Source: Microcaldota archaeon
Lineage (GTDB): Archaea > Micrarchaeota > Micrarchaeia > Micrarchaeales > Micrarchaeaceae
Length of the DNA stretch: 64,000 nucleotides
Direction of reading: 5' to 3'
NCBI GenBank assembly: GCA_021810105.1
Contig: JAJZJM010000001.1
Coordinates: 1 to 64,000 of the forward strand
Shown here: one piece after another, positions 1 through 64,000 of the stretch
How the letters are laid out: every line of letters begins with the position of its first letter
Position numbering within the stretch: the first letter of the stretch is position 1
The notes under the pieces: generated by a model
The model's input: only the letters and a program-made list of their open reading frames with translations
What the model was told of the DNA's origin: nothing
The model's database searches: none
Translations under genes and position numbers: made by a program

Positions 1-211
1 TGAATTCTGGGTTCTTCTTTTTGAGTTTTGTAATCCACTTGTTCATGTCGTATTTCGTGAAGGTCTTTCCAGTTTCCTTGAAGTATTTTTGTGATTGTTC
101 AAGAAGAAGGTTGTAGAGTTGTTTCGAGAGATACATCTGACGGTTGAGTGTTGATTTCTGCGACTGCGACGGATACGCCCTGTATTTGTATGTCTTTTTC
201 AAGATGACCAT
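1..211 (-). CDS. tnpB: TnpB N-terminal fragment (edge-truncated)
   Basis: Minus-strand reading from ATG at 211 encodes MVILKKTYRYRAYPS-like N-terminus shared with the other copies. Confidence 0.85.
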   Translation of the reverse strand, partial: MVILKKTYKYRAYPSQSQKSTLNRQMYLSKQLYNLLLEQSQKYFKETGKTFTKYDMNKWITKLKKKNPEF

Positions 212-294
212 ATCCTTTTCACCATTAAATCTTATATGTGTTGCGGTTCGCTTTCATCCCACGATTGAAATCATGGGTTTTCCCGCTCACATTT
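1..294 (-). mobile_element. Solo TnpB element, 5' (left-end) part only, truncated by window edge
   Basis: Near-identical to the left ends and TnpB N-termini of the copies at 6870-8202, 18570-19902, 29204-30535 and 62226-63557. Left-end hairpin CCCATGATTTCAATCGTGGG; abuts TTTAT on the minus strand. Confidence 0.92.
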
Positions 295-305
295 ATAAAA
301 AAGAA

Positions 306-545
306 CTAAAGGTAGCCCAGCTCCTTAAGCTTCTTCTTTATCATCTCGGTCTCATAATTCGATGTATCCGAGCTTCTGCTATCGCTAAGGATCATTCTGA
401 GCAGAAATGCGACATAGCTGGATACTGATGGAAATCCCGTTTTCTCTATGTGCTTCTCTGTTTTCTTGAATAGGGCAGTCGGTATTGAAACAGAAGTAAA
501 TGCAATCTTCTTATCACGCTTCACTCTCATGCATCTATATTTCAT
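306..545 (-). CDS. Ribbon-helix-helix (CopG/Arc-like) transcriptional regulator
   Basis: 79 aa; strand-helix-helix pattern FTSVSIPTALFKKTEKHIEKTGFPSVSSYVAFLLRMIL. Confidence 0.6.
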   Translation of the reverse strand: MKYRCMRVKRDKKIAFTSVSIPTALFKKTEKHIEKTGFPSVSSYVAFLLRMILSDSRSSDTSNYETEMIKKKLKELGYL

Positions 546-561
546 GGGAAGCTTTTTATAT

Positions 562-601
562 CTAATTATACATAGTTAAAATATAAATTATGTATAATTA
601 G
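562..601. promoter_or_regulatory. Perfect 13-bp inverted repeat CTAATTATACATA-N14-TATGTATAATTAG between divergent genes, candidate RHH operator
   Basis: Arms 562-574 and 589-601 are exact reverse complements; located between the start of the RHH gene (545) and the 609 ORF. Confidence 0.7.
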
Positions 602-608
602 TGATAAT

Positions 609-917
609 ATGGCGAAGCCTATTAAGACAAATAAGGTTGTGGATGAGCTTAACAGGAACCCGGACAAGAAGCACTGGGAAGCTTTCAGGAAGTACCTGGT
701 AAAAAGCAATGCAAGATACTACAAGGCTTTCTTTCCTAAGAAGATAAAGAGAAAAAACGACCTGCTTGCCGCATACGTAACGGTATACGATGCAAAATAC
801 CTGCCAATGTTTAGGATACCGATAATGATGAAAAAAGGAAGCATAGTAGAAGGCGCGTCCATTTACTTCAAGAGCTTGATTAACACAAACAAAGACTACA
901 AAGAGTGGGTTGCATGA
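609..917 (+). CDS. Hypothetical protein, first gene of CysD/CysN-like operon
   Basis: 102 aa ORF overlapping the start of the next gene by 13 bp. Confidence 0.65.
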   Translation: MAKPIKTNKVVDELNRNPDKKHWEAFRKYLVKSNARYYKAFFPKKIKRKNDLLAAYVTVYDAKYLPMFRIPIMMKKGSIVEGASIYFKSLINTNKDYKEWVA

Positions 918-1702
918 TAAAACAAAACATAAAGCAGCTGGAGGAGAGAAGCATATACATACTCAGAGAGGCGAACATGAAGTTCAAGAATGTTGCGGCG
1001 CTCTGGTCCATGGGCAAGGACTCGACTACAATGCTTGCTCTGGCCAGAAAGGCATTCTTGGGCAAGATACCTTTTCCTGTAATACACATAGACAATGGCA
1101 TAGATTTCCCAGAGACATATACTTTCAGGGAGCAGCTTGCAAAGAAATGGAAGCTTAATCTTATAGTGGCAAACAGCGAGATAAAGCCCGACTCTATAGG
1201 ATCAGCGTGCTGCGGAAGGAACAAGCCAGATACCCTGAAAAAGGTTATGAAGGAGAATGGCTTCGATGCCCTGATTGTCTCCATAAGAAGGGATGAACAT
1301 GGAATAAGAAGCAAGGAGAGGTACATGAGCCCAAGGGATGAGAAATTCCGATGGAACTACAAAGACCAACCTGCAGAGCTTTGGGATGATTATGCAAGCA
1401 AGCTTGACGAAGGAGGCCATGTGAGAGTGCATCCTCTTTTGGACTGGAGCGAAATAGATATATGGAGTTACATAAAGCAGGAGAAGATACCTGTCAACCC
1501 GCTTTATTTCTCAAGGAATGGCTTCAGGTACAGAAGCCTGGGCTGCCTGCACTGCACAGTGCCTGTAAAATCAAATGCAAAAAGCGTGGATGACATAGTG
1601 AAGGAGCTGGAGACTACTAAGATAGAGGAGAGATCTGGAAGGAGCATGGACAAAGAGGCAGAATACACTATGCAGCGCTTGAGATCATTGGGCTACATGT
1701 GA
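905..1702 (+). CDS. cysD: Sulfate adenylyltransferase subunit 2 / PAPS-reductase family (CysD-like)
   Basis: PP-loop-like WSMGKDSTTMLALARKAF, HIDNGIDFPETYTFR, and C-terminal EERSGRSMDKEAEYTMQRLRSLGYM typical of CysD. Confidence 0.75.
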   Translation: MGCMIKQNIKQLEERSIYILREANMKFKNVAALWSMGKDSTTMLALARKAFLGKIPFPVIHIDNGIDFPETYTFREQLAKKWKLNLIVANSEIKPDSIGSACCGRNKPDTLKKVMKENGFDALIVSIRRDEHGIRSKERYMSPRDEKFRWNYKDQPAELWDDYASKLDEGGHVRVHPLLDWSEIDIWSYIKQEKIPVNPLYFSRNGFRYRSLGCLHCTVPVKSNAKSVDDIVKELETTKIEERSGRSMDKEAEYTMQRLRSLGYM

Positions 1703-1706
1703 GTTT

Positions 1707-2930
1707 ATGGTAGAAGTAAGAAGCATAACAATGCTAGGGCATAAGGATCACGGAAAGTCAACACTCATAGGAAGCATACTTATGTTGACAAACTCAGTAA
1801 CTAATGTGCGCATAAACGAAGCCAAGAAATACAGCAAAAAACTGCACAGGGATTTTGAGCCAGCATTCATACTGGACAGCTTCCATGAAGAGAGGGAGGG
1901 AGGCCTTACAATAGACATAACAAGGGCGGAGATACTCTACAATAAAGTGGCATTCTCTTTGATAGACGTGCCAGGCCACGAAGAGCTGATAAAAAATATG
2001 ATCAGCGGGGCATCATACGCCAATACCGCTCTATTGCTGGTATCTGCAAAAAAGGATGAGGGCATAAGAGGGCAAACAAAAAGGCACCTCTTCATAGCAA
2101 AAATGATGGGCATAGACTACTTGGTCGTAGCTGTAAACAAGATGGATACGGTTGAATATTCAAAGAAGGCTTTTGATTCCATAATGGATGAACTTACAGA
2201 ATTCATAATGAAGATAGGGTTTGACAAAAGGAATGTTTCATTTGTCCCGATTTCGGCGTATAAGGGAGACAACATCCTTAAAAAAAGCAGAGATATGCCA
2301 TGGTACAGAGGAAAACCGCTTCTCGAAGCCATTTATGAGAATTCTGGGAAAAATGCATCTAAAGATGACAGTGCCTTGAGGATTGTGCTCCAGGGCGTTC
2401 TCAACGGCAGAAAGAATATGGTGGCAGGGAGAATAGTAAGAGGGCATATAAAAGTTGGAGAGAAGGGCACATGCATAATACCTCTCGACATCAATGTAAC
2501 TGTAAAAAGCATAGAGGCTGGAGGCAGAAGAGTCAGAAGCGCGCATGTTGGAGATAGCGTAGCTTTAGAGCTTAACAGGAATGTGAACAAAGACCCAAGA
2601 GGAGCGATACTCTGCGGTGAGGCGTATTGCCCTATAGCGAGAAAGAGCATAAGGGCGAGGGTATTCGTAATAGGAAAGCTAGATGGAAAGCTTAGCATAC
2701 GTTTCAATGGCATAGAGGTAGGATGCAACTCAATCAAGATAAACTCGCAGATAGACACCACTACCGGAGAAACCATAGGAAGCAAAAATATAAAGGTGCT
2801 TAATGCTGTAGATGCCGAGATTGTGCTTGAAAGCAAGATACCTGCAGAGAGCTTCACGGAAACAAGGGAGCTTGGAAGGTTTACGCTTTATTCCGGCAAA
2901 GAGTTTTCGGGCATAGGCATAATAGGTTAG
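1707..2930 (+). CDS. cysN: EF-Tu-like GTPase, sulfate adenylyltransferase subunit 1-like (CysN)
   Basis: GHKDHGKST P-loop, DVPGHEELIKNM, NKMD; immediately follows the CysD-like gene. Confidence 0.7.
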   Translation: MVEVRSITMLGHKDHGKSTLIGSILMLTNSVTNVRINEAKKYSKKLHRDFEPAFILDSFHEEREGGLTIDITRAEILYNKVAFSLIDVPGHEELIKNMISGASYANTALLLVSAKKDEGIRGQTKRHLFIAKMMGIDYLVVAVNKMDTVEYSKKAFDSIMDELTEFIMKIGFDKRNVSFVPISAYKGDNILKKSRDMPWYRGKPLLEAIYENSGKNASKDDSALRIVLQGVLNGRKNMVAGRIVRGHIKVGEKGTCIIPLDINVTVKSIEAGGRRVRSAHVGDSVALELNRNVNKDPRGAILCGEAYCPIARKSIRARVFVIGKLDGKLSIRFNGIEVGCNSIKINSQIDTTTGETIGSKNIKVLNAVDAEIVLESKIPAESFTETRELGRFTLYSGKEFSGIGIIG

Positions 2931-2944
2931 ATTTGTTTTGTTTA

Positions 2945-3778
2945 TCAGCAGAATGCGAACGCAGCGTAATCTACAATGCTTTCTGTGTCATCAGTATGGC
3001 TTCCAGAATCCGACCTGTCCAACATCAAACCTTTCGAGGCATTCGCGGCTTTCGCAAACATCATAGATACAGCTATAGGTCCATATCCGCATGAGCTCTC
3101 ATTCTGGCGCTCCTTTTCTCTGTAGAATCCTTCTACGTCCATAGACTCTATGCGGTTGAATAATGGAATGTCCTTTCTGTCTGCAACGCTCCTTGATTCG
3201 TAGTGGTTGAAATCAGAGCTTGCTATTACTATTGCCTTTCTGCAGGTAGAATCCAAAGCTTTTATTACAGCTCCGGAAAGAAGGCCTGCCGCTTCTATGC
3301 TCTGGTCGCCCATGCAGATGAAGCAGCATTTTACATCTGGAAATAGCTGCTTGATGAAAGGCAGCTGCACCTCAACAGAATGCTCATTCTTGTGCGCAAC
3401 CTCGTCTTTCTGTATGCCTTTTACCTTGCATATCTCATTTGAAAGCTCTTTGTCATTGTATGCTACGCCCAGAGGGGTCATCCAGTCCTGCATAGATACG
3501 GATACGGGTTTCCCCTCTCCAGTATGGTTTGGCCCTATCACTATCACAGATTCTATAGACTCTATCTCTTTTTTGCCAAGCATAGCTGAGTAAGCATGCG
3601 CAGCTGTCCTTCCGGAGTATATATAACCAGCATGCGGCACTACGTAAGATACAGCATCCTCTACATCATGTTTCAGCCTTACCTCCTTGATAGCCTTGTC
3701 TATGAAGTTTGCCAGCTCGTCCCTGTCTGCTGGATAAAAATTGCCTGCTACTGCGCTATTTCGCATTTTATCGAACAT
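2945..3778 (-). CDS. MEMO1 family protein (AmmeMemoRadiSam system protein B)
   Basis: MRNSAVAGNFYPADRDEL, PHAGYIYSGRTAAHAY, IGPNHTG, SSDFNHYE motifs. Confidence 0.9.
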   Translation of the reverse strand: MFDKMRNSAVAGNFYPADRDELANFIDKAIKEVRLKHDVEDAVSYVVPHAGYIYSGRTAAHAYSAMLGKKEIESIESVIVIGPNHTGEGKPVSVSMQDWMTPLGVAYNDKELSNEICKVKGIQKDEVAHKNEHSVEVQLPFIKQLFPDVKCCFICMGDQSIEAAGLLSGAVIKALDSTCRKAIVIASSDFNHYESRSVADRKDIPLFNRIESMDVEGFYREKERQNESSCGYGPIAVSMMFAKAANASKGLMLDRSDSGSHTDDTESIVDYAAFAFC

Positions 3779-3819
3779 ATATTACAGTAAAAATTTATAT
3801 TGCTTCAAGAGAATATTAG

Positions 3820-4878
3820 ATGACCATCATGGTGCTCATATTATACATAGACATGGATTCCTTCTTTGCCTCATGTGAAATCGCCAGGCATCCAGAGCTA
3901 AAAGGCAAGCCCCTTATAGTAGGGTCAAACCCTCCAGAAACAAAGGAGAGAGGGGTTGTGCAGGCGTGCAACTATGAGGCGCGAAAATACGGAATTCACA
4001 GCGCGATGCCAACAACGATGGCTTACAGGCTATGCAAGGATGCCGCTTACATAGAGGCCGATAATTCGTATTATGAGAGGGTATCATCGGAGATAGAGGC
4101 ATTACTTAAAGGATACGGACTCAGGATGGAGATGGACAGTATAGACGAAGCTGCAATTGAAGTAGAATCGAAAGGCAAGGACTCAGCATTGGAGATCGCC
4201 AAAGGGATAAAGAATAGTATAAAAAACAAATTTGGGCTGCCTTGCACAGTTGGCATAGCGAAAGGAAAGATCATAGCCAAAATGGCTTGCGATTCTGCAA
4301 AGCCCGACGGGCTGATAGCCATAGATGACGCAGATGTAAATAATTTTCTTCAAGGCCTAAGCGTAGGGAAGATTCCAGGAGTCGGGAAGAAAACTGAAGA
4401 GAAGCTTGCCTCTTTGGGAATAAAAACCGTGAAGGAACTTGCTAAAACAGAGCCTACAGTCCTGGTCGGTGCGCTTGGCTCTTTCGGAAAAGAGCTTTTC
4501 CTGATAGCAAATGGAAATGATATGAGCCGCGTCGTGGATGAATCCCCTGCGATATCCGTTGGCAGAGAAAAGACTTTGGAGAAGAATGCAAACTCTGTCG
4601 AAGAGATGTCCGGCATGATATCAGAGCTTGCGCATTCGGTAATTGGGGAGGTCAAAAAAAAGAGTGTTGCATTCAAGAGCATTGGAGTTAAGGCGAGATA
4701 TTCTGATTTTACTGACAGGATAAAAAGCAGGAGCCTGAACAATTATTCAGATTCTGAGGAAATCCTGATAAGCACAGCGAAAATGCTTTTTTCTGAGCTT
4801 GTAGGAAAGAAACCCATAAGAAAGATAGGTGTAAGAGTATCTTCGCTTTCGCAGAGGAAGGGGCAGAAAAGCCTGTGA
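3820..4878 (+). CDS. dinB: Y-family DNA polymerase IV
   Basis: LYIDMDSFFASCE, GVVQACNYEARKYGIHSAMP, SIDEAAIE, GKIPGVGKKTEEKL. Confidence 0.93.
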   Translation: MTIMVLILYIDMDSFFASCEIARHPELKGKPLIVGSNPPETKERGVVQACNYEARKYGIHSAMPTTMAYRLCKDAAYIEADNSYYERVSSEIEALLKGYGLRMEMDSIDEAAIEVESKGKDSALEIAKGIKNSIKNKFGLPCTVGIAKGKIIAKMACDSAKPDGLIAIDDADVNNFLQGLSVGKIPGVGKKTEEKLASLGIKTVKELAKTEPTVLVGALGSFGKELFLIANGNDMSRVVDESPAISVGREKTLEKNANSVEEMSGMISELAHSVIGEVKKKSVAFKSIGVKARYSDFTDRIKSRSLNNYSDSEEILISTAKMLFSELVGKKPIRKIGVRVSSLSQRKGQKSL

Positions 4879-4879
4879 T

Positions 4880-5806
4880 TTATTTCTGCATCTTCTGGAA
4901 ATACTCTCTTACCCTTAACGCAGCCTTTATTCCTGAAGATGATGCTGTGCCGGCCTGCCTATAAAACTTGTCTGCGTTATCACCTGCAACGTAAACCCCG
5001 TCTATCTCAGTTAAAACCTCTTCTTTTGCAACTATGTACCCTTGATCATCAAGCTTGAGCTTGCCTTTTAGAAAATCTGTAGTTGGCACATGGCCGATTG
5101 CGAGAAATACCCCATCTATAGGCATATCTGTAAGCTTGCCTGAATTATCCTTAAGCCTGACCCCTGTGACTTTTTTATCACCGAGTATCTCGATGACTTC
5201 AGTGTTCCATATCACTTTTATCTTTGGGTTTGAAAGCACCTTATCCTGCATTGCCTTGCTGGCGCGGAACGAGTCTCGCCTGTGTATTATTGTAACGCTC
5301 CTGCAAAACCTAGTTGAGAAGAGAGAGTCTTCCATTGCAGTGTCTCCGCCGCCTATGACAACTATATCCTTATTCTTATAGAAAGGCGAATCGCATGTTG
5401 CGCAGGTGCTTACTCCGTGGCCCATCAGCCTTTTTTCCGATTCTATGTTCAACATTCTTGAGCTGGCCCCCGTAGCTATTACCAGAGCATTCGCTTGGTA
5501 CATATTCGACTGGGTCTTTATATTGAAAGGCATGGTGCCTAAATCTACATCGATTACATCTTCGTTCACAAATCTTGTGCCAAACTTCTCAGCCTGCACC
5601 CTCATCCGTTCTATCAATTCAGGCCCATCTATCCCATCTGGAAAGCCTGGCATATTATCGACTTTGGTGGTGAGCATAAGCTGTCCTCCGGATATGCTTC
5701 CGCCTATGATAAGAGGGTCAAATCCCTCCCTTGCGAGATATATGGCCGCGCTGAGACCAGCAGGACCAGATCCTATTATTATCACTTTCTCTGCCATAAG
5801 AAGCAC
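4880..5806 (-). CDS. trxB: Thioredoxin reductase
   Basis: GSGPAGLSAAIYLAREG, CATCD redox motif, GGGDTAMED, VYVAGDNAD. Confidence 0.93.
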   Translation of the reverse strand: MLLMAEKVIIIGSGPAGLSAAIYLAREGFDPLIIGGSISGGQLMLTTKVDNMPGFPDGIDGPELIERMRVQAEKFGTRFVNEDVIDVDLGTMPFNIKTQSNMYQANALVIATGASSRMLNIESEKRLMGHGVSTCATCDSPFYKNKDIVVIGGGDTAMEDSLFSTRFCRSVTIIHRRDSFRASKAMQDKVLSNPKIKVIWNTEVIEILGDKKVTGVRLKDNSGKLTDMPIDGVFLAIGHVPTTDFLKGKLKLDDQGYIVAKEEVLTEIDGVYVAGDNADKFYRQAGTASSSGIKAALRVREYFQKMQK

Positions 5807-5832
5807 AATAAATTTTCTTCTTGCATGTTTAT

Positions 5833-5882
5833 AAATGTGAGTGGGAAAACATATGATTTAAATCGTAGGAAAACAGCAAACC
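5833..5882 (+). repeat. Orphan, decayed TnpB-element left end
   Basis: TTTAT|AAATGTGAGTGGGAAAACATATGATTTAAATCGTAGGAAAACAGCAAACC aligns to intact left ends (AAATGTGAGCGGGAAAACCCATGATTTAAATCGTGGGATGAAAGCGAACC); no tnpB follows. Confidence 0.8.
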
Positions 5883-5939
5883 TCGATTTATGTAAAACTT
5901 AATACTGTGACTTGGCACTGCTGCAGGATTGCAGTTGCT

Positions 5940-6521
5940 TTAGATTAGGAAAGGTATCAAGTATTTTGTATGCTTCCTGTATTCTACATACTCGTTTCCT
6001 AATTGCTCTATCAGAAAGCTTTCCTCTATCCTTATCCTATACCAAATAAAAAATAGTGAGATAGCTGCTGCGCATAGGACACCTTCCCATGAGCCTCCTT
6101 CAATAGCTATGCCAAGTATTATTATGAGTAGGCCTGTATATGATGGATGCCTGACGAGCCTGTACGGCCCCCTTTTTATGACAAAATGGCCTTCTACTGA
6201 CCTTACGTTAACATTGAAAAAGCGCCCCAATACAACTATCGCCCATTGGCGTATTGCTATGCCAAAAAGGATTATCAAAAAGCCAGTGTAAAACAGCCAT
6301 TGGGGAATATTTGCAAGGCCAAGTTTTTGGAAAGCGAGTATAAGCAGAATAATTGCGATTATGCTTATAGATATCAGACCAAGGGAGCCTCTCTTTGCTG
6401 CGGCTGTCTGCTTTAATCCTCTTGAGCGGATTCTTGGCAACATCCTGGCCCCAACATACTCGCTGATTATAAAAACTGCTATGCTTATGTAAAATAATAC
6501 CGACTGAATTATTGCAAACAT
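5940..6521 (-). CDS. Isoprenylcysteine carboxyl methyltransferase-like membrane protein
   Basis: C-terminal GPYRLVRHPSYTGLLIIILG ... RIRIEESFLIEQLGNEYVEYRKHTKYLIPFL typical of the ICMT/PEMT family. Confidence 0.8.
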   Translation of the reverse strand: MFAIIQSVLFYISIAVFIISEYVGARMLPRIRSRGLKQTAAAKRGSLGLISISIIAIILLILAFQKLGLANIPQWLFYTGFLIILFGIAIRQWAIVVLGRFFNVNVRSVEGHFVIKRGPYRLVRHPSYTGLLIIILGIAIEGGSWEGVLCAAAISLFFIWYRIRIEESFLIEQLGNEYVEYRKHTKYLIPFLI

Positions 6522-6615
6522 TTTATCTCATTTTATTTTTTACTTTAAACAATGCTAAAAATCCCATTAGAACAGTTTCAGCAATCCTTTTAAACCCCCG
6601 CATTGATATAAAGCC

Positions 6616-6873
6616 ATGAAACAAGAAATAAAATTTGGAACATCCATAGTCGGGGGCGTTGTAATCACAATGCTTACAGGACTTGTATCAAGCACTTCCA
6701 AAGGCCTTGTCGGAGCGGTTTGGTATGGATACCCGTTGAACTGGGTAAACAAGCTTATAACTTATCCTACAGCATGGAGGATACAGTTGGGAGGGCTTGT
6801 AGTTGACCTGGTCTTCTGGTTCGTGGTTGTGCTGATAGCACTTATGGTAGTGGAAAGGCTAAAAGGAAAGTGA
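6616..6873 (+). CDS. Small membrane protein; its stop codon lies in the TnpB right end
   Basis: 85 aa, two hydrophobic segments; TGA at 6871-6873 is inside the element terminus GTGAC. Confidence 0.7.
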   Translation: MKQEIKFGTSIVGGVVITMLTGLVSSTSKGLVGAVWYGYPLNWVNKLITYPTAWRIQLGGLVVDLVFWFVVVLIALMVVERLKGK

Positions 6874-8202
6874 CATCCTCCCACCACTGAAGGTGGTGGG
6901 CTTCCAATGGCGGTTTTTTGATTGGTCATCTTGAACCACCAAGTATAGTTCCTGATTCACTGACGGCTGCCTCCTGTAGTTGAGGTCTTACAACGTCTCC
7001 AGAGGCGTTACTTCCCGCATGTCCTGCGGTAGTCAGGATATTTATTGAGGCATTCAAATCTCTGTCTATTCTCATCCCGCAATTCTTGCAGAGATATGTC
7101 CTTTCACCCAATCCTATATCCTGTATGTTTCCACATTTACTGCATGTCCTTGTTGTGTTCCTTGGGTTCACACCTACAACTCTGCAACCAGCACTTTCAG
7201 CCTTGTAACAAAGATATTGGGTGAAATTGCCCCAAGAAGCATCCGTTATCTGTCTTGCAAGATTATGGTTCTTTGCCATGTTCGCAATCTTCAGTTCCTC
7301 GTATGCAATGAAGGAGTATGAATTTACAAGACGATATGAGGTCTTGTGAAGGAAGTCGTCCCTCTGCCTTGCGATATGTTCCGATATCCTTGCAAGTTTT
7401 ATCTTTGCCTTTCTCCTATTCTTGCCCCCTTTCTTCTTGTTTGAGAGCCTTCTCTGGATTGTTTTCAATTTGCAGATGGATTTATTCGAGATTCTCGGAT
7501 TTGGGATTCTTGTTCCATCAGACAAAGTTGCGTATTCCTTTAGTCCCAAGTCCATCCCTACTTGTGGTTTATTGTTTGAGAAGAGAGGGGTATCTTCCTT
7601 TTCAGTGGAAAATGTGATATACCATTCCTGCGATTTTGTCGGTTTTATCGCCATTGTTTTTATCTTTCCTTCCATATCTCTGTGGTTGACAAAGTTTATC
7701 CTGCCGATTTTTGAAACGGAAACCTTTTTCTTTTCGAGTTTGAAACCAGACTGTGGGTAAGTCAATGAAGAGACGTATGATTTGAAACGTGGGAAACCTA
7801 CCTTGACTTTCTTTCCTTGTTTTCTTTCCTTTATCCTTCTGAAGAAGTTCTTATATGCCTTTGATACTCTGTCTGCGACATTTTGGCAGACTTGGGAATA
7901 TAGTTCATTGAATTCTGGGTTCTTCTTTTTGAGTTTTGTAATCCACTTGTTCATGTCGTATTTCGTGAAAGTCTTTCCAGTTTCCTTGAAGTATTTTTGT
8001 GATTGTTCAAGAAGAAGGTTGTAGAGTTGTTTCGATAGATACATCTGACGGTTGAGTGTTGATTTCTGCGACTGAGAAGGATATGCTCTGTATCTGTACG
8101 TCTTTTTCAAGATGAACATATCCTTTTCACCATTAAATCTTATATGTGTTGCGGTTCGCTTTCATCCCACGATTGAAATCATGGGTTTTCCCGCTCACAT
8201 TT
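6870..8202 (-). mobile_element. Solo TnpB element copy 1 (no TnpA)
   Basis: Left end AAATGTGAGCGGG after ATTAT; right end ...GGAGGATGTCAC with hairpin at 6880-6900; same ends as the other copies. Confidence 0.92.
6926..8119 (-). CDS. tnpB: TnpB RNA-guided nuclease
   Basis: RuvC-like GMDLGLKEYATLSDG, AYEELKIANM, CSKCGNIQ..CKNCG zinc finger, RDLNASINIL. Confidence 0.95.
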   Translation of the reverse strand: MFILKKTYRYRAYPSQSQKSTLNRQMYLSKQLYNLLLEQSQKYFKETGKTFTKYDMNKWITKLKKKNPEFNELYSQVCQNVADRVSKAYKNFFRRIKERKQGKKVKVGFPRFKSYVSSLTYPQSGFKLEKKKVSVSKIGRINFVNHRDMEGKIKTMAIKPTKSQEWYITFSTEKEDTPLFSNNKPQVGMDLGLKEYATLSDGTRIPNPRISNKSICKLKTIQRRLSNKKKGGKNRRKAKIKLARISEHIARQRDDFLHKTSYRLVNSYSFIAYEELKIANMAKNHNLARQITDASWGNFTQYLCYKAESAGCRVVGVNPRNTTRTCSKCGNIQDIGLGERTYLCKNCGMRIDRDLNASINILTTAGHAGSNASGDVVRPQLQEAAVSESGTILGGSR

Positions 8203-8246
8203 ATAATTCTTTTGAAAAGAGGATTACATTGAGTTTGGCAACCCGT

Positions 8247-8768
8247 TTACCTATCCTCTTCAGAATTGCTTGCCCTGAGATGCGATTCTTCTATCACTCT
8301 TGCAGCAGCATTCGCATCTCCAATCCCTTTTATTTTTACGAACCTTCCAGGTATGCCATCTTTGTTATGCTGTATATAGTAGACCAGATTGTCTATCATG
8401 CCAGGCTTCATTTCTTCTATTCTTGAAACATCAGAATATGCAGAGTCTCCTTCGAATGTAGCAATTATTTTGTCGTCTCCTCCGTTTTCATCCTCCATGT
8501 ATATTACACCAACCGGTTTCACTGCGATTTTATCTCCTAGCGAGACTCGCTTGCCGCTTATCACAAATACATCAAGCTCATCCCCATCTTCTCCAAGAGT
8601 TCCGTGCAGGAACCCATAGTTATATGGCTCTGGAAGAGGCTTTGGAAGCGCTCTCTGCACGGTAATATTCCCGGTCTTAGCATCATATATGTGCTTTATG
8701 TTAGAGCCGCTCACCATCTCAATTCTTGCGTGCAGCGGCGTATTAGAATCTCTTTTGGGGTTCATCAT
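8247..8768 (-). CDS. ppa: Inorganic pyrophosphatase
   Basis: Family I PPase pattern YNYGFLHGTLGEDGDELDVFV, DEN..DDKIIA. Confidence 0.92.
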   Translation of the reverse strand: MMNPKRDSNTPLHARIEMVSGSNIKHIYDAKTGNITVQRALPKPLPEPYNYGFLHGTLGEDGDELDVFVISGKRVSLGDKIAVKPVGVIYMEDENGGDDKIIATFEGDSAYSDVSRIEEMKPGMIDNLVYYIQHNKDGIPGRFVKIKGIGDANAAARVIEESHLRASNSEEDR

Positions 8769-9508
8769 CTTATCAGCTTATTCAAGGTTGCGTACTGTTT
8801 TGCCATATTCAGATGCTCTTGATATCCCTTTCCTGTATAAGAGACCAGATGGCGGTCTACCTCTTCAACAGTATCAGGTATGTGAAGAACATTGTCTATA
8901 GGCCTGCCGCTAGGTCCATCAAACATATCAACTATTGACATCCCATTGCTGAACATTTTCCTTAGCGTTCCCTCTTTTGCAAACATAGGGTCTGAACCTC
9001 CCCTTATGCTAAAAAGCTTGCTTATAGCATCGGGCCCTGAAAAGATCAGCATATAAGACTCTTTTCCCAGATAACTATTAACCTCTACATCAGTTATCCA
9101 CTTTCCTATGCCTTCTTTATCTTTTGGGTCAAGATTGTATTTTTTAAGCGTCCAATTCATTTGCTCTTCAGAAATCCCTCTACGCAAAAATGAGCTTATG
9201 ACTTTTTCACCTGTCTCGTTAAGTTTGCTCTTTCCATCAAAATGCATTCTGCGCATTTTATCAGAGATGTCTGGTGGTGTGAAAAATTCTTCCATTAAAA
9301 TTAAGCCATTTTCACTGGAAAAGTTCTTTAGATGGGCAACTATCCGATCTTTTCTTCCATCTTGCACAGTATCTGGCTTCAATATAGCGCATGCTATCTC
9401 TATAGTTGTACTTTGGCAGTCTTTTGAATTAGAAGTATGGGGTTTCGTAAGCTCCATGTCATCAATGTGTACGCTATGCCACTTTTTAATATTAATATCT
9501 GATTTCAA
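8765..9508 (-). CDS. Divergent nucleoside diphosphate kinase-like protein
   Basis: ACAILKPDTVQDG N-terminal motif and NVLHIPDTVEEVDRHL (active-site His context), with internal insertions versus typical ~150-aa NDK. Confidence 0.65.
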   Translation of the reverse strand: MKSDINIKKWHSVHIDDMELTKPHTSNSKDCQSTTIEIACAILKPDTVQDGRKDRIVAHLKNFSSENGLILMEEFFTPPDISDKMRRMHFDGKSKLNETGEKVISSFLRRGISEEQMNWTLKKYNLDPKDKEGIGKWITDVEVNSYLGKESYMLIFSGPDAISKLFSIRGGSDPMFAKEGTLRKMFSNGMSIVDMFDGPSGRPIDNVLHIPDTVEEVDRHLVSYTGKGYQEHLNMAKQYATLNKLIR

Positions 9509-10124
9509 TTTCGTTTATAGTCGAATACTGGCATTTCTAACAAGATTTATGATGAGGTTGGCGCTGCAGAAGTGCAAGCTCAAATCTAACCTGTATTTTA
9601 CATTTTTGGATCTGTAAGAATCATTTTGCTTGCTTCTTTTCGGACCAGATTTTGTCGTAGAATTTTCAAATGCGGAGTTCATATATAAGAAGATTTTGAA
9701 CACGTCTTCGAATTTATGCATATTTCCAAATGATTCGTTTACTGATATACTGATTGTCAGGAATATGCCTGCCGATTAAGTGCCTGCTATATATTACATC
9801 TTAGGTGATATATAATACAAAACTGCTATTGCGCCTGTTTAGAGTCTACTGGCTTGAACCACTCTTTTTGGCCCGTTTTGTTCTAGAATCATACTTGATT
9901 CCCAATCTTGCATATCTTCTTATTTTTTTATTTAGTTCCATTGAGCAATAGCCGAGCGTCGCTTGTATATGACGTTCAGGAGCGTTATAGGTGGCTGTAG
10001 ATTTATCGGTGATACAACTCTTAGAGGACAAGAGGCTAAAGCCGTTCAACTTTGTTATTGTTGGCAATTAAGCAACTTAAAAGGAAAACGTTAAATAAAT
10101 TGTTGAAGTATAAAATTTGATAAA

Positions 10125-10397
10125 ATGAAGGCTAAAACCATTGGCGGATTATTCGTTGTGCTAATAGGTATGGTGGTAGTAGTATACGCATCCTTTTTAT
10201 GGAACTCTAATTTTCAATTGAATAAGGCTACAAATCCTTCTTTTGTAACAAATTCATTAGTGGTAAGTGTTGAATATATCATTCTTATCATAATAGGTAT
10301 ACTGGCTTTTATCTGCGGCGGATTGATAATTAACAAAGATAAAACATTGCAAATTATGAGAAAACTAAGTGAAAATTTGGCAAGGAAGACGGCGTAA
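10125..10397 (+). CDS. Small membrane protein, AT-rich region
   Basis: 90 aa with two TM-like segments. Confidence 0.5.
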   Translation: MKAKTIGGLFVVLIGMVVVVYASFLWNSNFQLNKATNPSFVTNSLVVSVEYIILIIIGILAFICGGLIINKDKTLQIMRKLSENLARKTA

Positions 10398-10429
10398 GAT
10401 AACAGATATTTATCATAAAATATGATTGC

Positions 10430-11050
10430 ATGGTTGTAGAAAAATATCAAAGGGAATATGATATACTGATTTTGTTAACCACGCTTTTACCAATTTTTTT
10501 AGTAATATTCTTATTTGCATCTGCAAACAGTATTAACATAGAGGCAATCTCTAGTTTAGCTTCAAATAACACGCAATGGAATAATACACAACCATGTAGC
10601 AGTGCTAATTCAATCTCTTTGGAAAACCAATGTAGACTACATGAAATAATTAACGCATATGTGCCACAATACACGATAGTTTATTTCGTTGTTTTGGTCT
10701 TATTATTGTTTACTATGTTGGATGTCTCTTTTCTAGTTCTTTCTAGGTATTCATCTGACTTTATTAAGAGCATTTTTCTCTTCATTTTAGCATTACTTAT
10801 AGCTATTGAATTTGTGTATCTATCAAATGTAAATTTATTCTATGAAGGTAGCTCTAGTTTGGGTAATATTTTTTCACAGACAGCAAATTGGACGCCATTA
10901 TTAGAGTTAATTTTGATTATACCTTCTGCAATTGTGGCGTTTAGCATTGGGTGGAGTTGGTTCGATAGTTTCTTCCTAAAAAACTTTAATAAGGGTAAAA
11001 AGACTTCACGTACATCGCATCAGAAGTTACGAAAAGTAAAGAATATGTAA
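10430..11050 (+). CDS. Hypothetical multi-TM membrane protein, AT-rich region
   Basis: 206 aa ORF with about four hydrophobic segments. Confidence 0.6.
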   Translation: MVVEKYQREYDILILLTTLLPIFLVIFLFASANSINIEAISSLASNNTQWNNTQPCSSANSISLENQCRLHEIINAYVPQYTIVYFVVLVLLLFTMLDVSFLVLSRYSSDFIKSIFLFILALLIAIEFVYLSNVNLFYEGSSSLGNIFSQTANWTPLLELILIIPSAIVAFSIGWSWFDSFFLKNFNKGKKTSRTSHQKLRKVKNM

Positions 11051-11129
11051 AACCTAAGGGCAGGGTGGCGATGATATTGTTAGAAAAAGGTAACATTTGG
11101 GGCTTCTATATATAACCCCGCAAGCTCAG

Positions 11130-11189
11130 TGCTCCGATCGGGATTTGAACCCGAGTTGCAGGGTTGAAAGCCCCGCGTCCTTGGCCGAG
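11130..11189 (-). pseudogene. 5'-truncated tRNA-Glu(UUC) (3' portion from D-loop to discriminator base)
   Basis: Minus strand CTCGGCCAAGGACGCGGGGCTTTCAACCCTGCAACTCGGGTTCAAATCCCGATCGGAGCA: anticodon arm CGGGG-CTTTCAA-CCCTG and T arm intact, but no 5' acceptor or 5' D-stem upstream. Confidence 0.8.
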
Positions 11190-11213
11190 TTTGTCGTCTT
11201 TTTCTAGCTTCAT
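11184..11213 (-). pseudogene. Integrase N-terminal fragment, int(N)
   Basis: Minus strand ATG AAG CTA GAA AAA GAC GAC AAA CTC GG = MKLEKDDKLG; enters the repeat in the same frame as int(C). Confidence 0.75.
11185..11198. repeat. attL-like copy of 14-bp direct repeat CCGAGTTTGTCGTC
   Basis: Exact match to 15367-15380; encodes DDKLG in the integrase frame (minus strand). Confidence 0.85.
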
Positions 11214-11346
11214 TCTAGCACCTTTTACAATCAAAAACATACCAAAACAAATCTAGCTTTCTGAACAGTAGCTTTTCCCAAGCAAGCTATATAAGCAAGC
11301 ACGGTTCAGATTCGCCAGAAATCTGAACCTGAAATTTATAGCTAAG

Positions 11347-12261
11347 TTACTTTACATTTTTAGGTTTCATTTCGTAAATGCGATTGCCTATAGCTTCATT
11401 GCAACTTTCACATAGCGTGATAAGATTACTCATTTCATCTGAACCTCCTCTGCTAAATGGAATTATATGGTGGACATGCAACTTAGCTTCCCTACTCGCC
11501 CCACACTCTTGACATATGTAATTGTCTCTTTTGAAAACTTCTATCTTTATTGAGTTTGTCAGCGTTCTCGTTCTTTTTGGCTCCTGCCCTCCAAACTCCT
11601 TTTGGAGTCTAGTAGAAACTGCATTAGTCAACAAACTTAGTTGCCTAGACGTATCAATTCCTAACTCGCTAGCAAATTGCTTTATATGAGCCGTTGAAAC
11701 AGAGAATAAATTGTCCTGCCTCGCCCTCTTAACAAGTTTATCAACAATATCCGCAAACGTAGCGCGCTCCTGCACAACTCTGTATTCTATTAGTTTCTTT
11801 CTGATATTCAGAATAATTTTACTCCATCTTATTCGTTCTTTAAGTCCATAAAGGTCAAAATATGAACGAGGCTCCTCTGCGTTTAGAGTTCCTGCCATTC
11901 TCCAAGAATAATTTGCACTATCTAAACCTATAGTTTTTAAGTCTATTTCCTTATTCAAAAACCATTCTTGAACTTCCAGTACTTCAAAAATATTTATTCG
12001 CTCATCAATAATTGTTTCTTCATCTTCCCATTTCTTAATAATTATTGAATAGATAGTATCTACAAGTAGTTTGTCATTTAGCTTCTTGGCCTTTGCCGAC
12101 ATCTTAAGTAATTCCATTTGAGTTTTGTCTCTAATTTGCAAGGCGTCTTTATTTTGCTGCTCTTCTAGGAGTAACCTCTGATTCTGCATTTTATAATAAT
12201 GCAACATCTCTCTTTGAAGTTCTTTGTCAGCTTTTGTGTTATCTGCTTTATCCATATCCAT
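11347..12261 (-). CDS. HNH endonuclease-domain protein
   Basis: C-terminal YICQECGASREAKLHVHHIIPFSRGGSDEMSNLITLCESCNEAIG; charged/coiled-coil-like N-terminus. Confidence 0.85.
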   Translation of the reverse strand: MDMDKADNTKADKELQREMLHYYKMQNQRLLLEEQQNKDALQIRDKTQMELLKMSAKAKKLNDKLLVDTIYSIIIKKWEDEETIIDERINIFEVLEVQEWFLNKEIDLKTIGLDSANYSWRMAGTLNAEEPRSYFDLYGLKERIRWSKIILNIRKKLIEYRVVQERATFADIVDKLVKRARQDNLFSVSTAHIKQFASELGIDTSRQLSLLTNAVSTRLQKEFGGQEPKRTRTLTNSIKIEVFKRDNYICQECGASREAKLHVHHIIPFSRGGSDEMSNLITLCESCNEAIGNRIYEMKPKNVK

Positions 12262-12299
12262 CCCTTACAATGATAAACTTTTAATCTTTCTCTTGACTG

Positions 12300-13349
12300 C
12301 TAAAACATTTTTGAAACGTACTCCACTACATATTGATAATAAAGTAAAACGGCGGCAGCACCTATGGCAATGCCAATAGCATTTCCAGATGGAGCGTTCC
12401 AACTAGAAAGAAACAACACAGCAATAGCGTAGAAGGGGAAAGACCTTAAAAAGCCTTTAGCTGAAGTAAATTGCCCTTCTTTAGGAAGTTCAATGCCAAA
12501 GAATTTGGCCGGCATCACTATTAACATCCATGCTATGAAATAGAATAGGAATACAGATAGTCCCCATTCCAAGTAAGCTAAAGTTCCTGTGTGAAGAGAG
12601 AGCAATATCATCCATATCGCATTCAGAAAAGGCATTATAAATACGATAAAAAGGAAACCGCTTGTTATAAGTGTTGGTACAAGTTTATTTCCCCGTCCTT
12701 TCTTGCTTTTCTTTTCGTTTTTGATTGCATTGGCTTGCCCTTTAATAACCTCATTAAATATTCCGATTGTTTTATGTAGAAGCTCTAATGCTTTTTCTCT
12801 TCCAATCCATCCATGCGGTGCATCTACAACTTTGCCATGCTGCATTTTAAGCCAGGCTTTATCTTCATACTGTCCATAATGTACTGTGGCATTCCCGTAA
12901 CTTCTTATATAATCAATTCTACCTATCAACTTATCATTGACAATTCCAGCCTTCTTTGCGTCCTTCAATATGTTTCCCCACTCAGCATCAATCCAATCAA
13001 AATCTATCTTTACTAGCCCTCCTCCAAAGTCCTTCGGTTTATTTGTTCTTCTTGCTAATGAGAAGTAAACGACAGCTTCGGTAACTGCTCTGCACATTAT
13101 TGCGGTACCCATATATGCTCCATTCTGATAGCAAGAATAAGCTTCCCTAAGCAGGTCTAATGAAGGTAGCGATATTAATGCCACCTTATCATATGCGCTT
13201 ATATCAACAACTTCCTTTGCCAATTTCTCCGTGTCTTTAGTTCGACTTTCCCGCCACTTATCTGCTTTGGTTATACCTATTACTGACTGCTCCATCTCAG
13301 CTTCACGTTTCTGAGGCTCAGTTTCAGGCATACTATAAGTATATTCCAA
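12300..13349 (-). CDS. DUF4145-like domain protein with C-terminal TM segments
   Basis: AYSCYQNGAYMGTAIMCRAVTEAVVYFSLA ... DYIRSYGNATVHYGQ resembles DUF4145; several hydrophobic helices follow. Confidence 0.55.
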   Translation of the reverse strand: MEYTYSMPETEPQKREAEMEQSVIGITKADKWRESRTKDTEKLAKEVVDISAYDKVALISLPSLDLLREAYSCYQNGAYMGTAIMCRAVTEAVVYFSLARRTNKPKDFGGGLVKIDFDWIDAEWGNILKDAKKAGIVNDKLIGRIDYIRSYGNATVHYGQYEDKAWLKMQHGKVVDAPHGWIGREKALELLHKTIGIFNEVIKGQANAIKNEKKSKKGRGNKLVPTLITSGFLFIVFIMPFLNAIWMILLSLHTGTLAYLEWGLSVFLFYFIAWMLIVMPAKFFGIELPKEGQFTSAKGFLRSFPFYAIAVLFLSSWNAPSGNAIGIAIGAAAVLLYYQYVVEYVSKMF

Positions 13350-13399
13350 CTTATTATTAGAACCTTACTAGAGAACCTTGAGTTCCATTTGAGTAATTA

Positions 13400-14032
13400 T
13401 TATGGTAGCTTATAATCTTGCTCCGCCGCAATAAAATTAGGCGTGCACCCTTTCTGCCCATGCCATATGACTTTGATTTCTGGGTCAAGCATTATTATAG
13501 GTCGCTTGGATAGATGGTAGCCCTGAGCTTTATGTTTTATATATTCTCTAATGGCTTCTTCGTGGCTTTTATTGCTGTCAACTATCCGCTTTTGAATGGC
13601 CTTCTTTGTAATGTCCATCTTCTTACCATTGAACCCTTCCTCTTTAGGTATGGCCATTCTAGCATTTCTCCATAGTGCTCTGTTGTCAATGCCTTCGTAA
13701 AGCATGTAAACATCGTAATCGTTTATCTTTTGATTTGGGCATTGCATTTCTTTGTAATAGTTAGCATTCTCATAGTCTTTCGATCCATTAGCTTTCAAGA
13801 GGGACTTATCACCCATCAAATAGGTATTAATAAGCCCAGCCTTGCACATGTAGTAAGTAGTCGAGCCTTGGCACAGGAACAACCCTATATACTTAATTCC
13901 CTTACCTCTCACACTAGGATAATTCGCTGTTTTGTCTGCGAAGGTCTTGATTTGCTCAGAGTTTGTCAAGTAGTCTCTAAGTTCTTCCAGCTCCTTTTGG
14001 ACTTCTGCATTAAAGGTCATTTTGTTGTTCAT
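13400..14032 (-). CDS. Hypothetical protein (element cargo)
   Basis: 210 aa ORF; no family recognised. Confidence 0.6.
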   Translation of the reverse strand: MNNKMTFNAEVQKELEELRDYLTNSEQIKTFADKTANYPSVRGKGIKYIGLFLCQGSTTYYMCKAGLINTYLMGDKSLLKANGSKDYENANYYKEMQCPNQKINDYDVYMLYEGIDNRALWRNARMAIPKEEGFNGKKMDITKKAIQKRIVDSNKSHEEAIREYIKHKAQGYHLSKRPIIMLDPEIKVIWHGQKGCTPNFIAAEQDYKLP

Positions 14033-14280
14033 ATCTCATCAATCCATTCCTACAGAGATTCGTTTTAGGAGATATTTATAACTTTCAAGGAACCTGTAAT
14101 CCTTAAAACTACGCCAGCACGTTCATCCTTCGGATTCACGTGGGCTAACGTGCCAACGCACTGTAATCTGCCACCAGAACCGAAACTAGGGCCGATTTTG
14201 ACTCCCCCCACAAAATCGGCCGCCTTTTGTAGACAAAAGACGTAGTTTCTCACGCAGCCATGTCCTACAAAGTAGCCGCA

Positions 14281-14337
14281 GCAGCCGTAGCCCGCCGTGC
14301 GACACCCAAAGGTGTCTTAAAGGCGGGCGGAGGCTGC
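14281..14337. other. Three nested inverted repeats in element intergenic region (origin-like structure)
   Basis: GCAGCC 14281-14286/GGCTGC 14332-14337; CCCGCC 14291-14296/GGCGGG 14322-14327; GACACC 14301-14306/GGTGTC 14311-14316. Confidence 0.7.
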
Positions 14338-14347
14338 AAGGTGGGAA

Positions 14348-14495
14348 TTTCTCTACATGAAACTCTACATGGGCGGCTATAATATTGATGTGCAGTCATG
14401 TAGAGGAGAAATAGCCTTGTTTTGAGGGCTTACGAGGGAGATTTTCTCTACATGGAATGGCTTGGGCATGTAGAGAAACCAAAGTCATGTAGAGA
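14348..14495. repeat. Iteron-like cluster: six copies of CTCTACATG/CATGTAGAG
   Basis: Forward CTCTACATG at 14351-14359, 14363-14371, 14446-14454; reverse CATGTAGAG at 14397-14405, 14467-14475, 14486-14494. Confidence 0.85.
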
Positions 14496-14501
14496 ATGCT
14501 G

Positions 14502-15369
14502 CTAGAAGGGCTTGGAAAGCCTTGCTTTCAGGCCAGAAGCCCGCTCTACCGAAAAGGCTTCGTCCACGGCCTTGTAAAGCTCGTCTTTTCGTGTGTTTAT
14601 GTAGGTCATAGTAGTGCTTGGGTCGCTATGCCTAGCGAACCTGCTGGAAAGCACCACATTCCCGTTACTCTGGCGGGCGAAGCTGGTGATTGCATAGTGC
14701 ATCAGACTGTGGGTAGTCAGCCTATGGAGCCGCCTAGGCGTCCTTCCGTATGATTCCTCGCTCTGGTCGTAGACTTCGTCCAGTCTGGCTTGCTGGACAT
14801 ACCCCCTGAACACCTTCCGCACGTAGTTCTTCTCTAGGAACGGCTCGCCCCTTAGGCTGTGCCCAAGCTCTGCAAAAAACACGAACCCGCCAGCTTGCGT
14901 GATCGCTTGCTCGTTGCGGTTTATGAACTCAACAGTTTGCCGAAATAATGGGATTGGAATGAGCATCGTATCTATCACGTGCGCCTTTTCCGTTTTCACG
15001 GTCAGCTCACGTGTCTCGAACTTTATATCCTTAACATTGACCTTGACAGCTTCGCCTATCCTGAGCCCAAGCTGTGCTTGATACCCAAACAATAGGCGAA
15101 ACTTGTCATTTTCTATGACTTTGAAGAAGGCTTGCACCTCCTGTTCCGTGAAGCCCTTATTGAGGCTTCCGTACTTCGGAGGAGCATTGCCCCTGAAACG
15201 TCTCTTTTTGATGTTGTAGATTACGGACAGAACGTCCTTAATCTCGTGGAAACTAAGCTGCGGTAGCACCTCTTGAATGTGCTTCTTGAGTTTTTCGGGT
15301 TCGGTCTCCGTGATGGAACCGAACCGTATCCTGTTAAATTTCTTATCCTTGGCTAGGGAACTGAACCCG
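14502..15369 (-). pseudogene. Tyrosine recombinase/integrase C-terminal fragment, int(C)
   Basis: LGLRIGEAVKVNVKDI (box I Arg), TTHSLMHYAIT, RHSDPSTTMTYINTRKDELYKAVD. Frame stays open upstream of the GTG at 15269 through FSSLAKDKKFNRIRFGSITETEPEKLKKHIQE to the repeat. Confidence 0.85.
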
Positions 15370-15380
15370 AGTTTGTCGTC
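15367..15380. repeat. attR-like copy of 14-bp direct repeat CCGAGTTTGTCGTC
   Basis: Exact match to 11185-11198. Confidence 0.85.
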
Positions 15381-15392
15381 GAAAATTTGATT

Positions 15393-15467
15393 TGCTCCGA
15401 TCGGGATTTGAACCCGAGTTTCAGCCTTGAGAGGGCCGTGTCCTTGACCGAGCTAGACGATCGGAGC
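15393..15467 (-). tRNA. tRNA-Glu(CUC)
   Basis: GCTCCGATCGTCTAGCTCGGTCAAGGACACGGCCCTCTCAAGGCTGAAACTCGGGTTCAAATCCCGATCGGAGCA folds as a cloverleaf; anticodon loop CTCTCAA. Confidence 0.93.
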
Positions 15468-15499
15468 TTTAGATAACGATTACTCCAATATATATTAAG

Positions 15500-16291
15500 C
15501 TACTTCCTTATCATTCTTACAGCTTTGTCTTCGCAGAGTTCGCTGTCGTGCAGTTTTTCCGATATGAAATCTGCTATTGAGAGCCTCTCTGCCTCTGATA
15601 TTGCGACTATCTCGTTTACTGTTAGGTCTGCAATCATGCCGTCTTCTTCCAGCCTGAACCCACCCTGCATTATTCTCTCTATGGCAGAGTCTAGCTGATT
15701 CATAGAGAGCGAGAGCCTTTTCATTGAGCTGTCTGCTATATCCTTCAAACCTATGGACTGCTGAAGAAGTTCGATGTGCATCGCAGCCTTGGAGCTCTTT
15801 TTGAGGAAGATAAGCGGAGAGGCATACAACCATCTTGAAAGCTGGGCGATTGCCCTGCTCCTTTTCTCACCATTGCGCGCCATTATTGCAGGTATAAGTA
15901 TGAGATTGTTTCCTTTAGGTATCCTGTCAGACATTCTGTTCCTGTCCGCTCTCTCTATGAATGCCATTCTTGATTGGTCATCTATAGAATAGAAGAAGCC
16001 GACGTACGAGTTTACAGCGGATGCAATCCTTGAACGCACCTCTTCCAGCTTTACAGGCCCCTGCATGTTGGAGAGAACCACTTGCAACGCATCCCTATGC
16101 CTCCCTATTGTTGCCATTCTTCTGGCAGCCGTAGTTCCCTTTTTTACCCTAGCAGAGCACGGATCCGCCATCAGGTAGGATATTGCATACATGATGCTCT
16201 TCAATGGAAGCATGCCGAGCCTTTTCCTTATCGAGACTGCGTCTGTCTTATGCGCGTTCCGCTTCATCTGGGGCTGCTTTTGCCGCATCAA
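15500..16291 (-). CDS. Hypothetical protein
   Basis: 263 aa ORF downstream of the DUF460-like gene. Confidence 0.6.
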   Translation of the reverse strand: MMRQKQPQMKRNAHKTDAVSIRKRLGMLPLKSIMYAISYLMADPCSARVKKGTTAARRMATIGRHRDALQVVLSNMQGPVKLEEVRSRIASAVNSYVGFFYSIDDQSRMAFIERADRNRMSDRIPKGNNLILIPAIMARNGEKRSRAIAQLSRWLYASPLIFLKKSSKAAMHIELLQQSIGLKDIADSSMKRLSLSMNQLDSAIERIMQGGFRLEEDGMIADLTVNEIVAISEAERLSIADFISEKLHDSELCEDKAVRMIRK

Positions 16292-16356
16292 TCTCTCACT
16301 GGTCGCCTTATTCTGTGTGGATTATATTCCTATGACGCCCTTTTTATCCCTTTGCG

Positions 16357-16842
16357 TCATCGATTTGCTTTCTTGCCCTGTATCGCTTCACTTATTGAGT
16401 ACTTATTGAACACCTTCGCCTTTATCGAATCCGTGTCATCTACATTCATAGCCCTTGAGATGTGCTCCGCCTGGTTTAGCTTGTTCGCCATTGCATTGTA
16501 AGCCTTCAGCGCAGCAGAATAAGCATCCCTTTCATGCGGGTTGCTTATGCTCGTCCCTTTTGACATCCTTCTTTTTTCTTCCATTGAGATGTCCTTCTGC
16601 GGCGTCATAAGCCTAGAATTGAATATTGAATTTAGTTTCCTTGCTACGGAGCTCGGATGCTTCTTGTCTGTGGCTATGACTGAGGGTGTTCCTATTTCAC
16701 GAATCTGGCTTACCATCCACTCAACTCCGGCCCCTGTCTTGTGAGATGCCATAATGAGCTTGCCGTCAAGAGCAAGACATGCTATACCAGATGTCTTTCC
16801 GGGGTCTATTCCTACTATTATGTGCGCCAAGCAACCATTCAC
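16357..16842 (-). CDS. RNase H-fold DUF460-like protein
   Basis: HIIVGIDPGKTSGIACLALDGKL ... SNPHERDAYSAALKAYN. Confidence 0.7.
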   Translation of the reverse strand: MNGCLAHIIVGIDPGKTSGIACLALDGKLIMASHKTGAGVEWMVSQIREIGTPSVIATDKKHPSSVARKLNSIFNSRLMTPQKDISMEEKRRMSKGTSISNPHERDAYSAALKAYNAMANKLNQAEHISRAMNVDDTDSIKAKVFNKYSISEAIQGKKANR

Positions 16843-17918
16843 TGAGTTCTTGAAGAATTTATCCTACTTAAAGTATAATTTATTGCGTAACCTGCAGTCT
16901 CTGGTATTGTAGAATATCTGCAGTCAACTATGATTTGGGGAGTCGATACAACGTTATAGAATCCCGCAAGTTTTGCCTGATAATCGAGAGATGTTGTGCT
17001 GTTTGCAAGGCACGCGTTTAGAGAGCTGGCATTTAGGCCAGACCCGATTGCAGTCTGGTATAATGTGTCATTTGAGAGCGGCCTTCCGTCGAATATATTT
17101 GTAACATTGGCTGAGAATTGGGCTATCTTATTTTGAGCAGCGGAGCAGAACAGGTAGTTGCCTATAGCCTGCGTCTGCAAGACCCCGTAGCCTGAATACC
17201 ATCTGGCTGAGAAGTTTGTAAATATGAAATCATAGCTCATATTAAGCTTGCCATGGTAAATTGATGACAAGTTTATCGCTTTTGCAAGCCCTGAAAATGC
17301 ACCAGGAGCATACGGATCTGTTATATAGTAAACAGGTATCGGAGTTGTTGTCTGGCAGTAAACCTTTCCTGAGAGTTGTACAGTTCCTAGCGATACTACG
17401 GTGTTGTTGCCCTGCATATTTGGATTTATGCTCTGAAGGTAAGAGTTGACAAGAGAGAGATTGCTCCCGGAAAGCAAGAAAGAAATGCTAAACATGCTGT
17501 TGTTTGCCAGAGGATCGATGTAAGGAACATTGACCAGCCATTCGTTTGAATTTGGAAGGTATGATGCATTTGCTTTGTTTGGCTCCGAGTAATACGGAAG
17601 AAGGGAAAGGGATGAGTTTACAAAAGAATAGCTTGCAAGTATCTTGCCGGACGCCGTTATTGCCTGCGTTGAATTATATTTCGGTTGAATGCATGTTCCG
17701 TTAAGTATTCCGTATTGGCAGTTGCGTATTATTGAATTTGGCTTGAATAGGGAGAGCGAAAACGCCAGCGCTATGAGTATTATCACTAACGCTATCAGAG
17801 ATATGTGAAGGTAATCCAGGCCTCCGTGCTTTAGCGCTGGTTTCACTATAAATACAGCCTCACGCGTTGCTTTCTTTTCGCTTTGCCTTTTTGCCAATGG
17901 CTCACCATATTTTTTCAA
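16839..17918 (-). CDS. Membrane-anchored, sequon-rich protein with DsbA/thioredoxin-like fold lacking CxxC
   Basis: N-terminal TM helix; many NxS/T; GNYLFCSAAQNKIAQF ... AGFYNVVSTPQIIVDCRY (cis-Pro-like) with DPYAP where CxxC would be expected. Confidence 0.5.
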   Translation of the reverse strand: MKKYGEPLAKRQSEKKATREAVFIVKPALKHGGLDYLHISLIALVIILIALAFSLSLFKPNSIIRNCQYGILNGTCIQPKYNSTQAITASGKILASYSFVNSSLSLLPYYSEPNKANASYLPNSNEWLVNVPYIDPLANNSMFSISFLLSGSNLSLVNSYLQSINPNMQGNNTVVSLGTVQLSGKVYCQTTTPIPVYYITDPYAPGAFSGLAKAINLSSIYHGKLNMSYDFIFTNFSARWYSGYGVLQTQAIGNYLFCSAAQNKIAQFSANVTNIFDGRPLSNDTLYQTAIGSGLNASSLNACLANSTTSLDYQAKLAGFYNVVSTPQIIVDCRYSTIPETAGYAINYTLSRINSSRTQ

Positions 17919-17989
17919 TAACTAGTGTTTGATGCGAAAACATAATAAAGGTTTTGAAGCCTTTCGGCTGTGGATTGCTGCCATGTGAT

Positions 17990-18099
17990 CGGGCTCGGCG
18001 GGATTTGAACCCGCGGCCTATGTCTTTCCCCTTTTGATTGAACTTTTCCTAAAAGCCCATTAGGAGGACATCGCTCTATCCAAGCTGAGCTACGAGCCC
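17990..18099 (-). tRNA. tRNA-Arg(CCU) with ~35-nt intron at 37/38
   Basis: GGGCTCG...CGAGCCC acceptor; anticodon stem ATGTC/GACAT interrupted after CTCCTA by ATGGGCTTTTAGGAAAAGTTCAATCAAAAGGGGAA. Confidence 0.88.
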
Positions 18100-18106
18100 A
18101 CATTCA

Positions 18107-18505
18107 CTAGTCTGCCTCTTTCAATACCGTATTTGCAAGACTGCTCTCAAAAAGCCAGTATTCGTTTCCGTCCATGTCGAGGAACTTCGCCATCTTGTAC
18201 TCGTCTTCGGCCCTGGGCGGCTCGCTGAACTTCACGCCTTTCTCCATCATCTCCTTGCATGTCTGGTCGAAATTATTTGCTGTAAATCCTATTCCAGTAT
18301 TGCCGGGCTCGAGGGGTGCAAAATTATCGCCGCACAGGTGCAGCATCAAGCTCTGGCCTTCGACATTTGGACTTACGCATATCGCATGGCCCTTCTCAAG
18401 AGTTACCTTAAAACCTAATTTTTCCACATACCACTTCTTCGCTTTCTGAGCGTCAGACACAACTATAGCGACATCAGTATAACCATCAATCATTTTACCA
18501 CGCAT
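18107..18505 (-). CDS. VOC/glyoxalase family protein
   Basis: DVAIVVSDAQKAKKWYVEKLGFKV ... FLDMDGNEYWLFE. Confidence 0.85.
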   Translation of the reverse strand: MRGKMIDGYTDVAIVVSDAQKAKKWYVEKLGFKVTLEKGHAICVSPNVEGQSLMLHLCGDNFAPLEPGNTGIGFTANNFDQTCKEMMEKGVKFSEPPRAEDEYKMAKFLDMDGNEYWLFESSLANTVLKEAD

Positions 18506-18569
18506 AATATAGAAAAAGAAAATTTATATTATTGCTTGAACAGCAAAGAATATACAAAAGCCTTTTATT

Positions 18570-19902
18570 GTGACATCCTCCCACCACTGAAGGTGGTGGG
18601 CTTCCAATGGCGGTTTTTTGATTGGTCATCTTGAACCACCAAGTATAGTTCCTGATTCACAGACGGCTGCCTCCAGTAGTTTAGGTCTTACAACGTCTCC
18701 AGAGGCGTTACTTCCCGCATGTCCTGCGGTAGTCAAGATATTTATTGAGGCATTCAAATCTCTGTCAATCTTCAGTCCGCAATTCTTGCAGAGATATGTC
18801 CTTTCACCCAATCCCATATCCTGTATGTTTCCACATTTACTGCATGTCCTTGTTGTGTTCCTTGGGTTCACGCCTACGACTCTGCAACCAGCACTTTCGG
18901 CCTTGTAGCAGAGATATTGGGTGAAGTTGCCCCAAGAAGCATCCGTTATCTGTCTTGCAAGATTATGGTTCTTTGCCATATTCGCAATCTTCAGTTCCTC
19001 GTATGCAATGAATGAGTATGAATTTACAAGACGATATGAGGTCTTGTGAAGAAAGTCGTCCCTCTGCCTTGCAATATGTTCCGATATCCTTGCAAGTTTT
19101 ATCTTTGTCCTTCTTCTGTTCTTGCCTCCTTTCTTCTTGTTTGAGAGCCTTCTCTGGATTGTTTTCAGTTTGCCGATGGATTTATTCGAGATTCTCGGAT
19201 TTGGGATTCTTGTTCCATCAGACAAAGTTGCGTATTCCTTTAGTCCCAAGTCCATCCCTACTTGTGGTTTATTGTTTGAGAAGAGAGAGGTATCTTCCTT
19301 TTCAGTGGAAAATGTGATATACCATTCCTGCGATTTTGTCTGTTTTATCGCCATTGTTTTTATCTTTCCTTCCATATCTCTGTGGTTGACAAAGTTTATC
19401 CTGCCGATTTTTGAAACGGAAACCTTTTTCTTTTCGGGCTTGAAACCCAATTGTGGGTAAGTCAATGAAGAGACGTATGATTTGAAACGTGGGAAACCTA
19501 CCTTGACTTTCTTTCCCTGTTTTCTTTCCTTTATCCTCCTGAAGAAGTTCTTATATGCCTTTGAGACCCTGTCCGCAACATTCTGGCAGACCTGCGAATA
19601 CAGTTCATTGAATTCTGGGTTCTTCCTTTTGAGTTTTGTAATCCACTTGTTCATGTCGTATTTCGTGAAGGTCTTTCCAGTTTCCTTGAAGTATTTTTGT
19701 GATTGTTCAAGAAGAAGGTTGTAGAGTTGTTTCGAGAGATACATCTGACGGTTGAGTGTTGATTTCTGCGACTGCGACGGATATGCCCTGTATCTGTACG
19801 TCTTTTTCAAGATGAACATATCCTTTTCACCATTAAATCTTATATGTGTTCTGGTTCGCTTTCATCCCACGATTGAAATCATGGATTTTCCCGCTCACAT
19901 TT
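18570..19902 (-). mobile_element. Solo TnpB element copy 2
   Basis: Same ends as copy 1; left end abuts CTTAT; right-end hairpin 18580-18600. Confidence 0.92.
18626..19819 (-). CDS. tnpB: TnpB RNA-guided nuclease
   Basis: 397 aa, RuvC and zinc-finger motifs intact. Confidence 0.95.
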   Translation of the reverse strand: MFILKKTYRYRAYPSQSQKSTLNRQMYLSKQLYNLLLEQSQKYFKETGKTFTKYDMNKWITKLKRKNPEFNELYSQVCQNVADRVSKAYKNFFRRIKERKQGKKVKVGFPRFKSYVSSLTYPQLGFKPEKKKVSVSKIGRINFVNHRDMEGKIKTMAIKQTKSQEWYITFSTEKEDTSLFSNNKPQVGMDLGLKEYATLSDGTRIPNPRISNKSIGKLKTIQRRLSNKKKGGKNRRRTKIKLARISEHIARQRDDFLHKTSYRLVNSYSFIAYEELKIANMAKNHNLARQITDASWGNFTQYLCYKAESAGCRVVGVNPRNTTRTCSKCGNIQDMGLGERTYLCKNCGLKIDRDLNASINILTTAGHAGSNASGDVVRPKLLEAAVCESGTILGGSR

Positions 19903-19933
19903 ATAAGGTTTTGCATCATATCGTAGTGATACT

Positions 19934-21280
19934 ATGCCAAGGAAGCCCAGCGCACACAAAGAAGAAAAACCTATCAGCAGCATATCGAGCATTAGACTTG
20001 ACGAGGGAAAAAGGATATTTATACGAGACCTGCTGAATGAAAAAAATGAGGGTAAGCAGGTATCTCTTCTTGGATGGGTTTGGAGAAAGAGAGAGCATTC
20101 CAATGATATTTTTGTTGTTGTGAGGGATTCGACAGGAGTGATGCAGGCCGTAATACCATCTAAGCTTGTTAAGAAGCCGATATACATAGAGGCGTCTGTA
20201 GAGATAACAGGAGTTGTTACAAAAGACGAAAGAGCACCTGGAGGATTCGAAATACGTGCCAGCGGAATAAGCATAATAGGAGATTCGGAAAAATATCCAA
20301 TATCTAAAGATTTCTCAGAAGAGTTCCTGCTTGATGTAAGGCACTTGTGGAACAGGTCCACAAAAATAAAGAACATAATGCTGGTTAGGGAGAAGGTGCT
20401 TGCTGGCGCAAGAGATTGGTTTGCATCGCAGGAGTGGCACGAGGTTAACCCTCCGATATTGACTGGTAGCGCTGTTGAAGGCGGTGCTACTCTTTTCGAG
20501 CTGGACTACCATGGCAAGACCGCATATTTATCCCAGTCTGCGCAGCTTTACCTTGAAACATTAATTTTCCCATTGGAAAAGGTTTGGTCTCTGACACCTT
20601 CGTTTAGGGCTGAGAAGAGCAGAACCAACAGGCACCTCATGGAATTCTGGCACCTTGAAGGAGAGGTAGCATGGCTGGATTTCGAAGGAATCCTTAAAGC
20701 CGAGGAGCAGCTGCTTACTGCCATGGTCCATCGCGCCGCTGAGGCAGCGCCGAAAGAGCTTGCAGCGCTTGGGAGGGACCCGGAAGACCTATTCAGGATA
20801 AAGCCGCCTTTCAAAAGAGTGCATTATGATGAAGTAGTAAAAATTATGAAGAAAAGCGGCATTGAGATGGAGGCTGGAGAAGACCTTTCTTCAGAACACG
20901 AGAAGCAACTTACAGCAAAGGAGAAGGCGCCGATATTTGTTGTAGAATACCCTAAGAAAGTGAAGCCCTTCTATACTAAAATAGACCAGAACAGGCCAGA
21001 CTTTGTCCTGTCTGCGGACATGCTCGCCCCTGAAGGCTACGGAGAGATTAGTACAGGAGGACAGCGAGAGGATGATCTTGACGCAATAATAACAAGGATA
21101 AAGGCAGAGGGATTCAACCCAAAAGCTTACGAGTGGTACCTGGACCTTAGAAGATATGGAAGCGTTCCGCATTCTGGATTTGGGCTTGGAATAGACAGAT
21201 TGGTAAAATGGATAACAAAAAGGGAGACAATACTTGACACCCTCCCATACCCAAGGACTTTATCGCGAATATATCCTTAG
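19934..21280 (+). CDS. asnS: Asparaginyl-tRNA synthetase (class IIb)
   Basis: OB-fold N-terminus, FRAEKSRTNRHLMEFWHLEGEVAW, GSVPHSGFGLGIDRLVKWI. Confidence 0.85.
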   Translation: MPRKPSAHKEEKPISSISSIRLDEGKRIFIRDLLNEKNEGKQVSLLGWVWRKREHSNDIFVVVRDSTGVMQAVIPSKLVKKPIYIEASVEITGVVTKDERAPGGFEIRASGISIIGDSEKYPISKDFSEEFLLDVRHLWNRSTKIKNIMLVREKVLAGARDWFASQEWHEVNPPILTGSAVEGGATLFELDYHGKTAYLSQSAQLYLETLIFPLEKVWSLTPSFRAEKSRTNRHLMEFWHLEGEVAWLDFEGILKAEEQLLTAMVHRAAEAAPKELAALGRDPEDLFRIKPPFKRVHYDEVVKIMKKSGIEMEAGEDLSSEHEKQLTAKEKAPIFVVEYPKKVKPFYTKIDQNRPDFVLSADMLAPEGYGEISTGGQREDDLDAIITRIKAEGFNPKAYEWYLDLRRYGSVPHSGFGLGIDRLVKWITKRETILDTLPYPRTLSRIYP

Positions 21281-21366
21281 CAGGCGTCCCTAAAAAGAAA
21301 GGCTTTTAAACCAAACTTGCAATTAATCCTCAGGGACATTTAGAAGTTCCTTTTTCGGTAGATATA

Positions 21367-21630
21367 ATGGAAGAAGAATTTAGAGAGGGAGGAGAAAGAA
21401 GAGGAAGAGACAGGGGAATGAATATAAAATCCAGTTACTTTCTGCCTAAGCCGGTCAAGGCGGGGGATGAGGTAGAGGTAACAATAGATGCCACAGCCGC
21501 CAAAGGTGATGGCATAGCAAGAAAGGATGGATTTGTCATATTTGTAAAAGGCGCAAAGCAAGGCGACAAAATAAGAGTAAAGATAACAGATGTAAAAGCC
21601 AGATTCGCTGTTGGAGAGCCTCTGCAGTAA
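21367..21630 (+). CDS. TRAM-domain RNA-binding protein
   Basis: PVKAGDEVEVTIDATAAKGDGIARKDGFVIFVKGAKQGDKIRVKITDVKARFAVGEPL. Confidence 0.88.
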   Translation: MEEEFREGGERRGRDRGMNIKSSYFLPKPVKAGDEVEVTIDATAAKGDGIARKDGFVIFVKGAKQGDKIRVKITDVKARFAVGEPLQ

Positions 21631-21674
21631 ATGCGGTAGCAGATAGCATTTTATTATTTGATGCAGTTGCATCT

Positions 21675-24185
21675 ATGACAGCTTACATGTTTGAGGCAGG
21701 AGCGCGGGGTATTGGATTGGATAATACAGAGAATGAAGAGATACAAAAGAAGTGGATTTCTTACTGGGAAAACTCTGGAATCTTCAAATTCAACACTAGT
21801 GATAAAGAAAAGCCGCTTTTTGTTATAGACACACCTCCACCATTTACAAATGGAAAGCTGCATATGGGGCAGACTTTCTGGGTCTGCTACGTAGATGCTA
21901 TAGCCAGATATAGGAATATGTCGGGATACAATGTTCTTTATCCGGTGGGTTGGGATACACATGGTTTTGCTACGGAGCTAGCAGTTGAAAAGCAGTATGG
22001 AAAGGGGCTAAGCAGGGATGATTTCTATTCTAAGTGCCTTGAGCTTTCAATGGCCAACATAAAAGCAATGAAGGACATGATGAAGATGCTAGGCGCAACA
22101 TTTGACGGTTCGTTAGAATATACCACTACAAGCAAGGATTACGTGTCAAAAGTGCAGTGGTCTCTTGTAGAGATGCACAAGAAAGGGCTGGTCTATCTTG
22201 GCGTGCATCCTGTAGAATGGTGCACCAGGTGCGTCTCTGGAATCTCAAGGGAAGAGACAGAGGAGCGCGAAGAGGAGTCGATGCTTCATCATATAGAGTT
22301 TAAGATGGAGACTCCAGCAGGCGCTGCGGCTGGGAACGGCTTGATAATAGCGACATCAAGACCTGAGATGCTGCATGCATGCGTAGCCATAGCGGTAAAC
22401 GGCTCGGACAGCAGGTATTCCGGCCTTGTGGGAATGTCTGTCAAAACCCCAATATATGGAAAAATTGTAAAAATAATAGCCGACGACGGAGTAGACAAGG
22501 AGTTTGGCACAGGAGCCGAGATGATCTGCACTTTCGGAGACAAAGCTGACATCTCGATGTTCTACAGACATAAGTTAAGCCTTATAGAGGCAATAGACGA
22601 TAAGGGCGCACTTGTAAATGCGGGAGAGCTGAATGGGAAGAGCCTGCCAGAAGCGCGAAAACTTGTTGTTGAAATGCTCTCTAGAGAAGGGGCGCTTAGA
22701 AAAAGCGAAAAGATAAAGCACACCGTAAAGGTTCATGACAGGGATGGCTGCCCTATAGAGCTAATATCTTCAAAGCAGTGGTTCCTAAAAATAAAGGAGA
22801 GCGCTGATGATATAAAAAGCGCAGCGCATGAGATAAAATGGATACCTGAGAATACCAGGCAGAGGCTTGACGACTGGGCCAATTTTATAGAATGGGATTG
22901 GAACATATCGAGGAACAGGGTCTTCGGAACGCCGATACCGTTCTGGAGATGCGAGAAGTGTGACAATATAATTGCACCGTCCAAAGAGATGCTGCCGGTA
23001 GACACTTTGAAGAACCGTCCAAAAGAGGAAAGGTGCCAGAAATGCGGGGGCGGGATTGTAGGCACTCCTGACACGGCGGACGTCTGGATAGATTCCTCAA
23101 TTACACCCATGATAATAGCAGGTTGGCCTGACAATAAGGAATTATTCAGCAGGGCTTTTCCAGCAGCTGTAAGGATACAGGGCACAGATATAGTAAGGAC
23201 TTGGGCTTTCTACACAGTATACAGGACCCTTATGCTAACAGGAAACAAACCTTTCGAGAGCATACTCGCGCATGGCCTTATCCTGGGAACCGATGGGAGG
23301 GAGATGCACAAGCGCTTTGGCAATGGGATAATGCCGGATGAACTGATGGAGAAATATCCTGTAGATGCAATACGTCTCTGGGTTGCTCTCAGCGGGGCAT
23401 TGGGCAAAGATAAGCCCTTCTCTTATGCTGAAATGGATTATGCGAAAAGCTTCTTGACAAAGTTCAAGAATACGGTTGCATTTGTAGAACTGGCGCTTAA
23501 AAAGGGCAGGCTACCAGAAAATGAAGAGGAACCGTCAGAAAATTTTAGCGTATTCGACATTTGGATACTGAACAGGCTGAATTCCACTGTAAAGGAGGTT
23601 ACCGATGCCTATGACTCGTATTCCTTACACGCTGCAATGGGAGCTGCGATCTCTTTCTACTGGCATGAATTCGCTGATTATTATATAGAGAACATAAAGC
23701 ACAGGATATACACAGAGGATAAGAGCGATGCCGCTGAGGCAAGCAAGTCTGCTGCACTTTTCACTTTGAAGTATGTTGTATACGGTGCATTGAGGATATT
23801 CGCTCCAGTAATCCCGTTCACGTGCGAGGAGCTTAATTCCAGATTTACAGAGAAAAGCATATTCTCCATGAAATTCCCAAAATACAGCGATAGGGAGTCC
23901 CCCTCGGATTACGTTATAAACGGCCTTGTATTCAAGAGCGCACTTGTCGACGTAGAACCAGATAGCGTGGCAGCAATGCTTAATAATATAATCTCTCAGG
24001 TGAGGCGGGCCAAGGCTACGGCCAGGCTAGCGCTGAACAAGGAGATAGCATCAATAAATATAAATGTTCCTGAACAATACTATAAAGCCGTTGCTGCGTC
24101 CCAGGAGGACCTTAAACGGATACTGAAGGCAGTTAAGATAGAATTAAAAGGCAGTGAAGAACTGTCGGTTTCTATAACTGTATAA
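21675..24185 (+). CDS. valS: Valyl-tRNA synthetase-like class Ia aaRS
   Basis: VIDTPPPFTNGKLHMGQTF, YPVGWDTHGFATE, RTWAFYTVYRTLMLTG; KMSKS position reads EMHKRFGN. Confidence 0.75.
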   Translation: MTAYMFEAGARGIGLDNTENEEIQKKWISYWENSGIFKFNTSDKEKPLFVIDTPPPFTNGKLHMGQTFWVCYVDAIARYRNMSGYNVLYPVGWDTHGFATELAVEKQYGKGLSRDDFYSKCLELSMANIKAMKDMMKMLGATFDGSLEYTTTSKDYVSKVQWSLVEMHKKGLVYLGVHPVEWCTRCVSGISREETEEREEESMLHHIEFKMETPAGAAAGNGLIIATSRPEMLHACVAIAVNGSDSRYSGLVGMSVKTPIYGKIVKIIADDGVDKEFGTGAEMICTFGDKADISMFYRHKLSLIEAIDDKGALVNAGELNGKSLPEARKLVVEMLSREGALRKSEKIKHTVKVHDRDGCPIELISSKQWFLKIKESADDIKSAAHEIKWIPENTRQRLDDWANFIEWDWNISRNRVFGTPIPFWRCEKCDNIIAPSKEMLPVDTLKNRPKEERCQKCGGGIVGTPDTADVWIDSSITPMIIAGWPDNKELFSRAFPAAVRIQGTDIVRTWAFYTVYRTLMLTGNKPFESILAHGLILGTDGREMHKRFGNGIMPDELMEKYPVDAIRLWVALSGALGKDKPFSYAEMDYAKSFLTKFKNTVAFVELALKKGRLPENEEEPSENFSVFDIWILNRLNSTVKEVTDAYDSYSLHAAMGAAISFYWHEFADYYIENIKHRIYTEDKSDAAEASKSAALFTLKYVVYGALRIFAPVIPFTCEELNSRFTEKSIFSMKFPKYSDRESPSDYVINGLVFKSALVDVEPDSVAAMLNNIISQVRRAKATARLALNKEIASININVPEQYYKAVAASQEDLKRILKAVKIELKGSEELSVSITV

Positions 24186-24214
24186 AAAGCTAACTAAGTG
24201 ATTTAACGGCAAGA

Positions 24215-24670
24215 ATGCATACTAAGAAAAAAGGAAAATCGAGCTCAAGGAAGCTAAGGATAGAAGAAGCGGAAGCTAAGAGCGGGCTTGGAAAGGATGA
24301 GATAGAGAAGCTTATAGTCTCTTACGCTAAAGGAGGAATGCCTGCAGAGCTTATAGGCGAGACGCTTAAGAGAAAGCACAACGTAATGTACATAAGAAAG
24401 GAAACAGGCAAAAGGCTTATGCAGATAATAAAGGAGAATAATGTGGAAGCGCCACTGCCTCCGGACATGCTGCAGCTTGTAAAGAAAGCTGTTAATATAA
24501 GAGGGCATCTCTCTTCAAACAAGAGCGATGTTCACAACAGGATAAGGCTGGGCAGGATTGAATCCAAGATATGGAGACTGGTCAAGTATTACAAAAGGGA
24601 GGGGGTGCTAAGCAGCAACTGGAAATATGACCCGGCAACTGCAGAGCTGATAATAAGAGGAAAAGCGTGA
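24215..24670 (+). CDS. rps15: 30S ribosomal protein S15
   Basis: GHLSSNKSDVHNRIRLGRIESKIWRLVKYYKREGVL and archaeal N-terminal extension. Confidence 0.92.
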   Translation: MHTKKKGKSSSRKLRIEEAEAKSGLGKDEIEKLIVSYAKGGMPAELIGETLKRKHNVMYIRKETGKRLMQIIKENNVEAPLPPDMLQLVKKAVNIRGHLSSNKSDVHNRIRLGRIESKIWRLVKYYKREGVLSSNWKYDPATAELIIRGKA

Positions 24671-24677
24671 TTTTAGC

Positions 24678-25244
24678 ATGGCGGTTCAAAAAGGCATAGA
24701 TAAATGGAAAACCAAAAGATGGTTTACTGTGTACGCCCCTAAGATATTCGATGAGCAGAAGATATGCGAAATACCTGGCGAGGATGAGAAGGCGGTGCAG
24801 GGCAGAAATATAAAGATAAGCCTTGACAGTTTGACTCACAAGCCTCAACACTCGGTATCAAATGTCATAATGAGAATAGAGAGCGTAAATGGAGACTCCG
24901 CACACACAAAGCTTGTGATGATCGAAGAGGTTTACAGCTACATAAGATCCCTTGTAAGAAGATACAGGAGCGTGTCATCGGTTGTTGTGCCTGTAAAATC
25001 TAGCGGAGGAGATTCTTTTGTGATAAAGGCCATGGCCATAACTAAAGAGAGAACAGCGGCATCAAGGCTGAAAGCGATAAGAAAGCTTGTTGAAGAGAGA
25101 ATAAAGGAAATGTCTGCGGAGAACAGCTCTGACTGGATAGTCAAGTCTGTGATTGATGGAACCATGCAGGCAGACATCTACGAGAGGGCAAACAAGATAG
25201 CCCAGATAGGAAAGATAGAGATAAGGAAGATAGAGTCTGCATGA
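24678..25244 (+). CDS. rps3ae: 30S ribosomal protein S3Ae
   Basis: DKWKTKRWFTVYAPKIFDEQKICEIPGEDE. Confidence 0.9.
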   Translation: MAVQKGIDKWKTKRWFTVYAPKIFDEQKICEIPGEDEKAVQGRNIKISLDSLTHKPQHSVSNVIMRIESVNGDSAHTKLVMIEEVYSYIRSLVRRYRSVSSVVVPVKSSGGDSFVIKAMAITKERTAASRLKAIRKLVEERIKEMSAENSSDWIVKSVIDGTMQADIYERANKIAQIGKIEIRKIESA

Positions 25245-25259
25245 TTTTCTTCTTGCCCA

Positions 25260-25595
25260 TCAGCTAATTGCTATGAAGAGCACTCCTATTGTTATAATTA
25301 CAACACCTATCCACCTAAGAGGAGGTATCTGTTCTAACAGGATAAAATAGGCAAAAATGGTCGCCAGAATATAGCTAAGGCCGCCTATCCCGTATGCCCA
25401 ACTCAGGTGCACCCTGCTTAGCACGTAAAAGTATATTAGTGTGGAGATCCCATAAGCCACAAAACCGCTTAGCAGCCATAAAGGGAGCACACCGCTATTT
25501 GTAGGGAGTGCGTATTTGAATAGGAGCTGCCCAACAGCACCGAGAGCGGTAGACCCGGAAAGCATGGAGAGATTTTTTACCTTTTCGTTTGACAT
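25260..25595 (-). CDS. Small EamA/SMR-like transporter subunit
   Basis: 111 aa with about four TM segments; SWAYGIGGLSYILATIFAYFILLEQIPPLRWIGVVIITIGVLFIA. Confidence 0.7.
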   Translation of the reverse strand: MSNEKVKNLSMLSGSTALGAVGQLLFKYALPTNSGVLPLWLLSGFVAYGISTLIYFYVLSRVHLSWAYGIGGLSYILATIFAYFILLEQIPPLRWIGVVIITIGVLFIAIS

Positions 25596-25607
25596 AATGG
25601 CACCATG

Positions 25608-25964
25608 CTATAGCGAAATGGCTATTATGCTTATTCCTATAAAGATCAGCGCCATCCCAATTATGCGCTTGGCTCCAAGTTTCTCTTTTAGCACCAGGCC
25701 TGAGAGGATAGTAACAAATATGAATGTGCTCGCAAACGTCGGATACACTATAGAGAGCTGGGAATGTGAGAGGGCAAACAGGTATATGACCAGGCTTATT
25801 GCATACCCAGAGAGCCCAAGAAGGACATTTTTTTTCATAAAGAGATTCAGCATGTCTCTTGTGCTTTCTATCCTCTTCCCTATGCTCTTTTTGTACAGCA
25901 TTTGAGAAAACGATGCTATCAACGCCGCAACAAGTGTTATTAATATTACTAAATAAATATTCAT
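25608..25964 (-). CDS. Small EamA/SMR-like transporter subunit (paired)
   Basis: 118 aa with about four TM segments; SIVYPTFASTFIFVTILSGLVLKEKLGAKRIIGMALIFIGISII. Confidence 0.7.
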   Translation of the reverse strand: MNIYLVILITLVAALIASFSQMLYKKSIGKRIESTRDMLNLFMKKNVLLGLSGYAISLVIYLFALSHSQLSIVYPTFASTFIFVTILSGLVLKEKLGAKRIIGMALIFIGISIIAISL

Positions 25965-25982
25965 CGTCTCACTGGTGGCTGC

Positions 25983-26246
25983 ATGGATAATACTAAAGAG
26001 ATTATAAACATAATCCTTTCCATAATAACAGTTATTTTATTCGTAATTGCAATAATCGTATTTATAGATTATGGTGGTAATGCCATATTCTATGCAATTG
26101 TTGTACTTGCACTCATATTAGGATTTCTGAACGCCTGGCTTATATCGAAAGGCGATGAGCATGCGAAGGGCACCCGCCAGAGAAAGATGGCGAGCGGCGG
26201 AAAAGCCGCTGCAGGAATACGAAGAGACGGCAGAAGGAGAAGGTAA
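25983..26246 (+). CDS. Small membrane protein
   Basis: 87 aa, two TM segments and basic tail, directly upstream of topA. Confidence 0.6.
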   Translation: MDNTKEIINIILSIITVILFVIAIIVFIDYGGNAIFYAIVVLALILGFLNAWLISKGDEHAKGTRQRKMASGGKAAAGIRRDGRRRR

Positions 26247-26248
26247 GC

Positions 26249-28438
26249 ATGAAGACCCTTATAATAGCAGAGAAGCCAAGCGTTGCGCTAAGAATCGCGT
26301 CTGCGATAGGAGGCAACAAAGCATACCAGAAAACAACAAAGGAGAGGGTCTCGTACTACGAGATAGATGATGGAAAAAACTCTGTTTATGTCGTTGCTGC
26401 TGTTGGCCATCTTTTCACAATAAAGCAGAAAGAGAAGAATACGGGATACCCAGTCCTTGACGTAGAGTGGGCACCGTCATACTCAGTTGGAAAGGGATCT
26501 GAATACACAAAAAAATATCTGGACTGCATAACCTCTGTGGCAAAAGAATGCGATTTTTTCATAAACGCATGCGACTATGACATAGAGGGCACAGTTATAG
26601 GCACAAACATAATAAAATTCATCAATAATGGCAGGCTCGACGCTGCATCTAAACGAATGAAGTTCTCAACAACTACAACAAAAGACCTTATTGATGCCTA
26701 TTCAAAAACCTCGAAATTGGACCTTAATAATTTCTATGCTGGTGAAGCCAGACACATGCTTGATTGGATATGGGGCATAAACCTGAGCAGAGCACTCACT
26801 ACAGCTCTTGTAGGCAGAAGTTTTAGCAGGGCGCTCAGCATAGGCAGAGTGCAGGGACCTGCGCTTGCCATACTTGCAAACCTTGAGACATCGATAACAA
26901 ACTTTATCCCTAAACCTTTCTGGAGGATATCCGCATATGTAAAGGGCGCTGAGTTTTTCTCCATAAGAGGAGACATACAGGAAAAGGCTCTAGCAGAGCA
27001 GGTTTATAAAAAGATAAATGAGTCACGATCAGGAACGATAGAATCTGTAGAGACTGTTGAAAGAAAGGTGAACCCTTACCCGCCTTTCGATCTAACCTCG
27101 CTGCAGATGGAGAGCAGCAGGGCGCTCAGGATGGATCCGACTAGGACGCTGGCTGTAGCGCAGTCGCTTTACGAAAAAGCATACATATCATATCCAAGAA
27201 CATCCTCGCAGAAGCTGCCGCAGAGCCTTGGGCTTAAAGGCATAATAAAGGAGATATCGAAAAACCCGAATTACAGCAAGCTTGCGAAAAAACTTATAGA
27301 CCTGGGAAGGTACAACCCTTCTGAGGGACAGAAAAACGACGAGGCCCATCCTGCAATATTCCCAACAGGAGTTATGCCGGAAGGGCTGGACCAGGAAGAG
27401 GCAGCGCTTTACGACATGATTGTGAGACGGTTCCTCGCCTGCTTTGCAGAACCAGGAATTGTTGCAAGGCTAAAGGTGATCTCTAATTTTGGAGGAGAAC
27501 AGTTGCAGGCAAACGGCTCCAGGATGATAACGCAGGGCTGGCTTGAATATTACACGTATACAAAACTTGAGGAGAAGGAGCTTCCCCAATTCTCTAAAGG
27601 AGAGAAGGCAAACGCAACAGACACCCAAATAAAGGAGATGCAGACCCAGCCGCCCAAAAGATATTCGAAAGCCACTCTCATATCCGAATTAGAGAAAAGG
27701 AATCTTGGAACCAAGGCCACGCGTGCGGCGATAGTTGACACCCTGTTCAGGAGAAATTACATAGAAGGGACAAGCATAAAGGTTACAAAATTCGGCATGA
27801 TCGTTTACAGCACGCTTAAGAAAAATTGCTCCATGATAGTAGACGAGGAGACTACAAAAAGGCTTGAAGAGGACATGGAAGAGATATCCAGAGGTAAGAA
27901 GAGCGAATCCGAAGTTGTTGATGAAGGCAAACAGATGCTGCTCGATGCCATACGCACATTTGACCAGCACAAGGAGCAGATCTCGGAAGCTATGAGAAAG
28001 GGACTATACGAGAGCGAGATATTGGGCAAATGCCCGAAGGACGGAGGAGATTTAGTAATAAAAAGATCCAGAGCTGGCAAATATTTCGCAGCATGCAACA
28101 ATTATCCAAAATGCACAAACACATATTCATTGCCGCAGGGCGCCAAGATCTTACCGACAGGAAACACGTGCGAGCATTGCCATACTCCGATAATAAAAGT
28201 AATAAGAAAAGGTAGGAGGCCTTTCGAAATGGATTTGGACCCTAATTGCATAACCAAAAAAGAGTGGGCAACTGAAGCTCCGGTGCCTGTCCCAGCCTCT
28301 TCTGTTGCGGCGGCCAAGCCTGCTGTTGATGCAAAGGCAAAACCAGTTCGCAGGAAAGCAACAGTTGCTGCAAAGAAGCCAGGCGTAAGGAAAAGAGTTT
28401 CCAAGAAAGCCAAAACCAAGGAGGGTGACAATGAATGA
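26249..28438 (+). CDS. topA: DNA topoisomerase I (type IA)
   Basis: LIIAEKPSVALRIASAIGG, SIGRVQGPAL, ISYPRTSSQ, C-terminal zinc motif CPKDGGDLVIK..CNNYPKC. Confidence 0.93.
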   Translation: MKTLIIAEKPSVALRIASAIGGNKAYQKTTKERVSYYEIDDGKNSVYVVAAVGHLFTIKQKEKNTGYPVLDVEWAPSYSVGKGSEYTKKYLDCITSVAKECDFFINACDYDIEGTVIGTNIIKFINNGRLDAASKRMKFSTTTTKDLIDAYSKTSKLDLNNFYAGEARHMLDWIWGINLSRALTTALVGRSFSRALSIGRVQGPALAILANLETSITNFIPKPFWRISAYVKGAEFFSIRGDIQEKALAEQVYKKINESRSGTIESVETVERKVNPYPPFDLTSLQMESSRALRMDPTRTLAVAQSLYEKAYISYPRTSSQKLPQSLGLKGIIKEISKNPNYSKLAKKLIDLGRYNPSEGQKNDEAHPAIFPTGVMPEGLDQEEAALYDMIVRRFLACFAEPGIVARLKVISNFGGEQLQANGSRMITQGWLEYYTYTKLEEKELPQFSKGEKANATDTQIKEMQTQPPKRYSKATLISELEKRNLGTKATRAAIVDTLFRRNYIEGTSIKVTKFGMIVYSTLKKNCSMIVDEETTKRLEEDMEEISRGKKSESEVVDEGKQMLLDAIRTFDQHKEQISEAMRKGLYESEILGKCPKDGGDLVIKRSRAGKYFAACNNYPKCTNTYSLPQGAKILPTGNTCEHCHTPIIKVIRKGRRPFEMDLDPNCITKKEWATEAPVPVPASSVAAAKPAVDAKAKPVRRKATVAAKKPGVRKRVSKKAKTKEGDNE

Positions 28439-28995
28439 TGCTTTCAAACGCATATAGAAAGATGAAGCGTGGTCCGCAGGTTATGCTGCCAAAAGACATA
28501 GGAGCGATACTCGCATATTCAGGAATATCCAAATCGAGCATATGCATCGATGCGGGAGCTGGAAGCGGCTGGCTTGCCGTATCTCTTGCAAGAGTTGCTG
28601 GCAGGGTTACAAGCTACGATGTAAGAGAGGATTTCTTAGCCATAGCCGGAAGGAACAAGGAGATGGAGCATCTTGATAACCTTGAGCTAAAGCTGGGAGA
28701 CGTAACAAAAAAAATAGATGAGAGGGACGCGGACTTAGTGACATTGGATATGCCAAGCTCTGAAAAAGCGCTATCGAACGCCAAAAAGGCCCTTAAGACC
28801 GGAGGCTATATTGCGGGCTATCTTCCGCACATGGAGCAGGTAAAAAGGTTCGTGTCTAAGCTTAACTCGTTGAAATTCCACGATGTTTATGTAACGGAGA
28901 TGATAGAGAGGGACATGCTGGTTAGGAAGGAGGGCATGCGCCCGTCTACAAAAGGGGTTTGGCATACTGGCTATCTTGTTTTTGCGCAGAAATAG
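28435..28995 (+). CDS. tRNA (adenine-N1)-methyltransferase (TrmI-like)
   Basis: RGPQVMLPKDIGAILAYSGISKSSICIDAGAGSGWLAVSLARVAG. Confidence 0.8.
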   Translation: MMLSNAYRKMKRGPQVMLPKDIGAILAYSGISKSSICIDAGAGSGWLAVSLARVAGRVTSYDVREDFLAIAGRNKEMEHLDNLELKLGDVTKKIDERDADLVTLDMPSSEKALSNAKKALKTGGYIAGYLPHMEQVKRFVSKLNSLKFHDVYVTEMIERDMLVRKEGMRPSTKGVWHTGYLVFAQK

Positions 28996-29008
28996 AAGCT
29001 AGTCATCC

Positions 29009-29203
29009 TTACTTTGCTTTCTTTAGCAATCCGCCTTTCTTTATCACCATTATTATCCCATCAATCTGCCTTCGCAGAGTTCTTTCTGTATAATCATTTT
29101 TTAAGGAGATGTCAGTCTTTATCATCCAGGTACTTTTTTCTGTTGGGTCGTTAATTTCATTTCGAGTCGGCTTTCTGCCATACAGCTTTCTGTATGCCTT
29201 TAT
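29009..29203 (-). pseudogene. C-terminal half of nucleotide kinase-like gene split by TnpB element
   Basis: KAYRKLYGRKPTRNEINDPTEKSTWMIKTDISLKNDYTERTLRRQIDGIIMVIKK; in frame with 30536-30970 when the element is removed. Confidence 0.9.
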
Positions 29204-30535
29204 AAATGTGAGCGGGAAAACCCATGATTTAAATCGTGGGATGAAAGCGAACCGCAACACATATAAGATTTAATGGCGAAAAGGATATGGTCATCTTGAA
29301 AAAGACGTACAGATACAGGGCGTATCCTTCAAAGGAACAGAAAGCAAGATTGAATAGGCAGATGTATCTATCGAAACAACTCTACAACCTTCTTCTTGAA
29401 CAATCACAAAAATACTTCAAGGAAACAGGAAAGACTTTCACGAAATACGACATGAACAAGTGGATTACAAAACTCAAAAAGAAGAACCCAGAATTCAATG
29501 AACTATATTCCCAAGTCTGCCAGAATGTCGCGGACAGAGTCTCAGGGGCATACAAGAACTTCTTCAGAAGGATAAAGGAAAGAAAACAGGGAAAGAAAGT
29601 CAAGGTAGGTTTCCCACGTTTCAAATCATACGTCTCTTCATTGACTTACCCACAGTCTGGTTTCAAACTCGAAAAGAAAAAGGTTTCCGTTTCAAAAATC
29701 GGCAGGATAAACTTTGTCAACCACAGAGATATGGAAGGAAAGATAAAAACAATGGCGATAAAACAGACAAAATCGCAGGAATGGTATGTCACATTTTCCA
29801 CTGAAAAGGAAGATACTCCTCTCTTCTCAAACAATAAACCACAAGTAGGGATGGACCTGGGGCTAAAGGAATACGCAACTTTGTCTGATGGAACAAGAAT
29901 CCCAAATCCGAGAATCTCGGATAAATCCATCTGCAAATTGAAAACAATCCAGAGGAGGCTCTCAAACAAGAAGAAAGGGGGCAAGAATAGGAGAAGGGCA
30001 AAGATAAAACTTGCAAGGATATCGGAACATATTGCAAGGCAGAGGGACGACTTTCTTCACAAGACCTCATATCGTCTTGTAAATTCATACTCATTCATTG
30101 TATACGAGGAACTGAAGATTGCAAACATGGCAAAGAACCATAATCTTGCAAGACAGATAACGGATGCTTCTTGGGGCAACTTCACCCAATATCTCTGCTA
30201 CAAGGCTGAAAGTGCTGGTTGCAGAGTTGTAGGTGTGAACCCAAGGAACACAACAAGGACATGCAGTAAATGTGGAAACATACAGGATATAGGATTGAGT
30301 GAAAGGACATATCTCTGCCAAAATTGCGGACTGAAGATTGACAGAGATTTGAATGCCTCAATAAATATCCTGACTACCGCAGGACTTGCGGGAAGTAACG
30401 CCTCTGGAGACGCTGTAAGACCTCAATTACAGGAGGCAGCCGTCAGTGAATCAGGAACTATACTTGGTGGTTCAAGATGACCAATCAAAAAGCCGCCATT
30501 GGAAGCCCACGGCTTCAGTCGTGGGAGGATGTCAC
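29204..30535 (+). mobile_element. Solo TnpB element copy 3, inserted in a coding gene
   Basis: Starts AAATGTGAGCGGG after TTTAT, ends GGAGGATGTCAC; excision gives RLECDENAR-IK-AYRKLYG in frame with no duplication. Confidence 0.95.
29287..30480 (+). CDS. tnpB: TnpB RNA-guided nuclease
   Basis: 397 aa, RuvC and zinc-finger motifs intact. Confidence 0.95.
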   Translation: MVILKKTYRYRAYPSKEQKARLNRQMYLSKQLYNLLLEQSQKYFKETGKTFTKYDMNKWITKLKKKNPEFNELYSQVCQNVADRVSGAYKNFFRRIKERKQGKKVKVGFPRFKSYVSSLTYPQSGFKLEKKKVSVSKIGRINFVNHRDMEGKIKTMAIKQTKSQEWYVTFSTEKEDTPLFSNNKPQVGMDLGLKEYATLSDGTRIPNPRISDKSICKLKTIQRRLSNKKKGGKNRRRAKIKLARISEHIARQRDDFLHKTSYRLVNSYSFIVYEELKIANMAKNHNLARQITDASWGNFTQYLCYKAESAGCRVVGVNPRNTTRTCSKCGNIQDIGLSERTYLCQNCGLKIDRDLNASINILTTAGLAGSNASGDAVRPQLQEAAVSESGTILGGSR

Positions 30536-30970
30536 TCTTGCATTTTCATCGCATTCCAACCTTATCGAAATAAAGTTTGGAAACGAATTCCTGAACGCAG
30601 CCAGCTCCTCCCGGCTGCGTATGCCGTCAACTATGAAAGGCTGGGAGCCGCTCTGGTTGATTTTTTTCACCAGATACTTTGCCCACACGGCGGGATCTAT
30701 CTCCTTCATCTTCTGGCCTATCTGCTGAAGCAGTCGTCTATCCCTGCCTTGCATATCAAAGAGCTCTTTGGCTATGTCAGATATTTTTGCTGAAAATGAG
30801 AGCCTGGAAACCTTCACTCCAAATTCCAGCTCTATGGAGGATGCAAGAGCATCGGAATACGCGTTCTTGCCGCTAGCCATATGCCCTATAAAAGCGAATG
30901 ATGGTATGGATATTTTGCTGCCCCTTCTTATCCTCTTTTCCATACTTTCACTTTGATTTGTAAATGTCAT
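30536..30970 (-). pseudogene. N-terminal half of nucleotide kinase-like (AAA/dNMP kinase) gene split by TnpB element
   Basis: Modified P-loop FIGHMASGKNAYSDALA; FIVDGIRSREELAAFRNSFPNFISIRLECDENAR runs into the element. Confidence 0.88.
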
Positions 30971-31539
30971 ATCTGTACTCTAAGGATCTTGCAATACTTT
31001 TCAAATTCTGGGTCTTTTTTTGCGAATTCTTTAAGCTCTGAATGAAGAGGAAGTTTTGGCATAAAGTTTATCTTTGGCTTAATCTCCCTTATCTTGTTGG
31101 ATGGATATATCTGGGCAGGAGGCGCTTGTGAAAACATCTCTTTTAGCCTAACAGAGTATTTGGAGTTGCCTTCAGTATCCGCAACTATAACCTCAAGGTA
31201 TGGATGCGTCCACTCCCACATCGCAGCCCAGCACGTGAAGCATGCTGGAAATATTTCAACCTCACTGTGCCCTGCATCCTGGAATATCTCTACCATGCGC
31301 CTGAAATCGGTTCCGTTATAGCCCTCTGCCAATGCCCTTACTATCCCGACCTCCTCGGCGTGGAGCCCTTTATGGCCGTATGTTTCAATGTTGAAACCCC
31401 CAAAAACCTTGCCGTCCCACATTTGAAACGCCACCCCTACGGAAGACCTGAACGTCCTAGCCATTCCCCTATAGTGTTGTGCAGCGCTTATGAGCTCTTT
31501 TAGCCCTCTTTCTTCGGACTTATTCACCATATGCCCCAC
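30967..31539 (-). CDS. Cytidine/deoxycytidylate deaminase-like protein
   Basis: SVGVAFQM...GGFNIE..GLHAEEVGIVRAL and PACFTCWAAMWEW zinc-site-like pattern. Confidence 0.7.
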   Translation of the reverse strand: MGHMVNKSEERGLKELISAAQHYRGMARTFRSSVGVAFQMWDGKVFGGFNIETYGHKGLHAEEVGIVRALAEGYNGTDFRRMVEIFQDAGHSEVEIFPACFTCWAAMWEWTHPYLEVIVADTEGNSKYSVRLKEMFSQAPPAQIYPSNKIREIKPKINFMPKLPLHSELKEFAKKDPEFEKYCKILRVQI

Positions 31540-31588
31540 ATTAAACTATGCTCTTTTTTTAATATATAGACTTTTGCATTTCTTTTGG

Positions 31589-31643
31589 GCGTACGAGCTT
31601 ACGCTAAGGGTCTAAAAGTCGGGCGTATGCATGTGCATACGCC
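31589..31643. other. Intergenic hairpins (possible terminator, operator or ncRNA)
   Basis: GCGTA-cgagct-TACGC (31589-31604) and perfect 10-bp inverted repeat GGCGTATGCA-TG-TGCATACGCC (31622-31643). Confidence 0.5.
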
Positions 31644-31765
31644 ACGGGTGGATGAGAATAGGGTTGTTGCAGAATACGCATTAAACTCCGCAAAGCGAAG
31701 TGTATGTAATTAAATTAAAGGCATTTATAAATATTCGCTTTTCTCAATTTTACTATAGTATATGG

Positions 31766-32092
31766 TTATCTTCCCCTTGCGCCGGCCTTATACCTTTTTA
31801 TCAGAGCGATCGCATGATCTATTGCCCTCCTTACATCCTGTTTGGTTCTCGCTCCTGTGCAGATTATCTTTCCATTCTTGAAAAGAAGAAGCGCTGATTT
31901 TGGATCATGAACTTTGAATATGGCTCCTGGAAATTGTTCTGGCTCGTAGTCTATGTCTCTTGAGAGCTTTGCAAGACCATATAGATCCAAATCTGTATGC
32001 AATTCGGCATGAGCAACGATATTCACTATAGTGTATGTAGGTTTTAGCACAATGTGCTTGCCAGCTTTTTTTACTGCCATATAAACACGCAA
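31766..32092 (-). CDS. Single-repeat TATA-binding-protein-fold protein
   Basis: YTIVNIVAHAELHTDLDLYGLAKLSRDIDYEPEQFPGAIFKVHDPKSALLLFKNGKIICTGARTKQDVRRAIDHA; only one repeat present. Confidence 0.85.
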   Translation of the reverse strand: MRVYMAVKKAGKHIVLKPTYTIVNIVAHAELHTDLDLYGLAKLSRDIDYEPEQFPGAIFKVHDPKSALLLFKNGKIICTGARTKQDVRRAIDHAIALIKRYKAGARGR

Positions 32093-32128
32093 TTCATTTC
32101 TTATCTAAAGGTATAAATATGTTTTACA

Positions 32129-32437
32129 TTGAAATCATTCATCTGTGATATTATGGCAAAGAGGTCAAACGGGCATTTCTCTGGAAAGACAAGAAACTTT
32201 ACAAGGCATCATAAGCCATCAAGGCTTAGCACCCGCTCAGTAATAAAACAGTTCGCCATTGGAGACAGAGTGGCCATAGTTCCAAAAGGGAACGGATACA
32301 ACACGCCCCACCCAAGATATAAGGGCAGGACTGGAAGGATAGATGGAGTGCGCGGATCGGCATACGTAGTAAAAGTCAATATAATGAATGCCGAAAGAAC
32401 TCTCATAGTTCCTGCACTGCATCTCGAGAAAGTGTAA
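32129..32437 (+). CDS. rpl21e: 50S ribosomal protein L21e
   Basis: IGDRVAIVPKGNGYNTPHPRYKGRTGRIDGVRGSAYVVKV. Confidence 0.9.
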   Translation: MKSFICDIMAKRSNGHFSGKTRNFTRHHKPSRLSTRSVIKQFAIGDRVAIVPKGNGYNTPHPRYKGRTGRIDGVRGSAYVVKVNIMNAERTLIVPALHLEKV

Positions 32438-32448
32438 GCTTGCGCTTG

Positions 32449-33039
32449 TTATTGCCTGTATCTTCCTTCTCTTTTAGAGTAGGGTTTTGTGAACATATAG
32501 AACCTTTCCGTTCCTTGGAGCTCTGATAATACCCTCTCCGCGATGAGTTTTGCAGGATCCTGAAGCAATGAGACTCTTGCATTTATATCAGCAAAACTCT
32601 CAAACTTCTTTTCATTTCTTGCTTTCAGTATCGCTTCAAGGTGTTTTTTCCCTATTCCAGGAAGCAGCTCCAATGCGTGCTGCCTTATGTTTAGAGGGCC
32701 AGCATTGTTGAAAACGTCTACGAATCTTTTCTCATTCGCCTTTATTATTGTGCTTATCGCCCTCTGCAATCCGTTCTTGGCTGTCTGGGTAAGTTCATCG
32801 TACCCAATCCTTGCCTTGATAAGAGATACCTTTTCCCTCTCGTCTTTCCCTATGTATACTCTCTCTGCAAGCGCCATTGTAGCGCCGGGTTTTGGGGTAA
32901 CCTCTAGAAGCGTAAACCATTCCTCTCCTATTAGCTGGGCTATAGGTTCAGACCTGTTGGAGAAAGACTTGCCAGTAGGCATGAAGTCAAGCACGTATGC
33001 GTACTCCTCTCGTCTTTCTTCTTGCTGCATCCAAAACAC
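32449..33039 (-). CDS. DUF655 protein
   Basis: EYAYVLDFMPTGKSFSNRSEPIAQLIGEEWFTLLEVTPKPG and helix-hairpin-helix ALELLPGIGKKHLEAILKAR. Confidence 0.88.
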   Translation of the reverse strand: MFWMQQEERREEYAYVLDFMPTGKSFSNRSEPIAQLIGEEWFTLLEVTPKPGATMALAERVYIGKDEREKVSLIKARIGYDELTQTAKNGLQRAISTIIKANEKRFVDVFNNAGPLNIRQHALELLPGIGKKHLEAILKARNEKKFESFADINARVSLLQDPAKLIAERVLSELQGTERFYMFTKPYSKREGRYRQ

Positions 33040-33058
33040 TTCGCGGGGCTCATCAGAA

Positions 33059-33388
33059 CTACTTCTGGTTTACTATAGAAAGTATCTTCTTTACATCTTC
33101 ATCTGCAAACGTCTTCTTTTCAGACGCGAGTATCTGCCTAAGCAGCATCTCGCTTTTCGGCATTATATTTAATATAGTAACAATTGCTTCAGGACTCAGG
33201 TATCCAAGCTCTTCCAAGCCTTTCCTGGCTTTCTGCTCCGCAGCCTTAGAGCCGGCAAATCTGGACGCGTGATCGTATGCGACCTGCTGCTCGTATGTCA
33301 GCTCCTTCTCCTTCTTCCTCTTTTCCAGTATCTCCAATACATCCGATAGAGACGCATTGCTTATATGCTTTGAATCCTTTCCTATCAT
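33059..33388 (-). CDS. rpoF: RNA polymerase subunit Rpb4/RpoF
   Basis: LTYEQQVAYDHASRFAGSKAAEQKARKGLEELGYLSPEAIVTILNIMPKS; next to DUF655 and L21e. Confidence 0.88.
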   Translation of the reverse strand: MIGKDSKHISNASLSDVLEILEKRKKEKELTYEQQVAYDHASRFAGSKAAEQKARKGLEELGYLSPEAIVTILNIMPKSEMLLRQILASEKKTFADEDVKKILSIVNQK

Positions 33389-33485
33389 TCATACCACAAT
33401 TTTTAGATAGCCATGCTGGCAATTTATCTATTATAAGTTACCTATTTTAATAGTTCTGTTTAATCACTTATATAAAGGTTTTGAA

Positions 33486-34397
33486 ATGGAGCCAAAAGAG
33501 GCTTATGAGAGAGTATTCTCAGAGGTAAGCAAGCACATAGCTGGCAAGGAAGAGACCATAAAGCTGATCTTCATAGCCATGGTAGCTGACGGGCACATAC
33601 TTCTTGAAGGAGTACCTGGAGTTGCGAAAACGACCATGACAAAAACTATAGCAGAGACAGTCAATGCCTCTTTCGGCAGGATACAGGGAATGCCTGATCT
33701 TGAGATAAAAGATATAATAGGGTACACATATCTTGACGAATCGCATAGCCCTGTTCTTAAGAAAGGCCCGATATTCAACAATATACTGCTTATAGACGAG
33801 CTGAACAGGGCCCCTCCAAAAACCACTACAGCATTGCTGGAAGCCCTGGAGGAGAGGCAGGTAACAATAGGAAATTCCACAATGCAGCTGGAGAAGCCAT
33901 TTATAGCAATAGCCACGCAGAACCCGTTGAACATAGAAGGCACAACGCAGCTTCCAAAGGTACTTGCCGACAGGTTTCTCATGAGAGTGGAGGTCACCTA
34001 CCCTTCAATGGAGGAAGAGGAGCAGATGCTCAGGATAAAGGAAAAAGAGGAGAAGATCTCCGTAGCCAAGGTGCTGGAAAAGCAAGACGTGCTAGACCTC
34101 CAGGCTAAAGTGAATTCGATACAGATGCCGGATGATGTTGAAGGCTATATAACAAGGCTTGTCGAAGCCACAAGAACCGACATACACGTAGTTATGGGGG
34201 CAAGCCCTAGAGCCGAGATAAGCTTCATGAAGTGCGCGAAGGCAAAAGCATTGATAGAGGGAAGAAGTTCAATAACAATCGACGACATAAAGTTTTTGGC
34301 GAAACCTGTGTTGAGCCATAGGCTTGTAGCGAGAGCTACCGGAGGCGTTGGAGTTGGAGGGATAATAAACGGCCTGGTTGCCACGCTTAAGCAGTGA
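33486..34397 (+). CDS. MoxR-type AAA ATPase
   Basis: GHILLEGVPGVAKTTMTKTIA, RAPPKTTTALLEALEERQVT, ATQNPLNIEGTTQLPKVLADRFLM. Confidence 0.93.
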   Translation: MEPKEAYERVFSEVSKHIAGKEETIKLIFIAMVADGHILLEGVPGVAKTTMTKTIAETVNASFGRIQGMPDLEIKDIIGYTYLDESHSPVLKKGPIFNNILLIDELNRAPPKTTTALLEALEERQVTIGNSTMQLEKPFIAIATQNPLNIEGTTQLPKVLADRFLMRVEVTYPSMEEEEQMLRIKEKEEKISVAKVLEKQDVLDLQAKVNSIQMPDDVEGYITRLVEATRTDIHVVMGASPRAEISFMKCAKAKALIEGRSSITIDDIKFLAKPVLSHRLVARATGGVGVGGIINGLVATLKQ

Positions 34398-34863
34398 GCT
34401 AATGAGATCCCAATCAGCAATAGAGTACCTTATAACTTATGGATGGGCGTTGCTTATAATTTCTATAGCTTTGGCAGCCTTCACTGCATTCGGGCTTTTT
34501 AATTCTGGCAACTTTGTCGGGAACAGCTGCACGCTGCCAAACGGGCTGAGCTGCAAAAGCGCAGTTTTGTCTTCTAACGGAATGCTGACCTTAGACATAG
34601 GGCAGGATACAGGCTCTCCGATAACCATAACAGGGGTCAGCTGCGATTCTAACCAGACCGCTTATGGCGGCTTGTCTACATCTGTTCAGGTAGGTATAAA
34701 CGGAAATGCAACATTCACGCCTTTCTGCTATTCAGGAACCGTCCAATTTACTGGAAAGATAGGGCAGGTTTATCACGGATTTGTGATTGTCAATTATACA
34801 TCCCAATCCTCTTCTATATCGCAAGAGGCCATAGGCGCATTAATAAGCAAAGTGCAGAATTAA
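34378..34863 (+). CDS. Class III signal peptide / archaeal pilin-like protein (true start likely at the MRSQSAIEYL methionine)
   Basis: RSQSAIEYLITYGWALLIISIALAAFTAFG. Confidence 0.75.
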   Translation: MPRLSSELMRSQSAIEYLITYGWALLIISIALAAFTAFGLFNSGNFVGNSCTLPNGLSCKSAVLSSNGMLTLDIGQDTGSPITITGVSCDSNQTAYGGLSTSVQVGINGNATFTPFCYSGTVQFTGKIGQVYHGFVIVNYTSQSSSISQEAIGALISKVQN

Positions 34864-34912
34864 AGCACTCCCCCGCTCTCCTAGTTTTAGATAGCAAATT
34901 TTCTGCGGCTTC

Positions 34913-36847
34913 TCATTCTATGATGAACCTGCTCAGAGTCCTGCTCCTTCTGCTCTTGAAAGGCTTGAACTGTACTCCGTTGCCAGAATAGAACTTTGAA
35001 AAGAACTCCACATATATCAGCCTTGCCCCCTGTATCCCGGACTCGAATATGGCGATTATGAGATTGAATATCTGCCCGACTATCAGGATAAATATTCCGA
35101 CTATCCCCAGAAGTATACTATGCGTCACTCCGTGAAGGAATATCAGGTCTATTATTCCTGCTAGTATCACAGAGGTGAGGAGTATGCCAACTAGCCTGAC
35201 ATAGGAGAGTATGTGGCTCACTATCGATGGGAGCTCCATCATGGACTGCACTCCCTCTCCATACAGCACAGCTATCACCCCAGCAATTATCATCCCGAAA
35301 GATGCGAGCGAGAATGGAGTGCCTAGCTGTGCCTTGTGAAGAACATTGAGCCCGAATATGACTATCCCTATCGCAGCGAGCATCCATCCGATCTTGGCTA
35401 CAGCATGCTTCTTGTTGCCGTGGGCCATGTTGTTTATGAAACCCAGGGCAAAACCAAATTCCACCATTACTACGCCGATCCATCCTGCTATAAGGAGCAG
35501 AGTGGGCAGGTTTGCTTCTACGTTGAAAAGCGCAGTGTATGGCAGCTGGAAGCCCATATACTCGTTGAAAGCCACTCCAAGAATCATTGCTATTACCGCG
35601 CCTGGCATTATTGCCTTTGCAATGATCTCGAGCCCGCTTGGGCTGATTATCATTGTTACGAATGACACTATCTTCTTCGGAAGCCTGCTTTTCTTTGGGG
35701 GATGCTTGAGCCTGCGGAGAAGCCAGAGCGCACCGAGTAGCATTATAAGCCCGTATGCAAAGTCGCCCACCATGAAGCCGAAGAATATAGGGAAGGCTAT
35801 GGCAAACATCAATGTCGGATCTATCTCGTCGCTTTTTGGGAGAGAGTAGAACCTTATGAAAAATTCGAAGAGCCTTGACCATGCAGGATTGTCGAACTGC
35901 GTGGGTGGCTGCTCTTCGGAGGAGATTTGCTCTAGTACATAATGGCCGTCAGATATTTTTGCTATTCCTTTTTCTATGCTTCCCATCTGCCGCTCCGGGA
36001 TCCATCCCTCTATAATTGCAACAGATTTGCTCACTCCAATCTTGTTCGCTACCTCTACCTTATCCATCTCTATGTCAAACTGCTCCCTTATGGCGCTAAC
36101 TTTAGAATACCACCTGTCAGATATCGTAATAAGCTCGTGCTGCAGAGACTTCATGCTCTCCTCGCATCTCGCTTTTGCCTTCCTTTCTTTTTCAAGAGCC
36201 TCTGCCACATTTCCATGCATCTGAGGGATTAACTGCATGCTTAGCTTGTAACCCTCTGCAGATCCGCTGAATTCTTTTTCTCCAGCTGCGGTTATACTGA
36301 CTATCCAAGCGTCTTTCAGGGAGATTATGCTTATATCATCGGATCCTTTCAGTTTTTCAATAAATTTTTTCCCATCCTTGCCGTATATGATGAATGACTT
36401 TACGCTTCCAGAGCTGAAAATCTGGAGGTCGCCTTTGAAGTCTTGGATAATTTCAAGCATAGCGATCCTGCTTGAATGCTCTTTTATCTCAGCGGCCTCT
36501 TTCTCGGTCTCTTTCCTTATAGAGCTTACCCTTTCGTCTATTTTTATGGAGCCTGCTTCCTTCATAAGCTCTTTTATGCTCCCGAAAGAGACTTTCGAGT
36601 CTGATGCAGTTTTGTATAGGCTGCCCTCCAGCCCTCTAAACCTCTGCGCCTCGTTCTGTATCTCTTTCTGCGCGGCTATTCCGCCTGCACCAATCTGCGC
36701 AATCCGAGCAGCTTCTGCTCCGGGAGTCTCTATCTGCATCGCTCCGATATCCTGAAGGATCGAGACGACATCGTCATAATACTCTTTTGATATTATGATC
36801 CTGGCCTTCTTCATCTTTGATGGCTTAAGCATGCTTATATCCTCCAT
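34913..36847 (-). CDS. atpI: A-type ATP synthase subunit I
   Basis: Large cytoplasmic domain plus C-terminal TM domain with FFGFMVGDFAYG and SYVRLVGILLTSVILAGI. Confidence 0.92.
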   Translation of the reverse strand: MEDISMLKPSKMKKARIIISKEYYDDVVSILQDIGAMQIETPGAEAARIAQIGAGGIAAQKEIQNEAQRFRGLEGSLYKTASDSKVSFGSIKELMKEAGSIKIDERVSSIRKETEKEAAEIKEHSSRIAMLEIIQDFKGDLQIFSSGSVKSFIIYGKDGKKFIEKLKGSDDISIISLKDAWIVSITAAGEKEFSGSAEGYKLSMQLIPQMHGNVAEALEKERKAKARCEESMKSLQHELITISDRWYSKVSAIREQFDIEMDKVEVANKIGVSKSVAIIEGWIPERQMGSIEKGIAKISDGHYVLEQISSEEQPPTQFDNPAWSRLFEFFIRFYSLPKSDEIDPTLMFAIAFPIFFGFMVGDFAYGLIMLLGALWLLRRLKHPPKKSRLPKKIVSFVTMIISPSGLEIIAKAIMPGAVIAMILGVAFNEYMGFQLPYTALFNVEANLPTLLLIAGWIGVVMVEFGFALGFINNMAHGNKKHAVAKIGWMLAAIGIVIFGLNVLHKAQLGTPFSLASFGMIIAGVIAVLYGEGVQSMMELPSIVSHILSYVRLVGILLTSVILAGIIDLIFLHGVTHSILLGIVGIFILIVGQIFNLIIAIFESGIQGARLIYVEFFSKFYSGNGVQFKPFKSRRSRTLSRFIIE

Positions 36848-37170
36848 TCCTTGGATAGAATTTTCGTGAATACCTCATATGATTCCTGGGGCTGGAGCAC
36901 TTTTACGTTTTTGGCCTTTGCAGACCATTCCTCTAAAATCTTCTCTGATTTCTCTTTTGCTGTGCTCTCCGCGTTTTTTTGCATTGAAGCCCTTTTTGCT
37001 TCAGCCTCGTTTGCAGCATCCGACAACCTCTTTGCTGCATCAGCCTGCGCCGCCTTTATCATATCGGCTGCCCTCTTCTCTGCTTCTGCAACCTCAGATG
37101 CCGAGCTGTCCTCAGCTTTCTTTATCCTAAGCAGAGTCTCTTCCGCTTCAGCCTGCAATATTGCGCTCAT
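36835..37170 (-). CDS. A-type ATP synthase subunit H-like
   Basis: 111 aa Ala/Glu/Lys-rich coiled coil, ATGA overlap with upstream smORF, precedes subunit I. Confidence 0.7.
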   Translation of the reverse strand: MSAILQAEAEETLLRIKKAEDSSASEVAEAEKRAADMIKAAQADAAKRLSDAANEAEAKRASMQKNAESTAKEKSEKILEEWSAKAKNVKVLQPQESYEVFTKILSKEWRI

Positions 37171-37289
37171 ATTAAAACCGCCAATACAAGTATGACTGCA
37201 ATTGCCGCAAGACCAATTGTAAGGTTGACAAGGGAAAATATTGTCCTTATCCTTGCAAACTCAACGGTTTTGTCATTACTGCTTTGCAT
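37167..37289 (-). CDS. 40-aa single-TM small protein within the ATPase operon
   Basis: [40 protein letters not shown]; overlaps the stop of subunit D and the start of H. Not in the supplied ORF track. Confidence 0.7.
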   Translation of the reverse strand: MQSSNDKTVEFARIRTIFSLVNLTIGLAAIAVILVLAVLI

Positions 37290-37995
37290 TTATCTTCCTC
37301 TTTATGAATTTCAAAGAGACTATCTGGTCCCTTTCCATGTCTTCAAGCCTCTGCCTTATGTACAGAATTTTCTGCTGCATCTTGGGTATGCTGACATTCT
37401 CTATTGCATTGGATCTTCTGTTAAGCTTCTCTATCTCGTAAAGCAGTTTCCTTAGGGAATTTTCCTTCTCTGCTATCTCTATCAGTGTATTGAATAGGTT
37501 AGTGTAACTTTTGCGTGCGTCCTGTACCGGAGTCGGAACCGATATAAGGTCATAGCCTATCCCGTGCACAGTGGATGCGAGGGTATTAAGGCTCGGTATC
37601 TTTACCCCCATAACGTTTTTGGCGTCAACAGCTATCAACATGCTACTCTGCTCTGCAGCGATCCTCTCAAGGTTTATTCTTCCGGCGTATATCTCTGCAA
37701 TCTTTGTGCTGTCCATGGCAGACTGCACAGATGCGCCGAGGTTAGCCTTCATGAGTTGTATCTGCCTCGCCATGTTGAAGAATTCCAGCACCAGGCTTGC
37801 CCTCTTCATCTTTATCAGGGAAAGCCCCTTGCTTGCTACAGCTACGCTCTTCCTGGTGCGTATCAGTTCAATCCTTGTAGTCTTTATGTTTACAGCGTTT
37901 ACCATGCTCACTCCTTCCATTTTCCGTATTTGGCTATGAATTCGTCCTTTATCCTCTTCATGTCGTTCTTGGACAGAGTGCTGAAAAGCTCCCAT
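37276..37995 (-). CDS. atpD: A-type ATP synthase subunit D (true start near [20 protein letters not shown])
   Basis: [30 protein letters not shown]. Confidence 0.88.
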
Positions 37996-39287
37996 CCCAG
38001 GTCAAGGCTCTTGTCTATGCTTCTGTCCTCATCGTAGCCCTGCTTTACGAAGTTCTCTTCGAAAAGGTCTGCAAATTTCAAGCTGCGCCTGTCGCTCTCG
38101 CTCAGAGCCTCCTCGCCGACTATCTCGGTAAGGCTCCTTAAGTCTTTTCCAGCAGCGTATGACGAATATAACTGGTCTGAAACGTTCCTGTGATCTTCTC
38201 TGGTGTTCTTCTTGCCTATTCCCTGGTTCATAAGCCTCGACAGTGAGAGAAGCACGTCAACATTCGGATATATTCCTTTCCTGTGCAGCTCCCTGCTCAG
38301 AACAATCTGCCCCTCAGTTATGTAGCCCGTAAGGTCAGGTATTGGGTGGGTTATGTCGTCGCCGGGCATAGTCAGCATGGGTATCTGCGTTATAGAACCT
38401 TTCCTGTTGTTTATCTTTCCTGCCCTCTCGTATATTGTAGATAGGTCTGTGTACATGTATCCGGGATATCCGCGCCTGCCGGGAACCTCCTCCCTTGCAG
38501 CAGACACTTCCCTTAGCGCCTCTGCGTAATTGGTCATGTCTGTGAGTATTACAAGCACATGCATGTTCTCAGTGTATGCAAGGTATTCGGCGGCAGTAAG
38601 GGCAAGCCTTGGAAGTATTACCCTTTCCATAGATGGCTCTGATGAAAGATTCAGGAATACTACTGAACGCGAGAGAGCACCTGTCTCTTCAAGCTCTCTT
38701 TTGAAGAAGTTTGCCTCCTCGCTGTTTATTCCTATGCCTCCAAAAACAACTGCAAATTCCTCGCTCTGGCCGAGAATTTTAGCCTGTCTTGCGATCTGCG
38801 CTGCTATCCTGTTGTGGGGCAGCCCTGAACCTGAAAAGATCGGAAGTTTCTGTCCTCTTACAAGAGTATTCATGCAATCTATTGTAGAGATTCCTGTCTG
38901 TATGAATTCGGAGGGCTCCTCTCTTGCTGTAGGGTTTATAGGGCTGCCGGTTATCTCTATCTGCTCATTGCTGTATATCTGCGGGCCTCCGTCTCTTGGC
39001 TTTCCGACTCCGTCGAATATCCTCCCAAGCATGTCTGTGCTGACCGAAAGCTTTGCTGTGCTGCCTGTGAATCTGACTTTTGTTTTTTCAAGGTTCATTC
39101 CCCTTGTCTCCCCGAATGACTGCACGACAGCGATTCCGTTCCTGCTGTCTAGAACCTGCCCTGTTACAGTAGTTCCATCCTCCAGAGTAATTTCTGCTAT
39201 TTCATTGTATGCGGCATCGCTTACCCCCTCCACAAAAAGCAGCACGTTTGTTATCTGCTTTACGGTACTGTAGTATACATCTTTCAT
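37908..39287 (-). CDS. atpB: A-type ATP synthase subunit B
   Basis: [68 protein letters not shown]. Confidence 0.95.
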
Positions 39288-41044
39288 GATTGCACCTTGT
39301 TTGCCTCCATATTTGCAAGATCCTTCACTGATTTTTGGAAATCCTGGTAATATGAATCTATTTTAGCCTCAGGGACAAACTTCATCCTCGCCATCTTACG
39401 CTTGGCTTCGGTATCCGATAGCTTATCCATTGTTATGCCCTTATCTAGCATAGCCTTCTCAGCAGAATCTAGCTCGAGTATCGACTTAAGCATTATCGCC
39501 TGCTTCTTAATTGAGGTGTATGTGTCGACCTCATCGAATGCGCTCTGCTGCAGGAAGTCCTCCCTTATCACCTTGGCTATATCTAACACCTCCTTCTCCT
39601 TTTCCGGAAGCGCGTCGTATCCGACAAGCTGGACTATCTCGTTTATCTCTGCCTCTTTCTGAAGTATCGACATTGAGGTTGAACGCATCTCATTCCATTC
39701 CTTGCCTACGTTCTTGTCGTACCATCCTCCAAGCTCATCCAGATATAGGGAATAGCTGTTAAGCCAGTTTATAGAAGGGAAATGCCTTCTGTTTGCCAGC
39801 GACGCATCCAGTGCCCAGAATACGCGAGTAACCCTTAATGTGTTCTGGGAGACTGGCTCGGATGTATCTCCTCCAGGAGGCGAGACAGCCCCTATTGCAG
39901 TGACTGATCCGGTAAGCCCGTTGATTGTCTGAACCCTTCCAGCCCTCTCGTAAAATTCTGCCACTTTTCTTCCCAGATATGCAGGATATCCTTCCTCTCC
40001 AGGCATCTCTTCCAGCCTTCCGGATATCTCCCTAAGAGCCTCTGCCCATCTTGACGTGCTGTCGGCCATAAGAGCAACATTGTAACCCATATCCCTGTAG
40101 TACTCTGCAAGAGTTATTCCTGTGTATATGCTCGCCTCCCTTGCAGCCACGGGCATGTTGGATGTGTTTGCAATTAATATTGTGCGGTCCATAAGAGGCT
40201 TGCCACTTTTCGGGTCGGTCAGCTCTGGGAATGTTGTAAGTATTTCGGTCATCTCATTTCCCCTTTCTCCACAACCTATGTATACTACTATCTCGCTGTC
40301 ACCCCATTTTGCGAGTTGGTGCGATACTACGGTTTTCCCGCTGCCGAAAGGACCGGGTATTGCTGCGCTTCCGCCTTTTGCTACAGGAAAAAGTGCGTCT
40401 ATCACCCTCTGGCCCGTAAGGAAAGGAACGTTGGGCGGCAGTTTGGAAGATACTGGCCTTGGTATTCTGACAGGCCAATCCTGTACCATGCTTATGCCCC
40501 TTCTGCCATCTTTACCTTCGACCGCAGCCACATCCTCGGATATTGTGAAGTCTCCCTCTGATATGCTTGCTATTTTGCCGTTTATTCCGTGAGGAAGCAT
40601 TACGAGATGCTTTATTAGGCCGGTCTCATCGACCTCGCCTATTATGTCTCCGCCATTTACAGAGTCGCCTATTTTCATCCTTGGAGTGAAATGCCATTTT
40701 TTCTTAGTATCTACAGGTTCTACGTCTATCCCTCTCGGCATGAAGTCTCCGCTTTTGCTCATTATCTTGTCAAGCGGCCTCTGTATTCCGTCGAATATTG
40801 AACCTATCAGTCCCGGGCCGAGTTTTACGGAAAGGGGCATGCCTGTGTCAGTGACAGGTTCTCCCGGCTTTAGCCCAGTAGTGTCTTCATAAACCTGTAT
40901 TGTGGCCTTTCCGGAATCTAGCTTTATGATTTCTCCTGTCAGCTTTTCATCTCCCACCTTGACCACATTATACATTTTGGAGCCTGTCAGCCCTGTAGCT
41001 ATAACCACAGGCCCAGAAACTCTGTATACTCTTCCGTTTTCCAT
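39284..41044 (-). CDS. atpA: A-type ATP synthase subunit A
   Basis: [18 protein letters not shown]-loop, [32 protein letters not shown]. Confidence 0.95.
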
Positions 41045-41377
41045 CTATGCACCTTTTAACATGTTTATGTCAACTCCTAGCACGCGCTTTGCCAATGCTT
41101 TTACAGATTCCTGGGAGGCTGTGCTGCCAGGCACAGGTATGAATAAGACTATCGGCTTTAATGATGTTTCTGCCTGCCTCAGCGTCCATTGATCCATTCC
41201 CGCTCTTAAGCTCTCTGAAACCATTACAAGATTATAATCCTTTGAAGCTAGAAGGCTTGCAAGCCTAGACATTGCATCGCTTCCGGTTTCCATGAAAACA
41301 TCTTTTATGCCGATAAGCTTGAATCCCAGTGCAAGCTCCCTTTCACCGATCACTGCTATCTTATCGAATTGCATCAT
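41045..41377 (-). CDS. atpF: A-type ATP synthase subunit F
   Basis: IAVIGERELALGFKLIGIKDVF; between C and A. Confidence 0.88.
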   Translation of the reverse strand: MMQFDKIAVIGERELALGFKLIGIKDVFMETGSDAMSRLASLLASKDYNLVMVSESLRAGMDQWTLRQAETSLKPIVLFIPVPGSTASQESVKALAKRVLGVDINMLKGA

Positions 41378-42429
41378 ACCACATACTTCAGTATTTTCAT
41401 CCTGTCTAATCTCGCCTTTCCTATATTATAATATTTGCCGAGCCACACAGCCCTTATCTCATCGCGCTCTATCTCGCTCCTTATCAAAAAGCCAATTATC
41501 TGCTCTACAGATATCGAAGACTCGTTGAACATCTTGAGATATTTCTTGTTAAGTTCGCGTTTGAGGGCAGCCTCTATGTAAGAGGAGAAGCGCTCCTCCC
41601 TGTATAGCTCAAACGCATCTCCTATATTGAACGGAACTATCTGCTGGATCTGCATGACGTCTCTGCCGAGCATCTCAAGTAGCCTGCTTTCCGGTATGCT
41701 TCCTCCTTTTATTATGAACTCTTTTATGTCGCTCCTGCCATACTCTATCGCCTTTATAACGCTCATTATATTCTTTATGTCTATGGAGCTTCTTATATAA
41801 TCCAACAGCATTCCTTCGTTGCCCATGTAGAATTTGAATGATTCGGTAAGCCTTGTATAATAATAGAGATCCAGCACCAGGAGCATTCCGGATATGTCTC
41901 CTTTGCGTGCATCATCAAGATTTTTCAGAAGAGGAGTCCCGTAGCCGAATTTTACCGCGTATGTTACCACTCCCTCGATATCCTTCTGTGAGATCATGTT
42001 GGCATAATCTTCTCTTGTTATAAGTCCTGCAAGTATGCCCACAGGTGTGCCGCTCTGCACTGTGAGGAATGCCTGCGTATGCTCTACAGCATAGCCAAGC
42101 TTCTTTGAGGAAAGTATTGTTTTTATGTTTTCTATGTCCCACCTTGTCATGAAAGCCGATACAATCTCTCTTGCCAACGGCGGTATTGCTGTAGCGGCTG
42201 CGTGCGCCATGCGCATCATGTGAGCATTTATTACCGCCTCTACAAGATCCGTGCCTTTGTAGACTCCGGAAAGCTCGTCTATTTCCTTCCTGTAAGAGGT
42301 CAATGATAAAGAGGATATGAAGTCAGCCATCTCTTTCTGCTCTAGCTGTTCAAGAAAAGCGGGGTTCAGAAAATCTGAGCGCATGCCTTTAAGCCTCCCG
42401 TATGCACCAGTGTATGTGGAGTCCATCAT
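41374..42429 (-). CDS. atpC: A-type ATP synthase subunit C
   Basis: 351 aa helical ORF, TGAYGRLKGMRSDFLNPAFLEQL, operon position. Confidence 0.85.
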   Translation of the reverse strand: MMDSTYTGAYGRLKGMRSDFLNPAFLEQLEQKEMADFISSLSLTSYRKEIDELSGVYKGTDLVEAVINAHMMRMAHAAATAIPPLAREIVSAFMTRWDIENIKTILSSKKLGYAVEHTQAFLTVQSGTPVGILAGLITREDYANMISQKDIEGVVTYAVKFGYGTPLLKNLDDARKGDISGMLLVLDLYYYTRLTESFKFYMGNEGMLLDYIRSSIDIKNIMSVIKAIEYGRSDIKEFIIKGGSIPESRLLEMLGRDVMQIQQIVPFNIGDAFELYREERFSSYIEAALKRELNKKYLKMFNESSISVEQIIGFLIRSEIERDEIRAVWLGKYYNIGKARLDRMKILKYVV

Positions 42430-42989
42430 TTCACCCTCTTTAGGATCTCTACAGCAACTCTGTCTTTTATAGAGTCGAGCAGCTTGTCAAGCGTATAATC
42501 TATTGACCTCTTTCTATCGGCAGAATATGCGACTATGCCGCCAGAAAAGGCTTCCTTCGCCTGCTCTACTGAGACACCCTGCATCGGCTTAATCATCACC
42601 ATGTCCTGCTTTCTTGCCATTATTATGCATCCTTCGCCAAGCTCTTTTGAGGCGGCTTCGGAGAGTTTTGCAAGCAGCCTTTTGTAATCCTCACTTTTTG
42701 CATACACCGCAAGCTGCTTTCTTATGTCTTCTATAGATTTCTCTATGGAATTATTCAAAGCCATCTGGTAAATTTGGGCGCCTTCTACATCCGCCTTGCT
42801 GGAAGCCTTAGACACTAACATCTCAGCCGCTTCGCTCGCTGCTGAGAGTTTCCCTGAAAGGTAATCCTGAGCCTGCTTTTTTGCATCATCCATTATGGAC
42901 TGGGACTTTAATCCAGCATCATCAAGCGTTTTCTTTACTTTCAACTCAGTATCCTTCTCTATTCTAGCCACTATTTCTTCGAGACCCAT
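42426..42989 (-). CDS. atpE: A-type ATP synthase subunit E
   Basis: GLEEIVARIEKDTELKVKKTLDDA coiled coil, operon position. Confidence 0.82.
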   Translation of the reverse strand: MGLEEIVARIEKDTELKVKKTLDDAGLKSQSIMDDAKKQAQDYLSGKLSAASEAAEMLVSKASSKADVEGAQIYQMALNNSIEKSIEDIRKQLAVYAKSEDYKRLLAKLSEAASKELGEGCIIMARKQDMVMIKPMQGVSVEQAKEAFSGGIVAYSADRKRSIDYTLDKLLDSIKDRVAVEILKRVK

Positions 42990-43009
42990 TGAACCAATTT
43001 ATGATATGC

Positions 43010-43249
43010 TCAAAGTATCTGTAATAGAAGTATGAGTCCTAGCACGAATCCGATTATCCACAATGTTTCTGGTATAACGAAGAAGAACAGGACCTGCCCG
43101 AATTTTTCTGGTCTTTCGGCTATTATTCCCATTCCTGCCGCACCGATTCCCTGCTGTGCCATACCTGTACCTATAAGTCCTCCCGCTATAGCAATAGATG
43201 CTGCAACTGCATATAAAGGATCTGCTGTAGTTACCATTTGTTTCACCAA
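43010..43249 (-). CDS. atpK: A-type ATP synthase subunit K (c-ring)
   Basis: 79 aa two-TM hairpin, AVAASIAIAGGLIGTGMAQQGIGAAGMGIIAERPEKFGQVLFFFVIPETLWIIGFVLGLILL. Confidence 0.9.
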   Translation of the reverse strand: MVKQMVTTADPLYAVAASIAIAGGLIGTGMAQQGIGAAGMGIIAERPEKFGQVLFFFVIPETLWIIGFVLGLILLLQIL

Positions 43250-43337
43250 TCATAAAGCGCAAGGCGCAGAGATATATGTTACATAATCTATAAAAAGCTG
43301 TACTTAGAATTGCATGAAAAATCCGCGTACGCAAAAC

Positions 43338-44354
43338 TTAGTGAAAAATATTTTTTGCGGATAGTGAAGAGTATTCTATGAAGGATTGCTTGGGTGTCAA
43401 GTTTGGGTTAAGCAGGCCGAAATCTGCTCCATAGCCAGTATTGCCGTAGAGATTGAACCAATATATTGCCTTTACATAGCTGTGCGAAGAAAAAAGCGCT
43501 ACATCCTGATAAAGGAATCTGGCCTGGTTGTTTTCTGAGAAGTTCTGGCCGTATGTCCAGTTGTTGGATGGAATTCCGGTCTCTGTTACGTATATAGGTT
43601 TGCCTGTGAGGGACTCATACTGGCTTAAAGAGTAGTTAAACAACTGGGCTACATTTCCCTCTCCTGTCTGCTGGTTCATATTATAGAAAGGCAAGCTGTA
43701 CGCGTGCACAGATATTGCATCGCAGTATTTGGCTGCGCCATACGACCAGACTTTTGCATAGAAAGAAAGCTGCTCCTGGCTTGGAGGAAAAATCTGTGCG
43801 CCGCCAAAGCAGATTATTGTGCTGTTCTGCTGCTTGCTCTTTATAATATAGTATGCGCTTTTTATCATCTCGTAATAGTCATACGCGCTTCCGTTTTCGT
43901 AGCCGCTCATAAATAAAGGGACTAGCGGCTCATTCCAGATCTCCCATGTTTTTATGCCGGGATACTCCTCTACCGCTTTCGTAACAGTCGTATTCCACTG
44001 TTCCAATGTCCAATTGCACATGCTCGCACAGGTTCCATTCCTTATGACAACCCCAAGAGTATCATAATCGATTATTCCGGTTATGCTGCCCCCCTCTTGA
44101 GTGACATTTGAAACAAACCCGGAAAAAGATGAGTCGTTTAGGTATACATCATCCCGAAAGCAGCTTATACCAGAATTTATAGCAATGGATACTGCATTGC
44201 TGCCTGGCTGCGCGTTTACACAGAGATTTTGAGAGTATTTTATCTCCTGGTTTTTGCCATTCATCAAATAAGCGAAAATCACTATCGCTGCTAATGCGAT
44301 TACGATTGCTGCAATTGCGATAAGCAAGAATATTTTTGCCATCAAACCATTCAA
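43338..44354 (-). CDS. Membrane-anchored glycoside hydrolase (clan GH-A-like)
   Basis: N-terminal TM; TWEIWNEPLVP (acid/base) and PIYVTETGIPSNNW (nucleophile) motifs. Confidence 0.75.
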   Translation of the reverse strand: MNGLMAKIFLLIAIAAIVIALAAIVIFAYLMNGKNQEIKYSQNLCVNAQPGSNAVSIAINSGISCFRDDVYLNDSSFSGFVSNVTQEGGSITGIIDYDTLGVVIRNGTCASMCNWTLEQWNTTVTKAVEEYPGIKTWEIWNEPLVPLFMSGYENGSAYDYYEMIKSAYYIIKSKQQNSTIICFGGAQIFPPSQEQLSFYAKVWSYGAAKYCDAISVHAYSLPFYNMNQQTGEGNVAQLFNYSLSQYESLTGKPIYVTETGIPSNNWTYGQNFSENNQARFLYQDVALFSSHSYVKAIYWFNLYGNTGYGADFGLLNPNLTPKQSFIEYSSLSAKNIFH

Positions 44355-45592
44355 AGCATTTCCAGGAATTCCGGGTCTTCTATGTACCCTTTGAACGCAT
44401 TGCCAAGTTTGACGGCTTCCGCACCGTCGACAACCCTATGGTCAAAAGTGATTGTAAACGGCAGTACTTTTCCTATTTTCGGATTTCCGTTATCGAAGAA
44501 CTGCCAATCGCGCATGGCCAGTATGCCAACTATCGCAACATCAGGGGGATTTATCATAGGCACAGCGAGGAATCCGCCGCCAAGGCTGCCTATGTTTGTT
44601 ATGGTTATCGTAGTATCCTTCATCTCTTCTATCTTTATTGTTTTGTCCTTTACTTTCTTTGAAAGCCCCTGTATCTCTTTAGCCATTTCTGCTACGCTTT
44701 TTTTGTCTGCGCCCTTTATCACCACAACCCTTAGCCCGTCTTCAGCCTCAGCCGCAAGGCCGATGTTGTAGTACTTCTTTACTATTATCTCCTGGTTGTC
44801 CCTGTCATAGCTGGCATTGAAATGGGGATTCTCCTTTAGCGCTTCTACCAATGCTTTGATTATAAATGGAAGGAATGTGAGGTGCACGTCCTTGCCCTTC
44901 ATCTTTTCCTTCTCTTTGGATACGAGATTCCACAGCTCTGTAGCATTTATCAGATCCATATGCGTTGCCCTAGGCGTTTTCCAAGACTCTTCCATGTTCT
45001 TGGCTATAGCCTTTCTTGTCATCGACATTGGAACGCGCTCAACCTCTTCCTTGTGAGAATCCTCAAGGACTTCGGAATACTTTTGCTGGGATGCTGCAGG
45101 CTGCTGCGTCTTCTGCATTGCAGATCTGACATCATTCTCCAATATCCTGCCATTCGGACCTGTTCCGATTATTTTGGATAGATCTACATTAAGATCGCGC
45201 GCCAGCTTCCTTACCGAAGGAGTAGCTATTAACTCCTTTGCAGGAGTAGGAACTGTTTTCTGTTCAGATACCTTCTGCTGAACTGCCTTCTGCACAGGCT
45301 GGTCTGGCTGCTTCTGTGCAGGTTGTTTTGGTACCTGCTGCTTCTGCCCTTTTAGCTCATCCTGTGTGCCTATAACCGCCAAAGCATCGCCAAGGTGTAA
45401 GGTAGAGCCTTCCTGTATGTTTATTTTTATTATGCCGCTTATTGGTGCAGGGACATTTACAATCGCCTTGTCTGTCTCAACTTGGACTACGGACTGGTCC
45501 TCTTTTACCTGATCCCCGTCCTTTACAAGCCACTTTTGTATTTTGCCCTCTGTTATCCCTTCGCCTACATCTACAAATTTTATCTCTTTCAT
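44351..45592 (-). CDS. pdhC: Dihydrolipoamide acyltransferase E2
   Basis: Lipoyl domain VETDKAIVNVPAP, peripheral-subunit-binding domain, FDHRVVDGAEAVKLGNAFK. Confidence 0.93.
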   Translation of the reverse strand: MKEIKFVDVGEGITEGKIQKWLVKDGDQVKEDQSVVQVETDKAIVNVPAPISGIIKINIQEGSTLHLGDALAVIGTQDELKGQKQQVPKQPAQKQPDQPVQKAVQQKVSEQKTVPTPAKELIATPSVRKLARDLNVDLSKIIGTGPNGRILENDVRSAMQKTQQPAASQQKYSEVLEDSHKEEVERVPMSMTRKAIAKNMEESWKTPRATHMDLINATELWNLVSKEKEKMKGKDVHLTFLPFIIKALVEALKENPHFNASYDRDNQEIIVKKYYNIGLAAEAEDGLRVVVIKGADKKSVAEMAKEIQGLSKKVKDKTIKIEEMKDTTITITNIGSLGGGFLAVPMINPPDVAIVGILAMRDWQFFDNGNPKIGKVLPFTITFDHRVVDGAEAVKLGNAFKGYIEDPEFLEML

Positions 45593-45596
45593 AGCA

Positions 45597-46619
45597 TCAC
45601 GCAGATAACAGCTTGTCTATAGCATTCGAAATCTTCATCTCGTTAGGGACATAAAACTTCTCGTCTCCTGGCAGAGGATATGGAAGGCTTGGTGCAGCCA
45701 CCCTCATGATGGGAGCATCAAGTTCAAATATGGCTTTTTCTGCTATTCTTGCTGATATTTCTGCACCTACTCCAAAGCTCAATGGGGCTTCGTGCACTAT
45801 CATGACCCTTCCGGTCTTCTTTGCTGATTCTATTATGGTTTTTTCGTCGAGTGGGTTGATCGTCCTCAGGTCCACTACCTCTGCTGAAAGCCTCTTTTTG
45901 TCCACGACATTCTTCACTACATCAACCATGGTGCCGTATGTTATTATTGTAAGATCGTTTCCCTCCTTTATCACATTCGCTTTGCCTATCGGCACCTCAT
46001 ACATATTTTCGGGTATATCCTGCTTGAAAAGCCTGTAAAGTTTTGTAGGCTCTAAGAATATGACTGGATCCTTGCCGTGGGCTGCCGCAAGCATCAGTCC
46101 TTTCGCGTCATACGGGTTCGAGGGTTCTACCACGATAAGCCCGCCTATGTGTGCATACTCGACCTCTGGGCTTTCGGAATGATGCTCAAGTGTGCGCACG
46201 CCTCCGCTTACAGGCGTCCTTATTATCATTGGGAGAGTTATTGCGGATCTTGTCCTTGCCCTGTACCTTGCCACATGATTTACAATCTGCGAAAACGAAA
46301 GATACATGAATCCTGCGAACTGGAGCTCCGGGACCGGGAGCAGGCCACCTATTGCCATCCCTATGGCAGTGCCCACTATGCTTGATTCTGCGAGAGGCGT
46401 ATCTATCACTCTTGATTCACCATATTTGGAGAGCAGGCCGTCCGTAACTCTGAAAACTCCTCCGTCTGCGCCTATATCCTCTCCGAGAAGCACCATCTTC
46501 TCGTTCTCTGCCATCGCGAGATCAAGCGCGTTATTAAGAGCCGATACGATATTCATCTGCATATTACCACTCTCACTCTGTGCTTCCTCCTTGCCAGAAG
46601 CCAGATGCCTCTGCCTCAT
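45597..46619 (-). CDS. pdhB: 2-oxoacid dehydrogenase E1 beta (likely starts at MQMNIVSALNN)
   Basis: VSALNNALDLAMAENEKMVLLGEDIGADGGVFRVTDGL. Confidence 0.92.
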   Translation of the reverse strand: MRQRHLASGKEEAQSESGNMQMNIVSALNNALDLAMAENEKMVLLGEDIGADGGVFRVTDGLLSKYGESRVIDTPLAESSIVGTAIGMAIGGLLPVPELQFAGFMYLSFSQIVNHVARYRARTRSAITLPMIIRTPVSGGVRTLEHHSESPEVEYAHIGGLIVVEPSNPYDAKGLMLAAAHGKDPVIFLEPTKLYRLFKQDIPENMYEVPIGKANVIKEGNDLTIITYGTMVDVVKNVVDKKRLSAEVVDLRTINPLDEKTIIESAKKTGRVMIVHEAPLSFGVGAEISARIAEKAIFELDAPIMRVAAPSLPYPLPGDEKFYVPNEMKISNAIDKLLSA

Positions 46620-47664
46620 CCTCTTCCTCTTTTAGAGTCTCTGGCACATAACTGTACACATTTTCAAACATGCTCTTTGGATTTAGAACAAAAGCCTCCG
46701 CCTTGTCTACGGCTGCGTCTATGACCTTTGAATTTTGATCTGACATCTCCTGCTCTTTTGACTGGTCCCAGAGATTCTTTGCTTCCAGGTACTTTCTTAC
46801 TCTTAATATTGGATCTCTTGGCTTCCATGCTTCAACGTCAGCATCAGGCCTGTATTTTGTAGGGTCATCTGCAGTTGTATGTATGCCCATCCTGTAAGTA
46901 AGGCACTCTATCACAGTAGGACCATTCTTAGAGTTCGCAACAGCGTCGCTGACAGCCTTGTATACTCCTATTACATCGTTTCCGTCTACCTGAATTGAAG
47001 GTATTCCCGCGGCTATCGCCTTTTGAGCCAGGGTCTCTGCTGCTGTCTGCTTCTTTCTCGGTATAGATATTGCCCAGCCATTGTTCTCTATTATTACGAT
47101 TAATGGAAGTTTGAACACGCCTGCAAAGTTCAGCGCTTCATAAAAATCTCCTTCTGATGTTCCTCCGTCTCCCACATAAGTTATAACAGCTGAGCCGTCT
47201 TTACCGTATTTCTTAGCGTATGCAAGCCCTGCGGCGTGAGGCAGCTGTGTTGCTACAGGAACAATTTCTGGAAGCACATTGAGTTTTGCTGGTTTGTCAA
47301 CAGCGTCGAATCCGTCTTCATATCCCTTGAGCACCAAGAATAGCTTGTATAAAGGCAGCCCTCTGACCATGTATATTGCATGCTGCCTGAATGCAGGTAC
47401 AAACATATCATTTTCCCTCATAGCGTATGCGCTGCCAACCTGGGTGGCCTCCTCTCCGAGAAGAGGCGCATATGTCACAGCGCGCCCCTGCCTCTGCAGG
47501 CTTAGGTTTTTTGCATCAACAGCGCGCGCAAGAGACATGTATTTGTACATCTCTATGATCTGCCCGTCTGAAAGATTCTTTGGAAAGAGCTGCTGGTCAA
47601 CATTGCCATTCTCATCCATTACCTGCATATAATTTATGCTTGTATCAAAAATCTTTTTTATCAA
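46573..47664 (-). CDS. pdhA: 2-oxoacid dehydrogenase E1 alpha
   Basis: GDGGTSEGDFYEALNFAGVFKLPLIVIIENNGWAIS (TPP motif). Confidence 0.92.
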   Translation of the reverse strand: MIKKIFDTSINYMQVMDENGNVDQQLFPKNLSDGQIIEMYKYMSLARAVDAKNLSLQRQGRAVTYAPLLGEEATQVGSAYAMRENDMFVPAFRQHAIYMVRGLPLYKLFLVLKGYEDGFDAVDKPAKLNVLPEIVPVATQLPHAAGLAYAKKYGKDGSAVITYVGDGGTSEGDFYEALNFAGVFKLPLIVIIENNGWAISIPRKKQTAAETLAQKAIAAGIPSIQVDGNDVIGVYKAVSDAVANSKNGPTVIECLTYRMGIHTTADDPTKYRPDADVEAWKPRDPILRVRKYLEAKNLWDQSKEQEMSDQNSKVIDAAVDKAEAFVLNPKSMFENVYSYVPETLKEEEDEAEASGFWQGGSTE

Positions 47665-47752
47665 GACTCATCACACTACTCTATTGTAACAAAATAATAT
47701 ATGGGTTTTGTTTTTCTCTTTTATTTGGCGAGAACCCCAGTTGGATATGGAT

Positions 47753-48475
47753 TTAGGCCTTCATCCTCTTATAGCCATCAAATATAAACCCATTTTCGTG
47801 AGATTTTGGGAATTTAGCCTCTATTATTCTATTTATCTCATCTTTCAGCATGCTTTTTGATGCTATGAAAACCTGGTTTCGCAGCGTGGGGGAGAGATCT
47901 ATCGTATATAGATTGAATAATCTCCTTAATTTTTTCCTGTATGGCGCTTCCCTGGCAAGTCCAAGAACACTAAAAGTATAGTTTATGGCTAATATTCCAT
48001 CCCTCTTAAGCGCAGAGTGCGCATTCTGGACAAATTCATTGCTGATGAATTGGTCCGGTATGTTGTCTTTTTTGAAAGAGTCCATCATTATTACATCATA
48101 TTCCTCTTTTTTCCCCTTTATGTAAGATGCACCATCAGCAACAATTATATTCGCATCTATGCTCTCAGTGAGAAACGCCTTTGATGCCTTGACCATGTTT
48201 TCATCTAGCTCGACAGCATCCACATTTCTGCTTGTTCCGTATATCTTACCTAGCTGAAATGGGATCGTCCCCCCTCCGAGCCCTATCAGGAGTATACGCG
48301 GCTCATCGAATAACGAGGGCAATGGCAGAAAATAGTCCCAATAGCTTCTTGTGTATATGCTGTACTTACTGAGCCTTGAGTAGATTATGTTATCTGACAT
48401 GAGTATACGGTCGTCCTTTCTCTCTGCTACGACTATATTGCTCTCTTTTATCTCAGTAATAATCTTCCAGCCCAA
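47753..48475 (-). CDS. Spermidine synthase-like methyltransferase
   Basis: ILLIGLGGGTIPFQLGKIY ... VDAVELDENMVKASKAF ... DVIMMDSFK. Confidence 0.8.
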   Translation of the reverse strand: MGWKIITEIKESNIVVAERKDDRILMSDNIIYSRLSKYSIYTRSYWDYFLPLPSLFDEPRILLIGLGGGTIPFQLGKIYGTSRNVDAVELDENMVKASKAFLTESIDANIIVADGASYIKGKKEEYDVIMMDSFKKDNIPDQFISNEFVQNAHSALKRDGILAINYTFSVLGLAREAPYRKKLRRLFNLYTIDLSPTLRNQVFIASKSMLKDEINRIIEAKFPKSHENGFIFDGYKRMKA

Positions 48476-48557
48476 AATCTTTTTGTAGATTGCTTCGAAA
48501 TTTATTTAAGCACCCTTTAGTAAACATATAATAATAAGGAATTTAATTGGTGTAGTA

Positions 48558-48857
48558 ATGCATGGCGAATGCAAGATTAAGGTGCCTGGAGGAAAAATGG
48601 TTTCGGTTAAGGTAGACTACAATAAAAAGATATTGAGCGTCAGCATACTTGGAGATTTCTTTCTGCATCCGGAAGGGACAGTATATAAAATTGAGGAGAG
48701 CCTGAAAGGAATGGATGCAGCCTCTGGAAAAAATGAATTTGCAGATAGGATCGCAAATGTCCTCAAAGTACAGAACGCCAGTCTGATAGGAGCAGATGCG
48801 AATGTTATCTCTTCTGCTATAGAAAAGGCGATAAAGGATGGAATGGCGAGTAATTAA
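48558..48857 (+). CDS. lplB: Lipoate-protein ligase accessory subunit (LplB-like C-terminal domain)
   Basis: KVPGGKMVSVKVDYNKKILSVSILGDFFLHPE; overlaps lplA. Confidence 0.82.
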   Translation: MHGECKIKVPGGKMVSVKVDYNKKILSVSILGDFFLHPEGTVYKIEESLKGMDAASGKNEFADRIANVLKVQNASLIGADANVISSAIEKAIKDGMASN

Positions 48858-49584
48858 GCTGGAAATGAACAGTGCTGCAAGAAACATGGCCATAGACCAT
48901 GCCATAATGAATTCGGTCAGAGCTGGAAGGTCATCACCAACCATAAGGTTTTATAGGTGGAAGCCAAGCGCAGTCTCGATAGGCTGCTTCCAGAGCATGA
49001 ACGATGAAGTAAATGTTGAAAGATGCGGAGCCGCCGGGGTCGCATATGTCCGTAGGCTTACAGGAGGAGGGGCGGTGTACCACGACATTAACGGAGAGAT
49101 AACCTATAGTATAATAGGGAAAGAGGAGCTTTTTCCAAAGAACATAATCGATAGCTACAAATTAATCTGCAATTGGATAATAGAAAGCCTCTCCAGACTT
49201 GGAATAAAGGCGGAATTTGCGCCAATAAATGATATTGTGGTAGCTGGCAAAAAGATTTCTGGGAATGCGCAGACAAGGCGCGAGGGAATCCTGCTTCAGC
49301 ACGGCACTGTACTCTACAAAGTAGACGTCGGAGAGATGTTCAGCCTATTGAATGTCGCAAAGGAGAAGATATCCGACAAGATGATAAAAAGCGCAGAGGA
49401 GAGAGTGACAAGCGTATCCGCACATTCTGATGCGAGCATAGAAGAGCTGTATGCCGCGCTTCTTTCGGGATTTACCGAGGGAAAGAATTTCTCTTATGGT
49501 TCTTTATCTGAAGAGGAAAAGGATGAGGCAGAGACCCTTGAACGAGAAATCTATTCTACATATGAATGGAATTTCAGCAGATGA
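48838..49584 (+). CDS. lplA: Lipoate-protein ligase A, catalytic subunit
   Basis: RVIKLEMNSAARNMAIDHAIM, VRRLTGGGAVYHD, ISGNAQTRREGILLQHGTVL. Confidence 0.9.
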   Translation: MEWRVIKLEMNSAARNMAIDHAIMNSVRAGRSSPTIRFYRWKPSAVSIGCFQSMNDEVNVERCGAAGVAYVRRLTGGGAVYHDINGEITYSIIGKEELFPKNIIDSYKLICNWIIESLSRLGIKAEFAPINDIVVAGKKISGNAQTRREGILLQHGTVLYKVDVGEMFSLLNVAKEKISDKMIKSAEERVTSVSAHSDASIEELYAALLSGFTEGKNFSYGSLSEEEKDEAETLEREIYSTYEWNFSR

Positions 49585-49586
49585 CC

Positions 49587-50468
49587 TCATTTATTGGCAA
49601 GCATAGCCTTGATGAAATGCTCTCCAGCTTTGTATGAGCTTCTTACAAACGGCCCTGCAGCCACATACTTGAAACCCATGCTAATACCAATTTCCTTAAA
49701 ATGTGCAAACTTTTCAGGTTTGACATACTCTTTTATTTCAGCATAAAACCCTGTGGATGCCGGCCTTAGGTACTGCCCTATGGCAAGGAAGTCAACATCT
49801 GCATCCCTTAAATCCCTCATCGCGGAAACAACCTCCTCTTCGGTTTCACCCATACCAAGCATCATAGCCGATTTTGTATATCTTGACGGGGAAATCTCTT
49901 TTATGGATTTTAGAACTTTGAGAGATTGCCGGTATGATGCACGCCTATCCCTTATACTAGGACTTAGCCTTTCCACTGTCTCTATATTATGGCCTATCAC
50001 GTCAGGCTCCGCTTTTATTATAGTGCTAAGGTATTCATCATTTCCTGTAAAATCTGGTATAAGCACCTCGACAAGAGTCTTGCCGCAGCTCTTTTTTATC
50101 GCTTTTATGCATTCTGAAAAATGCGCTGCGCCCTGATCCGGAAGATCGTCCCTGCAGACAGAGGTTATAACTACGTAATCAAGGCCCCACTCACCAACCG
50201 CTTTTGCAAGCTTTTCAGGTTCTTCTTTGTCTACAGCTATTCCTTTTGCTGCTTTTGCAACAGCGCAGAACCTGCAGCCTCTAGTACAAGTATCCCCCAA
50301 GACCATAAATGTTGCTGTGCCTGAGCTCCAGCATTCGGTTATGTTCGGGCAATGCGCCTCTACGCACACAGTATGCATGCCAAGCTCCTTGACCCTCTCC
50401 TTTATCTTAGAGTATTTTTCTGTAGAAGCAGGGCGTATTGCAAGCCATTCTGGTTTTTCGAGCGACAC
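49587..50468 (-). CDS. lipA: Lipoyl synthase
   Basis: VCVEAHCPNITECWSSGTATFMVLGDTCTRGCRFCAV (two FeS motifs). Confidence 0.95.
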   Translation of the reverse strand: MSLEKPEWLAIRPASTEKYSKIKERVKELGMHTVCVEAHCPNITECWSSGTATFMVLGDTCTRGCRFCAVAKAAKGIAVDKEEPEKLAKAVGEWGLDYVVITSVCRDDLPDQGAAHFSECIKAIKKSCGKTLVEVLIPDFTGNDEYLSTIIKAEPDVIGHNIETVERLSPSIRDRRASYRQSLKVLKSIKEISPSRYTKSAMMLGMGETEEEVVSAMRDLRDADVDFLAIGQYLRPASTGFYAEIKEYVKPEKFAHFKEIGISMGFKYVAAGPFVRSSYKAGEHFIKAMLANK

Positions 50469-50507
50469 AATTGCCTTACGAAGCCAAACAATATTAGCCT
50501 TTGCATG

Positions 50508-51848
50508 TCATGGCACAAGCCTGTCTGGCGCCCTAGGGAAGAGGGCAGTCTCTCTCACGTTCTGTATGTTGAGCAGCCTCGCTGTGAGCCTTTCTAAACC
50601 TATGCTGAACCCTCCATGGGGAGGCGCTCCATATTTGAAGAATTCGGTAAACCATTTGAGCTCGTTCACGTCCATGCCCTTGTCCTTCGCCTGCTCGACG
50701 ATTTTCTCGTATCTGTGTTCACGCTGGCCGCCACTGCTCAGTTCCAGCCCATTGTAAATCAGATCGATGCTTCTGGCCCATTGCGGTTCGTCATCGACCC
50801 TCATCACATAGAACGGCTTTATCGCGTACGGGAACCTATTTACAAAAAAGAAATCGGATTTGTGCTTTTCCTTGACGTATTTGGCCAGCGCCTCCTCGCC
50901 CTGCTTGTTGTAGTCCTCTTCCCCCCTTTTCGGATGGAAACCTAGCTCTTCCAATATATCGTATATCTTTGGGAACTCCAACACCGGGAAAGGGGTTCTC
51001 GGAACTTCTAGGTTCACTCCAAGAATCTTCAGCTCCTCCTCACATTCCTGCGAAACGGTCTTGACCGCATGAACTATGAGGCTCTCCTCTACCTCCATCA
51101 CGTCCTTCTCGTCGTCTATAAAGGATATCTCGGCTGCGCAGGTCCTGTGTTCCGTTAGGTGCACTGGCGTGTTGCTTGCTTCTGCCCTCCAGCTCGGTCC
51201 GATCTCGTATATCTTTTCAAATCCGGCCAGCATCAGGAGCTGCCTATGAAGCTGCGGATCCTGCCTCAGATAGGCATTCTTCCCGAAGTGGCTGAACGAA
51301 AATACCTCGGATCCGCCCTCCTGCGATACACCCAACACGCTGGGAGTGAAAGTCTGCATGAACTTTTTCGAATACAGATATTTCTGCATGCTCTCGAGTA
51401 GCTTGGACTGCACAAGGAATATCGCCATCTGCCTCGGACTCCTCAGGTCTAGCGCCCTCCAGTCCAGCCTTTTGTCTATTCCAGTCTCATGTATTCCCTC
51501 TATGTCAATCGGGGCAGGGCCTTGTGGCTTGCTCACGATTTCTATCCTCTCCGGTATGATCTCTATTCCGGAAGCGACCTTTATCTCCGCCGGGATCACA
51601 CCCTCTACTATAACAAAATAATTCGGCATCAGCTCTTCAACCTCCTTCAGCATCTTCGGATCGGTCTTTCCCTTTAGAACTGTAAGCTGCACCGCTCCTG
51701 TGATGTCACGTACCCAAACAAACCTTGCGCTCTTGAGGTCGTTGACCCTGCTCACCCTCCCGCCTATTTTCACCTTGCTCCCTGGCGTACGAGGTATATC
51801 CTTGATGTAGTCTATCTTCTTCATCGCATCCTTGCTCTTGGTTTGCAC
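50508..51848 (-). CDS. aspS: Aspartyl-tRNA synthetase
   Basis: PQLHRQLLMLAGFEKIYEIGPSWRAEASNTPVHLTEHRTCAAEISFI, APPHGGFSIGLERLTARLL. Confidence 0.92.
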   Translation of the reverse strand: MQTKSKDAMKKIDYIKDIPRTPGSKVKIGGRVSRVNDLKSARFVWVRDITGAVQLTVLKGKTDPKMLKEVEELMPNYFVIVEGVIPAEIKVASGIEIIPERIEIVSKPQGPAPIDIEGIHETGIDKRLDWRALDLRSPRQMAIFLVQSKLLESMQKYLYSKKFMQTFTPSVLGVSQEGGSEVFSFSHFGKNAYLRQDPQLHRQLLMLAGFEKIYEIGPSWRAEASNTPVHLTEHRTCAAEISFIDDEKDVMEVEESLIVHAVKTVSQECEEELKILGVNLEVPRTPFPVLEFPKIYDILEELGFHPKRGEEDYNKQGEEALAKYVKEKHKSDFFFVNRFPYAIKPFYVMRVDDEPQWARSIDLIYNGLELSSGGQREHRYEKIVEQAKDKGMDVNELKWFTEFFKYGAPPHGGFSIGLERLTARLLNIQNVRETALFPRAPDRLVP

Positions 51849-51885
51849 AAAAAGATTTAATACGCTTGTGTCCGAATACTCAAAT

Positions 51886-52002
51886 ATGGAAGAGAATGAG
51901 TTCGCGCGGCTTCTTAAAATTGCGAGGCTGAAGCTGAGCGATCATGAAATAGGGCCATATAAAGGAGTTCTTGGAGGCCGAGAAACCGAAGGGCTACTAT
52001 GA
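51886..52002 (+). pseudogene. gatC: Truncated gatC-like N-terminus
   Basis: MEENEFARLLKIARLKLSDHEIGPYK... resembles GatC N-terminus; out-of-frame stop after 38 codons. Confidence 0.6.
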
Positions 52003-52660
52003 CGACCTGGTGGAGAGCCTGCAGAAAGCCAATCGCGAATACAATGCTTTCAATGTCATAGCAGAAAGCGCAAGGCAATCGGAAAACACTGTGCCATTCA
52101 GCACGAAAAGCAGCATATGCGTCAAAAGGGTAGAAACGACTGCGGGTTCGAGGATGCTGCAGGGTTACATTCCGCCGTTCAACGCCACGGTAGTAGATAG
52201 ACTCATTGACGACGGCAGGTTCTCTTTCCTTGGAGAGACGAACATGGACGAGTTCGGCTTCGGCACGTTCGGGATAAACGCTGAGACCCCTGCAAGAAAT
52301 GCGTTCGACAAGGAGTACGCGGCTGGCGGATCGAGCAGCGGCGCGGCTGTGGCGACTGCGATGCTGAAATACCATGTAGCCCTCGCAGTTTCTACAGGCG
52401 GATCAATATCCACACCTGCAGCGTTCAACGGGGTTGTAGGTTTTACACCGACATACGGGACCGTATCGAGATACGGGCTTATCGACTATGCGAATTCGCT
52501 TGACAAGATAGGGGTTATGGCGAGGAGCAGCAGGGGGGAACTCTTCGCCGTTGTCAGTGATGTATCCGGTACCGTGCAGTGCGTTTTGGACAAAGCAAAG
52601 GTCACAGACAAGGAATGGGCAGATATAGAGGCTGGACGAGCTGACGGTAATGATGGATGA
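51953..52660 (+). pseudogene. gatA: Truncated gatA (amidase-signature) fragment
   Basis: AGGSSSGAAVATAM ... VSTGGSISTPAAFNGVVGFTPTYGTVSRYGLIDYANSLDKIGVMAR; about half normal length. Confidence 0.75.
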
Positions 52661-52853
52661 GATGGAGCAAATACAGAAAATAAAGTTTGACTGGACAAAG
52701 TATGCGTGGTGGATAGACCTGAGGAGGTACATCTCTGTGCCGCACTCTTACTTCGGAATGGGCATTGAGCGGCTGATAAAATGGCTGCTTAACCTGGAGC
52801 ACATAATGAATGTGATGCCATTTCCGAGATTGATTAATAGATTGGCGCCATGA
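52650..52853 (+). pseudogene. C-terminal remnant of an AsnRS-like class II synthetase
   Basis: WWIDLRRYISVPHSYFGMGIERLIKWLLNLEHIMNVMPFPRLINRLAP aligns to the C-terminus of AsnRS at 19934-21280. Confidence 0.8.
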
Positions 52854-52906
52854 CTGGCAAAAGTTAAAAGCCTTGAATCGGATATTATACAGAAGTTTCA
52901 TATTCA

Positions 52907-53947
52907 GTGCTGCAACAAACATTTGGGTTTACAATGGAAGAAACAGGCAATTTGAAAAGGAATGTAGGGTTCGCCTACATAGCATTGTGCATAGGAGCGG
53001 TAATCCTACTTTTCGGCTCAGTCTACCTTATTAATTTGCTCTCAACCGTATACGGGATTGGCGTAGGTGCCACTGTACAAAGCCTTTCTGACAATGCTCC
53101 GATAGCCAGCCAGCTCGTCCAGTTCACTGCACAGTCTGCCGCACTTGGAGAAGGAGTTCTGGAATCCTATATAACATTTTTCATAGCCATTGCTTTGGGA
53201 GCAGGGGCATTTGTATTGCTGCTCAACAGAAAAGAGGTTCCTACAAAGGCCGCAAGCAAATACACCACTTTGGCAGCTGTGCTTAGTCTGATATTTATTC
53301 TGCTGTATTACCTGGTGGCAGAGAACATACCTTCTGCTTTTATAGGACTTTATGCTTACTTGCCGTACATTGGTTTCTTAATCTGCATATCGTCGGTAGC
53401 ATATGTGGAATATGTGATTAGGCTGAAGCAGCCCAAAAAGATGCACGCAAGAAAAGGTGCGATATCGTTGGATCCGTCTACGCCCTTCTCAAATATGCTG
53501 AACCTGCAGAGCGAACTTATGGCAAACCTTTCTGGAGAGCTTAAAGTAGTGGATAAGCACTTCAATTCTGCTGCAATAGTTAACCTCTACAGACTCATCA
53601 GCGGGTATGAGGGCAATTTCAAAAAGATAACCGTACTTACCTCTAGAGAGATGATGGGAATGAACTTTCCTGTTGAAGTTAGGGACTTTAGTAAGGAGTT
53701 GGAGGCTTCAGGAATAGAGCTTGATGTTAGGCTTATGGATGAAAATGACAAAGTGGAGCAGCACGAGAGATTTATGATGGATCAGAAAAGCGCTTATAAG
53801 ATGCCACCTCTAAATATAATAAACAAAAGAAGTGAGCATGTAACTAAGATGAGCTATAAGGATGCCGATAGGCGGTTCTCAGAACTGATGAGCAGGGCCA
53901 TAAAGATAGAAAATTATCAGTTAGGAAAGGGCAGAGAAAACATTTAG
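52907..53947 (+). CDS. Membrane protein, unknown
   Basis: 346 aa; N-terminal TM region and soluble C-terminus. Confidence 0.65.
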   Translation: MLQQTFGFTMEETGNLKRNVGFAYIALCIGAVILLFGSVYLINLLSTVYGIGVGATVQSLSDNAPIASQLVQFTAQSAALGEGVLESYITFFIAIALGAGAFVLLLNRKEVPTKAASKYTTLAAVLSLIFILLYYLVAENIPSAFIGLYAYLPYIGFLICISSVAYVEYVIRLKQPKKMHARKGAISLDPSTPFSNMLNLQSELMANLSGELKVVDKHFNSAAIVNLYRLISGYEGNFKKITVLTSREMMGMNFPVEVRDFSKELEASGIELDVRLMDENDKVEQHERFMMDQKSAYKMPPLNIINKRSEHVTKMSYKDADRRFSELMSRAIKIENYQLGKGRENI

Positions 53948-53957
53948 AGGTAATTTA

Positions 53958-54536
53958 ATGGAATTGAAAATAGATAGCAAGAAGACAGCGCTTGTAGTGA
54001 TAGATCTGCAGAAAGGAATTGCCTCTATGGGAAGGCAGCTTGCACCTCATTCTGCCGATGAGGTGATAGGAAATGCGGCAAAGCTTGCTAACGCGTTCAG
54101 GCAGAAAGGAATGCCGGTCTTTCTTGTGCATGTGATGCCGAGCGGCCCTGAGAGGCTGAACGTTATTGCGGATGATCAGGGTTGGGGAGGGCTGCAGGAG
54201 ATGCCGAAAGACTGGGCGGATTTCGTTCCGCAGCTTGGCCCGAATGAAAAAGACATAATAATAACAAAAAGGCAGTGGGGGGCTTTCTATGGAACTGACC
54301 TGGAACTGCATCTGAGAAGACGAGGGATAGACACGATAGTGCTATGCGGAATATCCACAAACCATGGAGTTGAGAGCACAGCAAGGTTTGCATACGAATA
54401 CGGTTTCCAGCAGATCTTTGCTGAAGATGCCATGGCATCGATGTCGGCGGAGATGCACAATGCTGCGTTAGACATTGCATTCAAGCGAATCGGAAGAATT
54501 AGGAAAACTGAGGAGATCATTGGCAGCATTTCTTGA
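53958..54536 (+). CDS. Isochorismatase-family cysteine hydrolase
   Basis: ALVVIDLQKGI, KRQWGAFYGTDLELHLRRRGIDTIVLCGISTNHGVESTAR. Confidence 0.92.
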   Translation: MELKIDSKKTALVVIDLQKGIASMGRQLAPHSADEVIGNAAKLANAFRQKGMPVFLVHVMPSGPERLNVIADDQGWGGLQEMPKDWADFVPQLGPNEKDIIITKRQWGAFYGTDLELHLRRRGIDTIVLCGISTNHGVESTARFAYEYGFQQIFAEDAMASMSAEMHNAALDIAFKRIGRIRKTEEIIGSIS

Positions 54537-54547
54537 TTTGAATAAAA

Positions 54548-55408
54548 GTGTATCTGGAGGATGAAATTATGATTGAGGTAAAGAAGCTCACAAAAAGGTA
54601 CAGTGATGGCACTACCGCCCTTCAGAATGTGAGCTTTAAGCTAGATAAGAAGATAACCTCGGTCATAGGCAGAAACGGAGCTGGAAAAACCACTCTTATC
54701 AGGATACTATCATCGCAGCTTGCTCCAACATCAGGCAAGGCTTTTGTCGAGGGTATAGATGTGGTTGAAGAGCCAAATGCGGTTAGAAAAATCGCGGTTA
54801 GCATACCGCAAGAGGCAAAGCCTATCGACTATCTTACGCCGTTTGATGCGGTAAGGCTATATCTTTCAGCACGCGGAATAGGCCTGCATGCTTCGAGAAA
54901 AGAGGCCGGTGACGCTTTAAAAAAGGTAGGGTTGTGGGAAGCTCGAAATAAAGTAGCGTACGAACTTTCTGGAGGAATGAAGAGAAAGGTTTTCGTAGCA
55001 ATGGCGATAGCCGCAGATGCGGAGGTGGTATTCCTTGATGAGCCCACAACCGGACTTGATCCATTCTCAAGAGTAGAAGTGTGGGCTGCAATAAAGGCGA
55101 TAAAGGGGCAGGTGATATTGACTACGCATTACATGGAAGAGGCGCAAGCCCTCTCAGACGAGGTGCTTATGATAGAATCTGGCAAGACTCTTGCACAGGG
55201 AAGCGTTAAACAGCTCCTTAAGCCATTCTCTGGGCTCATAAGAGTTGAGAGCCAGAACAAGAGACATAGATCGTATAGGATTGGGGGCACTTGGGTTTCT
55301 TACGTCAAAAAAGCGGATGTCAACTCTTTTGTAGAGAAAGGAGATATAATAAAACCAGTTACACTTGATGATCTATTCATAAAAAGAGGCGTTAATCTTG
55401 AATCTTAA
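54548..55408 (+). CDS. ABC transporter ATP-binding protein
   Basis: IGRNGAGKTTLIRIL, YELSGGMKRKVFVAMAIAADAEVVFLDEPTTGLDP. Confidence 0.95.
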   Translation: MYLEDEIMIEVKKLTKRYSDGTTALQNVSFKLDKKITSVIGRNGAGKTTLIRILSSQLAPTSGKAFVEGIDVVEEPNAVRKIAVSIPQEAKPIDYLTPFDAVRLYLSARGIGLHASRKEAGDALKKVGLWEARNKVAYELSGGMKRKVFVAMAIAADAEVVFLDEPTTGLDPFSRVEVWAAIKAIKGQVILTTHYMEEAQALSDEVLMIESGKTLAQGSVKQLLKPFSGLIRVESQNKRHRSYRIGGTWVSYVKKADVNSFVEKGDIIKPVTLDDLFIKRGVNLES

Positions 55409-56120
55409 ATTCATAGCTGCGCATTCGTGGCTTACCGGGGCGGGCTCCCTCAAGTCTACATGGATGTATATGATATCGTCCATGGGCTTCCCGCTCTCCC
55501 TTCTTTTCATAGTCGGGGTGCTATCAGATGGAGCGCTGCTTCCGTATGCATTAGTAGGAGGCCTTGTTTCGGTTGTGGCTACAAATGGAATAACCACGAT
55601 GGCTGATCTGGGTATGTTCAAATTCGAATACATGTACAAAGACCTGATAGTAACTTCGAAAGCCTCCCCTATAGACTATATGCTTGGAGTGATGCTTGCG
55701 GATCTTTTCTGGTCGCTTCCGGCAATTGCAATTTATTTCATACTCGACATCGCATTCGGAATATTGACCCCGTACGCTTTTGTAATGTCAATTTTGGTTT
55801 CGGTGCTTGTGCTGCTCTCCACAGCCTCTTTGGGATTTGTGCTTACAAGCCTTGTAAAACACCAGAGGTTTGTCTGGGCAATAACTGGAATGCTTTCGCT
55901 TGCTATGATGGTTTTCCCTCCCACATTCTATCCTTACAAATACCTTCCCCATTCTGTGCTGCTTATATTGTCAATATCCCCTACAACTCCGGCGGCTGTA
56001 CTGATGCAAGGATTCTTCGGCCTTGCTCCCACCTTGTGGTACATGCTTTACATTTTGATTGGTGAGACTATCTTGCTATTCTTGATAGCAAAGTACCTCA
56101 CGGTATGGAGGGAGCGCTGA
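55398..56120 (+). CDS. ABC transporter permease
   Basis: About six TM ABC-2-like protein directly after the ATPase gene. Confidence 0.85.
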   Translation: MNLKFIAAHSWLTGAGSLKSTWMYMISSMGFPLSLLFIVGVLSDGALLPYALVGGLVSVVATNGITTMADLGMFKFEYMYKDLIVTSKASPIDYMLGVMLADLFWSLPAIAIYFILDIAFGILTPYAFVMSILVSVLVLLSTASLGFVLTSLVKHQRFVWAITGMLSLAMMVFPPTFYPYKYLPHSVLLILSISPTTPAAVLMQGFFGLAPTLWYMLYILIGETILLFLIAKYLTVWRER

Positions 56121-56128
56121 GCCTTTAA

Positions 56129-56695
56129 CTAAGCACTTTTCTTTCTCACAGCCTGTACTAAGGCTTCAAGCTGCTTTTTAATATGCTCCCTTGTTGCTTC
56201 ATCGGAAAGCCTTCCCTCTTTGTCAAGCTTGTCATTTACAAAAGGTATTATGACCTCGGGCCTGTTCAGCACATTGGCATTTAGGTATACGAAAACCTGC
56301 CTTAGTTGATAGTATGCACGGGACCCTCCAAGCATATATGGCGAATTAGACATTATCGCCAAAGGCTTGCTGTCAAAAGGGTTGGCTGACTTGCCCCCTT
56401 CAGGCCTAGAAAGTGCGTCTATCGCATTTTTGAGCACTCCTGGAAATGAAAAATTGTACTCTGGGGTAACTATAACTATCGCGTCCGCAGCCATGAGCTT
56501 TGCCTTTACCTCCTTAACAGAATTTGGCATGTTGCCCTCCATATCCTGGTTGAACGGAGGGATATCTTCAATTCCGCATATTTCGAAGTCTGTGCCCTCT
56601 GGCGCAAGCTCCTTTGCCGCATTGAGCACTGCCTTGCTGTACGCACCTTTTCTAAGACTTCCCGCTATTCCGGCTATCTTGATTTTTTCAACCAT
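56129..56695 (-). CDS. NADPH-dependent FMN reductase
   Basis: IAGSLRKGAYSKAVLNAAKELAPEG ... VTPEYNFSFPGVLKNAIDALSRPEGGK. Confidence 0.92.
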   Translation of the reverse strand: MVEKIKIAGIAGSLRKGAYSKAVLNAAKELAPEGTDFEICGIEDIPPFNQDMEGNMPNSVKEVKAKLMAADAIVIVTPEYNFSFPGVLKNAIDALSRPEGGKSANPFDSKPLAIMSNSPYMLGGSRAYYQLRQVFVYLNANVLNRPEVIIPFVNDKLDKEGRLSDEATREHIKKQLEALVQAVRKKSA

Positions 56696-56777
56696 AAAAA
56701 GACCTTTTATTATTTTAGGAGTGTAATCTTTTTATAATTATAGGTCATCCTATACGAAGCTGCTTACATTTTTCTCA

Positions 56778-57839
56778 TTAAAGCAATTTCAGAAGCTCCC
56801 TTTTTGTTGAGAACGATTTGTTTGCTGATGCTTTCCTCAACCTGTTCATTATTGCGAGCCCTACTCCGCGCTGCTCAAACGATTCGACTATCCCGAACTT
56901 AACTTTGAGAGAATCAAGCAGTATGACAGAACTGTATAGATTCTTTGCTATGTTGTAGAGGTCCTTCCGGCTTCCCATTGAGACTGTGGAGCACCCAAGC
57001 CTCTCGGCAAAAGCGCACATCTCTGATGAGCCTATTATCGCAAATGGGACTTCGATGCTTTCCAGCATGCTGCTAAGTCGCCTCTCATCTCCTTCAAACA
57101 TAAACAGAGGAGTTTCAGGGGCATAGTGCCTGTACTTTGTGCCAGGGCTTATCACCCTGCGCCCTGCGGACGCAGTTCCCGAAGCGATCTTGCCAACATG
57201 AGGCTTCATAGAAAAAGCGGTTTCTATCTCTTCTGGTGTGAATGGGCCAGGCCTTAGAAGAGTAAATGTCCTCAAATCTATTATTGTAGACTCCAAACCG
57301 AAGAAACTGCTGCCAGAGTCTATTATGCAGTCGACTTTTCGGTCAAAATATTTTATGCACTGCGACCCTGTGGTAGCTGTAGGCTTTTGAGAGGGGTTCG
57401 CACTCGGAGCTGCTATGGGCACACCGGCCTTCTTTATAAGGCTTAGTGCAACCGGATGGGCGGGCATCCTTATCGCAACAGTATCAAGACCTGCGGTAAC
57501 GCTTTTGGGAAGATCTGCCCTTGCTTTTGCTATGAAGGTGATGGGCGAGGGCCATATCTTTTTTATCTTGTTTAGGTATTTGTTTTCTATATGTGCAATC
57601 TTTACTGCCTGGTCCAATGAATAGACGTGGACTATCAAGGGGTTGTCCGCTGGCCTTCCTTTTATCTCGAATATTTTTTTGCAGGCTGCATCATCAAATG
57701 CATTTGCGCCTATCCCATAAACTGTCTCTGTAGGAAAGACTACTACGCCTCCATTCTGGATGAATTTGGCAGCCTTAGATATCCGCTCTGGTTGAGGCTT
57801 GAGAGAGTCTATTTTTATTATTGCAGTTTTGATTGTCAT
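56778..57839 (-). CDS. sua5: Threonylcarbamoyl-AMP synthase (Sua5/YciO/YrdC)
   Basis: GGVVVFPTETVYGIGANAFD, KGRPADNPLIVHV, APSANPSQKPTATTG, RPGPFTPEEI. Confidence 0.93.
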   Translation of the reverse strand: MTIKTAIIKIDSLKPQPERISKAAKFIQNGGVVVFPTETVYGIGANAFDDAACKKIFEIKGRPADNPLIVHVYSLDQAVKIAHIENKYLNKIKKIWPSPITFIAKARADLPKSVTAGLDTVAIRMPAHPVALSLIKKAGVPIAAPSANPSQKPTATTGSQCIKYFDRKVDCIIDSGSSFFGLESTIIDLRTFTLLRPGPFTPEEIETAFSMKPHVGKIASGTASAGRRVISPGTKYRHYAPETPLFMFEGDERRLSSMLESIEVPFAIIGSSEMCAFAERLGCSTVSMGSRKDLYNIAKNLYSSVILLDSLKVKFGIVESFEQRGVGLAIMNRLRKASANKSFSTKRELLKLL

Positions 57840-57859
57840 AAAAAAGGCACCGTTGCCGT

Positions 57860-58453
57860 TTATATCTTTTTTAATACCTCTTTAGTCAATACAGGCATTC
57901 CAAAACCCAGTATTTCTATCTTTTTTCCGTATTTGACTATGCTTGCAGAGGCATTTCTGAGCTTGAGGCTGAAACCGGTAAACTCGTCGAATCCCAATGT
58001 GGTTGAAAGCAGAGAGAGTATTACTGATTCGTGGCTTACTGCTATTATTGCACCTTTTCCGGGAGAACTCCTGCTCGCCATGAAACTATGCAGCCTATTT
58101 GCCATAGAATTCCAGCTTTCCGCTTTTAAGCCATGGTCTGAGAGCATCCTCAATTTCCACAAGCCGTCTTCTGTTGAATGGTTTTCCAGCCTGCCATGAT
58201 ATCTTTCCCTGAGCCTATTGTCTATTGCAACCTCATTTCCGGTTGCGTCTCCTATTATGCGCGCGGTCTGCCTTGCCCTGAGGACTGGGCTTGCATAAAT
58301 GCTTGCAATTTTTATTTTCTCAAGCTCTTTTGCTATAGCGGCAGCCTGAAGCCTGCCCTTTTCTGTAAGAGGATATCCGGTAATTGATGAGTTCAGGATT
58401 CCTTTTACATTTGTTTGGCTCTCCCCATGTCTTACGAATATAAATGTGGTTAT
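57860..58453 (-). CDS. Histidine phosphatase (PGM family) with apparent ATA start
   Basis: Extended frame: (ATA)TTFIFVRHGESQTNVKGILNSSITGYPLTEKGRLQAAAIAKELEKIKIASIYASPVLRARQTARIIGDATGNE... then the listed ORF 57860-58162. Confidence 0.8.
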   Translation of the reverse strand: MTTFIFVRHGESQTNVKGILNSSITGYPLTEKGRLQAAAIAKELEKIKIASIYASPVLRARQTARIIGDATGNEVAIDNRLRERYHGRLENHSTEDGLWKLRMLSDHGLKAESWNSMANRLHSFMASRSSPGKGAIIAVSHESVILSLLSTTLGFDEFTGFSLKLRNASASIVKYGKKIEILGFGMPVLTKEVLKKI

Positions 58454-58465
58454 CGACTCGCCTTT

Positions 58466-58954
58466 TCAACTCCTGATTAAGTATGCCAGATGTTCTGAAA
58501 GCCGCTCTTGCGTTACGCGCCCGACGGCCTCTTTAGCCATAGAAAGGATTGTGGCCCTATGCTTTTCATCGGAATGCTCTAGTCCGGAATACACCGCTTT
58601 CTGTCTGGATAAAGATATAAACCATCCTGTGCTGCCTTGCGGGCATGTATTCTCGCCGTACTTGGAATATACGTCAAGAAGCGCTTCTGAAAGTTCTTCT
58701 GATTGAACGCTTTCGAAACCCTGATTAAAGAATATCTCATTTAAGAAATTATATTCTGGCTCTTTTATTTTATCATAGTTTGAGCGCTTGAATGAATAGA
58801 AAAGTTCTGTCCAGCTTTGATCAAAAGGTTCCTTGAGCAGGAAGCCTTCCCTGTTCAGCAACACAGATATCTCTTCTACTGCATCCTCTATTTTCGTCAT
58901 AGTTTTTTTATGTTTTGGGTTTTCATTTCCAGCAACAACGGAGCATTTAAACAT
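58466..58954 (-). CDS. Hypothetical protein
   Basis: 162 aa ORF; stop lies just upstream of the histidine phosphatase frame. Confidence 0.6.
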   Translation of the reverse strand: MFKCSVVAGNENPKHKKTMTKIEDAVEEISVLLNREGFLLKEPFDQSWTELFYSFKRSNYDKIKEPEYNFLNEIFFNQGFESVQSEELSEALLDVYSKYGENTCPQGSTGWFISLSRQKAVYSGLEHSDEKHRATILSMAKEAVGRVTQERLSEHLAYLIRS

Positions 58955-59192
58955 TTCACCACCATTTAAACCTTCTAAAGTCAGATATTTAAAAGTTGCC
59001 TAATAAAGGACTTTTTGTACAAACCCTTCGCTTTAGATGAGTTTTTACACAGCAATTTTAAACTGATAATATGGCAATGATTGGGGATATTACTAGGTTT
59101 GTGTTTGAACCGCCAAGAGAAGTATACTGCAGGAATCTTCCATTGTGTAATAAAAACCTTGAGGCGGAACAAATTTGGGCAATTGTTGGCGT

Positions 59193-59236
59193 GTGACACC
59201 CTCCCACGACTGAAGCCGTGGGCTTCCAATGGCGGC
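59193..59236 (-). repeat. Orphan TnpB-element right end (guide-scaffold hairpin without tnpB)
   Basis: Minus strand GCCGCCATTGGAAGCCCACGGCTTCAGTCGTGGGAGGGTGTCAC matches the right end of copy 3. Confidence 0.88.
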
Positions 59237-59240
59237 TTTT

Positions 59241-60194
59241 CTATGGTTTTTTCTTCTTGGGCTGGCCAGTGTTTGCTGCATCTTGCTGGTCCCTGTCCTT
59301 GACAAACTCCTCCATGCCCCTTATGCCAAAAGGCATAGGTATGCTGAAGCCCTTGGTCTCTGTAGGTATAAACACCATGACGTTCTTTCCGGTCAGGCTT
59401 ATCTCGTACATCATGTTTAGCGCACGAAGCTGCATTGCATAAGGGTCAGTTTCATACTTCTTGGCGGCCTCCAGCATCTTGTCCGCGGCCAGGGATTCGC
59501 TCTCTGCCAGTATGACTCTCGCCTGCTTCTCCCTGTCCGAAGTGGCAACGCGCGCCATGGCATTCTGCAACTCCGGAGGTATTGTGACGTCGCGTATCTC
59601 TACAGATATCGCGGTTATGCCCCAGTTCTCTATTCTCTGTTCTATCAGGCCCTGTATGTCTTTTCCGATTATATCCCTACCAGCCAGCATGGAAGAGAGT
59701 TCGGCCTTTCCTATTATGTCTCGCATCGCGGTCTGTGATGCAAGCAATACTGAATCGTAATAAGATTGCACATTGAGTATGGTTCTCTCTGGGTTATTTA
59801 CCTGCCAGAAAAGTATGGCATCTACGTCGACAGGAACGTTGTCCTTTGTTAGGGTCTTTTCCGCTTTGAATGCGGTGCTTATTACCCTGATGTCTATTGT
59901 TGATGTTGTAGCGTCTATGAGAGGGACTATGAGATACAGTCCAGGACCTATTATTCCAACATATTTGCCAAGCCTCAAGACGGCCTTTCTGTTCCACTGG
60001 CTGAGTATTCTTATAGATAAAGCAAAAACTAATATAATGAATAGAACAAACCCGCCCACTACGCCAGCATATCCCGCAAGGTAGTAGCCGCCGCCAACCA
60101 GTATTATAAACATAAGTATGTCTGCGCCAAGTGCTGCAGCCACATTGTAAGGCTTTGCTGATGAGTTTGTTTTCATCGTGTCCATTTTATCCAA
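59241..60194 (-). CDS. SPFH/band 7 (stomatin-like) protein
   Basis: RILSQWNRKAVLRLGKYVGIIGPGLYLIVPLIDATTSTIDIR ... VPVDVDAILFWQVNNPERTILNVQSY. Confidence 0.93.
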   Translation of the reverse strand: MDKMDTMKTNSSAKPYNVAAALGADILMFIILVGGGYYLAGYAGVVGGFVLFIILVFALSIRILSQWNRKAVLRLGKYVGIIGPGLYLIVPLIDATTSTIDIRVISTAFKAEKTLTKDNVPVDVDAILFWQVNNPERTILNVQSYYDSVLLASQTAMRDIIGKAELSSMLAGRDIIGKDIQGLIEQRIENWGITAISVEIRDVTIPPELQNAMARVATSDREKQARVILAESESLAADKMLEAAKKYETDPYAMQLRALNMMYEISLTGKNVMVFIPTETKGFSIPMPFGIRGMEEFVKDRDQQDAANTGQPKKKKP

Positions 60195-60237
60195 TATAAC
60201 GTTTGCAAATGCAGATTAATAACCTTGCCTATTATTG

Positions 60238-60987
60238 TCACCCCCATATGTCCTTCTTTATCTTTTCTTTTGGAGTGCCGACAGAAAGCAGAGCTGCCTC
60301 TACAGATTTGCCAAAATCGTTCGAGCCGCATATGTACGCTGCCCTCTCAGCCGCATCCGGAACGTCTCTGCGGAGCATATCAGCATTAATCCTACCCGCC
60401 TCCCTCTTCCATGCTTCTGGTTGAAATTCTTGTGTTCCTTCATCAGACCTTGTTATTGTTATTGTAACAGAAAGCCCGCGTATACTCTTTATCATGCTGG
60501 CTAGCTCCTCTCTCCTTGCTATCTCCTCTGTGTGCTTCAGACTCCATAACAGATGTATATCTGCGTTTCCGCCACTGCCATTGCGTAAAATTTCTCTTAG
60601 AGCAGACCTGAATGGCGCATATCCAGTGCCGCCTGCAACGAAAAGCATTTTGCTGTTCGGTTGATCAATGGTAAATTTGCCGTGCGGTCCTTCTATGATA
60701 AAAACGTCACCAACCTCTGCCTCAATAAAATGAGATGGCCTATTGTGCGGTTCCTTTATTGCGAGCACGTCTATATTATTTGACGATGGCTCAGAAGCAA
60801 CAGAGAAAGCCCTCTTGGGAAATGTTTTTCCTTGCGAGTCGATACCTCCTATCATCACGAACATTCCTGGCAGAAACTGTATGTTATTGCCGTCGTGTGG
60901 CATAAACGATAAAAAGAGGTCTTTTGGAGTCTCTTCTACTTTTTCATACAATACGTATCTTTTAGAAGAGATATTTTTTACTACCAT
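60238..60987 (-). CDS. FAD/NAD-binding oxidoreductase (ferredoxin-NADP reductase-like), start revised to MVVKNISSKRYVLYE
   Basis: KRAFSVASEPSSNNIDVLAIKEPHNRPSHF, GPHGKFTID, LFVAGGTGYAPFRSALREIL; listed N-terminal extension overlaps the Cys-rich smORF in another frame. Confidence 0.8.
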   Translation of the reverse strand: MVVKNISSKRYVLYEKVEETPKDLFLSFMPHDGNNIQFLPGMFVMIGGIDSQGKTFPKRAFSVASEPSSNNIDVLAIKEPHNRPSHFIEAEVGDVFIIEGPHGKFTIDQPNSKMLFVAGGTGYAPFRSALREILRNGSGGNADIHLLWSLKHTEEIARREELASMIKSIRGLSVTITITRSDEGTQEFQPEAWKREAGRINADMLRRDVPDAAERAAYICGSNDFGKSVEAALLSVGTPKEKIKKDIWG

Positions 60988-61021
60988 GACGTGCCTCTTT
61001 TTGGTTAATGCGCTTATACGC

Positions 61022-61150
61022 TCAGCAGCAGTCGCATCCACACTTATTTTTTCTTCCAGAGCAATGCTTGCATGAACAGCATCCGCAGCATTTTGCATAG
61101 CAGCCATCCGTATTTGAGCTCTTTGCCCTCTTCTTAGCCTTTGCTACCAT
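61022..61150 (-). CDS. 42-aa cysteine-rich mini-protein (metal-binding candidate)
   Basis: MVAKAKKRAKSSNTDGCYAKCCGCCSCKHCSGRKNKCGCDCC* (11 Cys). Not in the supplied ORF track (<60 aa). Confidence 0.7.
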   Translation of the reverse strand: MVAKAKKRAKSSNTDGCYAKCCGCCSCKHCSGRKNKCGCDCC

Positions 61151-61198
61151 ATTCGATATATGCCACTCAAAATATTTATACTGTAAGAAAAAGTTCTT

Positions 61199-61366
61199 TT
61201 ATTCCATGACATTAGAAAGGAACCTGGTTGCTTTGTAACGTTCATTATTATCCATTTTGGAGCCTGCCATTATTTCCTTCATTGAAAATAGTACATAGCC
61301 ACGGGCTTTTTGTTTATCCTTAAGGAAATGCCATCCTTTCCTGTTATTAAAATTCGTGTTTTGCAT
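61199..61366 (-). CDS. 55-aa small ORF, hypothetical
   Basis: MQNTNFNNRKGWHFLKDKQKARGYVLFSMKEIMAGSKMDNNERYKATRFLSNVME fills the gap between the DnaJ-like gene and the Cys-rich smORF. Confidence 0.45.
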   Translation of the reverse strand: MQNTNFNNRKGWHFLKDKQKARGYVLFSMKEIMAGSKMDNNERYKATRFLSNVME

Positions 61367-61378
61367 ACACCGTTAGGG

Positions 61379-62170
61379 TTAGCGCAGAGATGAGAATAGT
61401 TTCTTCTTCTGCTCCTCTTCAAGCGGAGTTATCCTGGCTATCGCAGAATCTATCGCTTTACTCAAAACATACTGGAGTGCTTTTGCATCTTCCAGGCACC
61501 CGGAAATTTCTGAATTTACTTCCCTTGCGTGCATGCATATAGGATCATCCGCTTGGGCATTCTGAAGAAGCTTCTTGAATTTATCCCTCCTTTTCTCCAA
61601 AGCCTTTGCTCTTGAATCAAGCTTGCCTATCATAAGTTTTTGGGCTTTTGCGGCCCTATCTTTCCAGTCCGTAACCGAATGCGCCAGGCCTATCACTTCA
61701 TCCATGCTCCCTGCGGATCTTGCCGCACCCATAAACGTCGAGTAATCGGATTCACGAAGTTTCATATAGATGCTTATGAACTTTTTCTCGCTTTCTATTG
61801 CAACCTGGTCATGAGAAACTATGGTTTCGCGGTTTCCGCTGTTTTTTGATAGTATCGAGTACGCCTTGTTCAACTCCTTCATCATCTCCTCTGAATTGTT
61901 TATCTTTTTAACATCCGGATGGTATTGCATAGCCTTGCTCCTATATGCCTGCTTTATAAGGACCTTATCCTTTGTGGGCTTTATCCCAAGAATCCTGAAG
62001 TAAGATTTCTCATCAACATTTGACTCTGATTTTGGGACAATGAGGTTAATCTCCTTTTCCACTAATTCTATATCGTATTTTGCGGCATTTATCTCTGATT
62101 GAAGCTTCCTAAGTACTGATACTGTGCTATGCTTCTTTATCTTCTCATTTATTTTTTCTATAATTCCCAA
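61379..62170 (-). CDS. J-domain protein
   Basis: SYFRILGIKPTKDKVLIKQAYRSKAMQYHPDVKKINNSEEMMKELNKAYSIL. Confidence 0.85.
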   Translation of the reverse strand: MGIIEKINEKIKKHSTVSVLRKLQSEINAAKYDIELVEKEINLIVPKSESNVDEKSYFRILGIKPTKDKVLIKQAYRSKAMQYHPDVKKINNSEEMMKELNKAYSILSKNSGNRETIVSHDQVAIESEKKFISIYMKLRESDYSTFMGAARSAGSMDEVIGLAHSVTDWKDRAAKAQKLMIGKLDSRAKALEKRRDKFKKLLQNAQADDPICMHAREVNSEISGCLEDAKALQYVLSKAIDSAIARITPLEEEQKKKLFSSLR

Positions 62171-62225
62171 TCAAATCACGGAGAGTAGGGTCCATAAAAA
62201 TACGCTGCAGGCATTCAATATGTGC

Positions 62226-63557
62226 GTGACATCCTCCCACCACTGAAGGTGGTGGGCTTCCAATGGTGGTTTTTTGATTGGTCATCTTGAACCACCAAGT
62301 ATAGTTCCTGATTCACTGACGGCTGCCTCCTGTAATTGAGGTCTTACAGCGTCTCCAGAGGCGTTACTTCCCGCAAGTCCTGCGGTAGTCAGGATATTTA
62401 TTGAGGCATTCAAATCTCTGTCAATCTTCAGTCCGCAATTTTGGCAGAGATATGTCCTTTCACTCAATCCTATATCCTGTATGTTTCCACATTTACTGCA
62501 TGTCCTTGTTGTGTTCCTTGGGTTCACACCTACAACTCTGCAACCAGCACTTTCAGCCTTGTAACAAAGATATTGGGTGAAATTGCCCCAAGAAGCATCC
62601 GTTATCTGTCTTGCAAGATTATGGTTCTTTGCCATATTCGCAATCTTCAGTTCCTCGTATGCAATGAATGAGTATGAATTGGCAAGACGATATGAGGTCT
62701 TGTGAAGGAAGTCGTCCCTCTGCCTTGCGATATGTTCCGATATCCTTGCAAGTTTTATCTTTGTCCTTCTCCTGTTCTTGCCTCCTTTCTTCTTGTTTGA
62801 AAGCCTTCTCTGGATTGTTTTCAATTTGCAGATGGATTTATCCGAGATTCTCGGATTTGGGATTCTTGTTCCATCAGACAAAGTTGCGTATTCCTTTAGT
62901 CCCAAGTCCATCCCTACTTGTGGTTTATTGTTTGAGAAGAGAGAGATATCTTCCTTTTCAGTGGAAAATGTGACATACCATTCCTGCGATTTTGTCTGTT
63001 TTATCGCAAGTGTCTTTATCTTTCCTTCTATCTCCCTATGATTGACGAAATTGACCCTGCCGATTTTTGAAACGGAAACCTTTTTCTTTTCGAGTTTGAA
63101 ACCAGACTGTGGGTATGTCAATGAAGAGACGTATGATTTGAAACGTGGGAAACCTACCTTGACTTTCTTTCCTTGTTTTCTTTCCTTTATCCTTCTGAAG
63201 AAGTTCTTGTATGCTTTTGAGACCCTGTCCGCGACATTCTGGCAGACTTGGGAATATAGTTCATTGAATTCTGGGTTCTTCTTTTTGAGTTTTGTAATCC
63301 ACTTGTTCATGTCGTATTTCGTGAAGGTCTTTCCAGTTTCCTTGAAGTATTTTTGTGATTGTTCAAGAAGAAGGTTGTAGAGTTGTTTCGAGAGATACAT
63401 CTGACGGTTGAGTGTTGATTTCTGCGACTGCGACGGATATGCCCTGTATCTGTACGTCTTTTTCAAGATGAACATATCCTTTTCACAATTAATCTTATAT
63501 GTGTTGCGGTTCGCTTTCATCCCACGATTGAAATCATGGGTTTTCCCGCTCACATTT
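62226..63557 (-). mobile_element. Solo TnpB element copy 4
   Basis: Same ends; left end abuts TTTAT; right-end hairpin 62236-62256. Confidence 0.92.
62282..63553 (-). CDS. tnpB: TnpB RNA-guided nuclease (true start probably at internal MFILKKTYRYRAYPS)
   Basis: RuvC and zinc-finger motifs intact; N-terminal extension reads through the left end. Confidence 0.93.
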   Translation of the reverse strand: MSGKTHDFNRGMKANRNTYKINCEKDMFILKKTYRYRAYPSQSQKSTLNRQMYLSKQLYNLLLEQSQKYFKETGKTFTKYDMNKWITKLKKKNPEFNELYSQVCQNVADRVSKAYKNFFRRIKERKQGKKVKVGFPRFKSYVSSLTYPQSGFKLEKKKVSVSKIGRVNFVNHREIEGKIKTLAIKQTKSQEWYVTFSTEKEDISLFSNNKPQVGMDLGLKEYATLSDGTRIPNPRISDKSICKLKTIQRRLSNKKKGGKNRRRTKIKLARISEHIARQRDDFLHKTSYRLANSYSFIAYEELKIANMAKNHNLARQITDASWGNFTQYLCYKAESAGCRVVGVNPRNTTRTCSKCGNIQDIGLSERTYLCQNCGLKIDRDLNASINILTTAGLAGSNASGDAVRPQLQEAAVSESGTILGGSR

Positions 63558-63564
63558 ATAAAAA

Positions 63565-64000
63565 TTATGCGCTTACGCTCTCTGATGCGAGAAGCTGCTC
63601 TGCGCTGTAGATCTGCTTCTTAGGCGCCATGAGCTGGGCTATACCCCAGAATATGACCGCATAAACAACCGCAACTATCATGTCATATGGGAATGGAATA
63701 AGGTTTGTCCCGCCGGTCTGCGTGCCTCCAAGATATGAAAGTATTATCATCCCAACTATGAATATAGGAATCCATATCGAATGCTTGAGGTTTATTGCTT
63801 TCCATTTTGATTTGTTTGCCTGGTAAAGGTAGAAGACGCTGCCAAGAAGGGTTGCGCCGAGAGCGTACAAAGTAGTAGGGTATGTTGCCCAGTATATGAG
63901 CAGCGCTGACATAACAAATGCCACCAAAGACCATACTCTAACATAAGGAATCTTGAACGGCCGCTTCACATTTGGATAAATCTTCCTAAGTGCAGGGAGC
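63565..64000 (-). CDS. APC-family amino acid permease, C-terminal part (runs off window)
   Basis: Frame open to window edge: LPALRKIYPNVKRPFKIPYVRVWSLVAFVMSALLIYWATYP. Confidence 0.8.
   Translation of the reverse strand, partial: LPALRKIYPNVKRPFKIPYVRVWSLVAFVMSALLIYWATYPTTLYALGATLLGSVFYLYQANKSKWKAINLKHSIWIPIFIVGMIILSYLGGTQTGGTNLIPFPYDMIVAVVYAVIFWGIAQLMAPKKQIYSAEQLLASESVSA

What the first reader, a model, noticed from the sequence alone, without database searches (positions are those of the whole stretch)
11130..11213. tRNA-Glu(UUC) lacks its 5' acceptor and D-stem: integration casualty, serial integration scar, or split-tRNA half
The 3' part from the D-loop through the T-arm is well formed (anticodon UUC) but upstream sequence is int(N), not an acceptor strand. 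The expected 5' half (ending ...GTCTAG, starting GCTCCGA) is also absent at the other element end: only AATCAAATTTTC separates the repeat from tRNA-Glu(CUC). A simple one-step integration does not explain this. One model is an earlier related element whose int(N) relic (QIFDDKLG) remains at the right end. Another is a trans-spliced tRNA; split tRNA-Glu is known in Nanoarchaeum equitans. Some source of tRNA-Glu(UUC) is needed to read GAA.
Basis: partly seen in the sequence, partly recalled or inferred. Interest (0 to 1): 0.72.

Follow-up and report, generated by a model that had tools for sequence, protein, structure and literature searches.

The report
Integrase-split element in tRNA-Glu gene
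The headless tRNA-Glu(UUC) is the copy left at one end of a 4.3-kb mobile element that inserted into the neighbouring tRNA-Glu(CUC) gene of a tiny archaeon (Micrarchaeota), cutting its own integrase gene in two; no tRNA function was lost and no split tRNA is involved.

Summary
The fragment is real, but it is neither a split-tRNA half nor a broken host gene. The window is from a Micrarchaeota genome. A 4,263-bp element carries its attachment site inside its integrase gene, as SSV-type ("suicidal") integrases do. It recombined with the T-arm of tRNA-Glu(CUC). One end (attL) is an intact tRNA-Glu(CUC) whose 3' part reads in frame into int(C). The other end (attR) is int(N), ten codons MKLEKDDKLG, joined to the element's own tRNA-Glu(UUC)-derived D-loop-to-3'-end, then host flank. 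The "missing" 5' half is simply the 5' half of tRNA-Glu(CUC).

Evidence: an intact tRNA-Glu(UUC) lies on another contig; the closest relative has the empty site with CUC; the tRNA is CUC in all seven relatives where it was found; 16 other loci carry the same int(N)+UUC attR, two with CUC attL ends like this one; attR arms are near-uniform, attL arms follow the host.

Modest novelty: the integrase is PF00589/Xer-like, lacks the PF16795 domain of described suicidal integrases, and its crossover 3' of the anticodon lets it move between isoacceptors.

The parts
15393..15467 (-). intact tRNA-Glu(CUC), the attL end; 5' part host, 3' part from the T-arm on supplied by the element
   Evidence: CUC in all seven genus relatives
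15393..15420 (-). attL copy of the 28-nt tract AACTCGGGTTCAAATCCCGATCGGAGCA in which the crossover took place
14502..15452 (-). int(C): open frame that starts inside the tRNA 3' part and runs through NQIFDDKLGFSS into the PF00589 catalytic domain; HxxR Arg is Met in this copy
13400..14032 (-). element ORF, 210 aa, unknown
12300..13349 (-). element ORF, 349 aa, weak DUF4145 match, membrane segments at the C-terminus
11347..12261 (-). element ORF, 304 aa, C-terminal HNH nuclease domain
11184..11213 (-). int(N): start codon and first ten codons MKLEKDDKLG (the last two overlap the tRNA part)
   Evidence: conserved in 16 other loci
11130..11189 (-). attR: element-borne tRNA-Glu(UUC) from D-loop to 3' end, ending in the host's original acceptor strand
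11130..11157 (-). attR copy of the 28-nt crossover tract

Best explanation
The fragment is the attR end of a 4.26-kb integrative element. In the free circular element (inferred) the integrase gene runs MKLEKDDKLG - [tRNA-Glu(UUC) D-loop to 3' end read as protein: QGRGAFNPATRVQIPIGA] - NQIFDDKLGFSS... - catalytic domain, so attP lies inside int. The integrase exchanged strands with the T-arm of the host tRNA-Glu(CUC), within the 28-nt identical tract AACTCGGGTTCAAATCCCGATCGGAGCA. The host gene stays an intact tRNA-Glu(CUC), its last part supplied by the element, and int(C) continues from it. The displaced end is int(N) plus the element's UUC-type arm plus the host's original 3' end and flank. 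Integration separates the integrase start codon from its body, so the gene is silenced or truncated. Shown by sequence: anatomy, empty site in the closest relative, CUC at the locus in relatives, element-borne UUC arm, crossover 3' of the anticodon arm. Inferred: circular intermediate, exact cleavage site, loss of integrase activity on integration.
For: int frame open through the tRNA part at both ends and when joined; 16 further loci with the same int(N)+UUC part; closest integrases (87-94%) sit directly behind tRNA-Glu; 20 of 21 related integrases with a tRNA upstream read through its 3' part; one contig has int(N)-tRNA part-int(C) start uninterrupted; element-free locus with full synteny in G005; tRNA-Glu(CUC) in seven genus relatives; attR arms differ by 1.1 positions on average, attL arms by 5.8; element-free UUC gene L155 matches the attL arm, not the attR arm, of L134; two further CUC-attL/UUC-attR cases (L203; L141+L137); intact tRNA-Glu(UUC) on contig C5.
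Against: No circular or unintegrated form was found; both scans of viral contigs failed. The acceptor strand in both ends is CUC-type (ATCGGAGC) while the UUC genes looked at have other acceptor bases, so the element's attP must already have matched, or was selected or corrected to match. L141 and L137 are two contigs, joined only by inference.
Confidence: 0.94

Rival explanations
1. Split tRNA: the fragment is the 3' half of a trans-spliced tRNA-Glu(UUC), joined to a 5' half made elsewhere.
Against: Intact tRNA-Glu(UUC) on contig C5; no orphan 5' half above background; the leader is int(N) coding sequence conserved in 16 other loci.
Confidence: 0.01
2. Anticodon switch: the host gene was tRNA-Glu(UUC); crossover in the D-loop replaced its 3' part by a CUC version carried by the element, and the UUC remnant is the host's old part.
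For: CTCGG in the D-loop is shared by both ends; SSVK1 integration into tRNA-Glu is reported to have made a tRNA-Asp (PMC8371274).
Against: The tRNA is CUC in all seven genus relatives; all 17 attR ends, in many genera, carry the same UUC arm; attL arms follow the host, attR arms the element.
Confidence: 0.03
3. Serial integration: two related elements came in one after the other and the first left its int(N) relic (QIFDDKLG) at the right end.
For: GACGACAAACTCGG occurs at both ends; tandem elements do occur in the family (MAS5.bin21, L136); a low-GC stretch beyond attR could be an older insert.
Against: NxIxDDKLGF follows the tRNA in most integrases of the tRNA-Glu group, so it is part of int(C). 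The distance from the NDK gene to the tRNA is about the same in the element-free relative.
Confidence: 0.02

Closest known systems
SSV-type (type I, suicidal) integrases of SSV1/SSV2, pTN3, pT26-2 (PMC8371274)
   Same: attP inside the integrase gene, tRNA target restored, int split into int(N) and int(C) at the two ends, about 40-60 nt of tRNA 3' part at the far end
   Different: Catalytic domain is PF00589 and Xer-like, not PF16795; int(N) is only ten codons; the SSV1 crossover is reported at the anticodon loop, here it is 3' of the anticodon arm
SSVK1 and SSVA/pXZ1 integrations in Sulfolobus (cited in PMC8371274)
   Same: Integration at a non-cognate tRNA or at two near-identical tRNA-Glu genes
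   Different: There SSVK1 changed the tRNA identity; here tRNA-Glu(CUC) keeps its anticodon, only the displaced copy is UUC
Caldiarchaeum tRNA-Thr disruption by a recombinase element (PMC3293823)
   Same: tRNA fragment and a recombinase-bearing element at a tRNA locus of an uncultured archaeon
   Different: There introns and a 5' fragment are involved; here a 3' fragment and no intron
Partial tRNA genes from integration in Thermococcaceae (PMC9897764)
   Same: A 3' tRNA fragment left by integration, not a functional gene
   Different: There fragment and gene are copies of one tRNA; here the two ends are different isoacceptors

Membership tests
Self-splitting (suicidal, type I) integrase, by behaviour | att site inside the integrase coding sequence, int split by integration | tested here: met
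   Open frame through both ends and across the junction; same layout in the family
Self-splitting (suicidal, type I) integrase, by behaviour | Target tRNA restored at one end, displaced 3' part next to int(N) at the other | tested here: met
Self-splitting (suicidal, type I) integrase, by behaviour | Split integrase inactive after integration | not testable with these tools
   Only the loss of start codon and ten codons is shown; in relatives with an ATG or GTG in the acceptor, int(C) could still be translated
SSV/pTN3/pT26-2 integrase family (PF16795) | Phage_integr_3 domain PF16795 | tested here: not met
   No PF16795 hit at E up to 10 for two intact relatives and a tRNA-Ala relative nor at 0.001 for the window copy; SSV1 control 207 bits
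Tyrosine recombinase (PF00589) | Phage_integrase domain above Pfam cut-off | tested here: met
   39.5 bits against cut-off 27.1 in the window; about 49 in relatives
Tyrosine recombinase (PF00589) | Catalytic R..HxxR..H..Y | tested here: inconclusive
   Complete in the full-length relatives; in the window copy the HxxR Arg is Met, so this copy is probably dead
XerA | NCBIfam NF040815 score above cut-off 220 | tested here: not met
   45-55 bits: related, not XerA
Split (trans-spliced) tRNA | Orphan 5' half elsewhere and no intact gene | tested here: not met

The most novel reading that the evidence does not exclude
Micrarchaeota host a separately evolved lineage of self-splitting integrases (Xer-like, not PF16795) in which the tRNA 3' part encodes the protein's N-terminus, the T-loop core is repeated inside the gene, and crossover 3' of the anticodon lets one element move between tRNA isoacceptors without harming them.
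Probability: 0.5. Interest if true: 0.55.

Novelty: new variant of a known kind. Interest (0 to 1): 0.38.

Why it matters
It removes a false split-tRNA candidate and gives a simple way to read such fragments: look for the integrase frame running through the tRNA. A 2021 review of archaeal tyrosine recombinases holds that self-splitting integrases arose once, in the PF16795 group; these Xer-like integrases appear to do the same by another route. The natural attL/attR pairs bound the crossover and show how elements can change target gene without harming an essential tRNA.

Tried and rejected
Split tRNA: tested by tRNA inventory and a 5'-half pattern search; rejected. Anticodon switch on integration: tested with relatives' loci and attL/attR arms; rejected. 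Serial-integration scar at the right end: rejected because NQIFDDKLG belongs to int(C). Filing under the PF16795 family: tested with SSV1 as control; not met. Two scans of viral contigs for a free form got no answer. A first script to link integrases with tRNAs missed most loci because its motif was too strict and was redone. Literature searches for such integrases in Micrarchaeota gave nothing, but the held library lacks most subscription journals.

Full report
What is there. On the minus strand, 11189-11130 reads CTCGGCCAAGGACGCGGGGCTTTCAACCCTGCAACTCGGGTTCAAATCCCGATCGGAGCA, a tRNA-Glu from D-loop to 3' A with anticodon UUC and no acceptor or D-stem 5' strand. The only tRNA-Glu called in the window is the CUC gene at 15467-15393. 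The two share a 67-nt direct repeat at 84% identity, 4,263 bp apart.

The 5' half is not missing. GCTCCGATCGTCTAG lies at 15467-15453 as the 5' half of tRNA-Glu(CUC). The genome holds one more such 5' half, in an intact tRNA-Glu(UUC) at C5:37895-37821; the other pattern matches are at the level of the reversed control. So GAA codons are served, and no orphan half exists in this assembly (93.6% complete).

The integrase gene runs through the tRNA. Minus-strand translation after the TAG of GTCTAG gives LGQGHGPLKAETRVQIPIGANQIFDDKLGFSSLAKDKKF... straight into a PF00589 integrase. At the other end the same frame reads MKLEKDDKLGQGRGAFNPATRVQIPIGA. Joining the two in the 28-nt identical tract gives one open frame. 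This is the anatomy of SSV-type integration: int(N) with a tRNA 3' part at one end, a restored tRNA running into int(C) at the other.

The family. The closest integrases (87-94% identity) are in other Micrarchaeota and sit directly behind tRNA-Glu genes. A search of 165 genomes of the order with int(N) plus the tRNA part gave 17 full-length matches, 16 of them outside this window. All 17 carry the UUC loop, and the flanks differ. Twenty of 21 related integrases with a tRNA upstream (Glu, Val, Leu, Ala, Gly) read through its 3' part; these are relatives, so the count is not a set of independent events. One contig (MAS5.bin21) has int(N)-tRNA part-int(C) start without interruption.

Which part is host, which is element. 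The locus was found in G005 with genes in the same order on both sides and no element, and tRNA-Glu(CUC) was found in seven genus relatives. Hence the target gene was CUC before integration. Anticodon arms at seven paired attR ends differ by 1.1 positions on average, at eight attL ends by 5.8. In one related group the element-free UUC gene (L155) matches the attL arm of a neighbour's occupied gene (L134), not its attR arm. In clean425 the first T-stem base also differs between the ends (AACCCGGG against AACTCGGG), which puts the crossover 3' of it. So the UUC arm travelled with the element, and a UUC-type attP recombined with a CUC gene through the shared T-arm. The same mismatch of ends (CUC at attL, UUC at attR) is seen twice more: L203 (one contig, element mostly deleted) and L141 with L137, two contigs that overlap inside int(C), so that their being one element is an inference.

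State of the element. Its integrase has Met in place of the HxxR arginine that all full-length relatives in the alignment keep, and after the split the frame has no ATG, GTG or TTG start before 15269, so this copy is probably dead. Cargo is an HNH nuclease, a DUF4145-like protein and an unknown protein.

Comparison with known systems. It works like SSV-type integration. By the domain that marks the described suicidal integrases (PF16795; PMC8371274) it is not a member: the control SSV1 integrase hits PF16795 at 207 bits, these proteins do not, and the only solved relative found by sequence is a XerC-like/XerA recombinase, 4a8e. That this is a second origin of self-splitting is an inference that needs a tree. 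Off-target and isoacceptor-level integrations have precedents in Sulfolobus viruses (SSVK1, SSVA/pXZ1, cited in PMC8371274), and partial tRNA genes left by integration are well documented (PMC9897764).

Open points. Acceptor bases agree at both ends in most complete pairs, as expected if only integrations that rebuild a working tRNA survive, but this prevents finer mapping. T-loop cores GGGTTCAAATC recur at fixed offsets (+24, +66) inside int in family members, 17 against 0.4 expected (related copies, not independent events). They could be integrase-binding repeats or traces of earlier att captures.

Noticed in passing
window 15336-15374 (-); L203, L218, L219, L221 just 3' of tRNA-Glu: T-loop core GGGTTCAAATC (or GGGTTCAGTTC) recurs inside int(C) at +24 and in some members +66 nt from the tRNA 3' end; possible integrase-binding repeats or old att captures.
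   Followed up: partly
window 11119-11078 (-); L059, L060, L070, L084, L134, L137, L160, L170, L171: A block GGGGTTATATATA...AAATGT(C/T)...TTCTCTAACATAGTTTTAGCATGG directly follows tRNA 3' ends or tRNA fragments at several loci, not only tRNA-Glu; perhaps the end of another mobile element or a shared downstream signal.
   Followed up: partly
L129:7890-8010: In YP3.bin123 int(C) is preceded by a tRNA-Glu(UUC) 3' part that begins at the anticodon loop; the 5' half is not there, though an intact tRNA-Glu(UUC) lies elsewhere (L148). Rearrangement or assembly break.
   Followed up: partly
window 6926-8119, 18626-19819, 29200-30510 (inverted), 62252-63492: Four copies, about 95-97% alike, of an IS605-type OrfB/TnpB-like gene.
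   Followed up: no
window 17990-18099 (-): A tRNA found by the Rfam model but not by ARAGORN, 110 nt long and so presumably intron-bearing.
   Followed up: no
G000:C3:365356-366111; G000:C4:44661-45285: Two more integrases of the same broad family in this genome, one beside a tRNA-Pro, one broken beside a tRNA-Gly.
   Followed up: no
window 9500-11130: Low-GC stretch (0.31-0.36) with two small ORFs without Pfam hits and without a match in the syntenic relative G005; maybe an older insert beyond attR.
   Followed up: no

Follow-up and report, generated by a model that had tools for sequence, protein, structure and literature searches.

The question raised by this locus is whether the minus-strand DNA in front of an FNR-like oxidoreductase gene encodes a protein of its own and, if it does, what that protein is for. 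The window, meaning the whole stretch of 64,000 nucleotides analysed, comes from a genome of 821 kb (G000), and the features discussed are collected in Table 1. The minus-strand ORF of 42 residues with 11 Cys, translated as MVAKAKKRAKSSNTDGCYAKCCGCCSCKHCSGRKNKCGCDCC*, was present exactly as the sequence-only reading had described it: a Lys/Ser-rich N-terminal tail is followed by a Cys cluster at residues 17-42, and all 11 Cys fall within the final 26 residues. No signal sequence was seen. The position of its stop, 34 bp ahead of the ATG at 60987 of the FNR-like gene, was likewise confirmed from the ORF coordinates. In a simulation of 60 windows of 64 kb with the dinucleotide content of the window, the best stop-free stretches of 26 codons contained 5-7 Cys (n = 60 windows), compared with 11 in the real ORF. 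With homologues of the same Cys spacing in 15 genomes, G000 included, the ORF is a real gene that had escaped annotation, and the suspicion of a hidden gene at this position was correct.

Table 1. Features of the locus and of the related copy in the same genome
Feature	Position	Strand	Basis or remark
Cys-rich mini-protein CDS, 42 aa	61022..61150	(-)	ORF call, 14 homologous genes elsewhere in the phylum, dN/dS
TATA box TATAAATA	61173..61180	(-)	30 nt upstream of the mini-gene ATG
FNR-like NAD(P)H flavin oxidoreductase, 249 aa	60238..60987	(-)	PF00175, PDB matches; downstream of the mini-gene
N-terminal extension of the oxidoreductase ORF, judged spurious	60988..61107	(-)	Ala-rich +1 frame of the Cys codons; considered non-coding
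Eroded mini-gene copy, 36 aa, 3 Cys left	G000:C4, locus L088, ~3300-3430	(-)	Upstream of arsR-merA

The family of the mini-protein was determined by searching with the peptide and a profile against 301 genomes of the phylum, which is taken to be Micrarchaeota-like on the strength of one named relative of the FNR gene. Carriers amounted to 15 of the 301, G000 included, with a patchy distribution over two families of one order: G000, G017, G021, G015, G016, G034 and G067 in the family of the window, and G198, G209, G210, G211, G248, G250, G257 and G258 in the second family. The members are 37-45 aa long, and 14 of them have a dense core of 10-13 Cys; the G211 copy has diverged and retains fewer Cys, and its neighbourhood resembles that of G210. 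The pattern CC-x2-CC-x-CC-x-C-x2-C-x6-C-x-C-x-CC was found in most of the 15 carriers. In the alignment the Cys core is near-invariant, and the basic Lys/Ser-rich tail is present in all members but variable in sequence. Weaker matches in G061, G047, G075, G024, G030, G018, G072 and G046, together with a second match in G017 and those in G027 and G006, were discarded after inspection as chance Cys runs or pieces of other genes. No relatives of the mini-protein were found among viral contigs, plasmids and phages.

Codon conservation across relatives, which had been suggested as a check, was determined for the Cys-rich frame. The substitutions in the Cys core were distributed over codon positions 1, 2 and 3 in the ratio 300:323:702, and the pairwise dN/dS values were 0.04-0.37 where computable, many pairs being synonymously saturated. 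By these codon comparisons, purifying selection acts on the Cys core. Of the 15 family genes, 12 have a TATA-like box comparable to that of the window 28-39 nt ahead of their ATG, against a background of 0.8% of all ATGs within the window. Archaeal transcripts with a short leader or none have their TATA box at such a distance from the ATG, and the spacing in front of the mini-gene fits an archaeal mRNA that is leaderless or nearly so.

The members are short, have a very high Cys content with conserved CC, CxC and CxxC motifs, and contain few aromatic residues, which are the sequence characteristics of the metallothionein class. Eukaryotic metallothioneins (the mammalian alpha domain, yeast Cup1) have 11-12 Cys per domain in CC, CxC and CxxC motifs, with Lys next to Cys and no hydrophobic core. 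The mini-protein resembles them in the Cys count, in these motifs, in the Lys residues beside Cys and in the missing hydrophobic core; in contrast to them, it is archaeal and consists of a single short domain, and no relation was detected in the PDB sequence search. The SmtA/BmtA-type proteins (Synechococcus SmtA, Pseudomonas MT, Oscillatoria BmtA) are likewise small, cytosolic and Cys-rich. In the SmtA-type clusters, His residues also serve as ligands and a zinc-finger part is present (PMC7387436), whereas most mini-proteins of the second family are without His in the Cys core and have essentially no aromatic residue. The Cys density of the mini-family is also higher than in the SmtA type, with the Cys arranged in CC pairs, and a Lys-rich tail is present. 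No match for the mini-family was found in Pfam at E values up to 5 (13 members), in NCBIfam (two members tested) or in PDB with both profile and single-sequence searches. Membership of the SmtA-type bacterial metallothionein family was rejected on the Pfam and NCBIfam results. On sequence grounds, the mini-family is regarded as a new, undescribed family of a known functional kind, metallothionein-like, matching no described family tested.

Because 10-13 thiols in CC, CxC and CxxC motifs are packed into about 26 residues and a hydrophobic core is missing, the mini-protein is best read as a metal-thiolate peptide. We consider it probable (roughly 0.7) that it is a metallothionein-like peptide which would bind and buffer soft metals, the probable metal in the mer setting described below being Hg(II); the metal identity, the stoichiometry and a hand-off to MerA are what we infer for it. 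The cytosolic peptide would comprise a short basic tail and then about 26 residues with 10-13 Cys wrapping a soft-metal cluster, which might be of the four-metal thiolate or of the Cu(I)/Hg(II) type, and the bound metals would be sequestered or buffered. Within a mini-arsR-merA cassette, the mini-protein would keep Hg(II) bound until handing it over to MerA. The lineage of the window has an intact copy with its own promoter before the FNR-like reductase and a mer-linked copy minus the Cys core. The AlphaFold prediction on the 13-member alignment resulted in a pLDDT of 54 with no confident fold; this is uninformative, though expected for an apo metallothionein.

The best indication of function came from G250, in which the mini-gene is the first gene of a cluster, an ArsR/SmtB metalloregulator (NF033788, 72.5 bits, cutoff 55) begins 20 bp after its stop and MerA (TIGR02053, 555 bits, cutoff 454) follows. 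This MerA is core-only, without the N-terminal metal-binding domain, and at its end it has the tail with a Cys-Cys pair that mercuric reductases typically carry. On contig C4 of G000, the mer cluster is collinear with that of G250 over 2.2 kb with 76.7% nucleotide identity, and its ArsR is 84.5% identical to the G250 ArsR. The mini-gene copy in front of it reads MAKQKRKAKKDMAHAQEISQEEQPYKGGEMKCNCDC*; its Cys-rich core has been replaced, but it shares with the G250 gene the TATA box, the start codon and the C-terminal KGG..KC.C.C end. The conservation of these three elements implies that the mini-gene stood in the mer cassette before the copies of the two lineages separated. Since G000 and G250 belong to different families, the cassette has likely been transferred between their lineages. 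A MerA subclade (L082-L089) was observed to comprise eight genes over two families, seven of which are 79-83% identical to the G000 copy; for the remaining MerA loci in the comparison, the identity to G000 MerA is about 43-49%. The scattered occurrence of this subclade suggests a horizontal spread of the mer cassette among these archaea.

Comparable arrangements are known. In cyanobacteria, the metallothionein gene often neighbours that of an ArsR/SmtB-family repressor (PMC8790569, PMC7387436), and the mini-arsR order in G250 mirrors that pairing. ArsR-type regulators are found in the archaeal mer operons that have been described to date (PMC3466566, PMC3600143). The merRHAI operon of Sulfolobus contains the small TRASH-domain metallochaperone MerH, an ArsR-type regulator and merA (PMC3600143, PMC3466566). 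MerH is like the mini-protein small, clustered with an ArsR-type regulator and MerA, and metal-handling, as the mini-protein would be. In contrast to MerH, the mini-protein has a dense cluster of 12 Cys and not a TRASH domain; MerH/TRASH-domain membership was rejected, as Pfam gave no match and 12 closely packed Cys were seen instead. The MerA genes of Micrarchaeota have already been counted (PMC8261052), and the portion of that paper's text covered by the search mentions neither a metallothionein nor a cysteine-rich protein.

The mer setting gives rise to a narrower form of the preferred reading, in which the mini-protein would be a mercury-specific scavenger and chaperone that belonged to the mer system and subsequently spread or left the mer operons. 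Its place at the head of the G250 cassette and the eroded equivalent in G000 speak for this, and a core-only MerA, as found there, would make a distinct Hg(II) carrier plausible. On the other side, the mini-gene lies away from merA in most carriers, and at the threshold applied MerA was not matched in G017, G021, G015 and G016, so that Hg would not be the sole metal unless those genomes use the mini-protein without MerA. MerA was above the cut-off in 54 of the 301 genomes; no tight co-occurrence of the mini-gene and MerA across the phylum was seen when judged by eye, and among the 28 MerA loci checked that have an ArsR gene in their vicinity, no other case of a mini-gene was found. The mer link is thus strong for one cassette, intact in G250 and eroded in G000, and is not a property of all mer operons of the phylum. 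Outside the mer clusters of G250 and G000, no metal genes were identified next to the family genes, and a functional neighbourhood common to all members was sought and not found. We hold the mercury-specific form to be possible but rather doubtful.

The known metallothioneins come from eukaryotes and from some bacteria. The full-text literature search for the phrase 'archaeal metallothionein' in open-licence papers returned nothing, and for Thermococcus, work on cadmium tolerance described metallothionein as absent (PMC3407056). It is tempting, and at this stage speculative, to see in the mini-family the first archaeal metallothionein family. In the mer operon it would have served as a freestanding Hg(II)-thiolate reservoir feeding MerA, in place of MerH or of the N-terminal metal-binding domain of MerA, and copies would subsequently have been put to use for other soft metals. 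For these ultra-small archaea, a family that is conserved, bears promoters and in one instance heads a mercury-resistance cassette would be a concrete and easily tested candidate.

The Cys cluster might instead merely hold the fold of a zinc-structured basic peptide or regulator, the tail of which contacts DNA or RNA. A basic N-terminal tail is indeed found in every member, and the genes are mostly solitary with strong TATA boxes. However, 10-13 Cys per about 26 residues is far above the needs of a zinc finger, a hydrophobic or aromatic core is absent, the sequence of the tail is not conserved, and the mer linkage points to metal handling. A nucleic-acid-binding role is accordingly considered unlikely.

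The sequence-only reading had proposed a metallothionein-like or Fe-S/metal carrier partner of the reductase. Its metallothionein-like part agrees with the reading preferred here, whereas the dedicated partnership and the Fe-S carrier were not supported. According to that proposal, the mini-protein would be a metal or Fe-S carrier dedicated to the adjacent FNR-like reductase, which would reduce the peptide thiols or the metal. The oxidoreductase has PDB matches of the FNR/flavin reductase type, and the extended ORF 60238-61107 matched PF00175 with 54.4 bits. The mini-gene and the FNR gene lie on a common strand with a gap of 34 bp in G000, and in G021, whose FNR is 75% identical to that of the window, the mini-gene stands in the corresponding place with a gap of 31 bp. 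These are, however, the only two of the 15 carriers with the mini-gene directly before the FNR gene; elsewhere it adjoins unrelated genes, and the G250 copy heads the ArsR-MerA cluster. The FNR homologues were present in 72 of the 85 genomes of the family, including all 32 of good quality, while the mini-gene is rare, and the FNR gene of G019, a genome from the same genus, has no mini-gene ahead of it. The CC/CxC-rich Cys pattern is unlike that of ferredoxins: neither the CxxCxxCxxxCP nor the plant-type 2Fe-2S motif was present in the mini-family alignment, and Pfam and PDB gave no such match either. Judged from gene order, the mini-FNR pairing is a local arrangement and does not define the family, and a dedicated carrier for the reductase is improbable. 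In the lineage of G000 and G021 only, the two genes may be co-transcribed on a shared mRNA. A second FNR-like gene, 41% identical to that of the window, was observed at G000:C3:71221-71943, and the window FNR is one of two copies.

The longer oxidoreductase ORF runs, as had been claimed, through the DNA of the mini-gene in the +1 frame and has an Ala-rich start, which arises because TGC TGC shifted by one base is read as GCT GCT; Ala-rich +1 frames overlie the genes of the mini-family generally. In G021, the closest relative, a stop occurs in the extension frame 18 nt upstream of the FNR ATG, and the extension frame is thus neither open nor conserved in relatives. Conservation of this frame had been named beforehand as the finding that would speak against the mini-gene, and the outcome favoured the Cys-rich frame. 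From this comparison, the oxidoreductase extension is judged an artefact, consistent with the proposed mis-extension, and the FNR-like gene most likely starts at the ATG at 60987. The locus illustrates how genes for proteins of fewer than 45 aa are lost from annotation under a longer overlapping ORF. That there is no gene at all, only a low-complexity TGC run giving Cys codons by chance, accords with the abundant TGC repeats of the Cys core and with the Ala-rich +1 frame of the same cause, but it is refuted by the comparative data, since the homologues in both families keep the same Cys spacing and differ by synonymous TGC/TGT exchanges, dN/dS is well under 1, the start codon and TATA box are conserved and the simulated maximum was 7 Cys.

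Two further genes near the mini-gene were noted. An SPFH/stomatin-like gene at 59241-60194 (-) of the window lies within about 4 kb of the mini-gene in G000 and G021, and such a gene was also seen within that distance in the flanks of G015 and G016 (L066, L065), on different sides; this may reflect an old linkage or may be due to chance. Between the genes of an amino-acid permease and a DnaJ-domain protein, the window contains an ORF of 423 aa at 62282-63553 (-) that is TnpB-like (IS605 OrfB-type) by its sequence; it looks like a recent insertion because in G021 the permease and DnaJ-domain genes are adjacent without it.
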